Below, one piece after another: positions 1 through 64,000 of a stretch of 64,000 nt of DNA; the stretch's first letter is position 1, and each line of letters opens with the position of its first letter. The position numbers were made by a program, and so were the translations under genes. The stretch is from Rudaea sp. 3F27F6 (GTDB lineage: Bacteria > Pseudomonadota > Gammaproteobacteria > Xanthomonadales > Rhodanobacteraceae). Under the pieces are notes generated by a model, which ran no database searches, was not told where the DNA came from, and saw only the letters and a list, made by a program, of their open reading frames with translations. The stretch is taken from positions 744,001-808,000 of the forward strand of contig NZ_SCNG01000002.1 in NCBI RefSeq assembly GCF_005503555.1, given 5' to 3'.

Positions 1-115
1 AGGACTTCAGGCGGCAGGCATCGCAACCCATCTGATCGGCGGCGCCGACGTCGCCGCCGAACTCGACGCCAAGCGCGCAATCGCGCAGGGAACGCGGCTC
101 GCGGCAACGCTTTGA
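1..115 (+). CDS. fadH: 2,4-dienoyl-CoA reductase, C-terminal end (partial)
   Basis: Only the last 37 codons are in the window, reading from base 2 to a TGA at 113-115. The visible end contains HLIGGADVAAELDAKRAIAQ followed by GTRLA, which closely resembles the C-terminus of FadH-type 2,4-dienoyl-CoA reductases (old yellow enzyme fold plus FAD/NAD domain; degrades unsaturated fatty acids). This is recognition from a short tail, so other members of the same family (NADH:flavin oxidoreductases) remain possible. The gene starts outside the window. Confidence 0.65.
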   Translation, partial: GLQAAGIATHLIGGADVAAELDAKRAIAQGTRLAATL

Positions 116-161
116 TCGCGCCGCACGAACCGCGCTCCCGCACGTTCCCCCTGCCGGAAGA

Positions 162-1283
162 TCAATCGTCGTTCGCGTCCATGTAGCCGCTGCCCGACAC
201 GGCGTCGATGCGTCCGTACGCGCCATGCGCTTCGTCGCCGGGGCCCGCGGCATAGAACAGCGTATCGACCGGCTGGCTGGCGAAGCCGTTGCCGAAGCTG
301 ATGCCCCACAAGCCGTCGATCTCGATCGGCCTGCGCTGTGAGTCGCGCAGGCTGCCGAGCGGCAGGCCGAACGTCTGATCGTACGCATTGATGTGGCCGT
401 CGCCGAAATTGCCGACCAGCAGGCTGCCGCCGAAGCGGCCGAAACCGGCCGGTGCGAGTGCGATGCCCCACGGCGCATTGAGCAGACCGCGCGAAGCGAC
501 GCGGCGCAGCAGTCTGCCGTTCGGATCGTACACGTCGACATAGCCGAGACCGGGGCCGCTCACGTTGTCCGTTTTGGCGGCGTCCTGCTTGGCGTAGGTG
601 ACGTAGACATCGCCGTTGATCGCCGCGATGCCGAACGGCGCGTAGCCTGAAGGAATGCGCGGATCGGTGAACGCCCCTGCGGGCAGAGTGACCGGGCTGA
701 ATTTGGCGTCGAATACATCGACTTTGGCATTGTGAAAATCGGTTGCGTAAAGCAGCTGCCCGCTGCCTCCCGCGCTGAGCGCGAGACCTTTGTAAATCGC
801 GCCTCCTGCCGAATTGTCGACCGCGCGCAGCGCATGTGCCGTATCGACGTTCGGCGCCCAGCCGGCGATGACGCCGTCTTCGGTGGCGAAGATGAAACGG
901 CTCGGTCCGCTCGTGCTGCCGTTGCTCACGGTGAATCCGTTCGATGCGTTGAAGACGATGCCGGTCGGGCTGCCGCCGTCGGCCACGGTCGGACTGGGAA
1001 TCGCGACGACGAGCGAGGCGGGATTACCTGCACCGTCGTACAAGGTCGAAGTGCCGCTGTGATTGTTCGCGACCCAGACCACGGCGGTCGGATTGAAGGC
1101 GATGCCCCAGGCGTTGACGAGGTTCGGATCGGTATGGTCGGCGGGAATCGAACCGTCCGAAACCAGCGTATGCACTTGATACGCGCTGTTGTCTCTCGCC
1201 AGCACTGGCGTGGCGCCGGCGATGGCGACTCCAGCGACAACGAATGCGGCAACGAGGCGCGTGCGGGGTTTGAAAAAAGACAT
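162..1283 (-). CDS. TIGR03118 family secreted protein
   Basis: The protein has 373 residues and begins with a signal peptide (MSFFKPRTRLVAAFVVAGVA, with likely cleavage after PVLA). The body is rich in Asn/Gly loops such as NLVNAWGIAFNP, WVANNHSGTSTLYDG and GLWGISFGNG, typical of the TIGR03118 family, which is predicted to form a beta-propeller-like fold and has no established function. The start at 1283 is chosen because GGAG lies 7 bases upstream and the signal peptide follows directly; an in-frame start 13 codons earlier has neither. The gene stands alone and faces away from the dipeptidase gene. Export to the periplasm or medium is inferred. Confidence 0.8.
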   Translation of the reverse strand: MSFFKPRTRLVAAFVVAGVAIAGATPVLARDNSAYQVHTLVSDGSIPADHTDPNLVNAWGIAFNPTAVVWVANNHSGTSTLYDGAGNPASLVVAIPSPTVADGGSPTGIVFNASNGFTVSNGSTSGPSRFIFATEDGVIAGWAPNVDTAHALRAVDNSAGGAIYKGLALSAGGSGQLLYATDFHNAKVDVFDAKFSPVTLPAGAFTDPRIPSGYAPFGIAAINGDVYVTYAKQDAAKTDNVSGPGLGYVDVYDPNGRLLRRVASRGLLNAPWGIALAPAGFGRFGGSLLVGNFGDGHINAYDQTFGLPLGSLRDSQRRPIEIDGLWGISFGNGFASQPVDTLFYAAGPGDEAHGAYGRIDAVSGSGYMDANDD

Positions 1284-1506
1284 AGCAATCTCCGGTTGAC
1301 TGCCCCCTGATTGCGCTACCACAGCACGTTGGTGGCGGTGGCAAAGGTTTATTCCGCCTTGTGCGCTACAGGTTCAATCCACGGATCGATGTGACGCGCA
1401 TCGCACGTCGACACAACACACGGTAATTCCCATCCACGCGACGTCTCCACAACCACGCGCTCGGCTAATATGACCGCACCCGCTGCCACAGATCGGAAAT
1501 GCACGC

Positions 1507-2247
1507 ATGCAATGCCGCCTCGCTCTCGCACTTGCGTTGACTGTGTTCGCTGTTGCTTGCGCCCCGGCGCAGAAACCGGACCCGGCGCCGTTCTTCCATA
1601 TCGACCCGGTGCGCCCGGTTGCGGAATTGTTGCCGGCCGCGCTGGCGGCAAAACCGCCGGCCGAGCAAGGCGAATTTCGCCAATCCGATCTGGTCGAACT
1701 CGTCACCCTCGACCCGGCAATCAAACTCGACATTCGCTACGCAACGACGCGCAATTTCCTCGGCACGCCGCTCTACAGTCAGGCGCGCGCGTTTCTGCAG
1801 CGTCCTGCGGCGGAAGCACTCGTACGCGTCGAGCATGCGTTGGCGCAGGACGGCTACGGCCTGCTCGTGCACGACGCCTACCGGCCGTGGTACGTGACCA
1901 AGATATTCTGGGACGCAACGCCGCCCGACAAACATGAGTTCGTCGCCGATCCGGCCACCGGCTCGCGCCACAACCGCGGCTGCGCGGTCGACCTGACTTT
2001 GTACGATCTGAAAACCGGCAAGGCCGTCGAGATGCCGAGCCTCTACGACGAGATGTCGAAGCGCGCCTACCCGAGCTACGCCGGCGGCACCGAAGCGCAG
2101 CGCGCGCGGCGCGAACTGCTGCGCCGGCGCATGGAAGCCGAGGGCTTCAGCGTCTACGAATACGAGTGGTGGCACTTCGACTATCGCGACTGGAAATCCT
2201 ACGCGATCGGCAATCAGCGTTTCGAGGACATCTCCGCCGCGCGCTAG
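1507..2247 (+). CDS. D-alanyl-D-alanine dipeptidase, VanX/DdpX type (peptidase M15D)
   Basis: The 246-residue protein is expected to split D-Ala-D-Ala in the periplasm, for cell-wall turnover or D-Ala recovery. The M15D zinc site is complete: His155 and Asp162 in SRHNRGCAVD, Glu220 and His223 in EWWHF, and the substrate-binding Arg in HDAYRP. The N-terminus is a signal sequence ending in FAVAC, so it may be a lipoprotein, although the lipobox is not ideal. There is no vanHA neighbour or sensor pair, so a role in glycopeptide resistance is not suggested; this looks like a housekeeping copy, as is common in Gram-negatives. Confidence 0.88.
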   Translation: MQCRLALALALTVFAVACAPAQKPDPAPFFHIDPVRPVAELLPAALAAKPPAEQGEFRQSDLVELVTLDPAIKLDIRYATTRNFLGTPLYSQARAFLQRPAAEALVRVEHALAQDGYGLLVHDAYRPWYVTKIFWDATPPDKHEFVADPATGSRHNRGCAVDLTLYDLKTGKAVEMPSLYDEMSKRAYPSYAGGTEAQRARRELLRRRMEAEGFSVYEYEWWHFDYRDWKSYAIGNQRFEDISAAR

Positions 2248-2253
2248 AAAGGA

Positions 2254-2284
2254 GAGCTGCGAATCCGTACCGAATTCGCAGCTC
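2254..2284 (+). terminator. Hairpin downstream of the dipeptidase gene
   Basis: GAGCTGCGAA (2254-2263) pairs perfectly with TTCGCAGCTC (2275-2284) over 10 bp, with an 11-base loop, starting 6 bases after the stop codon. There is no T-run after the stem, so it may be an mRNA-stabilising or Rho-assisted end and not a classic intrinsic terminator. Confidence 0.45.
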
Positions 2285-2495
2285 CGCCGCACCTGCGGCA
2301 AACCGAACGCTGTGGCGGCATCACCCCGCTCTCGGAGGATTGCGGAACTCGATCGCCGCCATCGCGATTCAACGTGGCGATGCCTTGGACGAAGCTGAGC
2401 GGGCGAGCGTCGCAGCGCGGCGCGCTGTTCCGCATGCCGGCCCGAAGCGGAGCCGGCAGCGGAAGCCAAAGAGAAAGGAAACCGGACCGCAGCGC

Positions 2496-3314
2496 TTAGA
2501 ACCTCAGGCGCAGGTACGCCGAGGGTCCGTTGAGACGCATGTCGAGATCGCCGTCGATCGATTTGCGGTTGGCGTTGAGGCGGACGCGCGTGGCCGCGTA
2601 CTCGGCGCCGATGCCGATGTTGTGCCACGGGAACCATTCCACGCCGAGCGCGGCGTTGTAGATGTGGCCGCCGAGCCTGCCCGAATTCTTCTTCACGCCG
2701 GACGCGTCGAGATAAACACGCAGTTGGTCGGAGAACGCATGGCGATAGCCCAGGGTGACCAGCGGCGCGAACGCGTCCTCGGTATAGCGATAGTCGGCCG
2801 AATAATTCTGGCCGTTCACGGTCGCCGAAGCCGACAGGCCGGCCTTGACCTTGTAGTAGGCCGCGCCGATGCCGACGCCGAAGACGTCGCTGTCGCCGCC
2901 GAACCACCAGCGGTACGAGGCATTGCCGATGTCGACGGTGAACTTGCCGCGCGCCATCGCGTTCGGCACGACGTTGCCGCCGCCAAGATCGAGCGGACTG
3001 CCGAGGGTCTCCGTGCGGCTGCGATCGAAACGGTAGTAATCGAACGACAAGCCTTGCGTGCCGAACAGAAGGATATCGATGCGCGCGCGCGGCAACGTCG
3101 TATTGCCGGCATCGTATTTGAGTTTGCCGCTGTCGAAACCCGCGCTGCGGTCGCGCACGGTGAAATCGAGCTTGGTGTCGGGATAGTAGGCGCCGAGCCA
3201 GATGCTGACCGGGTCGAGCGCGAGCGTGGAATCCGCGGCGCGCGCGCCGACGGACCATGCGCATAGTGCAGCGGAAAAAGAAACGGCAAAAAAGCGAACA
3301 GGCAAACGTGTCAT
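2496..3314 (-). CDS. Outer-membrane beta-barrel protein, function unknown
   Basis: The 272-residue protein has a signal peptide ending at VGARA. After it come alternating amphipathic strands (for example IDILLFGTQGLSFDYYRFDR and VEWFPWHNIGIGAEYAATRVRL), and the last residue is Phe in AYLRLRF, the usual BAM signal of outer-membrane barrels. I do not recognise a named family beyond conserved hypothetical outer-membrane protein. GGAG ahead of the start is part of a perfect 12-bp palindrome ACTCCATGGAGT at 3320-3331. The gene converges with the dipeptidase gene. Confidence 0.75.
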   Translation of the reverse strand: MTRLPVRFFAVSFSAALCAWSVGARAADSTLALDPVSIWLGAYYPDTKLDFTVRDRSAGFDSGKLKYDAGNTTLPRARIDILLFGTQGLSFDYYRFDRSRTETLGSPLDLGGGNVVPNAMARGKFTVDIGNASYRWWFGGDSDVFGVGIGAAYYKVKAGLSASATVNGQNYSADYRYTEDAFAPLVTLGYRHAFSDQLRVYLDASGVKKNSGRLGGHIYNAALGVEWFPWHNIGIGAEYAATRVRLNANRKSIDGDLDMRLNGPSAYLRLRF

Positions 3315-3557
3315 TTAGGACTCCATGGAGTTAGGCAACAGCCCCTCCCCCTCGAGTCCGCCATGCATCGCAACCTGCCCGGCGGAACACAGGCGCACGA
3401 TCGTTCCATCCGCACACCTCGCAACGCTTCGATGGTAGGCCGATTCGGCACAGCGATGCAACGACGAAGTTCGCGATACGACAAACGCATTCCCGTCGAG
3501 CGGCGACGCAATCGCTGTTAGAGTGCGGCGTTCCGACCGCTATGCGAGCCGCAGACG

Positions 3558-5882
3558 ATGTCCATTGCATTTTCCCGCCTGCTGTTGTCGATTGCATTTT
3601 GCACGATACCTGTCGTCGCCAATGCGGCAACGGAAGGCCATGCGACCGAGGTCGATCCACGCATCGGTACGGGCGGCGACGGGCATACTTTTCCGGGTGC
3701 GACCGTGCCGTTCGGCATGATTCAGCTTTCGCCCGACACGGCGATGCCGAACTTCAAGCAGGCCTACAAATGGGCGGCCGGCTACCAATACGGCGACACG
3801 TCGATCCTCGGCTTCTCGCATACGCACTTCTCCGGCTCGGGGCATTCCGATCTCGGCGACGTCTTGCTGATGCCGGGCAGCGGCGAGGCGAAGCTGGAGC
3901 CGGGCGATCCCGCGCAACCGGGCAGCGGCTATCGTTCGCGCTACATGCACGACGACGAAGTCGTGCAGGCGGGCTACTACGCGGTGACGCTGACCGATGC
4001 GGGCGTGCGCGCCGAACTGACCGCAGGCAGCCGCATCGGCTGGCATCGGTATACTTTTCCACAAAGCAAGCCGGCGCATCTGCTGCTCGATCTGCGTCCG
4101 AGTATCTACGACTATCCGGGCAAGGTGCTCTGGTCGTCGTTGCGCGTGCGCGGCGACGGCACGATCACAGGCTGCCGCACGACGCGCGGCTGGGCGCCCG
4201 GACGCGAGCTGTGTTTCGCGATCCGCACGTCGCAGCCGATGCGCACGCGTACGCTGTACAACCGCGAAACCGACGTCGCCTACAAGGGTTTCAAAGGCCC
4301 CGGCAATCAGGCGCAAGATCGCGATGCGCAGCAAGGCCGAGCCCTCGTCGGGGTTTTCGAGTTCGGCGAGCTGAAGGCGCCGCTGATCGTCAAGGTCGCG
4401 ATCTCGTCGGTCAGCGAAGCCAACGCGATCGCCAATCTCGATCGCGACGGCAGCGGCTGGGATTTCGACGCGCGCCACGCCGAAGCGACGGCCTCGTGGA
4501 ATGCCGCGCTCGCCGCGATCGACATCGATGCGCCCGCGCCGATGCGCACGAGTTTCTACACCGCGCTGTACCACGCGATGCTGTCGCCTGCGCTCGCCTC
4601 CGACGTCAACGGTGAATATCGCGGCCCGGACAATCAGGTGCATCGCATGCAGGACGGCGAGTTCTACTCGACCTGGTCGCTCTGGGACGTTTATCGCGCA
4701 CAGCAGCCGCTGATGGTGCTGCTCAAGCCCGAATCGAGCGCGCAGTTCGTGCGCTCACTGATCGCCGCACGCGAAGCGAGCCCGTTCGGCATCCTGCCGG
4801 TGTGGGCATATCAGGGCCTGGAAACCTGGTGCATGATCGGCTACCACGCCGTCGCGGTGATCGCCGACGCCTATGTCAAAGGTGTGCGCGGTTTCGACGC
4901 TGAGCGGGCGCTTGCGGCGATGGTCGCGAGCGCGAGCTACGCGCCCTACGGCGGCCTCGGCGACTATATGAAGCTCGGCTGGGTGCCGATCGACAAGGAG
5001 CCCGAAGGCGCCTCGAAGACGCTGGAATACGCCTATGACGACTGGACGATTGCACAGATGGCGCGCGCGATGGGCAAGAGCGACATCGCCGCGAGCTTCG
5101 CCAAACGCGCCGGCAACTGGCGCAATGCCTGGGACGCGCAGACCGGCTTTATGCGCGCGCGGCTCGCCGACGGCAAGTTCAAGCAGCCGTTCGATCCGGC
5201 CGCGGTCGGCTACGGCAGCGACTACACCGAAGGCAACGCCTGGCAGTATTCGTGGTACGTGCCGCAAGACGTCGCCGGATTGATCAAAGCGTTCGGCGGC
5301 GACGAAAAATTCATCGCCAAGCTCGACCAGGTGTTCGACGCGAAAGTCGATCCCGCGCAGTTCAAGCACGTCGAGGACATCACCGGCCTGATCGGCTGGT
5401 ATGCGCACGGCAACGAACCGGGCCATCACACGGCCTATCTCTACGACTACGCGGGCGCACCGTGGAAAACCCAGGCGCGTCTGCAGCAGATCATGGACAG
5501 CCAGTACGCGCCGCGGCCCGACGGCCTCGCCGGCAACGACGATCTCGGCCAAATGTCGGCCTGGTACGTATTCACCGCGCTCGGCTTCTATCCGGTCGCG
5601 CCGGGCAGCGACGAATACGCGATCGGCCGGCCGTTCGTCGAGCGCGCGGCGATCCATCTGAGCAATGGCAAGATGTTCACGATATCCGCCGCACCGCTCG
5701 ACGCGGCGCATCCCTTTGTCGGCAAGGCGACGCTCAACGGTCAGCCGCTCGAACGCAGTTGGTTGCGCCACGGCGAACTCCTCGCGGGCGGCGAGCTGCA
5801 CTTCGAGATGCAGGCACAGCCGAACAAGTCTTGGGGCGTCGCGCAAAAGGCACGGCCATCGTCGCCGACAGCCGGCAAGTAA
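3558..5882 (+). CDS. GH92 family alpha-mannosidase (secreted)
   Basis: The 774-residue protein has a signal peptide (cleavage near VVANAA) and then a full GH92 domain. The N-terminal signature DPRIGTGGDGHTFPGATVPF and GYQYGDTSILGFSHTHFSGS match the calcium-dependent exo-alpha-mannosidases, usually alpha-1,2. The candidate catalytic acid is Glu558 in YTEGNAWQYSWYVPQD and the base is one of Asp661/Asp662 in GNDDLGQMSAWYVF. It should trim mannose from N-glycan-like or yeast mannan substrates in the periplasm. Only 6 bases separate it from the next membrane-protein gene, so the two are probably co-transcribed. No other glycosidase or sugar transporter gene is nearby. Confidence 0.92.
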   Translation: MSIAFSRLLLSIAFCTIPVVANAATEGHATEVDPRIGTGGDGHTFPGATVPFGMIQLSPDTAMPNFKQAYKWAAGYQYGDTSILGFSHTHFSGSGHSDLGDVLLMPGSGEAKLEPGDPAQPGSGYRSRYMHDDEVVQAGYYAVTLTDAGVRAELTAGSRIGWHRYTFPQSKPAHLLLDLRPSIYDYPGKVLWSSLRVRGDGTITGCRTTRGWAPGRELCFAIRTSQPMRTRTLYNRETDVAYKGFKGPGNQAQDRDAQQGRALVGVFEFGELKAPLIVKVAISSVSEANAIANLDRDGSGWDFDARHAEATASWNAALAAIDIDAPAPMRTSFYTALYHAMLSPALASDVNGEYRGPDNQVHRMQDGEFYSTWSLWDVYRAQQPLMVLLKPESSAQFVRSLIAAREASPFGILPVWAYQGLETWCMIGYHAVAVIADAYVKGVRGFDAERALAAMVASASYAPYGGLGDYMKLGWVPIDKEPEGASKTLEYAYDDWTIAQMARAMGKSDIAASFAKRAGNWRNAWDAQTGFMRARLADGKFKQPFDPAAVGYGSDYTEGNAWQYSWYVPQDVAGLIKAFGGDEKFIAKLDQVFDAKVDPAQFKHVEDITGLIGWYAHGNEPGHHTAYLYDYAGAPWKTQARLQQIMDSQYAPRPDGLAGNDDLGQMSAWYVFTALGFYPVAPGSDEYAIGRPFVERAAIHLSNGKMFTISAAPLDAAHPFVGKATLNGQPLERSWLRHGELLAGGELHFEMQAQPNKSWGVAQKARPSSPTAGK

Positions 5883-5888
5883 CCGACG

Positions 5889-7322
5889 ATGCCTGCGGAA
5901 AAACACGCCACGCCGCTCGCGCTGCGCATTGCGCTGCTCGCCCTATTCACCGTCGCCTTCGTGCGCGGCATCGGCCTCGTGCTGCATGCGCCGCTGCTCG
6001 GACTGGCGAACAACTACGACCAGATCCGCTTCAGCATGTGCCTCGACCTCGCGCCACACCGCCCCGGTGTCAGGGCCGATGCGGGCAACGCGCCCGCGCC
6101 GCTGCGCTTGTATTCCTTCCAAAGCATATCCGACTCCTGCTACTGGACATCCGACCTGCTCCTCACCGCGCCGCTGAGCTGGGCATGGCGCGTAAGCGAA
6201 CATTTCAGCGGGCCGCCGGTGCATTCGATCCGCAAGCTCGGCGTGCTGCGCGTGCTCGTCTGGTGCCTGGTCGGCGCGTGGGCGGCACGCGCATGGATGA
6301 AAGCCGGTTCGCCGACCGCTGCGCTCGCGAGTCTCGCCGCACTCGCCTTCGTCGTCTTCGATCCGGCGAACTCGCTCTACTTCAATTCGTTCTACGCCGA
6401 ACCGGCGGCCGTGCTCGGGCTTTACCTCTGTTTCGCTTCGGTCCCGCTCGCTCTGATGCGGCCCGGGCGAGGCGCTTATTTCGCGGTCTTGTTGGGCGCC
6501 TGCCTGCTCGCGACGAGCAAGATCCAGCACGTCGCCCTGCCTGCGCTACTCGGCTTCGCCGTCTTGGTGATCACCTGCGGCAACGCGCGCACGCTGGCCT
6601 TGCTCCTGTGCGTCGGCAGCGTGGTCGGAGCCACGGCTGCCGCGGTCAATCGCCACCAATCTGCGGGACTCATGGACGGCATCGCCACGACCAACCGCGG
6701 CGACTTCGTGCTCGGCCCGCTGTTGCTCAACGTCGACGATCCGAAAGAGACCGCCGCGCGCCTCGGCGTGAGCGAAGCCTGCGCCGCCTACGCAAGCCCG
6801 GCCGGCGTGTATCGCGTACCGGCGCCGTTCGAGCGCACCTGCAGCGGCATCAAGGAACTGTCCGACGCGCGCGCACGGCTTGCGCTGCTGATGCAACCCG
6901 TTGCACTCGCGCGCGCCTTCGCGCAGATGCCGGACAAGATGCTACCGTGGATTCCTGATTACCTCGGCCTCGTGGAAGGCGAAGAGCACGGCTCGCTGCC
7001 CAGTTCGCAGCCAAGTCTCTCGCAATGGTTCGGCACCGGCGCGGCAACGGCGACTTTCCTCATGTGCCTGCCGTGGCTGATCCTGCTCGGCGCTCTGCGC
7101 CTGCGCGCGAGTCCCGCGGCGCGTGCGTATCTCGCGATGTGCGCCGTCGCCTCGATCGGCGTGCCGATGGTCGCCCTGTTCGGCGACGGCTACTTCGAAT
7201 TCGCCAAGCACTCGCACCTGGCTTTCAGTTGCGTGCTGGCCAGCCTCTGCCTGGTCATCGCGTGGGCGGCATGCCGTTGGCTGCCGCCACGCGATGAGGC
7301 GAGAACCGGCGGCGCAAGCTGA
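5889..7322 (+). CDS. Polytopic membrane protein, function unknown
   Basis: The 477-residue protein has about nine or ten hydrophobic segments, beginning with LALRIALLALFTVAFVRGIG and ending near residues 430-465. A larger hydrophilic region lies at about residues 40-95 and another at about 255-345, the layout expected of a membrane enzyme with extracytoplasmic loops. The loop residues Asn-Asn-Tyr-Asp after the first segment recall GT-C-type glycosyltransferases, but I cannot confirm this. It follows the GH92 gene by 6 bases and probably shares its mRNA, which suggests a glycan-related role (inference only). Confidence 0.7.
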   Translation: MPAEKHATPLALRIALLALFTVAFVRGIGLVLHAPLLGLANNYDQIRFSMCLDLAPHRPGVRADAGNAPAPLRLYSFQSISDSCYWTSDLLLTAPLSWAWRVSEHFSGPPVHSIRKLGVLRVLVWCLVGAWAARAWMKAGSPTAALASLAALAFVVFDPANSLYFNSFYAEPAAVLGLYLCFASVPLALMRPGRGAYFAVLLGACLLATSKIQHVALPALLGFAVLVITCGNARTLALLLCVGSVVGATAAAVNRHQSAGLMDGIATTNRGDFVLGPLLLNVDDPKETAARLGVSEACAAYASPAGVYRVPAPFERTCSGIKELSDARARLALLMQPVALARAFAQMPDKMLPWIPDYLGLVEGEEHGSLPSSQPSLSQWFGTGAATATFLMCLPWLILLGALRLRASPAARAYLAMCAVASIGVPMVALFGDGYFEFAKHSHLAFSCVLASLCLVIAWAACRWLPPRDEARTGGAS

Positions 7323-7349
7323 GCGCACCGGCCGGTCCTTTGCCGTCTT

Positions 7350-8507
7350 CTACCCGCGCTTGCTAATCGGCACGAACTTCTGGTCTTCCGGTCCGATGTA
7401 GTTCGCGCTCGGGCGGATAATCTTGCCGTCGATGCGCTGCTCGATCACGTGCGCGCTCCAGCCCGAGGTGCGCGAGATGACGAACAGCGGCGTGAACATC
7501 GCCGTCGGCACGCCCATCATGTGATAGCTCACCGCGCTGAACCAGTCGAGGTTCGGGAACATCTTCTTGATTTCCCACATCGTCGACTCAAGACGCTCGG
7601 CGATGTCGAACATCTTCGTGTTCTCAGCTTCGTTGGACAGATCGCGCGCGACTTCCTTGATCACCTTGTTGCGCGGATCGCTGACCGTGTAGACCGGATG
7701 GCCGAAGCCGATCACGACTTCCTTGTTCTCGACGCGCTTGCGGATGTCGGCCTCGGCTTCGTCGGGCGTGTCGTAGCGCTTTTGGATTTCGAACGCGACT
7801 TCGTTCGCGCCGCCGTGCTTGGGACCGCGCAGCGCGCCGATCGCGCCGGCGATGCACGAGTAGAAATCGCTGCCCGTGCCGGCGATCACGCGCGCGGTGA
7901 ACGTGGACGCGTTGAACTCGTGCTCGGCATAGAGGATCAGCGAGGTGTGCATCGCACGCACCCAGTACTCGCTCGGCGCTTTGCCGTGGAGCAGATGCAG
8001 GAAATGGCCGCCGATCGAATCGTCGTCGGTCTCGACCTCGATGCGCTTGCCGTTGTGGCTGTAGTGATACCAGTAGAGCAGCATCGAGCCGAGCGAGGCC
8101 ATCAACTTGTCGGCGATGTCGCGCGCGCCGGGGTGGTTGTGGTCGTCCTTCTCGGGCGACACGCACCCGAGCGCGGACACACCCGTGCGCATCACGTCCA
8201 TCGGATGCGCCGACGGCGGCAGCTGTTCGAGTGCGGCCTTGACCGAGGCCGGAATGCCGCGCAGGGCGATCAGCTTGGTCTTGTACGCGGCAAGCTCGGC
8301 GGCAGTCGGCAATTTGCCGTGCACGAGCAGATGCGCGATCTCCTCGAACTCGCATGCCGTGGCGACATCGAGGATGTCGTAACCGCGGTAATGCAGGTCG
8401 TTGCCGCTGCGGCCGACCGTGCACAGCGCCGTATTGCCGGCCAGCGTGCCGCTCAAGGCCACCGATTTCTTCGGCTTGAAGGGGGTTTGCGCATTCGTTT
8501 CGCTCAC
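7350..8507 (-). CDS. prpC: 2-methylcitrate synthase PrpC
   Basis: The 385-residue protein condenses propionyl-CoA with oxaloacetate in the methylcitrate cycle. Citrate-synthase histidines appear in [14 protein letters not shown] and [13 protein letters not shown], and the length and N-terminal motif [12 protein letters not shown] fit PrpC and not GltA. The start is GTG at 8507 ([10 protein letters not shown]), supported by AGGAGA 8 bases upstream; no ATG fits. It is the last gene of a minus-strand group with prpB and an intervening membrane ORF. prpD or acnD/prpF are not in the window. Confidence 0.93.
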
Positions 8508-8572
8508 TTCGTTCTCTCCTTCGTTGTATTCCTGAGCCCGGGTCGCAAAGCACGCTCGCCGCGGGCCGCGTT

Positions 8573-9199
8573 TCAGTTGACGAACATTTCGGCCGCCGCG
8601 ATCTGCGGACAGCGCTCGACCGGTTTCACCAGTTGCGTGTAGCGTTTGTAGCCGATCGGATTCGGGTCGCTGTACATCCAGCATTCGTCGAGGGTCGAGC
8701 AGAAGCAGATGTCGATCGTCATGCGTTTCTCTGCCTGCGCGCGGAACTGTTCCCAGCGCGCCGTCTGCTTTTTCTTTTCGTCCTCCGACGCACCGACTCT
8801 GTCGTTGAACTTGATCGCCCTGAGCTGCTCGGTCGGCGTCAGCACGCTCGGATTGATCGTCGATTGCGAGAATCCGTGCGGCTCCAAACCGAGAAGTTGC
8901 AGCACCTGATTCCAGTTCGGCTGCGGCTTGCCGTCGATGAAAATCTGCGCACTGCGCACGATGGCCGGGCCGACGCCCTTGTTGACGAGGACGAACGACT
9001 GATCCTCGTCGTAGTTGCCGCCTTCGAGGTAAGGCCACACCTGCGCGCGCACCTGTTGGCGCTGGATCGAGGCCGTGTAGGCGGAAACGCACAGGGCGAG
9101 AAAACCGATCAGCGCGGCAACGACTGCAGCGAGCGCGTCCCAGTTGCGCGGCGCACGAGACGCCGCGCCCGCATCGGGTCTCGGCCCCCCTTCAGCCAT
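8573..9199 (-). CDS. Membrane-anchored protein of unknown function between prpB and prpC
   Basis: The 208-residue protein has one clear transmembrane segment at residues 22-42 ([20 protein letters not shown]) and then a soluble domain with [20 protein letters not shown], a pattern seen in unassigned proteins of related bacteria. Three late cysteines ([11 protein letters not shown]) could form disulfides if that domain is periplasmic. Its start overlaps the prpB stop by 8 bases and prpC follows 65 bases later, so it is expected to be co-expressed with the methylcitrate genes. I assign no function. Confidence 0.72.
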
Positions 9200-10082
9200 G
9201 GGGTTTTTCCGCGGCGAACAGTTCGTCGAGCTTCTGCTCGTAGCGGTGGTAGCCGAGGAAATCGTAAAGCTCCTCGCGCGTCTGCAGGGTCGGCAGCGCG
9301 GCCTTCTGCGTACCGTCGCGGCGCGTGATCTCGTAGAAATTCAGCGCGGCCTTGTTCATCGCGCGATACGCACCGCAGCAGTAGAGCGCGATATCGACGT
9401 TCACCGATTTCAATTCCTCGGTGGTGAAGAACGGCGTCGAGCCAAATTCGGTCAGATTGGCGAGAATCGGCACCTTCACTGCGGCCTTGAACTTGCGGTA
9501 GTCGTCGAGCGTCTTCATCGCCTCGGGGAAAATCATGTCGGCGCCCGCCTCGACGTAGGCCACGGCGCGCTCAATCGCCGCGTCGATGCCTTCGACCGCC
9601 GCGGCGTCGGTGCGCGCCATGATGACGAAATCGCGATTGGTGCGCGCGTCGACGGCCGACTTCACCCGGTCGACCATTTCTTCTTTCGGCACGACCTCTT
9701 TGCCCGGACGATGGCCACAGCGCTTCTGTCCGACCTGGTCCTCCATATGTACGGCGGCGACGCCGACATTGATGAACGAACGGATCGTGCGCGCAATGTT
9801 GAATGCGCCGCCCCAACCCGTATCGATATCGACCAGCAGCGGCATCTGTGTCGCGTCGACGATACGGCGTGCGTCGGTGAGCACGTCCTCCATCGTCGAA
9901 ATGCCCAGATCGGGCATGCCGAGCGAATTCGCTGCAACACCGCCGCCCGAGAGATACAGAGCCTTATAGCCGACGCGCTTGGCCATAAGACCGGCATACG
10001 CGGTAATCGCCCCCATGACCTGCAAAGGCGATTCGGCGGCAAGCGCTTCACGAAACTTCCTGCCGGCGGACGACGTGCTCAT
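9192..10082 (-). CDS. prpB: Methylisocitrate lyase PrpB
   Basis: The 296-residue protein cleaves 2-methylisocitrate to pyruvate and succinate. The ICL/PEP-mutase fold is shown by [11 protein letters not shown] (Mg-binding Asp85/Asp87 region) and the catalytic loop [11 protein letters not shown] with Cys122, which is the PrpB form of the lyase motif. GGAGATTCGC stands directly ahead of the ATG, and a -10-like TAAAAT (complement of 10110-10115) lies 27 bases upstream, so the prp transcript probably starts here. It is first in the order prpB, membrane ORF, prpC. Confidence 0.95.
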
Positions 10083-10303
10083 GCGAATCTCCTTGAAGAC
10101 GGGCCGCAGATTTTACCATCAAGCCCGATCCGCTCTTGATCAAACCGCTCAAGTCTTGGGATATTCGCCGCCGCGCGCATCGTCGATCCGCACCACATGC
10201 CGAACGCGCCGGCACGCCCAAAGGATGAATTGCAACGACACCCGGGGCACAATAGGCCCGTGGGGGGAATAGCCGACAGTTCGATTTGAATGGAGTAGTC
10301 GAT

Positions 10304-11101
10304 ATGAAGATGTCTCTTTTCGCCCGTTTTCGCAGCGTTGGCTGGGTGTTGATCGTTCTGCTGCTCGTCGCGGGCCGCGCGAGTCATGCCAGCCCCATCA
10401 CCCAAGGTACCTATACGGGCATCTATTCCGGCGACGACTACGGAACGGTGACGATTGCCATCGACGCCCAGGGCAACGTGACCTGCGATTTCTTGAGCAC
10501 GCCGAAGTTCCTCCATTACCGGTCCAGCGGCACGGAAAACCCGACTTCATACTTGATCTCGTGCAATTCGGCGAGTTCGGCTTCCTATTATTGGTCTGCC
10601 GCAAGTAACCCTTCCAGTATCCCCACCAACTCCATCGTCGGCTACTGGGGAGGGAACGTTAACGGGACACAGATCAGCGGCAATTTCACCGCCAACTATT
10701 CTTCCGTCAGCGTCGATCCGGCCGGCTCTCTCAACACTGCGTCGTACGCGGGACTCTGGTATCAACCCCAATACACCGGCACGGGATTCAACGTGCTGCC
10801 TTCAAGCGCGGGCCTGCTCGTCACCTACTTCGGCGTCGATGCTAACGGCAAGTTGCTCTGGCTCGTCTCCGATACCGGCCCGAAGACCATCACCATCGGC
10901 ACGCCGATCACGTTGAACATGAGCTATTCGAGTTCCGGCACGTTCCAGGCACCGGTGCGAACCCCGGTGCCCTGGGGTACCCTGTCGCTGACTTTCACGA
11001 GCTGCAGCAAGGCCACGGCGACCCTGAACGGCAAGGACGGCAACCTAACCGAAAGCCTTGTCATGCTGACGGGCGCGGCCGGAATGCCGGGCTGCGATTA
11101 A
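10304..11101 (+). CDS. Secreted protein of unknown function
   Basis: The 265-residue protein starts with a signal peptide (VGWVLIVLLLVAGRASHA) and has a Ser/Thr/Asn-rich mature part. The segment YAGLWYQPQYTGTGFNVLPS, with VDANGKLLWLVSDTG after it, resembles a C-terminal module seen in many secreted proteins of Lysobacterales (GLWW/GTG-type), whose role is not established. The ATG at 10304 is preferred over an upstream TTG because GGAG lies 8 bases before it. The gene sits alone between divergent prpB and convergent prpE. Confidence 0.65.
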   Translation: MKMSLFARFRSVGWVLIVLLLVAGRASHASPITQGTYTGIYSGDDYGTVTIAIDAQGNVTCDFLSTPKFLHYRSSGTENPTSYLISCNSASSASYYWSAASNPSSIPTNSIVGYWGGNVNGTQISGNFTANYSSVSVDPAGSLNTASYAGLWYQPQYTGTGFNVLPSSAGLLVTYFGVDANGKLLWLVSDTGPKTITIGTPITLNMSYSSSGTFQAPVRTPVPWGTLSLTFTSCSKATATLNGKDGNLTESLVMLTGAAGMPGCD

Positions 11102-11163
11102 TCGAGGACACACTCGTCGGATCGGGGCAGATGCCCCGCATCCGGGTACGGCCATCGTGGGCC

Positions 11164-13065
11164 TCAGCCACCGACATCCGGCCCACGCTTGAGCGCATTG
11201 CGCACTTCCTCAAGCGAACCCGGATCGTCGAGGGTGGAAAGGTCGCCCGGATCGCGGTCTTCGGCGAGTGCCTGCAGCGAACGTCGCAATAGTTTGCCAG
11301 AACGCGTCTTCGGTAGCGCGTTGACGATATAGACGCGCGCCGGCTTGGCTACGCCGCCGAGCATCTCGACGACGCGTTGCTGCATGCCGCTCGCCGCATC
11401 GCGTTTGTTCGCCGCGTCGGCAACCGCCGCCTTGAGCGTCGCGAAGACGATCGGCACCTGCCCTTTCAACTCATCCTTGACACCGATCACTGCGGCTTCG
11501 GCGACGCTGGCGAAACTCGACACCGATTCTTCGATCTCGCGCGTGCCGAGGCGGTGGCCGGCGACATTGATGACATCGTCGGTGCGGCCGAGGATATAGG
11601 TGTAGCCGTCCTCGTCGCGGATCGCCCAATCGAGCGAGGAGTAGAGCAATTCCTTGAAATGGGAAAAATAGCTCTGCAGGAAGCGCGCATCGTCGCGCCA
11701 GATCGTGGTCATGCAGCCCGGCGGCAGCGGCGGCACGGCGACGAGTACGCCCTTCTCGTTCGGCGCGCAGTCGAGCCCGGTCGTCTCATTGATCACTCGA
11801 TAGCGGTAGCCGAAATTCGCCAGGCCCGGCGAGCCGAACTTGATCGGCTTGAGGTCGAACCCCGGATGCAGACACAGCGCGGGCCAGCCGGTTTCGGTCT
11901 GCCAGTAGTTGTCGATGACCGGCTTGCCGAGTCCCGCGGAAATCCACTTCGCGGTCGGCTCGTCGAGCGGCTCTCCGGCAAGGAAGAGATACTTAAGCTC
12001 GGATAGATCGTATTTGCGCAAAAATGCCGCGTCGTGTTTCTTCAGCACGCGGATCGCGGTCGGCGACGAGAACATCGTGCGCACGCGGTACTTCTCGCAG
12101 AGTTGCCACCAGATACCCGCGTCGGGGCTGACCGGCAGACCTTCGTAGAGCAGCGAGGTCGCGCCCGCGATCAGTGGCGCGTAGATGTTGTAGCTGTGGC
12201 CGACCGCCCAGCCGACATCCGATGTCGAGAACATCGTCTGCCCCGGCCCCACATCGAAGATCGCGCGCATCGACAACGCCAGAGCGACGAGATGACCGCC
12301 GACGTCGCGCTGCACGCCCTTCGGCTTGCCGGTCGTGCCCGAGGTGTAGAGGATGTAACTCGGCTCATTCGATTCGAGCCAGGCGACCGGCACCTCGGCG
12401 TCTGCATACGTCTTGCGCAATTCGGCATAGTCGAGATCGCGGCCGGCGAGGCGCTGCAGGTCGCGGTCGATCCCGCGCGAGACGATCAGCACGTGCGGCG
12501 GCGGACTCTTCGCCTCGGCGAGCGCCGCATCGACGAGCGGCTTGTACGCAATCGCCTTGCCGCCGCGCATGCCCGCATCGGCCATGATCAACAGCTTCGG
12601 CTGCGCGTCGTCGATGCGCAGCGCCAGATTGTGCGCGGCGAAGCCGCCGAACACGACGGAGTGGATCGCTCCGAGCCGCGCACAGGCGAGTACGGCAAAC
12701 ACCGCCTCGGCGATGTTCGGCATATAGATCACGACACGTTCGCCTTTGGCGACGCCGAGCGACGCGAGCACCGCGGCGAACGTGTTCACCTCGCGGTACA
12801 GCTCGCGATAAGTCACTTCGCGCGTGACGCCGGTTTCGGTCGAAACGGCGACGAGCGCAAGTTGATCGCCACGCGCGTCGACATGCCGATCGACCGCGTT
12901 GTAGCAGGCATTCGTCTCGCCGCCGACAAACCATTTGCGGAACGGCGGGTTCGTGTAGTCGAGTATTTTTTGCGGCGGCTTGTGCCAGTGAATCAGCTGC
13001 GCCTGCTCGCCCCAGAACTCCTCGGGGCGCTCGATCGAACGGCGATATTCGGATTCGTAGCTCAT
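11164..13065 (-). CDS. prpE: Propionyl-CoA synthetase PrpE
   Basis: The 633-residue AMP-forming acyl-CoA synthetase activates propionate for the methylcitrate cycle encoded next door. Visible features are the P-loop YTSGTTGKPKG, YWQTETGWP, the hinge region YILGRTDDVINVAGHRLGT and the C-terminal catalytic lysine in TRSGKLLRR. The N-terminal EFWGEQAQLIHWHKPP and VGGETNACYNAVDRHV match PrpE more than acetyl-CoA synthetase. The start at 13065 has GGAG 6 bases upstream. It lies on the same strand as prpBC but is separated by a gene of the opposite strand, so it needs its own promoter. Confidence 0.9.
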   Translation of the reverse strand: MSYESEYRRSIERPEEFWGEQAQLIHWHKPPQKILDYTNPPFRKWFVGGETNACYNAVDRHVDARGDQLALVAVSTETGVTREVTYRELYREVNTFAAVLASLGVAKGERVVIYMPNIAEAVFAVLACARLGAIHSVVFGGFAAHNLALRIDDAQPKLLIMADAGMRGGKAIAYKPLVDAALAEAKSPPPHVLIVSRGIDRDLQRLAGRDLDYAELRKTYADAEVPVAWLESNEPSYILYTSGTTGKPKGVQRDVGGHLVALALSMRAIFDVGPGQTMFSTSDVGWAVGHSYNIYAPLIAGATSLLYEGLPVSPDAGIWWQLCEKYRVRTMFSSPTAIRVLKKHDAAFLRKYDLSELKYLFLAGEPLDEPTAKWISAGLGKPVIDNYWQTETGWPALCLHPGFDLKPIKFGSPGLANFGYRYRVINETTGLDCAPNEKGVLVAVPPLPPGCMTTIWRDDARFLQSYFSHFKELLYSSLDWAIRDEDGYTYILGRTDDVINVAGHRLGTREIEESVSSFASVAEAAVIGVKDELKGQVPIVFATLKAAVADAANKRDAASGMQQRVVEMLGGVAKPARVYIVNALPKTRSGKLLRRSLQALAEDRDPGDLSTLDDPGSLEEVRNALKRGPDVGG

Positions 13066-13246
13066 GGCACACTCCAATCCCAAAGCGATGGTCCGCAATC
13101 GAACGATATTTGCAAAGGCGCACAACGCAAAGTAGGCCGCCCTTCGCCAACGATCTCACAGTTCCGGGCCAAGGTCGCTTGCGACTTTGGATCAATTGCG
13201 CCAAGTCGTCTATGCTCGTATCGGGTACTTTCTTTCGGGGAAAAGC

Positions 13247-14671
13247 ATGTCTTTGAATTCGTTCTTCGGGCTGTCTGCCCGACGCCCGCTCTTTGGCTCG
13301 GATCAGGCCGTCGCTGGCCGCGTGTCGCAGCGGCTCGGCTCGGCCCGCGCGCAGGTTTCGCGTGCGATCTGCGCTTCGGCGCTGGCCTTGCTTGCGTCGG
13401 CCGCAAGCCCGATCCCGGCCCTGGCCGCGGCAACCGCCGACGCGCCTCGACTCGCGGGACACGAGCTGCGCTTCGATGCGGCCGGCAATCTGCTGCCGTG
13501 GATCGACTGGAACACCGCACTCGACCGCGAAATGCGCTTCTACGAAACCGCGCCGCTCGACCACGGCTACCCGGTTTTCGTCACGACGACCTTTCTCGAC
13601 GGCAATTGGAAACCGACCGAGCGCGACGACACGATTCCGGCAACGCAGAACGCAGCCGGCATTCTTTCCTATCTGAAGTTCTACGCGTTGCGCGGCAAGC
13701 ACAACCCGCGCACGCTCGCCATCGCGCGCGCGATGGGCGACTATCTGATCGAGCAGGACCTGACGCCTGCCAGCGGGCCGTATCCGCGATTCCCGCATTC
13801 GACCGGACGGCGCCAGCACTTTCCGCAGCCCGCGGACAGCGGCTCGCAGAATGATCGGCCGTACGAAATCCAGCCCGACAAGGGCGCGCTCGCAGGCTAC
13901 GCGCTGCTGCGGCTGTACGACGCTACCGGCGAGAAAAAGTACCTCGACATGTCGCGACACATCGCCGACGTGCTCGCGAAGAATCAGATCGACGGCGATG
14001 CGACGCACTCGCCGTGGCCGTTCCGCGTCGACACTCGCAACGGTGAAGCGCGCGGCCCGGTTTCGGGCAATCTCGTCTTCGCACTGCGCCTCTACGACGA
14101 GTTGGTTGCGCGCGGCGATATCCAGTTCAAGCCCAAGCGCGACGCACTCTGGCGCTGGATCAAGCAAACGCAGATTCCGAGCGCGGCCGGCAACGGCGCA
14201 CTGTTCGCGCAGTTTTTCGAAGACCATGACAATCCGGCGAATCGCACCGCCTGGGCGCCGCTGAGCCTTGCACGCTATCTGCTCGAAAAGCGCTCGGCGC
14301 TCGATCCGGACTGGCGCGCGGACGCGAAAACCCTGATCGATTTCGTGCGCCGCGATATGACCCACGTCGAGTTCGGCGTGCGTGTCTGCCACGAACAGGA
14401 CGAAGACCACGACGCCTGGGGCGGGGTCAATTCGACCTACGGCGCGGTGCTGGCGATGTATGCCAAGGCGACCGGCTCAAGCGAACTCGCGCGCGAAGCG
14501 CGCGCCGCGCTGAACTTCGCCGCCTACGCCATCGACGAGCAGGGCCGCGCGCGCGACTTGCCGACGCATGCCGAACTCGGCGGATGGCAGGAAGACGCCC
14601 ATACCGACGTCATTCACAATTTCGTCGACGCGATCGAGGCGTACCCGGACTGGGCCGCCTCGATGCGCTGA
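13247..14671 (+). CDS. Secreted protein with alpha/alpha-toroid (six-hairpin) character
   Basis: The 474-residue protein has a signal-like segment (VSRAICASALALLASAASPI) after a basic N-terminus. The mature part has repeated helical stretches with aromatic/Gly patterns (GALAGYALLRLYDATGEKKYLD, VSGNLVFALRLYDELV and GAVLAMYAKATGSSELAREA) as in six-hairpin glycosidases and epimerases. This suggests a carbohydrate-active enzyme, but no catalytic motif is recognised. The ATG at 13247 is chosen for the signal sequence; a TTG 20 codons earlier is possible. It converges with the S46 peptidase gene. Confidence 0.6.
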   Translation: MSLNSFFGLSARRPLFGSDQAVAGRVSQRLGSARAQVSRAICASALALLASAASPIPALAAATADAPRLAGHELRFDAAGNLLPWIDWNTALDREMRFYETAPLDHGYPVFVTTTFLDGNWKPTERDDTIPATQNAAGILSYLKFYALRGKHNPRTLAIARAMGDYLIEQDLTPASGPYPRFPHSTGRRQHFPQPADSGSQNDRPYEIQPDKGALAGYALLRLYDATGEKKYLDMSRHIADVLAKNQIDGDATHSPWPFRVDTRNGEARGPVSGNLVFALRLYDELVARGDIQFKPKRDALWRWIKQTQIPSAAGNGALFAQFFEDHDNPANRTAWAPLSLARYLLEKRSALDPDWRADAKTLIDFVRRDMTHVEFGVRVCHEQDEDHDAWGGVNSTYGAVLAMYAKATGSSELAREARAALNFAAYAIDEQGRARDLPTHAELGGWQEDAHTDVIHNFVDAIEAYPDWAASMR

Positions 14672-14683
14672 ACCCGCCGCGGA

Positions 14684-16759
14684 CTACTTGCGCGCTGACT
14701 CAAGTTCCTTGGTCAGCCGCTCGGCTTTGTAGATCTTGTGCAGCACTTCGAGGATGCCGCCCGAATGCACCGCCACAGTGCGGTTCAACTTGTCGTCGAA
14801 CCAGTAGTCGCCGCCGAGCGAGTGGATATTGCCATCGAAGACCAGCCCGACGACTTCGCCCTTGGCGTTGATCATCGGGCTGCCCGAGTTGCCGCCGATG
14901 ATGTCGTTGGTCGTGACGAAGTTGAAGCGCTGCTTGCCGTTGAGCGCCTTCTGCGCGTCGAGCCAGGACTGCGGCAGCGCGAACGGATCGAAACCGGTCG
15001 CGCGCGCGAACGCGCCCGCGATCTCGGTGAACGGCTTGACCCACTTGCCCTTCTCGTCCCAGCCCTTGACCTCGCCGAACGAGAAGCGCTGGGTGAAGGT
15101 CGCATCGGGATAGACACTGGTGCCGTACTTCTCGAAGCGCGCCGCGGCGATCAGTTCGGAATTCTTGTCGACGACCGACTCGACTTCGTCTTCCATCTGC
15201 TTGCGCAGCTTGCGCGTCTCCGGATCGACCTGGATCGCGAGCTTGATGAACGGATCGTCCGACTTCGCGATCGCATCGGCGCCGCCTTCCCATAACGCCT
15301 TGCGCACAGCCGGATCGCCGAGCTTGGTCGCATCGATCAGGCGCGCGGAGAGCGCGTCGGGCGACTCCTTGCCGAGCACCTGCTTGACGAACGCGTCGTC
15401 GGTGCCGAGATGTTCGCGCATCTTGGTCAGCGCGTAGGCGAATTTGACCTTCTCGAACTGCGGGTACACCGGCGCGGTCGAGAACAGGCTCTGGGTCATG
15501 CTCGGCAGCTTCGACTCGGTGAATTCGCGCAGGCGCTCGGCATTCGGCTTCTGCCGTTCCGCCGCCGCGCGCACCAGCGTGCGCGCGTAGGCGAAATACT
15601 TCGTGCCGCTGAGATTGGTGTATTTGAACGGCGTTTCCAGATTGCGGTAGGTCACCATCGCTTTGGCGATATTGTCCCAAGCCGCACCGTACTTGGCCTT
15701 GCGCGCGGGATCGGCATCGACGTAGCTGCGCAGATCGGTTTCCTGTTTGCGCTTCAGCTCGAACACCTGCGGATCCTGCAGCGCTTCGAGGCGGCCTTTG
15801 AGCGCCTTGTACGAATTCTCGACGCCGAACAGGTCGTTCTGCGCGACACGCGCATTCTCGGCGCTTTCGCTACGGAACTGAGTGAATATGCCGCGGCGTT
15901 CGGACAGGTCGAACAGACGCGGAATCAGGTCGATGTCGCGCGTGGATTCGAGCTCGGCGACAGTGAGCTGACGATCGGTGCCGCCGGGATTGCCGACCGT
16001 CACCGTCATCTCGTTTTCCTCGGCGCCGTTCTTCGAGAACGGGAAGTAGTCGGCGACCTTGGCCGGCTTGTCGCCTTCGTACGCGCGCAGCACGGCCATG
16101 TCGAGGTCGTAGCGCGGGAAATTGAAATTGTCCGGATCGCCGCCGAAGAAAGCGATCGCCTCTTCCGGCGCGAAAACCAGGCGCACGTCCTGATAGCGGT
16201 GATACTTGTACAGATCGTAGACGCCGCCGTGATAGAGATCGACCACGTCGCAGCGCGTCGCTTCCTTGTCGCTGCCGACGCATTCTTTCTCGATGTCCGA
16301 CTTCACCGCTTTTTCGGCCTTCGAATACTCCTCGCCGCTCTTGCCGTCGGTCGCCTTGCGCACGCGGTCGGTGACGTGGGTGATCGTGTCGAGGCGGTTG
16401 AGTTCGATCTCGGGACACTTGATCTCGGCCTGCTCGTCCTTCGCGTAGAAGCCGGCCTTGACGAAATTCTTATCGGCCGTGGAAAGCTGCTGCACGCAGG
16501 AACGCGCGCAATGATGATTGGTCAGCACGAGACCGGTCGGCGAGACGAACGAACCCGAACAGCCGCCGGCCAGACGCAGCGCCGCGCGCTGTGCGTGTTC
16601 CGCCCAGTGCGCGTCGGGCGTGAATTTATACTTTTCCTTGAGTTCCTTGAGCGGCAGATTGTCAGGCGTCCACATGCCTTCGGCGGCGGACGCTCCGATG
16701 GCGACCACGGCGGTGGCAATGGCAAGGGCGAGCTGGGCGTAACGGGTTGCTTGGAGCAT
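14684..16759 (-). CDS. S46 family dipeptidyl peptidase, DPP7-like
   Basis: The 691-residue secreted serine exopeptidase should release dipeptides from imported or extracellular peptides. It has a signal peptide (cleavage near GASAAE) and the S46 triad: His82/83 in TNHHCARSC, Asp220 in FPRYDLDMAV, and Ser625 in IIGGNSGSPMI. The residue controlling specificity lies in FDGN; Gly there is the DPP7 form, whereas DPP11 has Arg, so hydrophobic P1 residues are predicted. GGGGGAA precedes the ATG. It lies next to an S9 peptidase on the same strand, with about 200 bases and a hairpin between. Confidence 0.93.
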   Translation of the reverse strand: MLQATRYAQLALAIATAVVAIGASAAEGMWTPDNLPLKELKEKYKFTPDAHWAEHAQRAALRLAGGCSGSFVSPTGLVLTNHHCARSCVQQLSTADKNFVKAGFYAKDEQAEIKCPEIELNRLDTITHVTDRVRKATDGKSGEEYSKAEKAVKSDIEKECVGSDKEATRCDVVDLYHGGVYDLYKYHRYQDVRLVFAPEEAIAFFGGDPDNFNFPRYDLDMAVLRAYEGDKPAKVADYFPFSKNGAEENEMTVTVGNPGGTDRQLTVAELESTRDIDLIPRLFDLSERRGIFTQFRSESAENARVAQNDLFGVENSYKALKGRLEALQDPQVFELKRKQETDLRSYVDADPARKAKYGAAWDNIAKAMVTYRNLETPFKYTNLSGTKYFAYARTLVRAAAERQKPNAERLREFTESKLPSMTQSLFSTAPVYPQFEKVKFAYALTKMREHLGTDDAFVKQVLGKESPDALSARLIDATKLGDPAVRKALWEGGADAIAKSDDPFIKLAIQVDPETRKLRKQMEDEVESVVDKNSELIAAARFEKYGTSVYPDATFTQRFSFGEVKGWDEKGKWVKPFTEIAGAFARATGFDPFALPQSWLDAQKALNGKQRFNFVTTNDIIGGNSGSPMINAKGEVVGLVFDGNIHSLGGDYWFDDKLNRTVAVHSGGILEVLHKIYKAERLTKELESARK

Positions 16760-16913
16760 GGGATTCCCCCGATGAAGGTAGGCGGATTGTTTCGATTGGC
16801 GTCGGTACTGTCGATACGCGGGGCAACATGCCTTTCAGATAAGCCTAGCCGGCATCACCGACGCAGAAAGGCGGCTGCCGAACACGATCGATCAAGGCGG
16901 ATGGAGCGAAGAC

Positions 16914-16934
16914 GGCGGCGTCCGCGACGCCGCC
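16914..16934 (-). terminator. Hairpin downstream of the S9 peptidase gene
   Basis: GGCGGCGTC (16914-16922) pairs perfectly with GACGCCGCC (16926-16934) around a 3-base loop. It lies 30 bases beyond the stop of the minus-strand S9 peptidase gene. On that strand the stem is followed by only a weak T-containing stretch (GTCTTC), so termination efficiency is uncertain. Confidence 0.45.
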
Positions 16935-16964
16935 TGTTCTTCCGAGGTCACGAAAGCGCTTCTT

Positions 16965-19460
16965 CTAGTGCGCCGCGGCCGGCTTCTCGCGCGGCTTTGC
17001 GTCTTTGACGTAGCGGTCGAACCACTTGAGCATTTCGGCAACGAGTTGCTCGTTCGATTCCATCGCGGTGTACCAGTGCGGCTCATGCGGCAGCATCACC
17101 AGGCGCGTCGTGCCGCCGTTGCCACGCACGGCCTGATAGAGCTTGCGCGCCTGGACCGGCTCGGTGCCGGGATTCGCATCGTCCTCGCCGTGCACGAGCA
17201 GCAGCGGCAGCTTGAGCTTGTCCGCATAGAAGAACGGCGAAACGTCCAGGTATACTTTTTGCGCGTCCCATATCGAACGCCGCTCGTTCTGGAAGCCGAA
17301 CGGCGTCAACGTCTTGTTGTACGAGCCGCTCGTCGCCACGCCCGCACGGAACAGGTCCGAGTGCGCGAGCAGATTCACCGTCATCAGTGCACCGTGGCTG
17401 TGGCCGGTCACGCCGATGCGCTCGCGATCGACGACGCCGAGTTCCACTGCTTTGTCGACCGCGGCCTTGGCGTCGGCAACGAGCTGTTCCAGATACGTGT
17501 CGTATGCCGTCTTCGGATCGCCGACGACCGGGAACGCCGCGTTGTCGATCACCGCGTAGCCCGCCAGCAGCAGCAGGCGGTACGGCGGCAGACGCGTGAA
17601 CGTCTGCTGCGATCCCGAGACCTGGCCGGCCTGTTTCGAATCGGCATAGTCGAGCGGATACGCGTAAAGCACGGCCGGCAGCTTGGTGCCTTCCTTGTAG
17701 TCGGGCGGCGTGTACAGCGTGAACGACAGATCGACGCCGTCGGCGCGCTTGTACTTGACCAGTTGCTTCTTGATCTTGCGCAGCTCGGGCGTCGGATCGG
17801 GCACATGCGTGACCGGGGCTGCTGTCGAGGCGAATGCGGCCTCGCCCTCGGCGGCATTGGCGGATTTCTCGCCGAGCGTGCGCATGAAAGCATTGGGCGG
17901 ATCGGTGATCGACTCGTGCCAGGTCATGAACTGCCCCGGCGCCGCGCCGAATGCGAGGAAGCGGTCGAACGCCGACGCATCGCTGCGGAACAGGCGCTCG
18001 CTCGTCAGCGTTTTCAAATTGAGCCGGTCGAGGAACGGCCGGTCGCCCTGCGGCGACGCGCCCTGTCCGCGCAGATACACGTCGTCGCCGTCCTGGCGCA
18101 CGACATAGGCGCCGTTCGGCAAACGGCGGAACGCGAACGAACCCGGATTCTTGTAGCGCTCATCGCTCGACATGTCCCACAGCACGCGCGGCTTCTGCTT
18201 CGGCGCATCGACGTCGACGATGGACGTCTTGCGCCAGTGGCGATTCGCATCGATCTCCATCATGAACGCGAGCGACGGCGCGGCGCCCCAGGCAAAGCCG
18301 ACGAAACGCTGTTCGGTGCGCAGGATCTCGGCCGGTTTCGCCGTGAACGGCGCCTTGAGCATCATCACTTTGTCGCGCGCGGGCACTTTGACCTTCCAGT
18401 CGCCGTTGTCGAGCGCCTCGGCCCAGACCAGCGTAGCAGGTTCGTTCGCGCGCCAGTCGAAATCGCGCGGGCCGAGCGGCTCGCCGTGCACCGGCACGCG
18501 GTCGGCAAGCGGCAGCGACGCGATCACCTGCACCTTGTCGTGCGCGAGATCGAGCACGCCGACGTCGTGCGGAAACCGCTCATAAGTCACTGCGTACGAA
18601 TACGGACGCTTGATCGCCTGATAGAGCACGTGATTGCCGTCGGGCGCGACGGAAACGCCGGTATACAACGCGGCTTTGCCGACGCGACGGACGCTGCCGT
18701 TCGCCGCGTCGACGACAGCAAGCTGTGAGGCACCGTAGTAATCGAACAGGTCTTCGTCGTGCTTGCCGCTCAGCGTGTCGCGCGCCTCGTAGGTGCTGCT
18801 CTCGCCCTTCTCGCCGATCGCTTCCTGGATATCGGGTCCGGCCGGCACGCCGCTGTCCGCGGGCGGCGCACCCTGCCCTTCGGGCACGAGCTTGACCAGC
18901 AGCGACTTGGCGCCGCCGAGCCACTGCACCGCATCGTCGAACATCGGATTGAGGCGCACGCCGTCGATGCGATGAATCTCTCCCGTGTTCGCATCGCCGA
19001 TCCACAGCTCGACCGAATCGGCCGCGGCGTTCTCGAACGCGAACTGCGTGCCGTCGACCGACCACGACGGCGCGGCGGGGCACAGGCCCTGCGGGAAGGC
19101 GACCTTGGTTTCCTTCGAGGTGGCGACATCGACCAGGGTGAAGTCGTGCATGCACGCGCGGATGCCGTAGCCGGCCGGCGTATCGTGGCGGCTGCGGTTG
19201 CGCGGTTCGACGCGCACGCCGCCAAGGCGCAGGAACGGTTCGGCCACGCGCGACATCGCCGGATACTGCAGCGGCGACACGAGCAGAATCTTGCTGCCCT
19301 GCGAGTTGACGAACGGCGCCGGCGGCGACGGCGCATGCAGCACGTCGAGCAGAGGCTTCGGCGGCTGATCGTAGCCGGCGCTCGCGGGCGCCGCGTTCAG
19401 TGCCGCCGCACCGGTGAAAACGAATGCGAAGAACGAATGGAATCCGCCGCTGCGAATCAT
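16965..19460 (-). CDS. S9 family serine peptidase (glutamyl endopeptidase-like)
   Basis: The 831-residue protein has a signal peptide, a beta-propeller-like N-terminal part (about residues 30-560) and a C-terminal alpha/beta-hydrolase domain. The nucleophile is Ser688 in GHSHGAL; Asp around 761 in HGEDDANPGT and His around 792 in LPHEPHWY complete the site. The GHSHGA and NPGTEP forms resemble the plant CGEP/bacterial glutamyl-endopeptidase branch of S9 more than classical DPP4 or prolyl oligopeptidase; this assignment is from memory. The start at 19460 follows GGAGG at good spacing; upstream in-frame starts have no signal peptide. Confidence 0.85.
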   Translation of the reverse strand: MIRSGGFHSFFAFVFTGAAALNAAPASAGYDQPPKPLLDVLHAPSPPAPFVNSQGSKILLVSPLQYPAMSRVAEPFLRLGGVRVEPRNRSRHDTPAGYGIRACMHDFTLVDVATSKETKVAFPQGLCPAAPSWSVDGTQFAFENAAADSVELWIGDANTGEIHRIDGVRLNPMFDDAVQWLGGAKSLLVKLVPEGQGAPPADSGVPAGPDIQEAIGEKGESSTYEARDTLSGKHDEDLFDYYGASQLAVVDAANGSVRRVGKAALYTGVSVAPDGNHVLYQAIKRPYSYAVTYERFPHDVGVLDLAHDKVQVIASLPLADRVPVHGEPLGPRDFDWRANEPATLVWAEALDNGDWKVKVPARDKVMMLKAPFTAKPAEILRTEQRFVGFAWGAAPSLAFMMEIDANRHWRKTSIVDVDAPKQKPRVLWDMSSDERYKNPGSFAFRRLPNGAYVVRQDGDDVYLRGQGASPQGDRPFLDRLNLKTLTSERLFRSDASAFDRFLAFGAAPGQFMTWHESITDPPNAFMRTLGEKSANAAEGEAAFASTAAPVTHVPDPTPELRKIKKQLVKYKRADGVDLSFTLYTPPDYKEGTKLPAVLYAYPLDYADSKQAGQVSGSQQTFTRLPPYRLLLLAGYAVIDNAAFPVVGDPKTAYDTYLEQLVADAKAAVDKAVELGVVDRERIGVTGHSHGALMTVNLLAHSDLFRAGVATSGSYNKTLTPFGFQNERRSIWDAQKVYLDVSPFFYADKLKLPLLLVHGEDDANPGTEPVQARKLYQAVRGNGGTTRLVMLPHEPHWYTAMESNEQLVAEMLKWFDRYVKDAKPREKPAAAH

Positions 19461-19610
19461 CTGTATGGCCTCCCTCGGTGCCGCGCTGAAGAACTCCGTC
19501 GCCGAAACACGGCCGCTCGACTCGCGCGGCCTGCCTGCACTCGCGGCAGGCGCTACGGCCCGGAATTCGGGCACCGCCGGGACGACGGAAATACGGAACC
19601 ACAAAATGTA

Positions 19611-19634
19611 AGGCCGCCCCTCGCGGGGCGGCCT
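19611..19634 (-). terminator. Intrinsic terminator of mdh
   Basis: AGGCCGCCCC (19611-19620) and GGGGCGGCCT (19625-19634) form a perfect 10-bp stem with a 4-base loop. On the minus strand the stem is followed by TTACATTTTG. It lies 36 bases beyond the mdh stop. Confidence 0.75.
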
Positions 19635-19669
19635 GTGCCATTCGTCATGCTGCGGCGACGCAGCGCGAA

Positions 19670-20656
19670 TTATTTCTTGGCGAACAGATGCTCCACGCCG
19701 GCACGCTCCTCACGCAGCTCTTTCTCGGTCGCATCCATACGCGCGCGCGAGAAGTCGTTGATCGCCAGACCCTGCACGATCGAGTACTTGCCGTCTTTCA
19801 CCGTGACCGGATAACCGTAGATCACGCCCGGCGCAATACCGTAGGAACCGTCGGACGGAATGCCCATCGACACCCAGTCGCCCTCTTCCGTGCCGAGCGC
19901 CCAGGAGCGCATATGATCGACCGCGGCCGACGCCGCCGACGCCGCCGACGAGGCGCCGCGCGCCTTGATGATCGCCGCGCCGCGCTGCTGCACGACCGGG
20001 ATGAAATCCTTCTCGTACCAAGTCTGATCGACCAGGCTCAGTGCCGCGTTGCCCTTGACCGTCGCGTGGTGGATGTCCGGGTACTGGGTCGACGAGTGGT
20101 TGCCCCAGATCGTGACCTTTTTGATATCGGTCGTATGCGCGCCGGTCTTCTCGGCGAGCTGCGACAGCGCGCGGTTGTGGTCGAGGCGCACCATCGCGGT
20201 GAACTGGCCCGGATCGAGGTCCGGCGCATTCTGCTGGGCGATCAGCGCATTCGTGTTGGCCGGGTTGCCGACGACGAGCACACGTACCGTGCGCTTGGCG
20301 TGGTCGTTGAGCGCCTTACCTTGCGGCGAGAAGATCGCGCCGTTCGCTTCGAGCAGATCCTTGCGCTCCATGCCCGGGCCGCGCGGACGCGCGCCGACCA
20401 GCAGCGCATAGTCGACGTCCTTGAACGCGACGCTGAGGTCGTCGGTGGCGACGACGCCGGCGAGCAGCGGGAACGCGCAGTCGTTGAGTTCCATCACCAC
20501 GCCCTGCAACGCGGGCAGCGCCGGCGTGATTTCGAGCAGATGCAGGATCACCGGCTGGTCTTTGCCGAGCATGTCGCCCGCGGCGATGCGGAACAACAGG
20601 GCGTAACCGATCTGGCCGGCGGCGCCGGTGACGACAACACGGACGGGGGATTTCAT
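19670..20656 (-). CDS. mdh: Malate dehydrogenase
   Basis: The 328-residue NAD-dependent enzyme interconverts malate and oxaloacetate in the TCA cycle. The dinucleotide fold is seen in [13 protein letters not shown], the substrate arginines in [14 protein letters not shown], and the catalytic pair in MVRLDHNRA and [12 protein letters not shown]. The length is the usual one for the cytosolic-like MDH of beta- and gammaproteobacteria. Two ATGs lie 6 bases apart; the inner one (20656) is chosen because AGGAG is 8 bases before it. Oxaloacetate made here also feeds PrpC. It is followed by a strong terminator. Confidence 0.95.
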
Positions 20657-20693
20657 AGGCATGACTCCTGGGAAACGTGATCTCTCAGATTCA

Positions 20694-20787
20694 AGTGAGC
20701 GGTGAACAGTCAGCGGTGAGCGGAAAGAGCGCAAGCGGCTCGAGCCGTTGCCGCTCACCGCTCACTTCTCGACCGCTCACTGCAACT
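20694..20787. repeat. Palindromic GTGAGCGGT repeat between aminotransferase and mdh
   Basis: AGTGAGCGGTGA (20694-20705) is perfectly complementary to TCACCGCTCACT (20755-20766). The inner GCGGTGAGCGG (20712-20722) pairs with CCGCTCACCGC (20751-20761), and GGCTCGAGCC lies in the centre. A further GACCGCTCACT ends inside the aminotransferase stop region. The layout resembles a REP-type element or a long mRNA hairpin. Confidence 0.6.
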
Positions 20788-21976
20788 CGGCGAAAAATTC
20801 CTTGATGCGCTTCATGCCCTCGTCGAGCTGCTTGTCGGGGCAGGTATAGGAAATGCGCAGCGCGCGCGGTTCGCCGAAGGCCGAACCCGGCACGCAGGCG
20901 ACGCCCTTGGCTTCAAGCAGGGCGTTGCAGACGTCGACGTCGTTGTTGATCGCGGTCGAGCCGTGCTTCTTGCCGAAGGCGACCGAGATGTCGGGGAAAA
21001 CATAAAACGCGCCCTGCGGACGCGGGCACTTCACGCCGGGAATCGAATCGAGCACGGCGAGCACGCGGTCGCGCTTGGCGGCGAATTCGAGCGCCTTCTG
21101 CGCCGGCACGTCCTGCGGGCCCGACAGCGCCGCGATTGCCGCGGCGGTAACGACTTCGGGCAAGTTGGTGATGTGGTTCGAGTTGAGCGTGACCAGAGCC
21201 TGCGCGACCTTTTCCGGCGCAGCGATCAGACCGACGCGCCAGCCCGGCATGCCGTAGGTCTTCGACAGCGAGTCGACCACGATCGTGCGCTCGCGCAACT
21301 CGGGCTTGAAATTGAGGAAATTGTGGTAACCAACGCCGTCGAATACGAGGCGGTTGTAGATGTCGTCGCAGATGATCCAGGTGTCCGGGTACTTGGCGAG
21401 CACGTCGGCCAATGCGGCGATCTCGTCCTTCGTGTAGACCATGCCGGTCGGGTTCGAAGGATTGTTGAACAGGAACACTTTCGGCTTGCTCGCCAGCGCC
21501 TTGTCGAGCTGCTCGGGCTTGAGCTTGTAGTTCTGCTCGGGCGGGCACGGCAGCAGAGTCGTCTTCGCACCGACGATGTCGGCGATGTCGACGTAGGTGG
21601 TCCAGTACGGCGTCGGGAAAACGATCTCGTCGCCCGCATCGAGCAGCGCTTCGGCGAGGTTGTACAGCGTGTGCTTGGCGCCGACGCCGACGACGAGGTT
21701 CTTGCGCTCGTAGCCCGGCAGGCCGCTGCCTTCGAGGTGCTTGAGAAACGCGTCGAGCAGCGCGTCGCTGCCACGATTGGAACCGTACTGGCCGCTGTCG
21801 TGGGCGAGCGCTTCGCGCGCCGCGGCGTAGACATGCTCGCCCGGCAGGAAATTCGGCACGCCGATCGAGAAGCTGATGATGTCCTTGCCCGCCGCTTTGA
21901 GCTTTTTCGCCTTATCCGCAACCGCCATGATGGCGCTGGGCTTGGCTCGGCTCATACGTTCGGCTAACAAGGGCAT
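20777..21976 (-). CDS. Class I PLP-dependent aminotransferase (aspartate aminotransferase type)
   Basis: The 399-residue protein transfers amino groups, most likely between aspartate and 2-oxoglutarate. The PLP lysine is in VVDSLSKTYGMPGWR; other marks are the NPSNPTG box and the C-terminal substrate arginine in ALRISYT. The sequence type (FSIGVPNFLPGEHV, YGSNRGSDALLDAF) is the I-beta/gamma group of aspartate aminotransferases, which in some bacteria also act on prephenate. GAGGAG precedes the ATG at 6 bases. It is upstream of mdh on the same strand, so an aspartate-oxaloacetate-malate module is suggested. The C-terminal codons overlap the palindromic repeat. Confidence 0.87.
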   Translation of the reverse strand: MPLLAERMSRAKPSAIMAVADKAKKLKAAGKDIISFSIGVPNFLPGEHVYAAAREALAHDSGQYGSNRGSDALLDAFLKHLEGSGLPGYERKNLVVGVGAKHTLYNLAEALLDAGDEIVFPTPYWTTYVDIADIVGAKTTLLPCPPEQNYKLKPEQLDKALASKPKVFLFNNPSNPTGMVYTKDEIAALADVLAKYPDTWIICDDIYNRLVFDGVGYHNFLNFKPELRERTIVVDSLSKTYGMPGWRVGLIAAPEKVAQALVTLNSNHITNLPEVVTAAAIAALSGPQDVPAQKALEFAAKRDRVLAVLDSIPGVKCPRPQGAFYVFPDISVAFGKKHGSTAINNDVDVCNALLEAKGVACVPGSAFGEPRALRISYTCPDKQLDEGMKRIKEFFAELQ

Positions 21977-22205
21977 TGCAGTCTCCTCGATGATGGGTAA
22001 ACGGAGCTTGGCAGCTTAGCATATTTGCTGCGGCGCAGCGTCCATCCGGCACACGGATTCGCGCAGCCCACTGGGCGCTTTCGCCTGCGCCGAAAAAGCC
22101 GTCGGGTTTAAGCATTTGCCAACATTCCGATTTGCTACACTCCGCCGCGCCCTGCCCGCGGCGTATCCGGCAGAACGCTGTATCCGACCACCTCGAGGAG
22201 ATCGC

Positions 22206-22463
22206 ATGCTGCATATCATCTGGTCCATCATCATCGGCTTCATCGTCGGCCTGCTCGCACGCTGGTTCTATCCCGGCGCGATGCATCTCGGTTTCATTTT
22301 CACCGTGCTGCTCGGCATCGGCGGCTCGATCGTCGGCGGTCTGATCGGCAGCCTGTTCAAGAAGCCCGCGGACGGGCAGATGTTCCATCCGGCCGGCTTC
22401 ATCATGTCGATCATCGGCGCGATCATCATTTTGTTCGTCACCAAGCAGCTCGGCTACATGTAA
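22206..22463 (+). CDS. GlsB/YeaQ/YmgE family small membrane protein
   Basis: The 85-residue protein has three hydrophobic segments with the family pattern of Gly-rich helices (WSIIIGFIVGLLARWFYPG, TVLLGIGGSIVGGLIGSLF and IMSIIGAIIILFV). The family, formerly called transglycosylase-associated, is often stress-induced; its biochemical role is not settled. GAGGAG five bases before the ATG fixes the start. It is divergent from the aminotransferase gene and ends at a shared bidirectional terminator. Confidence 0.9.
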   Translation: MLHIIWSIIIGFIVGLLARWFYPGAMHLGFIFTVLLGIGGSIVGGLIGSLFKKPADGQMFHPAGFIMSIIGAIIILFVTKQLGYM

Positions 22464-22490
22464 GCGCACCGGGCTACCGGGAAAATAAAA

Positions 22491-22512
22491 AAGGCCGCCT
22501 TTCGGCGGCCTT
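22491..22512. terminator. Bidirectional intrinsic terminator
   Basis: AAGGCCGCC (22491-22499) and GGCGGCCTT (22504-22512) form a perfect 9-bp stem around a 4-base loop. TTTTCGTTT follows on the plus strand, and a run of A's before the stem provides a T-run on the minus strand. It lies between the convergent glsB-like and cyclophilin genes and can serve both. Confidence 0.85.
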
Positions 22513-22537
22513 TTCGTTTATCGATACGCGAAATGCC

Positions 22538-23056
22538 TCAGCGCGCGGCGAGCGCCTTGTTCCACTGCTCGAGCAGCGGCGCGACTTTCGCATCGGCGAG
22601 CAGCGTCGAGGTATCGCCGACGATCGTGATCGATTCGATCTTGTCGCCCTGGCGGATGCTGTCGACGACCTTCTGATCGTCCGCGCTCAGCACTTCGCCG
22701 AACACCGTGTGCTTGCCGTCGAGCCACGGCGTGACCACGTGGGTGATGAAGAACTGCGAACCGTTCGTGCCCGGGCCCGCGTTGGCCATCGACAGCACGC
22801 CGGGCTTGTTGTGCTTCAGGTGCGCGACGAATTCGTCGCCGAAGCGATAGCCCGGACCGCCGCGCCCCGAACCTTCCGGGCAGCCGCCCTGGATCATGAA
22901 GTCGGGGATCACGCGATGGAAGGTCAGCCCGTCGTAGAACTTGTGCTGGGCGAGATTGACGAAATTGGCCACCGTCACCGGCGTGTGCTCGGGCGTGAGG
23001 CGGATATGGATCGTGCCGCGCTCGGTCTTGATGTGGGCTTGCAGGTCTTGACTCAT
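22538..23056 (-). CDS. ppiB: Peptidyl-prolyl cis-trans isomerase, cyclophilin type (cytoplasmic PpiB-like)
   Basis: The 172-residue cyclophilin is complete. FHRVIPDFMIQGG holds the catalytic Arg and the hydrophobic pocket, followed by MANAGPGTNGSQFFIT and WLDGKHTVFGEV. It lacks a signal peptide from the start at 23056 (MSQDLQAHIKTERG), which has GGAG upstream, so it is cytoplasmic like PpiB; the C-terminus is slightly longer than in E. coli PpiB. It assists protein folding. It is divergent from typA. Confidence 0.92.
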   Translation of the reverse strand: MSQDLQAHIKTERGTIHIRLTPEHTPVTVANFVNLAQHKFYDGLTFHRVIPDFMIQGGCPEGSGRGGPGYRFGDEFVAHLKHNKPGVLSMANAGPGTNGSQFFITHVVTPWLDGKHTVFGEVLSADDQKVVDSIRQGDKIESITIVGDTSTLLADAKVAPLLEQWNKALAAR

Positions 23057-23248
23057 TGATGCTCCGTGGTAGCGCCGCAGAGAGCGGCTTTGGGTCTCAG
23101 CCCCGACCAGGACGGTGAAGAGACGGTCGGTTGAAAGAGGGGCCGGCAGCGGGCGTCTTCGATCTTTACGGGCCGCCGCGACCGGCAAAAGGGAGACAAT
23201 GGTAACCGATAAGCCTTGTTGCGCCGCAGTATCGGGCTGAAATTCGGG

Positions 23249-23254
23249 TATAAT
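23249..23254 (+). promoter_or_regulatory. Perfect -10 box upstream of typA
   Basis: TATAAT at 23249-23254 lies 50 bases before the typA start, in an otherwise GC-rich intergenic stretch. I see no convincing -35 at 16-18 bases upstream. Confidence 0.5.
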
Positions 23255-23303
23255 CGCGGCATCCCTTTCCCATACAGCCTGCCGTCAGGGCGGGCCCATC
23301 GCT

Positions 23304-25132
<1,829 letters not shown>

Positions 25133-25136
<4 letters not shown>

Positions 25137-25681
25137 ACACGGCGGGTGCGCGGGTGCAGCACCGCCGGTTTCTCCTGGTCTGCGCGGCGCAGGATTTTCG
25201 TCCGCGCGACCACGACGGCGACCTCGTGCGCGAGCGCAAGGCCGGCCTAGAAGACGCCGCGCTCTGCGCGCGGCTATGGAATGAAGTCGGGCGCGGATTT
25301 TGGACCGAACGCAGCCGCTGGAACGAAGCGCGCTGGCGTCGGCACCTCGCGCGCCCCGAGATCGATTTCCGCATCGGCCGCCGCGATCGCCGCGACATCG
25401 GCTGTTTCGAACTGGTTTTCGGCAAACGCGGCGCACGCCTCGAAGGCTTCGGCCTACTGCCTGCCGCGCGCGGCTCTGGCCTCGGCAGCGCCTGGCTGAC
25501 GACCGCCATGCATGCGGCCTTCGCCGCGGGTGCGCGCGAACTGCGCCTCGGCACCGCGACGGACGATCACCCGCATGCGCTGCCGAACTACCTCGCGCGC
25601 GGGTTCCGCATCGTTCGCGAAACCGCGCTGGCCGACCCGATGCCGGATACTGGCATTCGCGCCGCACCCCGGCGAACATAG
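25133..25681 (+). CDS. GNAT family N-acetyltransferase
   Basis: The 182-residue protein begins at GTG 25133, overlapping the typA stop by 4 bases (GTGA). The acetyl-CoA loop is ARGSGLGSAWL within LEGFGLLPAARGSGLG, and LPNYLARGFRIVRET is the typical last GNAT strand-helix. The N-terminal about 50 residues are Arg-rich and not typical, so an internal start is possible. The substrate is unknown. Coupling to typA suggests co-expression, but no functional link is known to me. Confidence 0.7.
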
Positions 25682-25730
25682 TCCGGCCCGGCCGCAACGG
25701 TCGCGGCACCGTCCAAATTCGGGGGTCGCC

Positions 25731-27323
25731 ATGCACGTGCTGCGTTCGCGTTACGGATGTGCGCTTGTATCCTGCTTTTTCGCCGCAGCAGCCTTTGGGC
25801 AAACCAACGGCACTCCACACGTTCAGCTCGAAGAAGCCTCGATAGCTCAGTTGACCCAGCAACTGCGGCGCGGCGAACTGACGTCGCACACGCTGGTGCA
25901 GCAATACCTCGATCGCATCGCCGCGCTCGACAAAGCCGGCCCGGCGATCAACGCGGTGATCGAACTCAATCCTGATGCGCTCGCGATCGCGGACAAGGTC
26001 GACGCGGCGCGAAAAAGTGGAAAAGTGTACGGGCCGCTGCACGGCATCCCGGTGCTGATCAAGGACAATATCGATACCGCCGGCAAAATGAGCACGAGCG
26101 CCGGTTCGCTTGCGCTGGCTGACTCGATTGCAGCGAAGGACGCGACCGTCGTCGCCCGGCTGCGCGCAGCCGGCGCGGTGATCCTCGGCAAAACCAATCT
26201 GTCGGAATGGGCGAATTTTCGTTCGACGCATTCGACCAGCGGCTTGAGCGGACTCGGCGGTCTGACCAGGAATCCCTACGCCCTCGATCGCAACACCTGC
26301 GGTTCGAGCTCGGGCACCGGCGCCGCGATCGCAGCGAATTTCGCCGTGGTCGGCGTCGGCACCGAAACCGACGGGTCGATCGTGTGCCCGTCGTCGGTGA
26401 ACGGTCTGGTCGGCATCAAGCCGACGCTCGGACTGGTCAGCCGCGCGGGCATTGTGCCGATCGCGCACAGCCAGGACACGGCCGGCCCGATGGCGCGCAC
26501 GGTCGCCGACGCGGCCACGCTGCTGACCGTGCTCGCCGGCAGCGATGTGCGCGATGCCGCAACAAAGGACGCGGACAAGCATCGCCGCGACTACACCAAG
26601 GCGCTCGATGCGAAGAGCCTGAAAGGCGCGCGCATCGGCATCGTGCGCAAGCTCGCCGGCGTCGGCCCCGAGGTCGACCGCGTGTTCGATGCAAGCATTG
26701 TGGCGCTCAAAGCCGCGGGCGCCGTCATCGTCGATCCGGTCGAGCTGCCGAACCAGGGCAAGTACGACGACGACGAATCCGTCGTCCTGCAATACGAATT
26801 CAAGGCCGATCTCGACGCCTATCTCGCCGCGCTCGCGCCGAACGTGAAAACGCGCAGCCTCGCCGACCTGATCGAGTTCAACAAGGCCCATGCCGACCGC
26901 GAAATGCCGTGGTTCGGCCAGGAGTTGCTCGAGCAGTCGCAGGCGCGCGGCGGTCTCGACGAAAAAGTATACAAAGACGCATTGGCAAAATCGAAACGCC
27001 TCGCCGGTGCTGAAGGCATCGACGCGGCGCTGGCGAAGGACAAGCTCGACGCGCTGATCGCACCGACCGGCGGCCCGGCCTGGGTCACCGATCTGGTCAA
27101 CGGCGATCACTACACCGGCGGCAGTTCCACGCCCGCGGCCGTGGCCGGGTATCCGGCAGTAACCGTGCCGATGAGTGCGGTGCACGGCCTGCCGGTCGGC
27201 GTGACTTTCTTCGCCGGAGCATGGAGCGAAGCCCAACTGATCGGCTACGCCTACGCGTTCGAGCAGGCCACACATGCGCGCAAACCACCGCAATTTTCGG
27301 CGCATATCGACACGCCGAATTGA
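25731..27323 (+). CDS. Secreted amidase signature family hydrolase
   Basis: The 530-residue protein has a signal peptide (CALVSCFFAAAAFGQ) and the complete amidase-signature Ser-Ser-Lys site: Lys in PVLIKDNIDTAG, the cis-Ser in CGSSSGTGAAIA, and the nucleophile Ser in VGTETDGSIVCPSS. The periplasmic location and overall sequence resemble peptide amidase-like enzymes of Stenotrophomonas and relatives, which remove C-terminal amide groups from peptides; the exact substrate is not provable here. The ATG at 25731 is chosen because the signal peptide begins there. Confidence 0.88.
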   Translation: MHVLRSRYGCALVSCFFAAAAFGQTNGTPHVQLEEASIAQLTQQLRRGELTSHTLVQQYLDRIAALDKAGPAINAVIELNPDALAIADKVDAARKSGKVYGPLHGIPVLIKDNIDTAGKMSTSAGSLALADSIAAKDATVVARLRAAGAVILGKTNLSEWANFRSTHSTSGLSGLGGLTRNPYALDRNTCGSSSGTGAAIAANFAVVGVGTETDGSIVCPSSVNGLVGIKPTLGLVSRAGIVPIAHSQDTAGPMARTVADAATLLTVLAGSDVRDAATKDADKHRRDYTKALDAKSLKGARIGIVRKLAGVGPEVDRVFDASIVALKAAGAVIVDPVELPNQGKYDDDESVVLQYEFKADLDAYLAALAPNVKTRSLADLIEFNKAHADREMPWFGQELLEQSQARGGLDEKVYKDALAKSKRLAGAEGIDAALAKDKLDALIAPTGGPAWVTDLVNGDHYTGGSSTPAAVAGYPAVTVPMSAVHGLPVGVTFFAGAWSEAQLIGYAYAFEQATHARKPPQFSAHIDTPN

Positions 27324-27333
27324 ATTCCGGCAC

Positions 27334-27353
27334 GGCCCGGCAAGGGCCTTTCG
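27334..27353 (+). terminator. Weak intrinsic terminator after the amidase gene
   Basis: GGCCC (27334-27338) and GGGCC (27344-27348) form a short GC stem with a 5-base loop, followed by TTTCG. It begins 11 bases after the amidase stop. Confidence 0.4.
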
Positions 27354-27371
27354 ATATAAAGAAATTTTTCG

Positions 27372-27400
27372 TTGACATCGTTGTGCACGGCGCCTACAGT
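27372..27400 (+). promoter_or_regulatory. Sigma-70 promoter: TTGACA, 17 bp, TACAGT
   Basis: TTGACA at 27372-27377 is followed after exactly 17 bases by TACAGT at 27395-27400. The start site would be near 27407. A perfect 8-bp hairpin, GCTTCGGG (27408-27415) with CCCGAAGC (27419-27426), lies at the predicted 5' end. About 190 bases of leader follow before the next good ribosome-binding site. I recognise no riboswitch or small RNA in the leader. Confidence 0.6.
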
Positions 27401-27615
27401 TCGCCCCGCTTCGGGCCGCCCGAAGCACTTTTCAGTTATCCACGGACATCAATGGACAGCTACCCGAGTACCAGCGCAGTTCTTAGCCGCCCGGCTGTGA
27501 GCTGCCTTGGAAAAATCTGCAACGACTCCCGCACGGCGGGCTTGCGCTCGATTTCGCTAAGTACCATTAGCTGATCCTCCGCTCGCCTCCCCCGTTCCGG
27601 GATTGGAGGTGAGCC

Positions 27616-28164
27616 ATGAAACTCCTGCTCTTCACCCGCGCGCTCATCAGCGCGCCATCCGTTCGTTTCGACGCGGCGAACCGGCCGCAAGCGGCCGCGC
27701 GCACGCTGCGCAGCGAGCGCACTGCGCGCCTGCGCTGCGTCTGGTCGCGCGGTGCCGACGGCCGTCTCGCCTGCCGCTGGCTGCGCGACGATGTGCCGGC
27801 CAGCGACAGCGCCATTCCGGCCGAAGCGATCCGCCGCTTTCCCTTTGGCATCCCGGCAACCGAAGGCTGCCTGCCGTCGCCCCTCTCCCGCACGGCGGCA
27901 GAGGGAGTGACCGTTGGCAGCGCCAACGGTGCGGTGAAGGAACGCTCACTTCACGACACCACTCAACCGAACACCAAACAAGAGGTGCGCCCGACGCCGA
28001 TCCACCCGCCGCTGCGCACGCCGACGGCGACGCGCGTCACCGACTTCCGCCGCAGCGGCAACCTGCCCGCGCCGGTCGGCACGAGCGACGATCGCTCGGC
28101 GCCGGACCAGCTCCCACGCGAGCCGAAAGGAATCGATCATGTCCGGCACGTTCGTCCTGCTTGA
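27616..28164 (+). CDS. Hypothetical ORF ahead of the Na/Pi cotransporter gene
   Basis: A strong ribosome-binding site (GGAGGTGAGCC) precedes ATG 27616. The first 60 residues (with RLRCVWSRGADGRLACRWLRD) look like a short conserved protein of Lysobacterales, but I cannot name it. The open frame continues to 28164 through two palindromes at 27880-27930 and overlaps the next gene by 26 bases; the later part is low-complexity and may result from insertion of a palindromic repeat into or after a gene of about 70-90 codons. Translation of the first part is likely; the true C-terminus is uncertain. Confidence 0.4.
   Translation: MKLLLFTRALISAPSVRFDAANRPQAAARTLRSERTARLRCVWSRGADGRLACRWLRDDVPASDSAIPAEAIRRFPFGIPATEGCLPSPLSRTAAEGVTVGSANGAVKERSLHDTTQPNTKQEVRPTPIHPPLRTPTATRVTDFRRSGNLPAPVGTSDDRSAPDQLPREPKGIDHVRHVRPA
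27880..27930. repeat. Tandem palindromes, candidate REP-like element
   Basis: CCCTCT (27881-27886) pairs with AGAGGG (27900-27905). Directly after, ACCGTTGGC (27910-27918) pairs perfectly with GCCAACGGT (27922-27930). Both lie inside the open frame that begins at 27616. Confidence 0.5.
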
Positions 28165-29896
28165 AATCGCCGGTGACGTCGCCCTGCTGCTCTGGGGCAC
28201 GCACATGGTCACGACGGGCGTCCTGCGCGGCTACGGCACCGATCTGCGGCGCTGGCTCGGCAAGCATCTGAATCATCGCCTCAGCGCGTTCACGTTCGGG
28301 CTCATCGTCACCGCCCTGCTCCAGAGCAGCACGGCGACGAGCCTGATGGCGACCTCGTTCGCGGCGAGCGGCTTTCTCGGCCTGACTCCGGGCCTCGTCG
28401 TCATGCTCGGCGCCAACGTCGGCACGACCCTGGTCGCGCAGGCGTTGTCGTTCGACGTCGCCGCGTTCGCGCCGATCCTGATCCTGATCGGCTTCGCCAT
28501 CCATCGGCGCAGCGACGACGTGCGCTGGAAGAACGTCGGCCGCGTCGGCATCGGCCTCGGTCTGATGCTGCTCGCCCTGTCCCTGCTCGTGCACGCGATG
28601 GCGCCGGTCGAGAACGCCGCGAGCCTGCGCGCCGTGCTGCACAGTCTGACCGGCGAACCGATTCTCGCCGTCGCGATCGCCGCGCTGCTGACCTGGGCCT
28701 GCCATTCGAGCGTGGCGATCGTGCTGTTGATCGCCGCGCTCGCGACCGGCGGCGTAGTCGACGCTCAGGGCGCGCTCGCGCTCGTGCTCGGCGCCAATCT
28801 CGGCGGCACCATCCCGCCGCTGGTCGAGGCCGGCTCGCCGGTGGCCAAGCGCCTGCCGCTCGGCAACCTGCTCGTGCGCGTATTCGGCTGCCTGGTCTGT
28901 CTGCCGCTGCTGCACCCGATCGCCGACGCACTCACCGCGCTGTCGGCCGATCCCGCACGCGTGGCGGTGAACTTCCACACTGCGTTCAACCTTGGGCTGG
29001 CGCTGCTTTTCATCGTGCCGGTCGAGGCGCTGTCGAAGCTCGTCGTGCGCCTGCTGCCCGAGCCGCCGCGCCCGACCGATCTCGGCGTGCCGCTTTATCT
29101 CGATGAGGCGGCGCTCGGTTCGGCCAACGTTGCGCTCGCCAACGCGACGCGCGAGACCATGCGCATGGTCGACCTCGCCGAAGACATGCTGCGCGGCCTG
29201 ATCGACGCCTTCCAGAAGGACGATCCGGTGCGCGCCGCGCAGATCGGGCGCATGGACTCGGCAATCGACCGGCTCGGTTCGGCGATCCGCGAGTACCTCG
29301 CCGATCTCGGCGGCGAAGCGATGAACGAGGACGACGGCGCGCGCAGCCAGGAAATCCTCGCCTTCGTGCTCAATATCGAGCATATCGGCGACATCACCGC
29401 GAACAATTTGATCGAATTCGCGGCGAAGCAGCGCCAGCGCGGCCGCGCGTTCACCGACGAGGAGATGCGCGACATCCGCATGATGCACGGCCAAGTGCTC
29501 GAGAGCCTGCGCCTCGGCGTTGCCGTGTTCCTCAACGGCGACGTGCGCGCGGCGCAGGAGCTCGTCGCGAGCAAGGACAAGCTGCTGCATCTCGAAACCG
29601 CCGCGGCCGACCGCTACGTGCGCAGTGCGCGCGAGCGGCGCGGTCCCGGGTTCGAGGGCGGCGACGTCTACCTGCGCATCCTGCGCGATCTGAAGCGCGT
29701 GCATTCGCATCTGACCGCGCTTGCCTACCCGATTCTCGAGCATGCGGGCCTGCTGCAGAACCGGCTCGTGACCGATGCGATCGGCCGGCCGGCCGAAAAC
29801 GGCGGCAACGGCCGCCACCACCCGACTCATGAAGTCCACGGGACCGAACAGGCCGCCGCCGTCGAGCGCGGCGAGCCCAGCGAGCCTCCGTGGTAA
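28139..29896 (+). CDS. Na/Pi cotransporter family protein with PhoU-like domain
   Basis: The 585-residue protein has two inverted NptA/SLC34-type repeats, seen as LLQSSTATSLMATSFAASG and CHSSVAIVLLIAALATGG, each followed by a Gly-Ala-Asn motif (LGANVGTTL and LGANLGGTIPP). Membrane segments occupy about residues 1-310. The rest is a soluble helical PhoU-like domain (about 330-550) thought to regulate phosphate flux. The family moves phosphate with sodium. AAGGA 8 bases before the ATG supports the start. No pho-box was recognised upstream. Confidence 0.9.
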   Translation: MSGTFVLLEIAGDVALLLWGTHMVTTGVLRGYGTDLRRWLGKHLNHRLSAFTFGLIVTALLQSSTATSLMATSFAASGFLGLTPGLVVMLGANVGTTLVAQALSFDVAAFAPILILIGFAIHRRSDDVRWKNVGRVGIGLGLMLLALSLLVHAMAPVENAASLRAVLHSLTGEPILAVAIAALLTWACHSSVAIVLLIAALATGGVVDAQGALALVLGANLGGTIPPLVEAGSPVAKRLPLGNLLVRVFGCLVCLPLLHPIADALTALSADPARVAVNFHTAFNLGLALLFIVPVEALSKLVVRLLPEPPRPTDLGVPLYLDEAALGSANVALANATRETMRMVDLAEDMLRGLIDAFQKDDPVRAAQIGRMDSAIDRLGSAIREYLADLGGEAMNEDDGARSQEILAFVLNIEHIGDITANNLIEFAAKQRQRGRAFTDEEMRDIRMMHGQVLESLRLGVAVFLNGDVRAAQELVASKDKLLHLETAAADRYVRSARERRGPGFEGGDVYLRILRDLKRVHSHLTALAYPILEHAGLLQNRLVTDAIGRPAENGGNGRHHPTHEVHGTEQAAAVERGEPSEPPW

Positions 29897-30135
29897 TGCA
29901 GCGGTAAACATTCGCAGATTGACTAGGGCAGTTCAGGCTCTGGGGCTTGTGACGTGGCGTTTTCCGGGGATGTCCCCTGCTTCCGTTCGCGGAGGTAGGC
30001 AGACAGGAGCACGTGCGCGCTGCGCAGGCCGTCGGCGAATCCGTTTTTGACATTCCGTCTTGCCATTGTGTGCACAACTGCTGGGGTAGCAGATGTCGCG
30101 CCGATCTCTCATGCCGTTCGTTCGGATCATCAATC

Positions 30136-31263
30136 ATGAAAATTCAAACTGCCCAATCGTTCTGCCTGCCCGCCGTTCTCGTCGCCGCGTTCGCCGTGAC
30201 CGCGGTCTCCTGCTCGAAGAAATCCGCGCCGCCCGACGCGCCGGCCGCCGTCGTCGACAAGGACGGCAAGCTGCACGTGCCCGACGCCTCGCCGCTGCGC
30301 AAAAAGCTCATCGTCAAGAGCGCCGAAAGCAAGACCACGCCGCATCCGCTCAGCGTGCCGGCCGCGGTCGAAGCCGATCCGGCGCGCACGATCTCGGTGC
30401 TGCCGCCGGCCACCGGCCGCGTCGTCGACGTGAAGGTCGCTCTCGGCGACCGCGTCGCCAAAGGCCAGCCCCTGCTGACGATCGCCTCGGCCGATTCCGC
30501 CCAGGCCTACGCCGACGTGGCCAAGGCGCGCGACGCGATCGACCTCGCCAAGAAACAATACGAACGCGCGCGCGCGGTGAAGGAGGCCGGCGGCCAGGCG
30601 ACCAAGGACGTCGAAACCGCGCAGAGCCTGCTGACCCAGGCCCAGGCCGAATTCGACCGCGCCAGCTCGCGCCTGACCGCGATCGGCGGCGCCTCCGGCA
30701 AGGGCGGCGCGCGCACGGTCACGGTCAGTGCGCCGATCGCGGCGAGCGTCGTCATGCTCACGGTCGCGCCGGGCCAGTTCGTCAACGACCCCAACGCCGC
30801 GATGATGAGCCTGTCGAACGTCGACAGCGTGCTCGTCACCGCCAACGTGCCCGAGAACCAGGTCGGCCAGGTCCAGCCGGGCCAGAGCGTCGACATCGCC
30901 CTGCCCGCGCTGCCGAACGACGTCCTGCACGGCACCGTGCAGTCGGTCGACAACGTGCTCAGCGCGGACACGCGCCGGCAGAAGGCGCGCATCGTCTTCG
31001 CCAATGCCGACGGCAAGCTCAAGCCGAACATGTACGCGACGGCGACCTTCCTGCTGCCGCAGGCGGCGCAGGTATTCGTGCCGCAGTCGGCCGTGTTGAT
31101 GAACAACGATTCGACCTCGGTGTTCGTCGAGACCGCGCCGTGGACGTTCGAGCGGCGCAAGGTCGAACTCGGCGCCGACGAAGGCGATTCCTCGCGCGTG
31201 CTCTCCGGCCTCAACGCCGGCGACCGCGTCGTCACCCAGGGCGGAGTGCTGATCAATGATTGA
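30136..31263 (+). CDS. RND efflux periplasmic adaptor lipoprotein (CusB/CzcB-like)
   Basis: The 375-residue membrane-fusion protein links the RND pump encoded next to the outer-membrane channel. Its lipoprotein signal ends in VTAVSC. It has a lipoyl half-motif (GRVVDVKVALGDRVAKGQPL), a short helical hairpin (about residues 110-170), beta-barrel (VPENQVGQVQPGQSVDI) and a C-terminal membrane-proximal domain. No His/Met-rich metal-binding tail is present, so the substrate is open. A TTGACA lies at 30047 with no clear -10. The stop overlaps the pump gene start by 8 bases. Confidence 0.88.
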   Translation: MKIQTAQSFCLPAVLVAAFAVTAVSCSKKSAPPDAPAAVVDKDGKLHVPDASPLRKKLIVKSAESKTTPHPLSVPAAVEADPARTISVLPPATGRVVDVKVALGDRVAKGQPLLTIASADSAQAYADVAKARDAIDLAKKQYERARAVKEAGGQATKDVETAQSLLTQAQAEFDRASSRLTAIGGASGKGGARTVTVSAPIAASVVMLTVAPGQFVNDPNAAMMSLSNVDSVLVTANVPENQVGQVQPGQSVDIALPALPNDVLHGTVQSVDNVLSADTRRQKARIVFANADGKLKPNMYATATFLLPQAAQVFVPQSAVLMNNDSTSVFVETAPWTFERRKVELGADEGDSSRVLSGLNAGDRVVTQGGVLIND

Positions 31264-34200
31264 CCGTCTCATTGAGTTTTGCCTGCACCGGCGCGCGCTG
31301 CTGATCTGCGTGACGATCCTCATCGCAATCTACGGCTGGTACTCGTGGACGCGGATGAGCGTGGAGGCGTATCCCGAACTCGCCGACGTGATCGTGCAGG
31401 TCACCACCCAGGTGCCCGGCCTCGCCGCCGAGGAGATCGAGCAGCAGATCACCACGCCACTCGAACGCGGCCTCGCCAACGTGCCCGGTCTGGCGCATAT
31501 GCGCTCGAGCAGCACCTTCGGCCTGTCGCTGATCGTGCTGCAGTTCCGCGAAGGCGCCGACGATTACTTCTCACGCCAGCGCGTGACCGAAGCGCTCGGC
31601 AACATCACCCTGCCGACCGGCATCACGCCGGGCCTCAATCCGCTGACCGGCCCGGCCGGCGAGATCTACCGCTATACGCTGGAGTCGCCGAGCAAGAACC
31701 TGATGGAACTGTCGGAGATCCAGCGCTGGATCGTGATTCCGGCGATCAAACAGGTGCCCGGTGTCGCCGACGTAAATAACTTCGGCGGCTTCACCAAGGA
31801 GTTCCAGCTCGAACTCGATCCGCAGGCCCTGATGCGCTACAACGTCGGCGTCAACCAAGTCGTCACCGCACTGTCGAGCAACAGCGCGAACGCGGGCGGC
31901 AGCCGCATCACGCGCGGCGACCAGAGCTATGTCGTGCGCGGCATCGGCATGGTGCACACGCTCGACGACATGGCCAAGATCGTCGTCACCGAGAAGAACG
32001 GCGTGCCCGTGCTGATCCGCGACCTCGGCCAGCTCAAGTACGGCCATCAGGTGCGCGAAGGCATTCTCGGCAAGAACAGCAACCCCGACATGGTCGAGGG
32101 CATCGTCACCCTGCTCAAGTACGAGAATCCGTCGCGCGTGCTCGAAGGCATCCACGGCAAGGTCGAGGAACTGCGCAAGCGCCTTGAACCGCTCGACGTG
32201 AAGATCGTGCCGTACATCGACCGCGACGAACTCGTCCAGGCGACAGTGGAAAAAGTCTTCCACACTGTCATGGAAGGCGTCGGCCTGGTGTTGATCGTGC
32301 TGATCCTGTTCCTCGGCAGCCCGCGCGCGGCGATCGTCGTCGCGGTGACCATCCCGCTGTCGCTCGTCGCGGTGTTCATCCTGATGCGCGCGGCCGACAT
32401 GCCGGCGAACCTGTTCTCGCTCGGCGCGATCGACTTCGGCGTCATCGTCGACGGCGCGATCGTCGTCACCGAAGCGATCCTGCGCAAGCGCGAGGCCCAT
32501 CCCGAGATCGAACTGACGCCGGAGGACGTGAGCACGGCCTCGCGCCAGGTCATGCGCCCGATCTTCTTCGCCACGCTGGTCATCATCACCGCCTACCTGC
32601 CGCTGTTCGGTTTCGAGCACGCCGAGGGACGGCTGTTCCGGCCGATGGCGTTCACCGTCGGCTATGCGCTATTCGGCGCCCTGCTCGCCACCCTCGTGCT
32701 CGTGCCCGGCCTCGCCTACCTCGCCTTGCGCAAGCCGCACCGCAACTACGAGAACAAGCCGCTGATCTGGCTGCAGGAGCGCTATCGCGACGCGCTCAAG
32801 CACCTGCTCGACCAGCCACTGATCGCCTACGGCCTCGGCGGCCTGGCGATGATCGGCGTGCTCGTGCTCGGCCTGACCCTCGGACGCGAGTTCCTGCCCG
32901 AGCTCGACGAAGGCACGCTGTGGCTGCAGATCCAATTGCCCTCCGGCCTCTCGCTCGACAAGGCCAGCGAGATGACGAGCGAAATCCGCGACGTCGTGCG
33001 CGAGTTCCCCGAGGTCGCGTACATCGTCACCCAGCTCGGCCGCAACGACTCGGGCACCGATCCGTGGACGCCGTCGCACGTCGAATCGGGTGTCGGCCTG
33101 AAGCCGTACCACGACTGGCCCGGGGGCGAGACCAAGGCCGAATTCCTGCGCAAGTTCAACGCGCGCATGCTGCAGATTCCCGGCGTCAGCGTCGGCATCA
33201 GCCAGCCGATCGTCGACGGCGAGAACGACATGATCGGCGGCGCGCACTCGCCGCTGGTCCTGCGCATCTACGGCAGCGACTTCCGCGAGCTGCGCCGCAT
33301 CGGCAACGAGATCGTCGACGTACTGCAGGGCATCCCCGGCACGGCGAGCGCGTCGGTGTTCCAGGAGCCGCCGATCCCGCAGCTTGCGGTCGACATCGAC
33401 CGCGACGCCACGGCGCGCTACGGCATCAACGTCGCCGACGTCACCCAACTGATCCAGACTGCGATCGGCGGCGCACCGATCAGCCAGGTCTACGTCGAGG
33501 ACCGCGTCTACAACATCACGGCGCGGCTCGCGCCGAGCGTCGCCAACAATCTCGAAGTGATCGGCCAGCTGCCGCTGACTTCGGCGGACGGTGCGCGCGT
33601 GCCGCTGTCGATGCTGGCGAAGATCCACCTGCAGAACGGCGAGTCGACGATCGCGCACGAGATGAGCGAGCGCCAGGTCACGGTGCGCATCGACAACCGC
33701 GACCGCGCGCTGTCCGACTATCTGGCCGACGCGTCGAAGCAGATCGGCGACAAAGTGAAATTCGACGCGAAGAAATACCGCCTCGAATGGGCCGGCACGT
33801 TCGAGAATCAGCAGCGCGCGCAGGCGCGGCTGATCATCGTCATGGGCGGTGTGGTCGCACTGATGGCGATCCTGCTGTTCGCCATGTTCGGCAAGCTGCA
33901 CCAGGCCGTGCTCCTGCTCGGCGTGGTGCCGGCGGCGACCCTGGGCGGCCTCGTCTCGCTGCATCTGCGCGGCGAAACGCTGAACATCGCGACCGCGGTC
34001 GGCTTCATCGCGTTGTTCGGCGTCGCCGTGCAGAACGGCATCATCATGGTCGCCAACTTCAACCGCCTGCGCGAACAGGGCGTGCCGCTCGAAGAGGCGG
34101 TGATCCACGGCGCGATCGAGCGTTTCCGTCCGGTGCTGATGACCGCGACCGTGGCGACGGTCGGCATGCTGCCCGCCGCGCTCGCCACCGGCGTCGGCAC

Positions 34201-34366
34201 CGACGTGCAGCGCGGCCTCGCCAGCGTGGTCACCGGCGGCCTGCCGGTCGCGACCCTGCTGACCCTGTTCATCATTCCACCCGTCTATCTGACCTTCGAG
34301 CGGTTCTTCGCGCGCTGGTACGCGCGCCGCGGCCACGAAGGTCTCGCTACTGGAGAAACGCCATGA
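31256..34366 (+). CDS. RND family efflux transporter, heavy-metal (HME/CusA) type
   Basis: The 1,036-residue inner-membrane proton-driven pump has the usual 12 transmembrane segments and two large periplasmic loops. The HME subfamily is indicated by SLGAIDFGVIVDGAIVVTEA in TM4, which holds the Asp and Glu typical of CusA/CzcA proton relays, and by the N-terminus MSVEAYPELADVIVQV. Copper/silver (Met-rich) or zinc/cobalt specificity cannot be told; few methionine pairs stand out in the central pore region. It overlaps the adaptor gene upstream and the channel gene downstream (ATGA), forming a tightly coupled operon. Confidence 0.92.
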   Translation: MIDRLIEFCLHRRALLICVTILIAIYGWYSWTRMSVEAYPELADVIVQVTTQVPGLAAEEIEQQITTPLERGLANVPGLAHMRSSSTFGLSLIVLQFREGADDYFSRQRVTEALGNITLPTGITPGLNPLTGPAGEIYRYTLESPSKNLMELSEIQRWIVIPAIKQVPGVADVNNFGGFTKEFQLELDPQALMRYNVGVNQVVTALSSNSANAGGSRITRGDQSYVVRGIGMVHTLDDMAKIVVTEKNGVPVLIRDLGQLKYGHQVREGILGKNSNPDMVEGIVTLLKYENPSRVLEGIHGKVEELRKRLEPLDVKIVPYIDRDELVQATVEKVFHTVMEGVGLVLIVLILFLGSPRAAIVVAVTIPLSLVAVFILMRAADMPANLFSLGAIDFGVIVDGAIVVTEAILRKREAHPEIELTPEDVSTASRQVMRPIFFATLVIITAYLPLFGFEHAEGRLFRPMAFTVGYALFGALLATLVLVPGLAYLALRKPHRNYENKPLIWLQERYRDALKHLLDQPLIAYGLGGLAMIGVLVLGLTLGREFLPELDEGTLWLQIQLPSGLSLDKASEMTSEIRDVVREFPEVAYIVTQLGRNDSGTDPWTPSHVESGVGLKPYHDWPGGETKAEFLRKFNARMLQIPGVSVGISQPIVDGENDMIGGAHSPLVLRIYGSDFRELRRIGNEIVDVLQGIPGTASASVFQEPPIPQLAVDIDRDATARYGINVADVTQLIQTAIGGAPISQVYVEDRVYNITARLAPSVANNLEVIGQLPLTSADGARVPLSMLAKIHLQNGESTIAHEMSERQVTVRIDNRDRALSDYLADASKQIGDKVKFDAKKYRLEWAGTFENQQRAQARLIIVMGGVVALMAILLFAMFGKLHQAVLLLGVVPAATLGGLVSLHLRGETLNIATAVGFIALFGVAVQNGIIMVANFNRLREQGVPLEEAVIHGAIERFRPVLMTATVATVGMLPAALATGVGTDVQRGLASVVTGGLPVATLLTLFIIPPVYLTFERFFARWYARRGHEGLATGETP

Positions 34367-35832
34367 GGATTTCCCGGCTCAATCTGCGCGTCGCCGTCGC
34401 GATCGCGCTGCCGACCCTGCTCGCCGGCTGCGCGGTCGGCCCGGATTTCAAGCGACCCAAGCCGCCCGAGGTGAAGGCGTATCAGCCCGGACCGCAGCCC
34501 GAGCTGAGCGGCAGCCAGCGCTTTCTGCTCGGCAAGGACATCGAAGCGCGCTGGTGGACCCAGTTCGGCTCGAAAGCGATCGACGATCTGGTCGACGAAG
34601 CATTCAAGCACAATCCCGACCTCGAGGCGGCCAAGGCCGCCCTGCGCGTGGCACAGGAAACCGTGCTCGCGCAGAAAGGCGCCTTCTTCCCGACGGTCGG
34701 CGTCGGTTTCAATCCGACGCGGCAACGCATCGCCGGCACATTGGCGAGCCCGGCCGCATCGGGGCGCATGTACTACAACCTGCACACGGCGCAGGTGAAC
34801 ATCTCGTACACACCGGACATCTTCGGCAACAACCGGCGCCAGGTCGAATCGCTCGAAGCCCAGGCCGAAGGGCAGAAATGGGAACTCGAAGCCGCCTACA
34901 TCAGCCTCGCATCGAACGTCGTGCTCGCCGCGATCGGCGAAGCGAGCCTGCGTGCGCAGATCGCGGCGACCCGCGACATCATCGACACTCAGGTCAAGAC
35001 CTTGGCTTCGTATCATCGCCAGCTCGAACTTGGTCAGGTCGCCCGGCTCGACGTGGCCGCGCAGGAAGCGGCGCTCGCCCAGGCCGAAGCGACCTTGCCG
35101 CCGCTGGACGCCCAGTTGTCGCAACAGCGCGATTTGATCGCAGCGCTGGTCGGCAAGTATCCCGACGAGACGATCGCCGCGCAGTTCGAGCTGTCCACAA
35201 TCCAGTTGCCGCACGAGCTGCCGATCAGCCTGCCGTCGAAGCTCGTCGAACAGCGGCCCGATGTGCGCGAAGCCGAAACGCAATTGCATTCGGCCAGCGC
35301 AGCGGTCGGCGTCACCATCGCCGCGCGTCTGCCGAGCATCACGTTGACCGCCAGCGGTGGCAGCGCCGCGACGGATTTCAGCAATTTGTTCAAGCACGGC
35401 ACGATCTTCTGGAACCTGGCCTCGAACATCACTCAGCCGATCTTCCAGGGCGGCACCCTGCTGCACAACCAGCGCGCAGCCGAAGCCGCCTATGACCAGG
35501 CCGCCGCGCAATACCGCAGCACGGTGATCTCGGCGTTTCAGAACGTGGCCGACACGCTGCATGCGATCCGCACCGATGCGGACGCCGAAAACGCAGCGAT
35601 AAAAGCGGATCAGGCCACTGCGCGCACACTGGCGATCACGCAGAAGCTGCAAACTCTCGGCAACGTCAGCTACCTCGCCCTGCTCAGCGCCGAGCAGGCA
35701 CAGCAGCAGGCGCGGATGGCGCTCGTCCAGGCCCAGGCGGCGCGGCTGTCCGACAGCGTCGCCTTGTTCCAGGCGCTCGGCGGCGGCTGGTGGAATCGCA
35801 CCGAAACGGTCGCCTCAGGCAATCCGCACTGA
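34363..35832 (+). CDS. Outer-membrane efflux lipoprotein, NodT/OprM family
   Basis: The 489-residue TolC-like channel completes the RND tripartite pump. The lipoprotein signal ends LLAGCAVGPDFKRP, the classic NodT family start, and the two outer-membrane efflux repeats follow (WWTQFGSKAIDDLVDEAFKH, then TQPIFQGGTLLHNQRAAEAA). It overlaps the pump gene by 4 bases (ATGA). No local regulator (two-component or MerR) is seen, so control may be from elsewhere or constitutive. Confidence 0.93.
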   Translation: MRISRLNLRVAVAIALPTLLAGCAVGPDFKRPKPPEVKAYQPGPQPELSGSQRFLLGKDIEARWWTQFGSKAIDDLVDEAFKHNPDLEAAKAALRVAQETVLAQKGAFFPTVGVGFNPTRQRIAGTLASPAASGRMYYNLHTAQVNISYTPDIFGNNRRQVESLEAQAEGQKWELEAAYISLASNVVLAAIGEASLRAQIAATRDIIDTQVKTLASYHRQLELGQVARLDVAAQEAALAQAEATLPPLDAQLSQQRDLIAALVGKYPDETIAAQFELSTIQLPHELPISLPSKLVEQRPDVREAETQLHSASAAVGVTIAARLPSITLTASGGSAATDFSNLFKHGTIFWNLASNITQPIFQGGTLLHNQRAAEAAYDQAAAQYRSTVISAFQNVADTLHAIRTDADAENAAIKADQATARTLAITQKLQTLGNVSYLALLSAEQAQQQARMALVQAQAARLSDSVALFQALGGGWWNRTETVASGNPH

Positions 35833-35848
35833 CCGCGAACTTGGGCGC

Positions 35849-35879
35849 AAAAAAAGCCGGCCATGAATTTGGCCGGCTT
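35849..35879 (-). terminator. Intrinsic terminator of recA
   Basis: AAGCCGGCC (35854-35862) and GGCCGGCTT (35871-35879) form a perfect 9-bp stem. On the minus strand it is followed by a run of seven T's, a strong rho-independent terminator. It may also slow plus-strand transcription from the efflux operon. Confidence 0.9.
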
Positions 35880-35945
35880 GGATCAGAGGGAGATACTCGC
35901 GATCGGCGGAGATCGGAATCGCGCCGCGCCCGCGGAGAGTTCGAC

Positions 35946-36983
35946 TCAGGCTTCTTCCAACTCTTCGGTCTGCGCCGCGGCCGCGTTGGCCTTCGGCGCG
36001 AGCGCCGCGCGCAGCTTGTCTTCGATTTCCTTGGCCGCGCTCGGATTCTCCTTGAGATACTGGCGCGCGTTGTCCTTGCCTTGGCCGATGCGCTCGCCGC
36101 CGTAGCTGTACCACGCGCCGGACTTCTCGACGATCTTGTTCTCGGAACCCATGTCGATCAGCTCGCCTTCGCGGCTGATGCCTTCGCCGTAGAGGATCTC
36201 GGTGACGATCTGCTTGAACGGCGGCGCGAGCTTGTTCTTGACCACCTTGATCTTGGTCTGGTTGCCGACGATCTCGTCGCCCTTCTTCACCGCGCCGATA
36301 CGGCGGATGTCGAGGCGCACCGAAGCATAGAACTTGAGCGCGTTGCCGCCGGTCGTGGTTTCCGGGCTCTGGCCCGGCATCATCACGCCGATCTTCATGC
36401 GCAGTTGGTTGATGAAGATGACCAGGGTGTTCGAGCGCTTGATGTTCGCGGTCAGCTTGCGCAGCGCCTGCGACATCAGGCGGGCCTGCAGGCCGGGCAG
36501 TTGATCGCCCATTTCGCCTTCGATTTCCGCACGCGGCGTCAGCGCGGCGACCGAGTCGACGACAATCACGTCGACCGCGCTCGAACGCACGAGCATGTCG
36601 GCGATTTCGAGCGCCTGCTCGCCCGTGTCGGGCTGCGACAGCAGAAGATCTTCGACCTTGACGCCGAGCTTGTCCGCGTAGATCGGATCGAGCGCGTGTT
36701 CCGCGTCGATGAACGCGCAGGTGCCGCCGAGCTTCTGCGCCTGGGCGATGACTTGCAGAGTCAGCGTGGTCTTGCCCGAGGACTCGGGTCCGTAGATCTC
36801 GACCACGCGGCCGCGCGGCAGACCGCCGATGCCGAGGGCGAGATCGAGCATCAGCGAGCCGGTCGGGATCGCTTCGACCGCATCGACGGTGCGATCGCCC
36901 ATGCGCATTACGGCGCCCTTGCCGAACTGTTTTTCGATCTGGCCGAGTGCGGCGGAGAGCGCCTTGCGCTTGTTGTCGTCCAT
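35946..36983 (-). CDS. recA: Recombinase RecA
   Basis: The 345-residue RecA is complete: Walker [10 protein letters not shown] (residues 65-73), Walker [14 protein letters not shown]1/L2 region with [19 protein letters not shown], and an acidic tail ending EELEEA. It drives homologous recombination and the SOS response. Close identity to Xanthomonas-type RecA supports the Lysobacterales placement. No recX follows, unlike many relatives; a terminator is found instead. I could not find a clear LexA box upstream, only a GATAAT-like -10 near 37055-37062 on the complement. Confidence 0.98.
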
Positions 36984-37097
36984 TGCAGGTTCCTTGAAAG
37001 AGATTGAACGGGATCGTGCTGTGCGACGATCTCACCGATTGCGACAGTGTGAATTATCCCACACCCGCCCGCGCCGAGGCATGCGCGAATCGACGCG

Positions 37098-37607
37098 TCA
37101 GCTCGTAAGAATTTTCTGCACGCCGCGCAGCGCCGCAGCGACCGTCTGGCGGCGCACCGCCTCGCGGTCGCCGTCGAAATGGAACAGCTCCGCCTGGGCG
37201 TAGCCGCCGCGGCGCTTCCAGCCGATCCAAACGGTGCCGACCGGCTTGTCCGCGGTGCCGCCGGACGGCCCGGCGATGCCGGTGACCGCGACCGCCACGG
37301 TCGCGCCGAAGCGTGCGAGCGCGCCGGCGACCATTTCGACCACGGTTTCGCGGCTAACCGCGCCGTGCTGGGCGAGCGTCTCCGGGCGCACGCCGAGCAG
37401 CGACTCCTTCGCCTCGTAGCTGTAGGTGACGACGCCGCACTCGAACCAGGCGGACGAACCCGCGATGTCGGTCAGCGTCTTCGCGATCCAGCCGCCGGTG
37501 CACGACTCAGCCGTGGCCAGTGTCGCGCCGCGCTGGACGAAGATCGACGCGATCGTCTGCGCAAGTTCGTTGAGTTCGCGGTCGCCCGCAGTGGATGATG
37601 AAGACAT
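37098..37607 (-). CDS. pncC: CinA C-terminal domain protein, nicotinamide-nucleotide amidohydrolase
   Basis: The 169-residue protein is a stand-alone CinA C-terminal domain (PncC/YgaD type) that deamidates NMN to NaMN in NAD recycling. Signature motifs are ATAESCTGGWIAKTLTD, VVTYSYEAKESLLGV and VAVTGIAGPSGGT. It lies just upstream of recA on the same strand, the cinA-recA order known in many bacteria; the 114-base spacing could include a recA promoter. Confidence 0.92.
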   Translation of the reverse strand: MSSSSTAGDRELNELAQTIASIFVQRGATLATAESCTGGWIAKTLTDIAGSSAWFECGVVTYSYEAKESLLGVRPETLAQHGAVSRETVVEMVAGALARFGATVAVAVTGIAGPSGGTADKPVGTVWIGWKRRGGYAQAELFHFDGDREAVRRQTVAAALRGVQKILTS

Positions 37608-37699
37608 GATCGGTGGAAATTCGGGCGTGTTCGCGCCCCTATTTCATCACCGATTCCGCGCGCACGCAAAGCGCGTGAAGTCCGATACTGTCTTTGTTT

Positions 37700-37800
37700 G
37701 AATTTCCGTTCGCACTGGGCCCTTCAGCAAGCTCGGGACAGACTACCGCCCGCAGCGCCGAAGTCGAAGCGCCGCTTCGACTCCGCTCACTGCCTAAGCT
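37700..37800. repeat. Palindromic intergenic sequence upstream of the CinA-like gene
   Basis: AGTCGAAGCG (37762-37771) and CGCTTCGACT (37773-37782) are a perfect 10-bp inverted repeat around one base. The preceding stretch with CCCTTCAGCAAGCTCGGGAC resembles small dispersed intergenic repeats seen in many bacteria, but copy number cannot be judged here. Confidence 0.4.
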
Positions 37801-37858
37801 GCACTCAGCGCGGACGGGTAAAGAAATTTTCAAACCGGGACGCTGCGAAGCTCGATCG

Positions 37859-40162
37859 CTATTGCGCCGGCGCAGCGGGCGAATCGGGTGGATTGACGCT
37901 CAACAGTTCGATGTCGAACACCAGCGCCGTGTTCGGCGGAATCTCGCCGCCGCCGGCACCGCGCGCACCGTAACCCAGTTCCGCCGGGATCACGATTTCG
38001 CGGCGACCGCCGACGCGCATGCCGGCGACGCCGAGGGTCCAGCCGCGGATCATGCGCGGATCGCCCAAGGTGAAATCGAGCGGTTTGCGCTCGCGCGAAC
38101 TGTCGAACTGCTTGCCGTGCTTGTCTTTCGCCGCGGGATCGTAGAGCCAGCCGGTGTAGTGCGCGGACAGTTTCATGCCAGGCTTGGCCTCCGCGCCGCT
38201 GCCTTGGGAAAGATCGGCCACGCGGAGTTTGAGATACCGATCGAACCAGGCCAGCGTGCGTTCGAGCGCATCGACGCGGTTTTCGCGCTTGAGGAAGCCG
38301 TGGCCTTCGTCGGGATAATAATGCGCTGCGACGACCTGCCCCGGCCCGTTCATGCTGCGCACGACCTGCTCGGTTTCCGACTTCGGCACGCGGATGTCGT
38401 TGTCGCCCTGCAAGACGAGCAGCGGCGCCCTTGCCTGCTTGATGTAGGTGATCGGCGAGGCGTCGATGTAGACCTTTCTGTCTTTCACCGGATCGCCGAG
38501 CTTGGAAATTTCATATTCGCGCAGCAGCGGATCGGAATGCTCGAGCATCGCCAGCCAGTCGATGATGCCGTATTGCGCCACGCCCGCGGCCCACACGTCC
38601 GGCGTCCGTCCTATCGCCATCAAGGTCATGTAGCCGCCGTAGGAGCCGCCGGTGATGCCGATTTTTTTCGCGTCGGCATAGCCCGTATCGACCATGAAGC
38701 GCGCGGCGTACACGGCATCCTTGAGATCGCCGCCGCCGAAATCCTTATAGTTCGCCTTTTCAAACGCCATGCCGTAGCCGGTCGAACCGCGCACGTTCGG
38801 CGCAATGCAGATGTAGCCGCGCGAGGCGAGCGCCGCGGCCAGACCGTTGAAGTAATCCTTGGTCTGTCCGGTCGGGCCGCCGTGCGGCAATACGATCGCC
38901 GGATTGCTGCCGTCGCGCTTCAGGTTGTAAGGCATCCACAAATACGCACTGATCATCTGCCCGTCGAAACTTTTGTAGTGCACGAGCTGCGCTTCGGGAA
39001 TGCGCTCGGGCTTGAGCGCGGCGACGGCCGAATACGTGAGCTGCCGCGCCTTGTCGTCGGCGAGGTCATAGACCCACAAATCATCCGGGTGCTGCGCGTT
39101 CTGGAAATCGACGAGCAGATGCTTGCCATCCGGCGAGAACGGACTCGGCGAACCGCCCGGCACGACCATGCCCGAAGAGAACGCGAGCCTGCGCGCCTGC
39201 AGCGTCCCGCTGTCGGCAACATAGGCTTCGCTGCGGCCGTCGGTGTTGACCACATAGGTGAACGATTTTCCGTCGCGCGAAAAGCCGCCTGCCGTGGCTT
39301 CCCAGCCCGTGTCGGTGACCCATGTGATTTTCCTGCTCGCGACATCGAGCAGCGCGACGTTGTTGATGCCTTTGCGCGCGCTCGACGTGAGCAGCAAGGT
39401 GTTTCCGTCGGGCGAGACGTCGCTGGCCAGGTCCAGCGATGCGCCCTTCGACGGCGAGAGCTTCTCGGACTTGCCGCCGGCCACGTCGATGCGATAGATC
39501 TCGGACTCGGTGAATCCCGCGTTGATGCGGTTCGCGTACACCGATTTGCCGTCCGGCGCCCATGCAACCGGCACCCAGCGGTGATTCTTCGTCTCCTCGT
39601 GCGCGATCACGCGCGTCTTGCGCGTCGCCCAGTGGAACACGGCGACGTCGGCGACCGACGCAGCCTTCTCTTTGTAGCCGATCAGCAACTGCGTGCCGTC
39701 GGGCGACCAGCGCGGACCCGATTCGGCGATGTCTGGCGTCTTGGTCAATTGCACCGCGGCGCCGCCGTCGGCAGGCAGCGCGAACAGGTCCCCCATCTCG
39801 TTGCCACCGCGGTCGGACTCGTACACGATCCACTTGCCGTCGGGCGACCACGCCGCGCCTTCCTCGCGCTCGTTCGATACCGAAAGCTGAATCGGCCAAC
39901 CGCCGCCGGCCGGCACCTTCCACAGGTTCGGCCGTCCGGTGATGTCGGTCGTGAACACGATCTCGCGCCCGTCCGGCGACCAGGCCGGGCCGGAAACGCG
40001 GCGCGAGGTATACAGCGCATCGACCGGAATCGGCGCGGCATCGGGATTCGCCGCCGACTCGATCGAAGCCGGCGGCGTCGCCCGGCGTTCCGCAGGAGAA
40101 TTCGTGGCCGCCATCAGCAGCGGCGCAATCAGCAACGGAAGCGTTGCGCGTATCAGGTGCAT
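37859..40162 (-). CDS. S9 prolyl-oligopeptidase-type peptidase fused to an FKBP-type isomerase domain
   Basis: The 767-residue exported protein has a WD/TolB-like beta-propeller (several SPDG blades, about residues 45-390), an S9C catalytic domain with Ser507 in GGSYGGYM, Asp589 in QGDNDIRVP and His621 in DEGHGF, and then a complete FKBP peptidyl-prolyl isomerase domain (about residues 654-758; PGMKLSAHYTGWLYD, GWTLGVAGMRVGGRRE, IPAELGYGA). The signal peptide is MHLIRATLPLLIAPLLMAAT. GGAG 6 bases before ATG 40162 sets the start. It may isomerise and cleave Pro-containing peptides. It follows a TonB receptor gene at 55 bases, so coupling to peptide uptake is plausible. Confidence 0.9.
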   Translation of the reverse strand: MHLIRATLPLLIAPLLMAATNSPAERRATPPASIESAANPDAAPIPVDALYTSRRVSGPAWSPDGREIVFTTDITGRPNLWKVPAGGGWPIQLSVSNEREEGAAWSPDGKWIVYESDRGGNEMGDLFALPADGGAAVQLTKTPDIAESGPRWSPDGTQLLIGYKEKAASVADVAVFHWATRKTRVIAHEETKNHRWVPVAWAPDGKSVYANRINAGFTESEIYRIDVAGGKSEKLSPSKGASLDLASDVSPDGNTLLLTSSARKGINNVALLDVASRKITWVTDTGWEATAGGFSRDGKSFTYVVNTDGRSEAYVADSGTLQARRLAFSSGMVVPGGSPSPFSPDGKHLLVDFQNAQHPDDLWVYDLADDKARQLTYSAVAALKPERIPEAQLVHYKSFDGQMISAYLWMPYNLKRDGSNPAIVLPHGGPTGQTKDYFNGLAAALASRGYICIAPNVRGSTGYGMAFEKANYKDFGGGDLKDAVYAARFMVDTGYADAKKIGITGGSYGGYMTLMAIGRTPDVWAAGVAQYGIIDWLAMLEHSDPLLREYEISKLGDPVKDRKVYIDASPITYIKQARAPLLVLQGDNDIRVPKSETEQVVRSMNGPGQVVAAHYYPDEGHGFLKRENRVDALERTLAWFDRYLKLRVADLSQGSGAEAKPGMKLSAHYTGWLYDPAAKDKHGKQFDSSRERKPLDFTLGDPRMIRGWTLGVAGMRVGGRREIVIPAELGYGARGAGGGEIPPNTALVFDIELLSVNPPDSPAAPAQ

Positions 40163-40217
40163 GTTTTTCTCCGGCAATCGGATGATCGGCGCGCGGAGAC
40201 CGCTGCACCGCGGGATG

Positions 40218-43200
40218 TCAGCGTGTGTCGACGCCGAAGTCCCAGTTCAGTTCGAGGAAGTAGGCGCGGCCATAAATGTTGTAGCTGTTGCCGCTGTAAT
40301 ACGGCCAACGCGAATAGGTGCGATCGAACGGCGGCGCCTTGTCGAAGACATTGTTCGCGACGAAAGTCAGGCGCGCATTCGACAGCAGGCGATAGCCGAC
40401 GCTGAGGTTGTAGAGCGTCCACGGCGCGAGCGTACCCGCGCCCGGCGCCGAGTAGCCGAAGCGCGTGGCCGTGTAGTTCGGCGTCTTGCCGTAGCGGATG
40501 GCGTACGCGGTTGCGCTCCAGTCGCCGATCGTCCAGTTGATGTTGCCGTTGAGAATCGTCTTGAATTCGCGCGACTGGGTCGGATCGTGCAGCAGGTCCA
40601 ACTGCGGATCTCCGACGTACTGCACGCGCGTGTGGTTGAGCACATTGTTGTACTCGAGGCCGAGGGTGAAATTGCCCAGGCGCTCGGTTTCGATGCGATA
40701 GCTGCCGCCGAGGCTGAGCGTGCTCAATTTTTCCGTCGACACGTTGATCGGGCCGAACGTGATCAATTGCAGATTGCCGAGGCCATCGCGCTCGACGCGC
40801 GCGGCGACGTCGCGGCAGGTAGGCGAGTTCTTGTCGAGCGCACCTTTCTGGCACTGCGCTTCGTCGCGCATCAACTGGTCGACGTTGAGATCGGTGATCT
40901 CGTTGGCGATGGCGATGTGCAGATAGTCAGCGTGCAGATTGAAGTTGGACGTCGGCGACCAGACCGCACCGATGCCGCGCGACTTCGCCGTGATGTCCTT
41001 CAGGTCGCGATTGCCCGCGTGCACGCCGGCGAGGTTCACATTGTTATACGTGCAGTCAGCCAGCGGCACGCCGGGCTCGCGCTTGTCGCAGAGGTAATAG
41101 TCGGTGACCGCGAGGAAGGTGCCGCTGGAACCCAGGAAGGTGCGCCCCATGTCCGGCGCACGGAACGCGGTGCCGTAGTTGCCGCGCAACAAGAGGCCTT
41201 CGAACGGACGGAATTCCAGGCTCGCGCGCCATGTGACCTTGCCGTCGCTGCGCCCGGCATAGCGATATTCGTCGTAGCGCACCGCGGCGTCGGCGGTCAG
41301 CATGCTCGTGATCGGCATGTTGATCTCGAGCGCGCCGGCATAGTTGCTGCGCGTACCGGCACCGACCGTGCCGGCAAGGCCCCAGAAATCCCCCGCAACG
41401 ATGCGCGGATCGGTCGGATTGCTCCAGGTCTGATGCCCGCCCTGCAATTGCGCGGCGAGGCTGACATTGCCCGCCGGCAGCGCGAACAGATTCGTGTTGC
41501 CGATCTGCAAGGTCCCGTGCTCGATCAAACTCGACGAATTCGTCTGCTTGTAGTCGCTGAAGCTGCGATAGTCGGCCGGCGTGATCGGCTGGTAGAACTT
41601 CGCCCAGTCGGGTGTGTAGATCGGATAGCCGCTGTTCGGATCGATGCCTTGCTGCGGGCCGAGAAACTGCTTCTCGAAAAATGCGTCGATCTTCGCCTTG
41701 AGCGGATAGAGCTGGCGATCCTTGATGGTCTGTTCGGCGCGATCGAGATAGGCGTCGTAGGTCCAGTCGCTGCCCGCGATATTGCCGCGCATGCCGAGCA
41801 CGGTCTGGTACGAATGCAGCACCTGGCGATCGACGGACTGGCTGTAGTTCTGTTCCTCCGGCGAAAACTGCCGCCACGCGGTGGCGTTCTTGCCTGTGCC
41901 CGCATCGTGGAACTGGCCGTAGCCGGCGATATTGGGCAGCCAGATGAATCCGCCGAGCGGTGCGAACTCGTATTGCCCGAGGCTGTAGAGCGCCGTGCCG
42001 TACAGCTCGGCGCCGTCGTTGATCTTGAACGTGCCGGACAGATAGCCGACGTATTGACGCTGCTGATTCATCATCGTGCGATAGCCGGCCGCGTTCGAGC
42101 CGCAGTAGTCGCCCGCGCGCGCATGCGCGAGATAAGTGCTGCCGTTGAACAAGCCGCCGAGTTTGTCGCAGGCACCGGCGGGCGGGGCGACGTATTGGGT
42201 CGCGCCGTTCGCGTCGGTCTCGCCGTGCATGAAAGTCTGGATCGCGACCGGCGTCGGCGTAGTCGGGTTCGATGCCGTACTGCGCGTGAGCGCGCGGTCG
42301 TAGGCCCAGATCGGCTGCTGGTTCGAATACTGAAACCCGTAAATCAAATGCAGACGATCTTCGAAACCGCCGTAGCCGCCGACCAGTTCGATGCGCTGAC
42401 TGTTGCCGCCGCCCTGCGAATACGTGCCGCCGCGCAAAGTCAGATGCACGCCTTCGACGCGCTTCTTCAGGATGATGTTGACCACACCCGCAATCGCGCT
42501 CGATCCGTACACCGCCGACTGATTGCCGGGCACGATGTCGATGCGATCGACCATCGCGACCGGAATGCCCGACAGATCGGAGAAGTTACTCGCGCCGTCG
42601 TAAAGCAGCGGATAGTCGGGCAATGGATGGCCGTCGATCATCACCAGCGTGAAGCCGGGATCGAGGCCGTACAGGCTCAGCGCCTGCGCCGCAGTCGTGT
42701 AAGTCGAGGCACCCTGCGGCCCCTGCACCGCGCCGGTGGAAATCGGCAATGCCTTCAACGCGTCATAGACTGTGTTGAAACCTTGCCGCTTCATTTCGTC
42801 GGCGGTGATGCGAATCGTCGGCGACGCGGTTTCGATCTGCGCACGCGGAATCAGCGAGCCGGTGACGACGACCGCGGAGAGATCAGCCGGTTTCTCGGCC
42901 GCCGGTTCCGCGGCCGGTGCCGGCGGCGCCGCAACCGGTTTCGGCTCCGCAGTCTTGGCGGCGGATTTGATCACGTAGGTGCCGGCATTGATCGCCTCGG
43001 CGTTCAAGCCGCTGCCCTCGAGCAGGCGGCTCAACGCGCGTGCCGGCGCGTAGCTGCCGGACAACCCCGCGCTTTTCTTGCCGGCGACGAGTTCGGGCGC
43101 ATAGACGATCTGCAAATGACTTTGCGTAGCCAGCGCATTCAGCGCGCTGTCGAGATCACCCGCGGGAATGCGGTAGCCCTGCTCGGCTTCCGCTGCGGCA

Positions 43201-43280
43201 TGCAAGTTTCCGAATACCGCGACGTCCACCCCGAACAACAACGCCGCGCTGAACATCAACGCCAGTTTTCTTTTGACCAC
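40218..43280 (-). CDS. TonB-dependent receptor with N-terminal STN signalling domain
   Basis: The 1,020-residue outer-membrane transporter has a signal peptide, an STN domain (about residues 35-105, with YRIPAGDLDSALNALATQSH) that contacts a FecR-type anti-sigma factor, a Pro/Ala linker, a plug (AVVVTGSLIPRAQIETASPT to GVVNIILKKRV) and a 22-strand barrel. It belongs to the Gly-Tyr rich receptors abundant in Xanthomonads and not to known siderophore receptors; the ligand is unknown. The last residues do not end in Phe/Trp, which is unusual but tolerated. The ECF sigma and FecR genes upstream probably control it. Confidence 0.92.
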   Translation of the reverse strand: MVKRKLALMFSAALLFGVDVAVFGNLHAAAEAEQGYRIPAGDLDSALNALATQSHLQIVYAPELVAGKKSAGLSGSYAPARALSRLLEGSGLNAEAINAGTYVIKSAAKTAEPKPVAAPPAPAAEPAAEKPADLSAVVVTGSLIPRAQIETASPTIRITADEMKRQGFNTVYDALKALPISTGAVQGPQGASTYTTAAQALSLYGLDPGFTLVMIDGHPLPDYPLLYDGASNFSDLSGIPVAMVDRIDIVPGNQSAVYGSSAIAGVVNIILKKRVEGVHLTLRGGTYSQGGGNSQRIELVGGYGGFEDRLHLIYGFQYSNQQPIWAYDRALTRSTASNPTTPTPVAIQTFMHGETDANGATQYVAPPAGACDKLGGLFNGSTYLAHARAGDYCGSNAAGYRTMMNQQRQYVGYLSGTFKINDGAELYGTALYSLGQYEFAPLGGFIWLPNIAGYGQFHDAGTGKNATAWRQFSPEEQNYSQSVDRQVLHSYQTVLGMRGNIAGSDWTYDAYLDRAEQTIKDRQLYPLKAKIDAFFEKQFLGPQQGIDPNSGYPIYTPDWAKFYQPITPADYRSFSDYKQTNSSSLIEHGTLQIGNTNLFALPAGNVSLAAQLQGGHQTWSNPTDPRIVAGDFWGLAGTVGAGTRSNYAGALEINMPITSMLTADAAVRYDEYRYAGRSDGKVTWRASLEFRPFEGLLLRGNYGTAFRAPDMGRTFLGSSGTFLAVTDYYLCDKREPGVPLADCTYNNVNLAGVHAGNRDLKDITAKSRGIGAVWSPTSNFNLHADYLHIAIANEITDLNVDQLMRDEAQCQKGALDKNSPTCRDVAARVERDGLGNLQLITFGPINVSTEKLSTLSLGGSYRIETERLGNFTLGLEYNNVLNHTRVQYVGDPQLDLLHDPTQSREFKTILNGNINWTIGDWSATAYAIRYGKTPNYTATRFGYSAPGAGTLAPWTLYNLSVGYRLLSNARLTFVANNVFDKAPPFDRTYSRWPYYSGNSYNIYGRAYFLELNWDFGVDTR

Positions 43281-43406
43281 GTGCTTCGCTCCCCAGGCCG
43301 TGTAGTGTCACGGCGGCCCTCGGCCCGCCGTTGCGACCTGTAACGCGATGCGGTGGCGATCTCCCTACCCGTCGTTTGCGCGCGATGATTGCGCGAGCCG
43401 ATCGCC

Positions 43407-44393
43407 TCAGCGCGGCGCCGTCTGCAGCACGATCTCGCGCGGAGACGTCTGCTTGGCCTGCAGCGACCATCCGCTGCGCAGCGCCTGCACGAGCGACGCC
43501 TGGTCGCCCGCGTGGAACACGCCGCTGATCGTCAGCTTGCGCAGCGATTCGTCGCCGAGCTGCAGCTTGGTATCCGAATAACGATTCATTTCAGCGACCA
43601 GATCGGCGAGGCTGCGGTTCTTGAACACGAGGTCGCCGCGCGTCCAGCCTTGCGCGACGGCCAAGTCCGCCGCGCTCGCCGTGCCGAGCCGGCCGCCGCG
43701 GTCGAAGCTGACCTGCTGGCCCGGCGCGAGCGTGCTCTGCGCATCGGTCGCCGGCACGCTGACCGCGACGATGCCGTCGATCAGGGTCACAGTGACGTCG
43801 CCGGTTTGCTCGCGTACCTGGAATCGCGTGCCGATATCGTGAATGAAGCCGGCGCCGGCGCGCACGAGGAACGGCCGCTGCGCCTCATGCGCAACGTCGA
43901 ACTGGGCGCGGCCGCGGTCGAGCGTGACTTCGCGGCCGCCGCTGCCATAGCGCACCGAAATCGCCGAATCGGTATCGAGCACCACGGTCGTGCCGTCGCT
44001 GAGCTGCAGCGTGCGCTGCTCGCCGATCACGGTCGCGTACTGCTGCAGCGGCTCGCGTCCGCCGATGCCGCGCCACACGACGACCGCGACCAGCAGCACG
44101 GCAGCCGTAGCGAGCAGCGCCTGAGCCCAGCGCGTGCGATGGCGGCTTCCGCCCCGCGCGTTTTTGCGGCGCGCGGCGCCTGCGGCCGCCGCCAGCAGCG
44201 GGTCATGCGCGAGTTCCGCGCTGCGCCGATGAATGCGTTCGGCCTGCGCATAGGCGAGCGCATGCGCCGGATCGGCTGCGCGCCAGCGTTCGAACGCCTC
44301 GCGCTCGGCGGCCGTACAATCGGCCGCATGCAGGCGCGCGACCCATGTCTCGGCGCCGTCGGCCTCTTGCTCCGTGATTGCCGCCATCTTCAT
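43407..44393 (-). CDS. FecR family anti-sigma regulator
   Basis: The 328-residue inner-membrane protein passes the signal from the TonB receptor to the ECF sigma factor. The N-terminal cytoplasmic domain is DUF4880-like (AAEREAFERWRAADPAHALA), one transmembrane helix is at about 90-108, the FecR core follows (RTLQLSDGTTVVLDTDSAIS), and a C-terminal STN-binding part ends in IVLQTAPR. Its ATG overlaps the sigma-factor stop by 4 bases, so the two are made together. The receptor gene follows after 126 bases. Confidence 0.93.
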   Translation of the reverse strand: MKMAAITEQEADGAETWVARLHAADCTAAEREAFERWRAADPAHALAYAQAERIHRRSAELAHDPLLAAAAGAARRKNARGGSRHRTRWAQALLATAAVLLVAVVVWRGIGGREPLQQYATVIGEQRTLQLSDGTTVVLDTDSAISVRYGSGGREVTLDRGRAQFDVAHEAQRPFLVRAGAGFIHDIGTRFQVREQTGDVTVTLIDGIVAVSVPATDAQSTLAPGQQVSFDRGGRLGTASAADLAVAQGWTRGDLVFKNRSLADLVAEMNRYSDTKLQLGDESLRKLTISGVFHAGDQASLVQALRSGWSLQAKQTSPREIVLQTAPR

Positions 44394-44974
44394 GTTTCCT
44401 TGAACGCACGCAGGCCGCGTTCACCCAACCCACGGCGCAGCGCGGCCAGGGCTTTCGCGATGTGCTTCTCCACCGCCTTGTCCGAAATGCCGCAGTGCCG
44501 GGCAATTTCGCTGTAGCTCATGCCCTCGATCCGGTTCATCAGGTATACCTCGCGGCAGCGCGCCGGCAGGCGCAGGATCAGCTCGCGTATCGCCTGCAGC
44601 TCCTGCTGGTCGGCGACGCGCTGCTCGTGCAGCGGCTGGTCGGACGGAAGTTCCTGCTCGGCCTCGCCGATCGAATGATGCGCCTCTTCGCGCCGGCCGT
44701 GCTGACGCCGCGCCTGGTCATGGGCGACGTTGATCGCGATGCGGTACAGCAACGGTTTCCACGCCTCGGCCGGCTGCCGCTCGCGATAGCGCATCAGGCG
44801 CACCATGCTTTCCTGTGCCGCGTCCTGCGCATCGGTTTCGTTCGCGGTGCGATGGCGCAGGAATCCGATCAGCGCCTCGCGCTGCTCGGCAAGAAAGCGT
44901 TCGAAACGGCGCGCCCTGTCCACATCCGCGACAGGTGTCAGCAGCAGCAAGTTCCGGGTCAAGGTTTCGGTCAT
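44390..44974 (-). CDS. ECF (FecI-like) RNA polymerase sigma factor
   Basis: The 194-residue sigma-70 family factor has region 2 (LRHRTANETDAQDAAQESMV, with RLMRY after) and region 4 (LPARCREVYLMNRIEGMSYS then EIARHCGISDKAVEKHI), without region 3. It should direct transcription of the TonB receptor and peptidase genes downstream when the receptor is occupied. The start at 44974 (MTETLTRNLL) is the first ATG compatible with the family length; the ribosome-binding site is weak. Confidence 0.9.
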   Translation of the reverse strand: MTETLTRNLLLLTPVADVDRARRFERFLAEQREALIGFLRHRTANETDAQDAAQESMVRLMRYRERQPAEAWKPLLYRIAINVAHDQARRQHGRREEAHHSIGEAEQELPSDQPLHEQRVADQQELQAIRELILRLPARCREVYLMNRIEGMSYSEIARHCGISDKAVEKHIAKALAALRRGLGERGLRAFKET

Positions 44975-45261
44975 GGCGGGGCGTATTGCCTTCCTTGCAG
45001 GCAATGATTCGGATCGATGGAATTTCAATGGTGCCCCGCGCGGCGCGCCGACGCATCGGAGAAGTAGGCATGTGCATAGCACCCGAAGTCATCTGGCAAT
45101 GCAACATCGCCACGCTGGCGAGGCAACGTCTCTCTTTGGCCGCACGCGGCTCGATCGAATAAACTTCGCACCTTTGGATCGTCAGCGTATTTCGCGTGCG
45201 GTCGCACGACAAGCTCATTCTGGACAGACCCGATTGAACATTCCAACGCCTGCGAATCAGG

Positions 45262-45274
45262 CCAAATCGCAAGA
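45262..45274. other. Left 13-bp core repeat (candidate attL)
   Basis: CCAAATCGCAAGA here is identical to 55367-55379. Similarity continues rightwards for a few bases (CGCTC-TGC with a 2-base gap) but not leftwards. The rest of 44975-45261 shows no gene: it has no ORF with a ribosome-binding site and no RNA gene I recognise. Confidence 0.5.
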
Positions 45275-45286
45275 GCACACACCGCT

Positions 45287-45442
45287 CATGCGCCAGTATC
45301 CGCGTGTGTTTTTAGAAAGCTATGATATATAACGACTTACGGAATACTAATGGAGCTAGTTTGGCTCATGGACACATCTATGGACACACCAAATGGACGT
45401 CCATAACGCAAAAAAATGGGTTAACTTACAAAGTGTGTCCAC
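45287..45442 (+). repeat. Left copy of the island-end module
   Basis: It begins with CATGCGCCAGTATCCGCGT, carries TGGACACA at 45369 and 45381, the palindrome TGGACGTCCA at 45394-45403, and the inverted octamer TGTGTCCA at 45434-45441. It matches 55253-55410; 82 of the first 117 bases are identical by hand count without gaps. Bases 45443-45588 hold nothing I recognise. Confidence 0.75.
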
Positions 45443-45588
45443 AGAAACAGTTGTAGCCGGTGATACGTCTATACGCATCGGGCACCCCGAAATTGAAGCG
45501 GCCGGTTTGTTGCTTACGCCCATTCACCTATGGCGTTGAGCTGTACGGAACGACCAATCGCTTGTTGCTTATCTAGATGCCGCCGGAC

Positions 45589-45632
45589 TTGACTGCCACA
45601 CCGCCGCCAAATATAGTTGCTACATGCAACTA
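45589..45632 (+). promoter_or_regulatory. marR promoter with overlapping palindromic operator
   Basis: TTGACT (45589-45594), 17 bases, TATAGT (45612-45617) is a near-consensus sigma-70 promoter. The palindrome TAGTTGC (45614-45620), 5 bases, GCAACTA (45626-45632) overlaps the -10 box and the start point, the usual position for MarR autorepression. Confidence 0.72.
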
Positions 45633-46163
45633 ATCGCCTTGAAACCAAAATCAGGTTCACGCACCCAGGCAAAGAACCTCATGGCCGACGCCGAAGCGTT
45701 GCACAACGCGCTGTCGGAGCTGCTGCGTGTCTACCAGTTCCGGGACCGCGACAAGATTTGCTGCTACGACATCTCGGTCACGCAGTGCTACGCCCTCGAA
45801 GCGCTGGTGGACCGGGGGGCCATGCGCAGCCAGGCGCTGGCCGAGATCATGCTGCTCGACAAAAGCACAACGACCCGAGTCATCGACGCGCTCGTTCGGA
45901 AGGGCTACGTCGAGCGCGCCGCCGACGCCGATGACGGGCGCGCGCTGTCATTGCGCATCACCCGCAGCGGCCGAGGCCTCTACGAGAAGATCAACCGCGA
46001 GCTCATCGCAGAGCAAGCCAAGATGCTCGCCGAACTCGACCCCACGGTGCGCGCCGGCGTGACCGACGTCATCCGGCGCCTCGCGAAGGCGGCCCAGGCG
46101 CGCTTCGTGTCGGGCGTTAGCGTAGGTTCGTGCGCCCCGGGCTGCGACACCACCTGCGGCTGA
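45624..46163 (+). CDS. MarR family transcriptional regulator
   Basis: The winged-helix repressor (179 residues from ATG 45624, 160 from ATG 45681) probably controls the acetyltransferase-flavoprotein-MFS operon behind it. Domain signs are LAEIMLLDKSTTTRVIDALV (recognition helix) and ADADDGRALSLRITRSG (wing). Cysteines Cys27, Cys28 and Cys36 (numbering from 45681) and a C-terminal CAPGCDTTC are candidate thiols for sensing trivalent arsenicals; this is inference. No Shine-Dalgarno supports either start; the first ATG coincides with the predicted +1, so leaderless translation is possible. Confidence 0.85.
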   Translation: MQLIALKPKSGSRTQAKNLMADAEALHNALSELLRVYQFRDRDKICCYDISVTQCYALEALVDRGAMRSQALAEIMLLDKSTTTRVIDALVRKGYVERAADADDGRALSLRITRSGRGLYEKINRELIAEQAKMLAELDPTVRAGVTDVIRRLAKAAQARFVSGVSVGSCAPGCDTTCG

Positions 46164-46178
46164 GTTTTTTTGAACCAT

Positions 46179-46188
46179 TAGTTGCTAC
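46179..46188 (+). promoter_or_regulatory. Repeated half-operator TAGTTGCTAC
   Basis: The ten bases are identical to 45614-45623 in the marR operator and lie 9 bases before the acetyltransferase start. The opposite half is degenerate. It may be a secondary MarR site. Confidence 0.4.
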
Positions 46189-46196
46189 TGACAATC

Positions 46197-46727
46197 ATGC
46201 CAAATCATCCCACCATTCGCCTTGCCACTCCCGCCGACGCCGCGGCAGTCGCCGAGATTTACAACCAAGGGATCGCCGACCGGGGCGCCACCTTCGAAAC
46301 CACGCCGCGCACGCCCGACGAGATGGCCCGTCGCATCGAAGCCGTCGACCACCCGGTGCTCGTGGTCGTCGATTCCGATGGCGCCGTGCTCGGGTGGGCG
46401 GCGCTCAGCGGCTACCGGCCGCGCGCGTGCTACGCGGGCATCGCCGAGTTTTCCATCTACATCGAGCGCGCCGCTCGTGGCCGTGGCGTGGGCCGGCCGC
46501 TGCTCAACGCGCTCATCGAAACCGCCGAGGCGCGCGGGTTTTGGAAACTCGTGTCGCGCATTTTTCCGTTCAACGCGGCCTCCCGCGCGTTATGCCGCAC
46601 CTGCGGGTTCCGCGAGGTGGGCACCTACGAAAAGCACGGCCAGCTCGGCGGCCGCTGGCTCGACGTGGTCATCGTCGAGCGCCTTCTTTCCAACCCGGCC
46701 GCCGAAGTGGCCGTTCCCGTTTCCTGA
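46197..46727 (+). CDS. arsN1: ArsN1-type N-acetyltransferase (arsinothricin/phosphinothricin)
   Basis: The 176-residue GNAT has IRLATPADAAAVAEIYNQGI, followed by DRGATFETTPRT, the hallmark of the PPT/arsinothricin acetyltransferase group. The acetyl-CoA loop is RAARGRGVGRPL, and NAASRALCRTCGFREVG forms the last strand-helix. Members acetylate the antibiotic arsinothricin (and sometimes phosphinothricin) and are called ArsN1 when found in ars clusters, as here. ATG 46197 has no clear ribosome-binding site. The gene lies between marR and the flavoprotein gene. Confidence 0.82.
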   Translation: MPNHPTIRLATPADAAAVAEIYNQGIADRGATFETTPRTPDEMARRIEAVDHPVLVVVDSDGAVLGWAALSGYRPRACYAGIAEFSIYIERAARGRGVGRPLLNALIETAEARGFWKLVSRIFPFNAASRALCRTCGFREVGTYEKHGQLGGRWLDVVIVERLLSNPAAEVAVPVS

Positions 46728-46740
46728 TCGAGAGGTTGTC

Positions 46741-48180
46741 ATGTCGAACGTGCTCCCCGTCGTCATCATCGGTGCCGGCCCCGTGGGTCTGGCTGCCGCC
46801 GTCCACGTCCGCGCGCGCGGACTCACCCCGCTTGTGCTGGAAGCCGGCAACCAGATCGGTGCCGGCATCCGACGCTGGTCGCACGTGCGCATGTTTTCAC
46901 CGTGGGAATACAACCTCGACAAACTGTCGGCCGCGTTGCTCGCCGCGCACGGCTGGACACCGCCGGATCCAAAGCACTTCCCCACCGGGGGTGAGGTCGT
47001 CGCGCAATATCTGGAACCACTTGCCGCAGTGCCAGAACTTCGCCAGCACGTTCGCCTCGGCGCACGCGTGGTGGCCGTCACCAAGCAGCGGCGCGATCGC
47101 ATGAAAAACGCGCAACGTGAGAACACCCCGTTCCTCGTGCGGTTCCTCGAAGGCGGGCAAGCGCACGACGTGTTGGCCCGGGCGGTCATCGACGCGTCGG
47201 GCACCATCGACTCGCCCAATCCCATCGGCGCGGCCGGCATCCCCGCCATCGGCGAGATGGAAGCCGGCGAACACATCGCCTACAGCATGCCGGACGTGCT
47301 TGGCGAGCAGCGCGCGCGTTACGCAGGCCGGCGCGTGCTCGTGGTCGGCAGCGGCCACTCCGCCTTCAACGTGCTCGTCGACTTGGCGCGCCTGCGTCGC
47401 GAAGCACCCGACACGCAGATCCATTGGGCGGTGCGCCGCCCTTCGCTGCGCCGCGTGCTCGGCGGCGGCGAAAACGACCAACTCCAGGAGCGAGGTCGTC
47501 TGGGCCTGCGGATCGCCAAGCTGGTTGAGGACGGCATCGTCGTGGTTCACCTCAACGCGCACGTGGACCGCATCGAGGAAACCGCCGACGGTCTGCTTGC
47601 CTCGGGCGACGGCATCGCGTTGCCGGCCGTTGACGAAATCATTGGCGCCACAGGATTCCGTCCGGACTTGTCGGTGGCCGGCGAGGTGCGCTTGGATCTC
47701 GACCCGGGCACGCAAAGCCCGTCAGCGCTGGCTCCGCTCATCGACCCGAACCTGCATAGCTGTGGCAGCGTGCGCCCGCACGGAGCCGTGGAGCTCCAGC
47801 ACCCGGATCAGAACTTTTTCATCGTTGGGATGAAGAGCTACGGTCGCGCGCCCACCTTTTTGCTGATGACCGGCTATGAGCAGGTGCGCTCGGTGGTCGC
47901 TGCTATTGCCGGCGACTGGGAAGCGGCGCGGCGCGTCGAGCTCGTGTTGCCCGAGACCGGCGTGTGCAACACGCAGTTCGAAGCCGAGGAGGAGGTCGCC
48001 GCTCAGGCGGCAAGCTGCTGCGGCGGGCCTGCCCCCGCCGAAGCCAACGCGTGTTGCGTGGCCGACGCGGAAGCCAAGGCCGGCGGCGCGGAGGGATGCG
48101 GGTGCGCCGCGCCCGTCGCGGTCGAGATGGCGCCGCCTGCGAAAAAATCGGGCTGTTGCGGGGCTGTGCGCACGGCATGA
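46741..48180 (+). CDS. ArsO-like FAD/NAD(P)-binding oxidoreductase with Cys-rich tail
   Basis: The 479-residue flavoprotein has an N-terminal FAD fold (VVIIGAGPVGLAAAVHVRAR) and a second dinucleotide fold (RVLVVGSGHSAFNVLVDLAR), as in class B flavin monooxygenases; related proteins of ars clusters are called ArsO. The last 57 residues carry eight cysteines in pairs (SCCGG, ACCV, GCGC, GCCG) separated by Ala/Pro linkers, a likely metalloid-binding extension. The substrate is not known; oxidation of organoarsenicals is possible. GAGAGG precedes the ATG, and the stop overlaps the MFS gene by 4 bases. Confidence 0.8.
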   Translation: MSNVLPVVIIGAGPVGLAAAVHVRARGLTPLVLEAGNQIGAGIRRWSHVRMFSPWEYNLDKLSAALLAAHGWTPPDPKHFPTGGEVVAQYLEPLAAVPELRQHVRLGARVVAVTKQRRDRMKNAQRENTPFLVRFLEGGQAHDVLARAVIDASGTIDSPNPIGAAGIPAIGEMEAGEHIAYSMPDVLGEQRARYAGRRVLVVGSGHSAFNVLVDLARLRREAPDTQIHWAVRRPSLRRVLGGGENDQLQERGRLGLRIAKLVEDGIVVVHLNAHVDRIEETADGLLASGDGIALPAVDEIIGATGFRPDLSVAGEVRLDLDPGTQSPSALAPLIDPNLHSCGSVRPHGAVELQHPDQNFFIVGMKSYGRAPTFLLMTGYEQVRSVVAAIAGDWEAARRVELVLPETGVCNTQFEAEEEVAAQAASCCGGPAPAEANACCVADAEAKAGGAEGCGCAAPVAVEMAPPAKKSGCCGAVRTA

Positions 48181-49373
48181 CCTTACGCTGGCCCGCGGTC
48201 TGGATCCTAGGCGCGGGCCAGACCGTTTTCTGGGGCATCGCCTACTACACGTTTTCGGTTTTGCTCGTGCCGATGCGCGAAGAGTTCGGTGTATCGAGCG
48301 CGGTCATCGCCGGTGCCTTTTCCGTGGGCCTGGGCGTGGCCGCGATGGTCGCGACGCATGTCGGCCGCTGGGTCGACGAAGGCCACGGCGTGGTGTTGAT
48401 GCGATGCGGGGCGTGGGTGGGCGGCGCGTTGCTCCTCGCTTGGTCGGCCGCCACCGACGTCGTGATGCTGTATGCCGTCTGGGCCGCGCTCGGCGCGTGC
48501 ATGGCGCTCATCCTGTATGAAACTGCTTTCGCGCTGGTGACGCGCGCACTGGCCGACCCGCAACGCCGCTTGAGCGCGCTTGCCAGCGTCACCGTCATGG
48601 GCGGCCTGGCCAGCACGCTGTTCTTGCCGCTGGCCGGCGCGGCCACCACGCACTGGGGTTGGCGCGCGACGTTGCGCGCGCTGGCCGTCGTTTGGTTTCT
48701 GGCCGCGCTCGTTGTCGACCGTTTCGCGTTGCGTGCGCTGCGCGCGGCCGAGTCCCACGCGATGGGTCAACCGCGCTCCGCATCGGTTTCCCTGCCGGAC
48801 GCTCGCCTGGTCGCGTTGGCCGGCTTGCCATTCGTGGCCACGACGTTCGCAGCCATGGCGCTCACCACGCTCGTCATCCCGATGCTGGTCGATCACGGCC
48901 AGCCGCTCGAACGCGCGGCCTGGGTGCTGAGCGCGTTCGGCGTGATGCAGCTGCCCGGGCGCTTGTGGTTGTGGCGCGGCACGCGCGCGGTGCCCGCCAG
49001 CGTGCTCCTCGTCGCTCCGGTGCTGCTCCAAGCCGCGGGCCTGGCCGTGCTCGCGGTGTCGAGCCACCTGGTCGTGGCGTTCGTCGGCGTGGCCACTTTC
49101 GGCATTGGCGCGGGGCTACACACGCTCGCCCGCCCATGGCTTGTGCCACACCTGTTCGGCGTGTCCGCGGCTGGCAGAGTCAACGGGGCCATCGCCCGCG
49201 CGCAAGGCATCGCCAGAGCCGCCGGGCCGTTCTGCGTGGCAATCGCCTACGAGCGCGTGGGCAGTGCCTCCGTTTTCGCTGTCCTGGCTTTCTTGCTGGC
49301 AGTGCTCTGGCCGCTGGCGTCCTGGATGGCGCGGCGTGCATCGTCGCATAAGGCATCGGTGCCGGCGACGTAG
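48177..49373 (+). CDS. MFS transporter, candidate organoarsenical exporter
   Basis: The 398-residue protein has 12 predicted helices with the MFS loop motif GRWVDEGHGVVLMRCG between TM2 and TM3. Its ATGA overlap with the ArsO-like gene makes it part of the MarR operon. By context it should export the product of the acetyltransferase or flavoprotein; no arsenic-specific motif can be pointed out. It converges with a small membrane gene 3 bases beyond its stop. Confidence 0.82.
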   Translation: MTLRWPAVWILGAGQTVFWGIAYYTFSVLLVPMREEFGVSSAVIAGAFSVGLGVAAMVATHVGRWVDEGHGVVLMRCGAWVGGALLLAWSAATDVVMLYAVWAALGACMALILYETAFALVTRALADPQRRLSALASVTVMGGLASTLFLPLAGAATTHWGWRATLRALAVVWFLAALVVDRFALRALRAAESHAMGQPRSASVSLPDARLVALAGLPFVATTFAAMALTTLVIPMLVDHGQPLERAAWVLSAFGVMQLPGRLWLWRGTRAVPASVLLVAPVLLQAAGLAVLAVSSHLVVAFVGVATFGIGAGLHTLARPWLVPHLFGVSAAGRVNGAIARAQGIARAAGPFCVAIAYERVGSASVFAVLAFLLAVLWPLASWMARRASSHKASVPAT

Positions 49374-49376
49374 CAC

Positions 49377-49547
49377 TCAAGGCGGCGGCCGCCGAAACCA
49401 GCGGCACGCCACGTCGACCGCGGCCACGGCGCCCAACCCGCCGAGCACGAACGTCCATGGCAGCACTGACGCGTCGGCACCCACCCAGCGGTTCCATTCC
49501 ATCGTCATCGCGCCCACAAGCAAGAACATCACCGCGCGCAAAAACAT
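49377..49547 (-). CDS. Small two-helix membrane protein in the ars island
   Basis: The 56-residue protein starts at ATG 49547 behind GGGAG at 8 bases. It contains two hydrophobic stretches (FLRAVMFLLVGAM and WTFVLGGLGAVAAVDVACRW) and a basic end FRRPPP. It is transcribed away from the pstS-like gene across a shared palindromic operator, so the same regulator may control both. I do not recognise the family. Confidence 0.6.
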   Translation of the reverse strand: MFLRAVMFLLVGAMTMEWNRWVGADASVLPWTFVLGGLGAVAAVDVACRWFRRPPP

Positions 49548-49596
49548 GGCGGATCTCCCAGCGACAGTCACATAACGGTCATCGTTTAGTTCTATG

Positions 49597-49614
49597 ATTC
49601 TATCATTATAGAAT
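49597..49614. promoter_or_regulatory. Palindromic operator ATTCTAT-N4-ATAGAAT, probable ArsR site
   Basis: A perfect 7-bp inverted repeat with a 4-base centre in an AT-rich patch between the divergent small membrane gene and the pstS-like gene. It shares the layout TTCNAT-N4-ATNGAA with the palindrome before arsR at 50740-50755 and resembles known ArsR sites. Confidence 0.65.
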
Positions 49615-49673
49615 AATAGTAAAGCAGAAGTGTCGAAACGTTCTGCTGCACACTCAACTCCGGGAGGTTCCCC

Positions 49674-50687
49674 ATGCTTTCGCGATTGCTTGCTGGCGCC
49701 ACGCTGGTTCTGGCGCTGGTCCATACGGTTTCGGCCGCCGAAGAAATCACCGGCGCAGGCTCCACGTTCGCGTATCCGATTTTGGCCAAGTGGTCCGCGC
49801 GGTATAACGAGAAGACCGGCAACCGGGTCATCTACCAGTCGATCGGATCCGGCGCGGGCGTCGAGCAAATCCGCGCCTCGACCGTGGACTTTGGCGCGTC
49901 CGACATGCCTCTGCCGCCGGACGACCTGCAGAAGTCGGGGCTTGGTCAGTGGCCGATCGTGATCGGCGGCGTGGTGCCCGTGGTCAACGTCGACGGCGTG
50001 TCGCCGGGCGGCATCCGCTTCACCGGTGCGGTGCTAGCCGACATCTACCTCGGCAACGTCAAGAAGTGGAATGACCCCGAGATCGTCCAGCTCAATCCGG
50101 GCGTTGTGTTTCCCGATGCAGAGATCGTCGTTGTCCACCGTTCGGACGCTTCGGGCACAACGTTCAACTGGGCCGACTACCTGTCGAAGACGAGCCCTGC
50201 TTGGAAGAACAAAGTCGGCGAAGCCGCTTCGGTTGCCTGGCCGGTGGGCGTCGGCGGCCGTGGGAACGAAGGCGTGGCGGCATGGGTCAAGCAGATCAAA
50301 AACTCCATCGGTTATGTCGAGCTGGCCTACGCGATAGAGGGCAAGCTGAGTTATGCGGCGGTCCAAAATGCGGCCGGCCAGTTCGTCCTGCCCAGCACGG
50401 CGAGCTTTCAGGCCGCGGCGTCCAGCGTCGATTGGAAGGGCGCCAAGGATTTTTACCTCGTCATCACGAACGCGCCCGGAGAAGCGTCCTGGCCCATCAC
50501 GGCGACCACGTTCGTGCTGATGCATAAGCAGTCCGCCGACAAAGCGAAAGCGAAACTCGCGCTCGATTTCTTTCGATGGGCGCTGGACACGGGCCAGGCG
50601 CAGGCCACGGAGCTGAAATACATCTCGTTGCCGCCCACCTTGGTGCAGCAAGTCGAAGCTTACTGGGCCACAGATTTTCAGCATTGA
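49674..50687 (+). CDS. PstS-like periplasmic phosphate/arsenate-binding protein (orphan)
   Basis: The 337-residue protein has a signal peptide (cleavage near VSAAEE) and the PstS fold marks ITGAGSTFAYPILAKW, SIGSGAGVEQI, DFGASDMPL and HRSDASGTTFNWADYL (oxyanion-binding Ser/Thr/Asp). GGGAGG precedes the ATG. No pstC, pstA or pstB is near; instead it heads the arsR-arsC-acr3-gapdh-arsJ operon. Such orphan PstS copies occur in other ars islands; a role in binding arsenate or keeping phosphate selectivity is proposed but unproven. Confidence 0.88.
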   Translation: MLSRLLAGATLVLALVHTVSAAEEITGAGSTFAYPILAKWSARYNEKTGNRVIYQSIGSGAGVEQIRASTVDFGASDMPLPPDDLQKSGLGQWPIVIGGVVPVVNVDGVSPGGIRFTGAVLADIYLGNVKKWNDPEIVQLNPGVVFPDAEIVVVHRSDASGTTFNWADYLSKTSPAWKNKVGEAASVAWPVGVGGRGNEGVAAWVKQIKNSIGYVELAYAIEGKLSYAAVQNAAGQFVLPSTASFQAAASSVDWKGAKDFYLVITNAPGEASWPITATTFVLMHKQSADKAKAKLALDFFRWALDTGQAQATELKYISLPPTLVQQVEAYWATDFQH

Positions 50688-50739
50688 GCCGACGATGACC
50701 CTCCACCTTGTCGACACGGCGGTTGCTTGTTTCAGCGAT

Positions 50740-50755
50740 TTCGATAATAATCGAA
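50740..50755 (+). promoter_or_regulatory. Palindromic operator TTCGAT-N4-ATCGAA directly before arsR
   Basis: The perfect 6-bp inverted repeat ends 2 bases before the arsR ATG, covering the place of the ribosome-binding site. It suggests a second autorepression point inside the pstS-arsR operon. Confidence 0.6.
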
Positions 50756-50757
50756 CT

Positions 50758-51141
50758 ATGGAAACTAAAGCCGCCCTCAAAGCCCTGGCCGCCCTCGCGC
50801 AGGAAACGCGCCTGGGCATTTTTCGCTACCTCGTCGAGAAGGGGCCAGACGGCGCGTTCGTCGGCTCCATCGCCGAAGACCTGTCGCTCGCGGCGGCCAC
50901 CTTGTCCTTCCACTTGAAGGAATTGACGCACGCCGAGTTGTTGGACAGCACGCAAGAAGGTCGCTTCATCCGCTACACGGCCAATCTCGCCGTGGTCCAA
51001 AACGTCGTCAACTTCCTCACCGAAAACTGCTGCGGCGGTGATGCCTCCAAGTGCGCGCCCGTATGCGCGCCGGCCCCGGCCAAGCGGGTGGCGAAGAAGG
51101 CAGCCCCACCCGCCCGCAGGACCGCGTCCGCGCGACGGTGA
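50758..51141 (+). CDS. arsR: ArsR family arsenite-responsive repressor
   Basis: The 127-residue winged-helix repressor has LAQETRLGIFRYLVEKGPDG and the recognition helix DLSLAAATLSFHLKELTHAE. It lacks the classical ELCVC metal site in that helix; instead it has a C-terminal cluster Cys91, Cys92, Cys99 and Cys103 (ENCCGGDASKCAPVC), the arrangement of the Acidithiobacillus-type ArsR that binds As(III) near the C-terminus. An Ala/Lys/Arg-rich tail follows. It should release its palindromic operators on arsenite binding. arsC starts 5 bases after its stop. Confidence 0.9.
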   Translation: METKAALKALAALAQETRLGIFRYLVEKGPDGAFVGSIAEDLSLAAATLSFHLKELTHAELLDSTQEGRFIRYTANLAVVQNVVNFLTENCCGGDASKCAPVCAPAPAKRVAKKAAPPARRTASARR

Positions 51142-51145
51142 GGCG

Positions 51146-51655
51146 ATGGCCATCCACGTTCTTTTTCTCTGCACGGGCAACTCGGCCCGCAGCATCCTGA
51201 GCGAGGCGGTGTTGAACCACCTGGGGTCGCCGCGCTTCGTGGCTTACAGCGGCGGCAGCAAGCCGGCCGGTCGCGTCCACCCGCAGTCGCTCGCCGTGCT
51301 CACCGCCGCCGGCATCCCGACGGCAGGGTTGCGCAGCAAGAACTTCGACGAGTTTGCTGGCGACAACGCCCCGCCCCTTGACCTCGTCATCACCCTTTGC
51401 GACAGCGCGCAGCTCGACCCGTGCCCCGTGTTCCTGGGCGACTTCGTGCGCGCGCATTGGGGCCTGCCCGATCCGGCCGGCGTGCGCGGCACGCCCGAGG
51501 AAATCGCCGCGGCCTTTGAGCAAACCCTGGCCATCATCACCGCGCGCACAGGCGCGCTGGTGGCGTTGCCAGTGGAGCAATTCGACCGCCCCGCATTGGC
51601 AGCAGCTTTGGCGAAAATCGCCGACGAGCACGCGCCCACACCGGTGTCGGCGTGA
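51146..51655 (+). CDS. arsC: Arsenate reductase, low-molecular-weight phosphatase type
   Basis: The 169-residue protein reduces arsenate to arsenite. The CX5R loop is CTGNSAR (Cys9 to Arg15), and Cys85 and Cys93 in ITLCDSAQLDPCPVF are placed as in thioredoxin-coupled ArsC, forming the thiol relay; GLPDPAG supplies the acid. It has no N-terminal extension from ATG 51146. The stop overlaps the acr3 GTG start by 4 bases, linking production of reductase and exporter. Confidence 0.93.
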   Translation: MAIHVLFLCTGNSARSILSEAVLNHLGSPRFVAYSGGSKPAGRVHPQSLAVLTAAGIPTAGLRSKNFDEFAGDNAPPLDLVITLCDSAQLDPCPVFLGDFVRAHWGLPDPAGVRGTPEEIAAAFEQTLAIITARTGALVALPVEQFDRPALAAALAKIADEHAPTPVSA

Positions 51656-52734
51656 ACGCGACCGTCGTTCAGTCGCCGCAGTCGCTGGCCTCACGCATGG
51701 GCGTGTTCGAGCGCTACCTGAGCGTGTGGGTGCTGCTGTGCATCGTGCTCGGCACGCTGCTTGGCCGTTTCGTGCCCGACGTGTTTGCCACGCTCGCCGC
51801 GACCGAAGTGGCGCACGTGAACTTGCCGGTGGCCGTGCTCATCTGGGTGATGATCATCCCGATGCTGCTCAAGATTGACTTCGGCGCGCTCGGCGACGTG
51901 CGCGCGCAATGGCGCGGCATCGGCGTGACCGTGTTCGTGAACTGGGCGGTCAAGCCGTTCTCGATGGCGCTGCTCGGCTACATCTTCATCCGGCACGTGT
52001 TCGCCGCCTACCTGCCCGCCGACCAAGCCGACGCCTACATCGCCGGACTCGTGCTGCTGGCCGCCGCCCCGTGCACTGCGATGGTGTTCGTGTGGAGCAA
52101 CCTGTGCGGGGGCGAGCCCAAGTTCACCTTGAGCCAAGTGGCGCTCAACGACGCCATCATGGTTGTTGCCTTCGCGCCGCTGGTCGCACTTCTTCTTGGC
52201 CTTTCTTCCATCACCGTGCCGTGGGCCACACTCCTGTTGTCGGTGGGCCTCTACATCCTCGTTCCGGTGATCGTGGCTGCTACCCTGCGACGCGTCGTGC
52301 TTCGGCAGGGCGGCGAGCGAGCGCTCAGCGCGCTGCTGGCACGCTTGCAGCCAGCATCGCTCGTCGCGTTGCTCCTGATGCTCGTGCTCCTGTTCGGTTT
52401 CCAAGGTCGGCAAATCCTGGAGCAACCGGCCATCATCGCCATGCTCGCGGTGCCGATCCTCATCCAGGTCTACTTCAACGCCGGGTTGGCCTACTGGCTC
52501 AACCGCCGCCTGGGCGTGTCCCATTGCGTGGCCGGTCCCTCGGCCCTCATCGGCGCTAGCAACTTTTTCGAGCTGGCCGTCGCCACGGCGGTGAGCGTGT
52601 TCGGCGTTCACTCGGGCGCGGCGCTGGCGACCGTGGTCGGCGTGCTCGTCGAGGTGCCGGTGATGCTCTCGGTGGTGCGCATCGTGAATGGCACGCGACG
52701 GTGGTATGACGCCGGCGCGCGCACCAGCTCGTGA
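51652..52734 (+). CDS. acr3: Arsenite efflux transporter Acr3
   Basis: The 360-residue membrane protein of the bile/arsenite/riboflavin superfamily has ten predicted helices. The essential cysteine of Acr3 is Cys141 in [15 protein letters not shown]; other family marks are [16 protein letters not shown] and [14 protein letters not shown]. It exports arsenite made by ArsC. It starts at GTG 51652, overlapping arsC. Confidence 0.95.
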
Positions 52735-52762
52735 TTCGATTTTTCTTCCAACGGAAACCATC

Positions 52763-53767
52763 ATGACGATTCGTGTGGGCATTAACGGCTTCGGCCGCAT
52801 GGGGCGCTTGACCTTGCGCGCGGCGTGGGGCTCGCCCGATTTTGCGTTTGTCCAGGTCAACGATCCAGCGGGTGACGCGGCCACGCTCGCCCACTTACTC
52901 AATTTCGACTCCATCCACGGGCGCTGGGCGCATGACGCGCGCGCCGACGGCGACGCGCTGGTCATCGACGGCCAACGCATCGCGCTCTCGCGCAACAAGG
53001 CCATCGAGGATACCGACTGGTCCAAGTGCGACGTCGTCATCGAGGCCTCGGGCAAGTTCCGCAAGAAGGCCCTCTTGCAGCCTTACCTCGACCAGGGCGT
53101 GCCGCGCGTCGTGGTGACCGCCCCCGTGAAAGAGGCCGGCGTGCTCGACACCGTGTTGGGCGTCAACGATCACCGCTTCGACCCGGCCATCCACCGCATC
53201 GTCACCGCCGCTTCATGCACCACGAACTGCCTGGCACCGGTGGTCAAGGTCATCCATGAAAACTTGAAGATTCGCCACGGCAGCATGACGACGATTCACA
53301 GCCTGACCAACACACAGGTCATCGTCGACGCGCCCCACAAGGACCTGCGCCGCGCGCGCGCGTGCGGTTCCAGCCTCATCCCGACGACGACCGGATCGGC
53401 CACGGCCATCGCCGAAATCTTCCCCGAGCTCAAGGGCCGCTTGAACGGGCACGCCGTGCGCGTGCCGCTGACCAACGCGTCGCTTACCGATTGCGTCTTC
53501 GAGGTCGAGCGCGCCACCAGCGTCGAGGAAGTCAACGGCCTGCTCAAGGCCGCGGCCGAAGGCGAGCTCAAGGGGATCCTCGGCTACGAGGAGCGCCCAT
53601 TGGTCTCCATCGACTTCAGAGGAGACCCGCGCTCGGGCATCGTCGACGCGCTCTCGACCCTGGTGGTCAACGGCACGCACGTAAAAATCTACGCGTGGTA
53701 TGACAACGAGTGGGGCTACGTGAATCGGACGGCCGAGCTGGTCCGCATGGTGGGCAACGCGAAGTAA
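52763..53767 (+). CDS. Glyceraldehyde-3-phosphate dehydrogenase of the ars operon
   Basis: The 334-residue GAPDH has the NAD fold [17 protein letters not shown], catalytic Cys152 in [11 protein letters not shown] and His179 in [10 protein letters not shown]. Next to arsJ such enzymes use arsenate in place of phosphate to make 1-arseno-3-phosphoglycerate, which ArsJ then exports; this pair is known from other bacteria. The location in the ars operon, and not with pgk or glycolysis genes, supports this. Start 52763 has GGAA upstream; it follows acr3 by 28 bases. Confidence 0.92.
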
Positions 53768-53772
53768 GGCTC

Positions 53773-55014
53773 ATGACCGCGCGCTTCTCGCCCGACATGC
53801 GCCAATACCTGCTCATCACGGGCAACTACTGGGCGTTCACCCTGACTGACGGCGCGCTGCGCATGCTCGTGGTGCTCCACTTCCACGAGCTCGGGTATTC
53901 GCCCCTTCAGGTCGCGATGCTGTTTTTGTTCTACGAAATCTTTGGCGTCATCACCAACCTGGTCGGCGGTTGGCTCGGCGCACACATCGGGTTGAACCGC
54001 ACCATGAACGTGGGCCTGCTGCTCCAGGTTGTGGCGCTCGGCGCACTCGCTGTGCCCCACGTTTGGTTGACCGTGCCTTGGGTGATGGCCGCGCAGGCGT
54101 TGTCGGGCATTGCCAAAGACCTCAACAAGATGAGCGCCAAGAGCAGCATCAAGCTGCTGGTGCCCGCGGGCCAGGAGGGCTCGCTCTACCGCTGGGTGGC
54201 CGCGCTCACCGGTTCGAAGAACGCACTCAAGGGCGTGGGCTTTTTCTTAGGGGGAGGCCTGCTGACCGTGCTCGGATTTCGAACCGCAGTCCTCGCCATG
54301 GCCGCGGTGTTGGCGGTGGTCGGCGTGTCGAGCCTCCTCACTTTGACGCGCGACCTGGGCAAGGCGAAGGCCAAGCCAAAGTTCAAGGACATCTTCTCAA
54401 AGAGCCGAGCGATCAACGTGCTGTCGGCGGCGCGCCTCTTTTTGTTCGGCGCGCGCGATGTCTGGTTCGTCGTGGCGTTGCCCGTGTTTCTCTACGACAC
54501 CCTTGGCTGGGATTTTTGGGGTGTGGGCGCGTTCCTCGCCGCGTGGGTCATCGGCTACGGCGTCGTCCAGGCCTCGGCACCCGCGCTGACCGGTCGCCGC
54601 ACCGGTAGGCTGCCGGATGGCCGCTCTGCGTTCCGATGGGCGGTGGTCTTGGCCTTCGCACCGGCCGTGATGGCCGTGCTGATCGCGCACGGAGTCGCGA
54701 TCACAGCCACGTTGGTGGGTGGCCTGGCTGTTTTCGGAACATTGTTTGCGATTAACTCCTCGCTGCACAGCTATCTCATCGTCAGCTACGCGCAAACCGA
54801 TGGGGTGTCGCTCGACGTCGGCTTTTACTATATGGCCAACGCCATGGGGCGCTTGCTTGGCACCGTGCTCTCCGGCTTGGTGTTTCAAGCCGCCGGGCTG
54901 TGGGCGTGCCTGGCGTGGTCGGCCGGCTTCGTAGCCTTGGCCGCGTTGCTATCGCTGGCGCTACCGCGCCACTTGGTGCCAGCCACCGAGGGCGTTGGCG
55001 AATCGGCCGAATAG
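53773..55014 (+). CDS. arsJ: ArsJ, organoarsenical (1-arseno-3-phosphoglycerate) efflux MFS protein
   Basis: The 413-residue MFS transporter has the ArsJ pattern: YLLITGNYWAFTLTDGALRM, KDLNKMSAKSSIKLLVP, and LFLFGARDVWFVVALPVF. It pairs with the GAPDH gene 5 bases upstream to give an arsenate-specific export route that does not need reduction. It is the last gene of the operon; no clear terminator follows before the repeat region. Confidence 0.94.
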   Translation: MTARFSPDMRQYLLITGNYWAFTLTDGALRMLVVLHFHELGYSPLQVAMLFLFYEIFGVITNLVGGWLGAHIGLNRTMNVGLLLQVVALGALAVPHVWLTVPWVMAAQALSGIAKDLNKMSAKSSIKLLVPAGQEGSLYRWVAALTGSKNALKGVGFFLGGGLLTVLGFRTAVLAMAAVLAVVGVSSLLTLTRDLGKAKAKPKFKDIFSKSRAINVLSAARLFLFGARDVWFVVALPVFLYDTLGWDFWGVGAFLAAWVIGYGVVQASAPALTGRRTGRLPDGRSAFRWAVVLAFAPAVMAVLIAHGVAITATLVGGLAVFGTLFAINSSLHSYLIVSYAQTDGVSLDVGFYYMANAMGRLLGTVLSGLVFQAAGLWACLAWSAGFVALAALLSLALPRHLVPATEGVGESAE

Positions 55015-55049
55015 CCGAACCATTAGCTAAAAAAGTCGCCCTTCCGCTG

Positions 55050-55100
55050 TGGACACACGTTGCCGGGCGGTCATTGCGGCATGGACACAATATGGACACA
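55050..55100 (+). repeat. Cluster of three TGGACACA octamers
   Basis: TGGACACA occurs at 55050, 55082 and 55093, all in the same direction, in the gene-free stretch after arsJ. The same octamer recurs at 55335 and 55347 and, at the left end, at 45369 and 45381. The rest of 55101-55252 shows a TATAAT at 55166-55171 without a -35, and no gene. Confidence 0.7.
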
Positions 55101-55252
55101 CAAAGGTTTGACAGGGAAAGTGATTGATTTTCTCGTTAGTCCGCTAGATCAAGAACTTGTGGGCATATAATTAGTTCTCCGCATGGGCGAAAATGGATAC
55201 GGCTTTTCTTGAATTATCAAGAGCTTGCAGAAGATAAGCGGCACTCGGCGTC

Positions 55253-55410
55253 CATGCGCCAGTATCCGCGTTGCTTTTACCAACAACATTATAATCAACG
55301 AGTTACGGAACGCCGTTCGCCGCCATTTCTTCCATGGACACACTCATGGACACATCAAATGGACGTCCAAATCGCAAGAACGGCGAAAACGCTCTGCACA
55401 GTGTGTCCAC
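55253..55410 (+). repeat. Right copy of the island-end module
   Basis: It starts with the same CATGCGCCAGTATCCGCGT as the left copy, includes TGGACACA at 55335 and 55347, the palindrome TGGACGTCCA at 55360-55369 and the inverted TGTGTCCA at 55402-55409. The offset to the left copy is 9,966 bases through the palindrome and 9,968 at the final octamer. Confidence 0.75.
55367..55379. other. Right 13-bp core repeat (candidate attR)
   Basis: CCAAATCGCAAGA, identical to 45262-45274, directly abuts the palindrome of the right module. A degenerate copy, CCATAACGCAAAA, is at the equivalent place of the left module (45401-45413). Confidence 0.5.
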
Positions 55411-55501
55411 GCAAATAGCCGTCCGTTTACCAAGTAGCCCTCGTCACCACCCGTCAACGGAGCGATATCGTCAACGCCCGCTTCAACGAGAACCTCAACG
55501 C

Positions 55502-55891
55502 ATGGATAGGTCATTGGAAATCGTCGAGCTCCTGATCGCGGTAGGTCGGCTACCCGAAGACAAACGGCAGCGGCGAGAGGCCTGGTATGAGAGCCAGAAG
55601 GAGCACTGGATTGGCTGGCTCTTTCACTACAACAGCCCCGGCGCCTACGATCGCAAAGTCACGCGCGGCCGGGATGCCCGCTTCGTCTACAACCACGCCG
55701 TGTGCCCAGGCCTGCTGGCGTATCTTGCAGACGCGTCGGGCGTTGCGCGCAACTTGGTGCGCCAAGCGAAGCGGATCGCTGCGTCGCCCGGCACCGAGAT
55801 GGCACGAGCCGGCGCCATTCGCCAAGTCATCCCATGGGAAATTGTTCAGGCATCCCTCCTCGCCAATGGTTACGCGCGGTTTGTGCCCTGA
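55502..55891 (+). CDS. Small conserved-type protein of unknown function
   Basis: The 129-residue soluble protein carries EHWIGWLFHYNSPGAYDRK, VYNHAVCPGLLAYLADASGV and IRQVIPWEIVQASLL, a pattern I have seen in unassigned proteins of genomic islands but cannot name. The open frame extends upstream to 55334 inside the right module, so a fusion of up to 185 residues is possible; ATG 55502 is preferred because conserved-looking sequence begins there. It converges with the zinc-ribbon-like gene. The stretch 55411-55501 holds no other gene. Confidence 0.55.
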   Translation: MDRSLEIVELLIAVGRLPEDKRQRREAWYESQKEHWIGWLFHYNSPGAYDRKVTRGRDARFVYNHAVCPGLLAYLADASGVARNLVRQAKRIAASPGTEMARAGAIRQVIPWEIVQASLLANGYARFVP

Positions 55892-55921
55892 CATCCGATA
55901 GCACGGATTTAAGCGGCCCTC

Positions 55922-56401
55922 TTAATCGGAGGGCCGGACGTCTGAATCATTCAAAGCCAGCCAGTCGTGCCAGGACGACCACGACAGTGAGGCCTCGACG
56001 TTTATGTGGCCAGCGACCGGTCGAACGGCAAGGCGTCGCGCCGCCTCCAGGTCTTGAGGGAAAAACGCGTGGTCCAGTTTCGAAAGAAACCAGTCGCCCT
56101 GAAGAGCGCCACAGGCCTCGCAATGGTTGGCCAGGTATGACGTGTCCGCGGTTTCGGATCGGCCCATCTTCATCCAGGGAGCGATGGCCGAGATGCCGGT
56201 GGCGGCCTCGGCATTGATGGACTCGATGTAGCTGAGAAGGGTTCGCTCTTCCCGGCGCTCCCATTCCCCGTCATCGAGCTGCTCATCGTATCCGTCGACC
56301 AGCACACAGCTCACCCGAGTTGTTCCAATGCATTTCCAGCAGGTCGTTCGGCCTGTCAGAACCCAGAATGCTTCGGCGCGAAGTCTGTCAGCCACGGGCA
56401 T
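55922..56401 (-). CDS. Cysteine-pair (zinc-ribbon-like) protein of unknown function
   Basis: The 159-residue protein has CWKC near residues 22-25 and HCEACGALQGDWFLS near 93-107, two pairs that could hold one zinc ion, in a form (SYLANHCEACGALQGD) shared by unassigned bacterial proteins. No ribosome-binding site is obvious and no earlier in-frame start exists before a stop. It is 93 bases downstream of the GIY-YIG gene on the same strand and could be the fourth gene of that operon. Confidence 0.6.
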   Translation of the reverse strand: MPVADRLRAEAFWVLTGRTTCWKCIGTTRVSCVLVDGYDEQLDDGEWERREERTLLSYIESINAEAATGISAIAPWMKMGRSETADTSYLANHCEACGALQGDWFLSKLDHAFFPQDLEAARRLAVRPVAGHINVEASLSWSSWHDWLALNDSDVRPSD

Positions 56402-56494
56402 CCAATTGCGCGCCCCGATCCAGACATTGGTTCATGTATAGCCCCTCGCGCTCGAAATGAGCAAGGATTTTGATTTCATGCGCTGGGATACCAA

Positions 56495-57673
56495 TCAGAG
56501 GCTCACAAGCCTTGCAGTCTGAGGATCATAGACCATGCCCGTAATCGACCCATCGACGATTCTGGCAACAGCCTCGTCAATGACGGGCAACGGCACGAGG
56601 AACCATTCCCGCGGCTTCACAGGTCGACCGAATCGGTCCTCAATCGTCAGGTCGAGCAGGACCGGGGCAAACAAACGATGAAAGAGATTTTCCAGCTTTG
56701 TCCGATTGAGGTTCGACAGCTTGTAGGTCGCTACCACATCGACGTCGGCCAACAGGTAAGTGGCTTCGTTGGCCGCATTGGCGATACGGGTCTCGACCTT
56801 GCCACCGGTGACGCCGATCTTGTGGATGAGCTCGCGGTGCTCGACAACAAACGGGTTAGCCGACCGACTTCGCAGCACATAGATGGTCCCATTCTCCACG
56901 TCGTCGCGTTCCATGACATCACGGAACAAGGGCCCGGCTCCGGGAGCGGTCAGACGCCGGCCACTTTCGTCCTTGTAAAGCGCGCGCTGCAACGAGCGAA
57001 GCAACAGGTTGCTCTCGGTGCCGTTTCCATAGACGACGCGAAGACGTGCGTCCGTCTCCCCGTTGGGTGTCCGAAACGATTCGCCAATGTCGGCGACATA
57101 GACGACCTGCCCACCGAGGATGAAAAAGTCGCCCTCCTCGACGCTGGCGTTGCGGCCAAAGCGCAACGCTCGACGCTCACCCTTTTTCAACTCCGTTTCG
57201 GCTTTTTCGAACAGAGGCGCGAACCGTTCGAAGTCCTTGCAAGGCGTGCGATTCGCGATGTCTTCCGCAGCTTTGCGATCTTCATAAGAACGGACGTGCC
57301 GCAACTGAGTGATGTCGTCTTCCGGAGCGATGCCGAGTTCGGCAAGCAGTGCTTGATCGTCCATCCCTTCAAGCTCTTCGACGTCCACGACCGCCGGCTT
57401 GGCCCCCAGCAGGCCCTGCGTATCCAAGGAAGCCAATAGTGCGTGTGCCGAAGGAATCGCGCGCAGGCGATCTAGGCGAACCGCGTAAAGCCGCTCGAAG
57501 ATGTCGCGATCTTCGCCGTGCTCGGGCACACGTCCATGGGTCTCGACGAAGCGCAGGATGTCCTCGAACCCGGCAATCAAGCGCTCTTCCTGCGCGGTGT
57601 GCGCGCCGTCCTTTAGGGGAGTGACCGATACGCCCAGTTCGGCCAAGATCGCTTCGTCGTCCATCTCATTCAT
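56495..57673 (-). CDS. GIY-YIG nuclease family protein (T5orf172/MUG113-like)
   Basis: The 392-residue protein has two N-terminal copies of MDD-A-LLAELG (near residues 4-14 and 101-112), a middle domain (FFILGGQVVYVADIGESF, then NGTESNLLLRSLQRALYKDE), and a C-terminal GIY-YIG nuclease: GTIYVLRS (about 262-270), HKIGVTGGKVETRI (about 281-295), the metal-binding Glu in LENLFHRLFAP (about 324) and EWFLVPLPVIDEA. It should cut DNA. ATG 57673 overlaps the helicase stop by 8 bases, so it is coupled to the helicase and methyltransferase genes. Confidence 0.88.
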   Translation of the reverse strand: MNEMDDEAILAELGVSVTPLKDGAHTAQEERLIAGFEDILRFVETHGRVPEHGEDRDIFERLYAVRLDRLRAIPSAHALLASLDTQGLLGAKPAVVDVEELEGMDDQALLAELGIAPEDDITQLRHVRSYEDRKAAEDIANRTPCKDFERFAPLFEKAETELKKGERRALRFGRNASVEEGDFFILGGQVVYVADIGESFRTPNGETDARLRVVYGNGTESNLLLRSLQRALYKDESGRRLTAPGAGPLFRDVMERDDVENGTIYVLRSRSANPFVVEHRELIHKIGVTGGKVETRIANAANEATYLLADVDVVATYKLSNLNRTKLENLFHRLFAPVLLDLTIEDRFGRPVKPREWFLVPLPVIDEAVARIVDGSITGMVYDPQTARLVSL

Positions 57674-59777
57674 TGGACGCACCTGCAGCTTGAGCGCGCT
57701 GCGTCGCAATGTGGCGGGCCAACGCGGCCACGCCTTCCGCCATTTTTTTCTCCCAGGCGTCGGCTGAGTTAATGTCAGGAGCGCGCCCTCGCTCTTGCTT
57801 GAACAGCACGGCGCGCTTGGCCAAATCGCGGGCTTCTTCCACCGACAGCGACACGCGCTTTGCCGCGATGCTGGCCTGGACTTGACGAAGGACGCGCTCA
57901 TCCATTGCCCGAGCTAGAACCGCATAGGCGGCGTCGAAAGGATTGACGCGATCGACCAAGTCAATGTCGAGGTCCCTGACGTTGACAAACTTCCGGACGC
58001 CATCGATGAGCGACGTGTTGCCCTGCTCGCCCTTGGCGTCTGCTTCCGCCAGTTTCAACTTGGCTTGCTGAGTCAGGTTCAATGCGGCAACGGCGTGCTG
58101 GCGGACGGCCTCTTGATCCTCGTCGCTCAGCTGCGGGTAGTGCTCCCGGACGATCTTGCCCATCTGAACCTGTGTGAGTTCTTCGGGCAACGTATTTTCT
58201 TTGTCGAACAGCCCGCGCTCCAGCGCGTTCTTGTTCTGGACAAAGGCAGTGAGCACTTCGTTGAGATCCTCCCGGCAGATACGAACGGCCTCCGGAGACT
58301 TGGGCATCACAAGGCCCTTGATCTCGACATGAACCTGTCCTGTTGCGGAGTTAACACCGACGTTGCCCTTACCTTCCTGATAGCCTTCGTCGCCGTAATC
58401 GAAACCTTCTTTCGGCCCGTTGTCCTTCGGAGTGAACTCGAACCTAGGTGCCAGAACCTGCTCCATCAACAAGCTGGCTGCGATGGCTTTCAGCGTGTCG
58501 TTGACGGCCTGAACGACCTCGTTCTGCTCGGCTGCGGGCTCGGCAATCAAGTTGGTGAACCGTGCCTTTTCCTTGCCCATTGCATCCCGTGTGGCGCGTC
58601 CAATGATCTGGACAATCTCCGTGAGGCTGCTTCGGTAGCCAATGGTCAGTGCATGCTCGCACCAGATCCAGTCAAACCCTTCCTTCGCCATGCCGAGAGC
58701 GATAATGACGTCGACGTTGTCACGGTCGTTGTTTTGCGCGGGGCCCTTGAGTGCTGCGAGCACTTTGGAACGTTTGCCGGCGTCACTGTCGTCGACGAGA
58801 TCCGCGACCTTCGCCACACCGCCCCCGAACTCCGGCTTTAGCTGAATAAGGTGAAAGCCAGTTTTTTCATCGACGCCGGTCCAGCTCCCCAGATGACTCA
58901 TGATTTCTTCGACTTCTTTGTGCTTGTCTTTCAGGCTTTCGCGCGCATTGACGTTGGGAATGTGGACGATGGTCTTCTGCCGGGGGTCCAGCACCTTCAT
59001 CACCGCGTCGACGTAGCGGCCTGTATAGAAAAAGTAACCGATTTCAAGGGACTTCAAATATGAGTAGCCATTTAGTTGTTCGTAGTAAGTGTAGGTCACT
59101 GTCTCGAACCGCGCTTCGTCGTCAGGTGAAAGCACCGCCTCCGCATCGCCTCGAAAATACGAACCCGTCATCGCAACGATGTGACTTTTGCCCCTTTCGA
59201 TTAGTAGCTTGAGCTGACTCCCGAGCTTGTTCTCCGGGTTGCTACTGACGTGGTGGAATTCGTCTATAGCGACCAACCGGTTGTCGAAGGCTTCTATGCC
59301 GAACTCATCTACCGCAAAACGAAAGGTTGCGTGCGTGCACACGATAAACAAATCATCGCTGGCCAGAAACGCACCCATCGCCTTTACCTTCGAGGAGGAT
59401 ACCCTTCCGTTGTCGTCCCCAGGCGCGTTACAGAGGTTCCATTCCGGACGCACGGTCCAATCGCCCCAGAAACCCTGAGCGCTCAACTTCTCATCGGCAA
59501 AGCTGCCACCGATAGACTTTTCTGGAACGACAATGATCGCTTGCTTCAATCCTTGGTTGCGGACCTTGTCCAGTGCGATGAACATCAGCGCACGCGACTT
59601 GCCGGAAGCCGGCGGCGACTTGATTAGTAGATATTGCTCGCCTCTTTTCGCATAGGCCCGCTCCTGCATCGGACGCATGCCGAGCGCGTTTACCTTGTTT
59701 GAGGCCCCCGTCCTGGCTGTCGCAATCGAGACAGAGGGCACGGTGAACCGGTTGGTGGGATTCCCTGCCTCGTTCAT
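57666..59777 (-). CDS. SF2 DEAD/DEAH-type helicase of an R-M-like operon
   Basis: The 703-residue ATPase has Walker A SPPASGKS (54-61), motif II DEFH (172-175), motif III MTGSYF (203-208) and motif VI QIIGRATRD near 395, followed by a long C-terminal domain with no known fold. The DEFH box and GSY motif place it near restriction-type translocases and not RNA helicases. It overlaps the methyltransferase gene by 4 bases (ATGA) and the nuclease gene by 8. It probably moves DNA or recognises unmodified DNA for the GIY-YIG partner. Confidence 0.9.
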   Translation of the reverse strand: MNEAGNPTNRFTVPSVSIATARTGASNKVNALGMRPMQERAYAKRGEQYLLIKSPPASGKSRALMFIALDKVRNQGLKQAIIVVPEKSIGGSFADEKLSAQGFWGDWTVRPEWNLCNAPGDDNGRVSSSKVKAMGAFLASDDLFIVCTHATFRFAVDEFGIEAFDNRLVAIDEFHHVSSNPENKLGSQLKLLIERGKSHIVAMTGSYFRGDAEAVLSPDDEARFETVTYTYYEQLNGYSYLKSLEIGYFFYTGRYVDAVMKVLDPRQKTIVHIPNVNARESLKDKHKEVEEIMSHLGSWTGVDEKTGFHLIQLKPEFGGGVAKVADLVDDSDAGKRSKVLAALKGPAQNNDRDNVDVIIALGMAKEGFDWIWCEHALTIGYRSSLTEIVQIIGRATRDAMGKEKARFTNLIAEPAAEQNEVVQAVNDTLKAIAASLLMEQVLAPRFEFTPKDNGPKEGFDYGDEGYQEGKGNVGVNSATGQVHVEIKGLVMPKSPEAVRICREDLNEVLTAFVQNKNALERGLFDKENTLPEELTQVQMGKIVREHYPQLSDEDQEAVRQHAVAALNLTQQAKLKLAEADAKGEQGNTSLIDGVRKFVNVRDLDIDLVDRVNPFDAAYAVLARAMDERVLRQVQASIAAKRVSLSVEEARDLAKRAVLFKQERGRAPDINSADAWEKKMAEGVAALARHIATQRAQAAGASNE

Positions 59778-62548
59778 TTGCTTTTCCTCGCCTTGTTAAT
59801 CTTGACCTGACCCGCACTCATCTTGGTGTAGAGGTCGAACAGCTTCTCAAGCCGTTCCGTGTCGTTTCGAAATTTCCGTCCGATGTAGATCCGCTCCAAT
59901 ATCTCGTCGTTTTGCTCATGCGCACGACGCAACTGTTCCGGCATATGCTGCGGGTCGTAGAGATCGGCGATTGTGTCGGGAAACTGTGCCTCCCTGGCTA
60001 AAAGGATTTCCTCGGCGCATTGGGTCAGATCGGCTCTATTTTGATCCGTGAGCGTTGGAACCGGAAACGTGTTCCATCCCAGTGTGTTCGAGTATGAGAA
60101 ATCTGTTCGCATTCGCACACAAACTGCTCCGATCCACACCCAGTGGAGGCGCGAAGCAATCAATGCCAGATTCCAAAGTGGTTCATCCAACAATACAAAA
60201 TTTTTATTGCTTACTATGCTTCCTCGGGCTAGCAAACCCACCGGAAGGTAAGGTCTGTTCTCCGAACTGACGCCAGGGACAACTATCACCACTTCCGAAC
60301 CTCGTTGCCGAATTTCGCCAAACCTGTAAGGAACCTTCGCGAGGTTTTTTGTTGTTGCGCGGTCTGACTTCAACCGTGTTGCCCTCACCAAACCAAATCG
60401 CCCCGCCATCCAAGGATTGGACGACGCTTCGATAAACTCGTTGTCTTCCACCCACAAGCATCGCCGCTCAGTTCCCTGGATGTATTCCTGAGATCCGACG
60501 AAGGGCCGAATAAATTTTGCCGGCACGCCGTATCGATGCGCTTCCTCAACGTCTTTCTGTTCTAGCAACAGTCCTCCGCCATCGTTTGGCATATTGCCGA
60601 AGGTCATCTCGCCAATCCCACTCAGCTGCAAAGTGCGAGGGCCAACGATAATGTCTGGGCCCGGCACGAGATAAGCATTGATGTGCTCGGCGGCCTTGAT
60701 GCTTACTTCGCCGTCGATCGACTCACTAAAAATCCTCCGAGCGCTTCCGGGATTCACCGCCAAACCTACGATGACAACCGTCACGCCCGCATTTTTGCTG
60801 GCAAGATTCGCCCACTTAAATGAGGTGTGCGCGAAGGAGATGGAGTGACCGGTTGAAAAAATAAGCGTCCAAAGTGTTTCAACCTGTCTGCCTTGACAGA
60901 TGGAGTTTGTGGCTACGAATGCCGAACCAGCTTGTGTATTGACACCATAGTCAGCCGCCTTCATGAACCAACCGGACACGTAATCGAGCGACTTCCAGTT
61001 TTTGGCGCGCCCTTCAAAAATCGACCCAAGGTCACTTTTCTGCTCCTCGGTCTGCCATTGGCTACCTCGATACGGAGGATTTCCACAAATATACGTTTCT
61101 CCGCCCTCGTTCTCAAAATCGATCTCCAACTGGTCGAGTGGCGTTTTGAAAAGGTCGTTACTCAGCACCCGAACGCCTACGCCTGTTGGCGGACAGATAG
61201 CCAGCCAATCAAGTTGGAGAGCATTGCCGCACGTGATCCAATTTTGAGCGTCAAGAGGCAATACTTCAGCCAATGCTTCTTTTTGGCCACGGTAGAGCAC
61301 GTCGCATTGAAACTCCGCGATGATAAGGGCCAAACGAGCTATCTCAGCCGGAAAATCTCGGAGCTCTATGCCGCGAAAGTTTGTAAGCGGTATCTCAGAC
61401 GGCAAGTTGACTTCCACGCGTCGTCGATTGATCTCCGCCTCGATCGCCCGCATTTGTTTGTAGGCGATTACCAAGAAGTTTCCACTGCCGCAGGCGGGGT
61501 CGAACACGCGAATGCGTGCCATGCGACGGCGCAGATTGATCAGTTTCACCTTGTTATCCCCAGCCGATTCCAGCTGGTCGCGCAGATCATCAAGGAAGAG
61601 TGGGTTAAGAACCTTCAAGATATTCGGCACGCTCGTATAGTGCATGCCCAGTTCGCCGCGTTCTTCATCCTCGGCGACGGCCTGGATCATCGACCCAAAG
61701 ATGTCCGGGTTAATCTCCTTCCAGTTCAGCTCGCCCGCACGCAATAGATAGGAACGCCCGGTTCGCGTGAAACGTGGGACGTCGGTGCTGCCAGAGAATA
61801 GTCCACCGTTGACGTAGGGAAACGGGTCAGCCCATCGGGGCACGCGAGCCTTATCGCGATCTTCCTTTCTGCTATTCATCGCACGAAAGATCGTTTCCAA
61901 TACCTCATGCGTATTGGACCCGTCCCGCTCTGTCATTTTCTCCACGGTTGCACTGAAGAGATTCAGCCCGTCGAAAATTTCGGTGTCTTCAGCGAAGAAA
62001 CAAAATACTAACCGCGCCATGAAGTGGTTCATATCGTGGCGTCGTTCGGCCTTCGCCCAATCTGGGTTGTGTTGCTGAAGCTCGACATACAGCTTGTTTA
62101 GACGGCTGGTTGCCCGAATGTCTATCGGGTTTTCTTTGATTTCTCGGACGGTTGTGATCCCTGCGAGGGGCAGGAAAAACCCGAAGTGGTCCGGGAACTC
62201 CACAAAACCGCAGGAAATGGGCTCGCCACTAACCAGATCCTCAGCTTCCAAGGTCTCACCGTCAGTTGCTAGGACAAACTTCGCCTTCGCCGAGAGCGTC
62301 CTGGGACTGTTCTTCAGTGCTCTAAGTGTGCGCCCAACCTCGCCCACCGCACACGTTGCCAGGTGAATGTTGTTGCGCTGCAAGACTCCGCCCAGAACGT
62401 CCGACGCGTTTGAGTCTCCCTTGCGCAAGCGCTTGAGCGTGGTCTCCTTGTTTCCGAAGGCTGCCAGGAAGGCGTAAGGAAACTCTGCCCCATCGAAGGG
62501 CTGCGCTGCCAGCTCAGTTATTGCTGCCTCAATCTCAACCGCGTTCAT
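59774..62548 (-). CDS. MmeI-like adenine-specific DNA methyltransferase
   Basis: The 924-residue protein has the MmeI-type layout: N-terminal domain (FPYAFLAAFGNKETTLKRLR), helical spacer (MARLVFCFFAEDTEIFDGL), methyltransferase with LGMHYTSVPNILKVLNPLFL, motif I FDPACGSGNFLVIAY (about residue 350) and motif IV GNPPYRGS (about 489), then a target-recognition region and C-terminal helices. NPPY indicates N6-adenine methylation. The N-terminal region shows no PD-(D/E)xK nuclease site such as MmeI has, so cleavage is probably done by the GIY-YIG protein of the same operon. Confidence 0.9.
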   Translation of the reverse strand: MNAVEIEAAITELAAQPFDGAEFPYAFLAAFGNKETTLKRLRKGDSNASDVLGGVLQRNNIHLATCAVGEVGRTLRALKNSPRTLSAKAKFVLATDGETLEAEDLVSGEPISCGFVEFPDHFGFFLPLAGITTVREIKENPIDIRATSRLNKLYVELQQHNPDWAKAERRHDMNHFMARLVFCFFAEDTEIFDGLNLFSATVEKMTERDGSNTHEVLETIFRAMNSRKEDRDKARVPRWADPFPYVNGGLFSGSTDVPRFTRTGRSYLLRAGELNWKEINPDIFGSMIQAVAEDEERGELGMHYTSVPNILKVLNPLFLDDLRDQLESAGDNKVKLINLRRRMARIRVFDPACGSGNFLVIAYKQMRAIEAEINRRRVEVNLPSEIPLTNFRGIELRDFPAEIARLALIIAEFQCDVLYRGQKEALAEVLPLDAQNWITCGNALQLDWLAICPPTGVGVRVLSNDLFKTPLDQLEIDFENEGGETYICGNPPYRGSQWQTEEQKSDLGSIFEGRAKNWKSLDYVSGWFMKAADYGVNTQAGSAFVATNSICQGRQVETLWTLIFSTGHSISFAHTSFKWANLASKNAGVTVVIVGLAVNPGSARRIFSESIDGEVSIKAAEHINAYLVPGPDIIVGPRTLQLSGIGEMTFGNMPNDGGGLLLEQKDVEEAHRYGVPAKFIRPFVGSQEYIQGTERRCLWVEDNEFIEASSNPWMAGRFGLVRATRLKSDRATTKNLAKVPYRFGEIRQRGSEVVIVVPGVSSENRPYLPVGLLARGSIVSNKNFVLLDEPLWNLALIASRLHWVWIGAVCVRMRTDFSYSNTLGWNTFPVPTLTDQNRADLTQCAEEILLAREAQFPDTIADLYDPQHMPEQLRRAHEQNDEILERIYIGRKFRNDTERLEKLFDLYTKMSAGQVKINKARKSK

Positions 62549-62655
62549 GGGTTTCCACGCCTAGCCATCGGTGGCCGCTTGTCTCTCTCGGGTAGCGGCC
62601 TCCCCGCGCCCGCGCGCAGGCGCCGTGTCGGGATTATGCAACAGGCGACCGCCTC

Positions 62656-63954
62656 TCAAGCGCTGACGACGGGCAAATCGCTCCACCGCGTCTTGTAACA
62701 CGGCGACAGGTGCTCGCGGTTCATCGACCATCGTCGTTCGCTCAGCCCAGCCGCACCGGGGGCTAGAACACCTCGACCCCAACGCGCTGTCGCGCGGTCC
62801 ATGACGGCCATCAATCGGTCGCGGCGCTCATTCTTCACAAGGTCCGCACCGAACAGCATCCCTTGCGCGACCGCTTTCGCGCCGAGCTCCATCAACATCA
62901 CGCCTGCCTTGGCGTAACGGTAACCGGGCCGATAGATGTGCCGAACCAGCGCGTGCGCTACGGCGATCAACCGCAGCGTATCGTCGGTCGGCTCCGGCAA
63001 CCTCATCGAGGCCCGGGGTGAATACTGGCGATCCTGCGGCCGAAAACGGTTGGTCTCCAGCCACACGCCAACGGCGCCGGCGACGCTGTCCTGCCTTCGT
63101 AGTTTTTCCGCGGCAGTCGTCATGTGAACCTGGACGGGTTGAGCCAGCTCTTCGAGGTCATTTATGGGGGCCCCAAAACTCCTCGACGAGATGATCTGTT
63201 TCTTGGGCTCGGGCGAATCCAGCCCTTGGCACGCCTCACCGCGCAGCTCACGGACGGTGCGCTCCAGCACGACCGAAAACAGGGCACGCATTCGGGACGG
63301 TCCTGCCGCGCGAAGGTCGGCCACGGTTCGGATCCCGAGCTCCTGGAGCTTCGGCTCTGTTCGCGGTCCGACTCCCCAGACTTCTCCGACCTCGATTCCC
63401 GCCAGCAAATCGGCCAGCGCCTGCTCATCGAGCACCGACAAATCGCAGACGCCCTTCCAAGCCGAACGCTTCTTCGCCACGTGGTTGGCCAGTTTGGCCA
63501 AGGTCTTCGTCGGCCCAAAGCCGACGCACACGGGAAGCCCGACCCACTGCCGAACCCTTTCCCTCATCTCCACACCGATTGTCGTCAGATTCAGCCGCGG
63601 CAAGCGCGTGAAGTCCAGAAACGATTCGTCGATCGAATAGATCTCTTGGTCCGGTGTGAAGGCACTAAGCACCGACATCACACGCTGACTTAGATCGCCA
63701 TACAAAGTGTAATTTGACGAAAAGTGGACAATGCGATGCTCGCGCGCGAGGTCCTTCAGGTGATGCCAGGGCGTGCCCATCTTCACACCGAGATCTTTGA
63801 CCTCCTGGCTTCTGGCAACCACGATGCCGTCGTTGTTCGACAGGACCACGACGGGTCGGCCATTGAGACGCGGCTGGAACAGGCGTTCGCAGGAAACATA
63901 AAAATTATTGACGTCGACCAGGCCGATGCGCCGAGCAGCGGTCTCAACGAGCAT
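62656..63954 (-). CDS. umuC: Y-family DNA polymerase, UmuC-type
   Basis: The 432-residue translesion polymerase subunit has [15 protein letters not shown] (catalytic Asp14), [10 protein letters not shown] (Asp109, Glu110), [17 protein letters not shown] (helix-hairpin-helix) and the UmuC C-terminal domain. It forms Pol V with UmuD'. The ATG at 63954 has a weak ribosome-binding site and probably relies on coupling to an upstream gene. It lies 107 bases upstream of the methyltransferase gene on the same strand; such umuC copies are common on mobile regions. Confidence 0.93.
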
Positions 63955-64000
63955 AGCGCTTGAAACGCAACCGGCCGGACCGCGGGTCCATGTGGGCCTG
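63944..64000 (-). CDS. 3' end of an ORF overlapping umuC (partial, uncertain)
   Basis: A frame open from the window edge reads [16 protein letters not shown] and stops at 63944, overlapping the umuC start by 11 bases. This is where umuD would end, but the tail does not resemble the usual UmuD C-terminus (VWGVVTHVI-like), so identity is unknown. Confidence 0.3.

Follow-up and report, generated by a model that had tools for sequence, protein, structure and literature searches.

The gene clusters closest to the locus considered here are those of Bacillus subtilis and Vibrio crassostreae, in which an MmeI-like methyltransferase without a PD-ExK site (DnmA, YeeA) is followed by an SF2 helicase as the first (YeeB) and a T5orf172/GIY-YIG protein as the second downstream gene (YeeC), as described in the parts of the two reports drawn on here (PMC9973331, PMC7261158). 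According to the same parts, B. subtilis DnmA has been shown to set m6A on one strand of an asymmetric site and affects promoters, YeeB and YeeC of this host are without C-terminal stretches, and deletions left plasmid transformation and the sensitivity to three phages unchanged; the locus, reported to be without restriction, was termed a relic (PMC9973331, PMC7261158). Phage genomes show no depletion of the DnmA motif, and in the view of the authors restriction, if there is any, has to be of another sort than canonical R-M. The homologues from V. crassostreae are said in a citing passage to protect against some phages, their deletion making the host phage-sensitive (PMC9973331). A Type I-like mechanism had been suggested earlier (PMC7261158, citing Morgan, 2009). 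Beyond these works, no title or abstract opening naming the trio was found in the literature search, nor did the literature searched yield a report of cutting by GIY-YIG proteins of this family.

The window, i.e., the whole stretch of 64,000 nucleotides from Rudaea sp. 3F27F6 that was analyzed, carries three intact overlapping open reading frames on the minus strand, the methyltransferase first, then the helicase and the GIY-YIG protein, none of them with internal stops. As judged from the published description of gene content and order, and not from an alignment to the B. subtilis proteins, this trio is a cluster of the DnmA(YeeA)-YeeB-YeeC kind: the methyltransferase is without an endonuclease motif, and the SF2 helicase and the T5orf172/GIY-YIG protein are encoded first and second downstream of it. 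The composition is not new, and an initial sequence-only reading, which knew of no characterized system composed in this way, has to be corrected in view of the same genes being described in the same order in the cited parts of PMC9973331 and PMC7261158. The features are as follows (window coordinates):

59774..62548, minus strand: DnmA/YeeA-like gamma-type N6-adenine DNA methyltransferase, 924 aa, MmeI five-domain architecture, first gene of the operon
62039..62548, minus strand: its N-terminal region, residues 1-170 (Pfam MmeI_N 1-158), nuclease residues lost, candidate docking platform
60050..60661, minus strand: its target recognition domain (TRD), residues 630-833, from Pfam and specificity residues
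57666..59777, minus strand: YeeB-like SF2 helicase/translocase, 703 aa, motifs PPASGKS, DEFHH, and QIIGRATRD
58443..59690, minus strand: its SF2 motor core, residues 30-445 (model pLDDT 68, low)
56495..57673, minus strand: YeeC-like GIY-YIG protein, 392 aa, three-region architecture (model pLDDT 85)
56498..56896, minus strand: its GIY-YIG (T5orf172/MUG113) domain, residues 260-392, with invariant Y265, K285-x-G287, R296, and E328

The longest open frame of the GIY-YIG gene starts at 57901, whereas comparison with homologues favors a start at 57673; the stop is at 56495. Using the start at 57673, the genes overlap by 4 and 8 bases, which bears out the single operon with overlaps of 4-8 bases already perceived from the letters.

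Active sites of the three proteins

All five MmeI domains of Pfam (PF20464/20465/20473/20466/20467) were matched by the methyltransferase, with E values of 3e-34 (N-terminal), 1.5e-115 (methyltransferase), and 2e-77 (TRD), and the family profile matches the MmeI structure 5hr4 with an E value of 1.4e-246. The methylase motifs DPACG and NPP are present. The nuclease residues D70, E80, and K82 of MmeI align with G54, A64, and C66, showing that the MmeI nuclease site is absent here, as the sequence-only reading had proposed. A new observation is that this loss goes along with the trio: the PD-ExK triad is found in none of 82 trio methyltransferases vs. all six strong MmeI-like enzymes outside trios (Fisher P 1.8e-9). 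Five of the six genomes encoding the latter are without any helicase match, and the sixth has a trio elsewhere. Among 14 control genomes, the MmeI_Mtase family was found in one, that of B. subtilis.

The helicase matches the Pfam family DEAD with an E value of 8.7e-6, its score of 26 bits lying exactly at the cut-off. Foldseek searches with the whole helicase model, which is of low confidence (pLDDT 68), matched RadD, MrfA, XPB, and EcoR124I HsdR, while PDB sequence searches with the protein and with the helicase profile gave no convincing relatives. The GIY-YIG protein consists of a helical N-terminal region, a middle region with a small beta-barrel, and the C-terminal GIY-YIG domain (Pfam MUG113, 6.5e-12; T5orf172, 3e-9), which carries KIG in place of the canonical YIG. 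A PDB search with its profile gave no convincing relative, and Foldseek returned weak matches to EF-P/eIF5A-like barrels alone (E 1.9e-3 and worse). Pfam matches and intact frames agree with the methyltransferase/SF2 helicase/GIY-YIG composition read earlier, and the predicted roles fit the suggested split of recognition and modification, translocation, and cutting among three proteins.

As counted in open frames only, excluding frameshifted and contig-cut copies and thereby favoring intact sites, the residues D350, A352, C353, G354, G356, N490, and P491 are kept in 82/82 methyltransferases, the helicase active-site residues checked in 103/103, and those of the GIY-YIG domain in 100/100 proteins. 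One family member has its helicase spread over two frames. The invariance of motor and nuclease residues argues that most intact copies work.

Distribution, target recognition and shared history

The helicase is present in 23 of 398 phylum-sampled genomes (own genome included) and in 9 of 398 genomes from the class to which a Fictibacillus genome belongs; of these nine, two were previously known carriers. Family matches occur in 264 plasmid records, 148 of them covering at least 80% of the protein, and the GIY-YIG protein had zero matches among 50,697 phage records. In all 23 loci of the phylum sample (own copy included), the helicase has a GIY-YIG match behind it on the same strand, and the two are at most 400 bases apart in 77/77 testable loci (80 genome-contig loci, three cut by contig ends). 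Of 17 further loci, 16 have the match downstream and one (G512, L047/L212) has lost the gene; among 43 loci from IMG/VR, it is absent in 2 and displaced in 1. Adjacency across these loci indicates an arrangement beyond chance, and the co-occurrence elsewhere that had been named as a test was thus found. The gene order is conserved across Pseudomonadota and the class of the Fictibacillus genome.

The TRD is the fastest-evolving part, with a median identity to the window copy of 46% vs. 55-75% in the other eight regions. The specificity positions 751/773, 774/810, and 806/808 of MmeI correspond to G759/N781, K782/S818, and R814/D816 here, and these three pairs rank 1, 2, and 6 among 18,147 TRD column pairs in covariation. 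Part of the methylation motif can therefore be predicted, with a putative core of ...C-m6A-G. New here is the occurrence of near-invariant motor, nuclease, and methylase sites alongside covarying specificity pairs of the TRD. Moreover, evolutionary distances for methyltransferase residues 1-250 correlate with those of the helicase (r 0.79, bootstrap 0.71-0.85), those for residues 260-615 do so more weakly (r 0.38, 0.27-0.46), and windows within the TRD give r about 0. Such correlations reflect shared history, not contact; the dead nuclease half has the evolutionary history of the helicase and the TRD has not, which is also a new observation.

Another new observation concerns the gap between the methyltransferase and helicase genes, which contains extra DNA in 44 of the 78 closest loci, often a co-directional gene. 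A 159-aa ORF at 55922-56401 was rejected as a fourth subunit, having no match in the other fetched loci; distant relatives of it occur on plasmids. UmuC was likewise rejected as a part of the system, its matches being confined to 3 of these loci. Genes of the relaxase, coupling-protein, GmrSD, and Abi_C types are encoded in the surrounding stretch.

Relation to known systems and alternative readings

The trio shares the five-domain layout, the methylase motifs, and the TRD specificity code with MmeI and other Type IIL enzymes, but has lost their nuclease triad, so that no PD-(D/E)xK nuclease resides on the same polypeptide, and has nuclease-like and motor proteins encoded by separate genes. 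Like the Type ISP enzymes LlaGI and LlaBIII, as far as these are described in the part of PMC3874165 used, it would unite a translocase, a gamma-methyltransferase, and a single TRD acting on an asymmetric site, yet it consists of three ORFs instead of a single polypeptide with nuclease, translocase, methyltransferase, and TRD, has a GIY-YIG in place of an Mrr-like nuclease, and its translocation is predicted. With Type I enzymes (HsdR/M/S) it would have in common a motor and a recognition function serving both activities, and its operon likewise takes up extra genes, as reported for prrC in EcoprrI; however, a separate HsdS and an HsdR with fused nuclease are not found, the TRD being fused to the methyltransferase and the nuclease kept apart from the motor. 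No PADLOC model exists for the trio, whose helicase and GIY-YIG proteins have marginal matches at most. The check whether it is a named database subtype found none among the matching PADLOC 2.0/NCBIfam models.

The locus probably represents an intact, ATP-dependent three-subunit R-M system of the DnmA-YeeB-YeeC kind, working like a split Type I or Type ISP enzyme. A defense not based on site-specific restriction, with methylation as self mark and the helicase-nuclease pair acting on replication intermediates or blocking replication as in BREX or DISARM-like schemes, appears unlikely: the undepleted DnmA motif, the authors' view that any restriction is unlike canonical R-M (PMC9973331), and the weaker similarity of the methyltransferase to the DrmMI and PglX models of PADLOC (82.8 bits for DrmMI vs. 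937 for Type IIG) would agree with it, but the scan of six ORFs at the trio gave no match to PglZ and BrxC of BREX, or to DrmB and DrmC/PLD with a DrmA-type helicase of DISARM, and the trio has a GIY-YIG protein of its own whose catalytic residues are invariant. HsdS being unmatched in the same scan as well, the distinction from Type I, DISARM, and BREX that had been drawn beforehand is upheld.

It is rather improbable that the methyltransferase is a functional orphan marking DNA for gene regulation beside an inert helicase and nuclease, as proposed for B. subtilis, because relics would not keep invariant residues in all open-frame helicases and nucleases, the gene order is held across Pseudomonadota and the class of the Fictibacillus genome, and a TRD diversified at its specificity residues is unlike a fixed regulatory mark, even if the promoter effects and missing restriction in B. 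subtilis (cited parts of PMC9973331, PMC7261158) point in this direction. An ordinary Type IIG/IIL enzyme whose helicase and nuclease neighbors have nothing to do with it, as its almost full-length PADLOC match to REase_MTase_IIG (937 bits) might suggest, is hardly credible given the missing triad and the conserved three-gene adjacency.

Proposed mechanism and wider meaning

In the split R-M system favored here, the methyltransferase would read, via its MmeI-type TRD, an asymmetric site roughly 6 bp long and set m6A on one strand, as expected by homology. At an unmethylated site, it would recruit or license the helicase, perhaps via the N-terminal dead nuclease and spacer region; the helicase, with its intact SF2 motifs, would move along the DNA with ATP, and the GIY-YIG protein would cut once this motor stalls or runs into a second one coming from a head-to-head site. 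The head-to-head rule would account for one-strand methylation protecting newly replicated host DNA, an argument made for the MmeI family and Type ISP enzymes in the literature, as far as consulted. We infer complex formation, translocation, cleavage, and defense alike: the trio probably destroys foreign DNA, is plausibly a defense system, and is best read as sitting on a mobile element.

A more tentative proposal, possible but doubtful when its parts are taken together, is that the dead MmeI nuclease domain serves as a coupling platform passing DNA to the motor-cutter pair, that the TRD half is a specificity cassette which can be swapped while the dead nuclease, the helicase, and the GIY-YIG protein form a constant chassis, and that a regular slot between methyltransferase and helicase accommodates second-line effectors which replace one another (Schlafen/AlbA, YhcG, GmrS-like, toxin-antitoxin, Fic), much as EcoprrI contains PrrC.

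The trio family is widespread yet little studied: the one matching defense library assigns its methyltransferase to Type IIG, and the detailed studies of one host, in the parts consulted, called the system inert. The covariation result offers a direct route to predicting parts of the methylation motifs of its members.

The trio and its published relatives

The methyltransferase, helicase and GIY-YIG genes were called as follows in the window.

62548 down to 56495, minus strand: the trio, three intact overlapping genes (ORF calls)
First gene of the trio, minus strand: methyltransferase, 924 aa, with all five MmeI domains (Pfam)
Second gene of the trio, minus strand: helicase, 703 aa (Pfam DEAD, 8.7e-6; ResIII and Helicase_C weaker)
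56495-57673, minus strand: GIY-YIG protein, 392 aa (Pfam MUG113, 6.5e-12; T5orf172, 3e-9)

The overlaps amount to 4 and 8 bases if the GIY-YIG start is taken at 57673 (392 aa), as indicated by alignment to relatives, while the longest ORF starts at 57901. PADLOC labels the methyltransferase as REase_MTase_IIG (937 bits, model PDLC03598), and because this Type IIG model matches a nuclease-less protein at such a score, defence annotation may mislabel the trio. The helicase yields only marginal PADLOC matches, to PbeA and Cas3 (E 2.6e-4 and worse), the GIY-YIG protein matches none of the PADLOC models, and none of the three proteins is above the NCBIfam cut-offs. The structural model of the helicase is poor (pLDDT 68), and its Foldseek matches (RadD, MrfA and XPB; lower down HsdR of EcoR124I, E 1e-7) show the SF2 core and nothing more specific. 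The model of the GIY-YIG protein is good (pLDDT 85; pTM 0.41) and contains a small beta-barrel at residues ~180-240, which has weak Foldseek similarity to EF-P/eIF5A domains.

The sequence-only reading named no characterised system of exactly this composition, which is already published as dnmA(yeeA)-yeeB-yeeC of B. subtilis. In two reports, DnmA(YeeA) is described as an MmeI-like m6A methyltransferase for GACGAG without an endonuclease motif; its gene is followed by those of a helicase (yeeB) and a T5orf172/GIY-YIG protein (yeeC), an order also common in other bacteria. For MmeI homologues with such neighbours, and for the proposal that they act in a Type I-like way, these reports refer to Morgan 2009. 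They also cite Makarova 2011 on defence islands, and a study of Vibrio crassostreae in which deletion of the dnmA and yeeB homologues reportedly increased the sensitivity to some phages. The B. subtilis locus affected neither plasmid uptake nor three phages and is termed a relic by the authors (PMC7261158, PMC9973331). Among 14 control genomes, the MmeI methyltransferase family is present in B. subtilis only. The window trio matches the published cluster in gene content and order as described in those reports, and as judged from its sequence it is an intact copy of the known DnmA-YeeB-YeeC kind. The trio most likely works as a restriction-modification machine of a split Type I/ISP-like design; the chief doubt concerns function, one relative having been inert in the laboratory.

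Nuclease triad and active sites

The nuclease residues of MmeI are D70, E80 and K82 (PMC4833311), which align with G54, A64 and C66 of the window methyltransferase. For a wider comparison, 105 loci were filtered to open-frame genes with both ends, giving 85 methyltransferases, 102 helicases and 100 GIY-YIG proteins. The residue counts leave out five of these for being short (four methyltransferases, one GIY-YIG protein) and include the window. At none of the three positions does any of the 82 trio methyltransferases carry the respective residue of MmeI, the second one being K in 11 of them (E in MmeI), and a loose D-x8-12-[ED]xK pattern occurs in a single protein, at a different place. Conversely, D-x9-E-x-K is present in all six strong MmeI-like matches outside trio loci (E 1e-80 or better, 299 genomes of the phylum), a contrast set that leaves out 17 weaker matches (E 1e-26 to 1e-35). 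The resulting difference between trio and non-trio proteins (Fisher P 1.8e-9) is only indicative, because the sequences are related. The stretches around these six genes contain no helicase or GIY-YIG match, with as little as 179 (L208) and 289 bases (L210) available downstream; five of the six carriers lack a helicase match in the whole genome, and the sixth, G150, has a trio elsewhere.

The catalytic positions checked in the trio proteins show hardly any variation. All 82 methyltransferases keep D350, A352, C353, G354, G356, N490 and P491 (P492 in 80), all 103 helicases keep G59-K60-S61, D172-E173-F174-H175, G393-R394 and R397, and all 100 GIY-YIG proteins keep Y265, K285, G287, R296 and E328 (H332 in 99).

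Distribution, gene order and genomic context

The helicase occurs in 23 of 398 phylum genomes, in 9 of 197 family genomes and in 1 of 16 genus genomes; each count includes the own genome, which is the single carrier in the genus. In the class to which G591 belongs (the Fictibacillus genome with locus L106), 9 of 398 genomes have it, G591 and G592 being already known as carriers. Among 72,556 plasmid records, 264 contain a helicase match, 148 of which cover at least 80% of the protein. In one family member, the helicase match is split into two pieces or reading frames (G508:C32:6514-8431; loci L050 and L052).

Behind the helicase, and on its strand, all 23 loci of the phylum sample have a GIY-YIG match. 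Within the best 80 of at least 560 helicase relatives (the genome_contigs set), a selection biasing the counts to close relatives, it lies at most 400 bases behind the helicase in all 77 testable loci, the other three being cut by contig ends. Of 17 further loci (L190 and L192 stem from genomes already among the best 80), 16 likewise have it downstream, and 43 IMG/VR loci have it adjacent (39), past a contig edge (1), displaced (1) or absent (2). Note that the locus sets overlap and that two pairs of helicases among 102 are identical. In L044 the GIY-YIG match starts ~620 bases past that of the helicase, and the one exception among the 17, recorded as L047 and L212, contains methyltransferase and helicase with no GIY-YIG match within 14 kb; an AAA/TOPRIM-like ORF was seen by eye between its two genes.

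Among the same best 80 of at least 560, the methyltransferase is upstream of the helicase in the 78 loci where it is visible, with less than 150 bases between the matches in 34 and a gap of 191-2951 bases in 44. A single co-directional ORF covers at least 60% of the gap in 30 of these 44, and 48 of 63 non-overlapping gap ORFs picked by length are co-directional, a procedure missing co-directional ORFs in ten loci (e.g. 353 aa in L065 and 357 aa in L078). A Pfam scan covered 44 co-directional ORFs of at least 75 aa, with 25 of 32 matching families listed; the matches listed comprise Schlafen AlbA_2 with HATPase_c_4 (8 ORFs), YhcG/DUF1016 nuclease (6), GmrSD_N (2) and one each of RhuM, PDDEXK_4, Fic, YafQ, CcdA, HepT-like, PIN and others. 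This slot is a recurrent insertion place for such genes, and it is empty in the window trio. A comparable case is the Type I operon EcoprrI, which carries the anticodon nuclease gene prrC (PMC3874165). Slots such as those of L059, L064, L084 and L127 provide examples, and PLD-like (by eye) and toxin-antitoxin genes were also seen.

The trio is GC-poor: per 2-kb block, the GC content drops to 0.597 at 56-58 kb, 0.557 at 58-60 kb and 0.526 at 60-62 kb, all other blocks being at 0.60 or above. To the right of the window, the same contig (stretches L180, L182 and L183) has genes for an S24 peptidase resembling UmuD, for the relaxase TrwC and for the coupling protein TrwB/TraG. Farther along come ParA-like, GmrSD and Abi_C genes and a gene whose product has an arm-binding domain of the integrase type (27.4 bits against a cut-off of 27); this gene adjoins one assigned by eye as mutS-like. 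A search of the window, L180, L182, L183 and L184 for the octamer TGGACACA or its complement gave three clusters and no other occurrence: window 45369-45434, window 55050-55402 and L183 15988-16070. They look like the ends of two tandem integrated elements beside the mutS-like gene. We place the trio at the left end of a putative mobile element, roughly 60 kb long, which would carry further defence genes as well; no empty site was found for it. The DNA of the umuC gene next to the trio has matches of 48 bases or less only, in 3 of 15 other genomes of the genus. A 300-aa ORF (L180:2445-3347; weak DUF2971) lies between the umuD-like gene and umuC and overlaps the long umuC frame. At window 50695-55014, ArsR-like, phosphatase-like (both by eye), SBF-family transporter, GAPDH and MFS genes stand in a row, which we take to resemble an arsenic resistance operon.

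Target recognition and a possible fixed chassis

The target recognition domain (TRD, residues 630-833) of the methyltransferase is the least conserved of the regions compared, its median identity to the window being 46% (80 loci) and that of the other eight 55-75%. In MmeI, residue pairs 751/773, 774/810 and 806/808 read base pairs 3, 4 and 6, respectively (PMC4833311). By corrected mutual information over 18,147 column pairs of 82 trio TRDs, 806/808 ranks first, 751/773 second and 774/810 sixth; pair 806/808 is E-R in 32, K-D in 27, R-D in 21 and otherwise in 2. The window TRD has G751/N773, K774/S810 and R-D at 806/808. In the published code, K774/S810 specifies C at position 4 and K-D at 806/808 G at position 6, while the G-N pair (position 3) falls outside the passages of the code used here (PMC4833311). 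The R-D pair resembles K-D and would likewise read G, the exchange of R for K being our own extension, and the predicted motif of the window methyltransferase is the asymmetric NNN-C-m6A-G.

Pairwise distances were compared over 76 loci with helicase cores at least 70% identical to that of the window, which is among them. Methyltransferase residues 1-250 follow the helicase distances with a median bootstrap r of 0.79 (0.71-0.85) and residues 260-615 with r 0.38 (0.27-0.46), the rows drawn in the bootstrap being related to one another; r is about zero for segments from 481 to 840 and 0.24-0.26 for the C-terminal ones. Physical linkage is no explanation for the correlation, since the TRD is encoded closer to the helicase gene than the N-terminal part is. 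As it tracks the helicase, the N-terminal region is a candidate docking surface, the correlation itself showing shared history, not contact. The overall pattern fits a fixed chassis of dead nuclease plus spacer, helicase and nuclease, which would bear exchangeable specificity modules.
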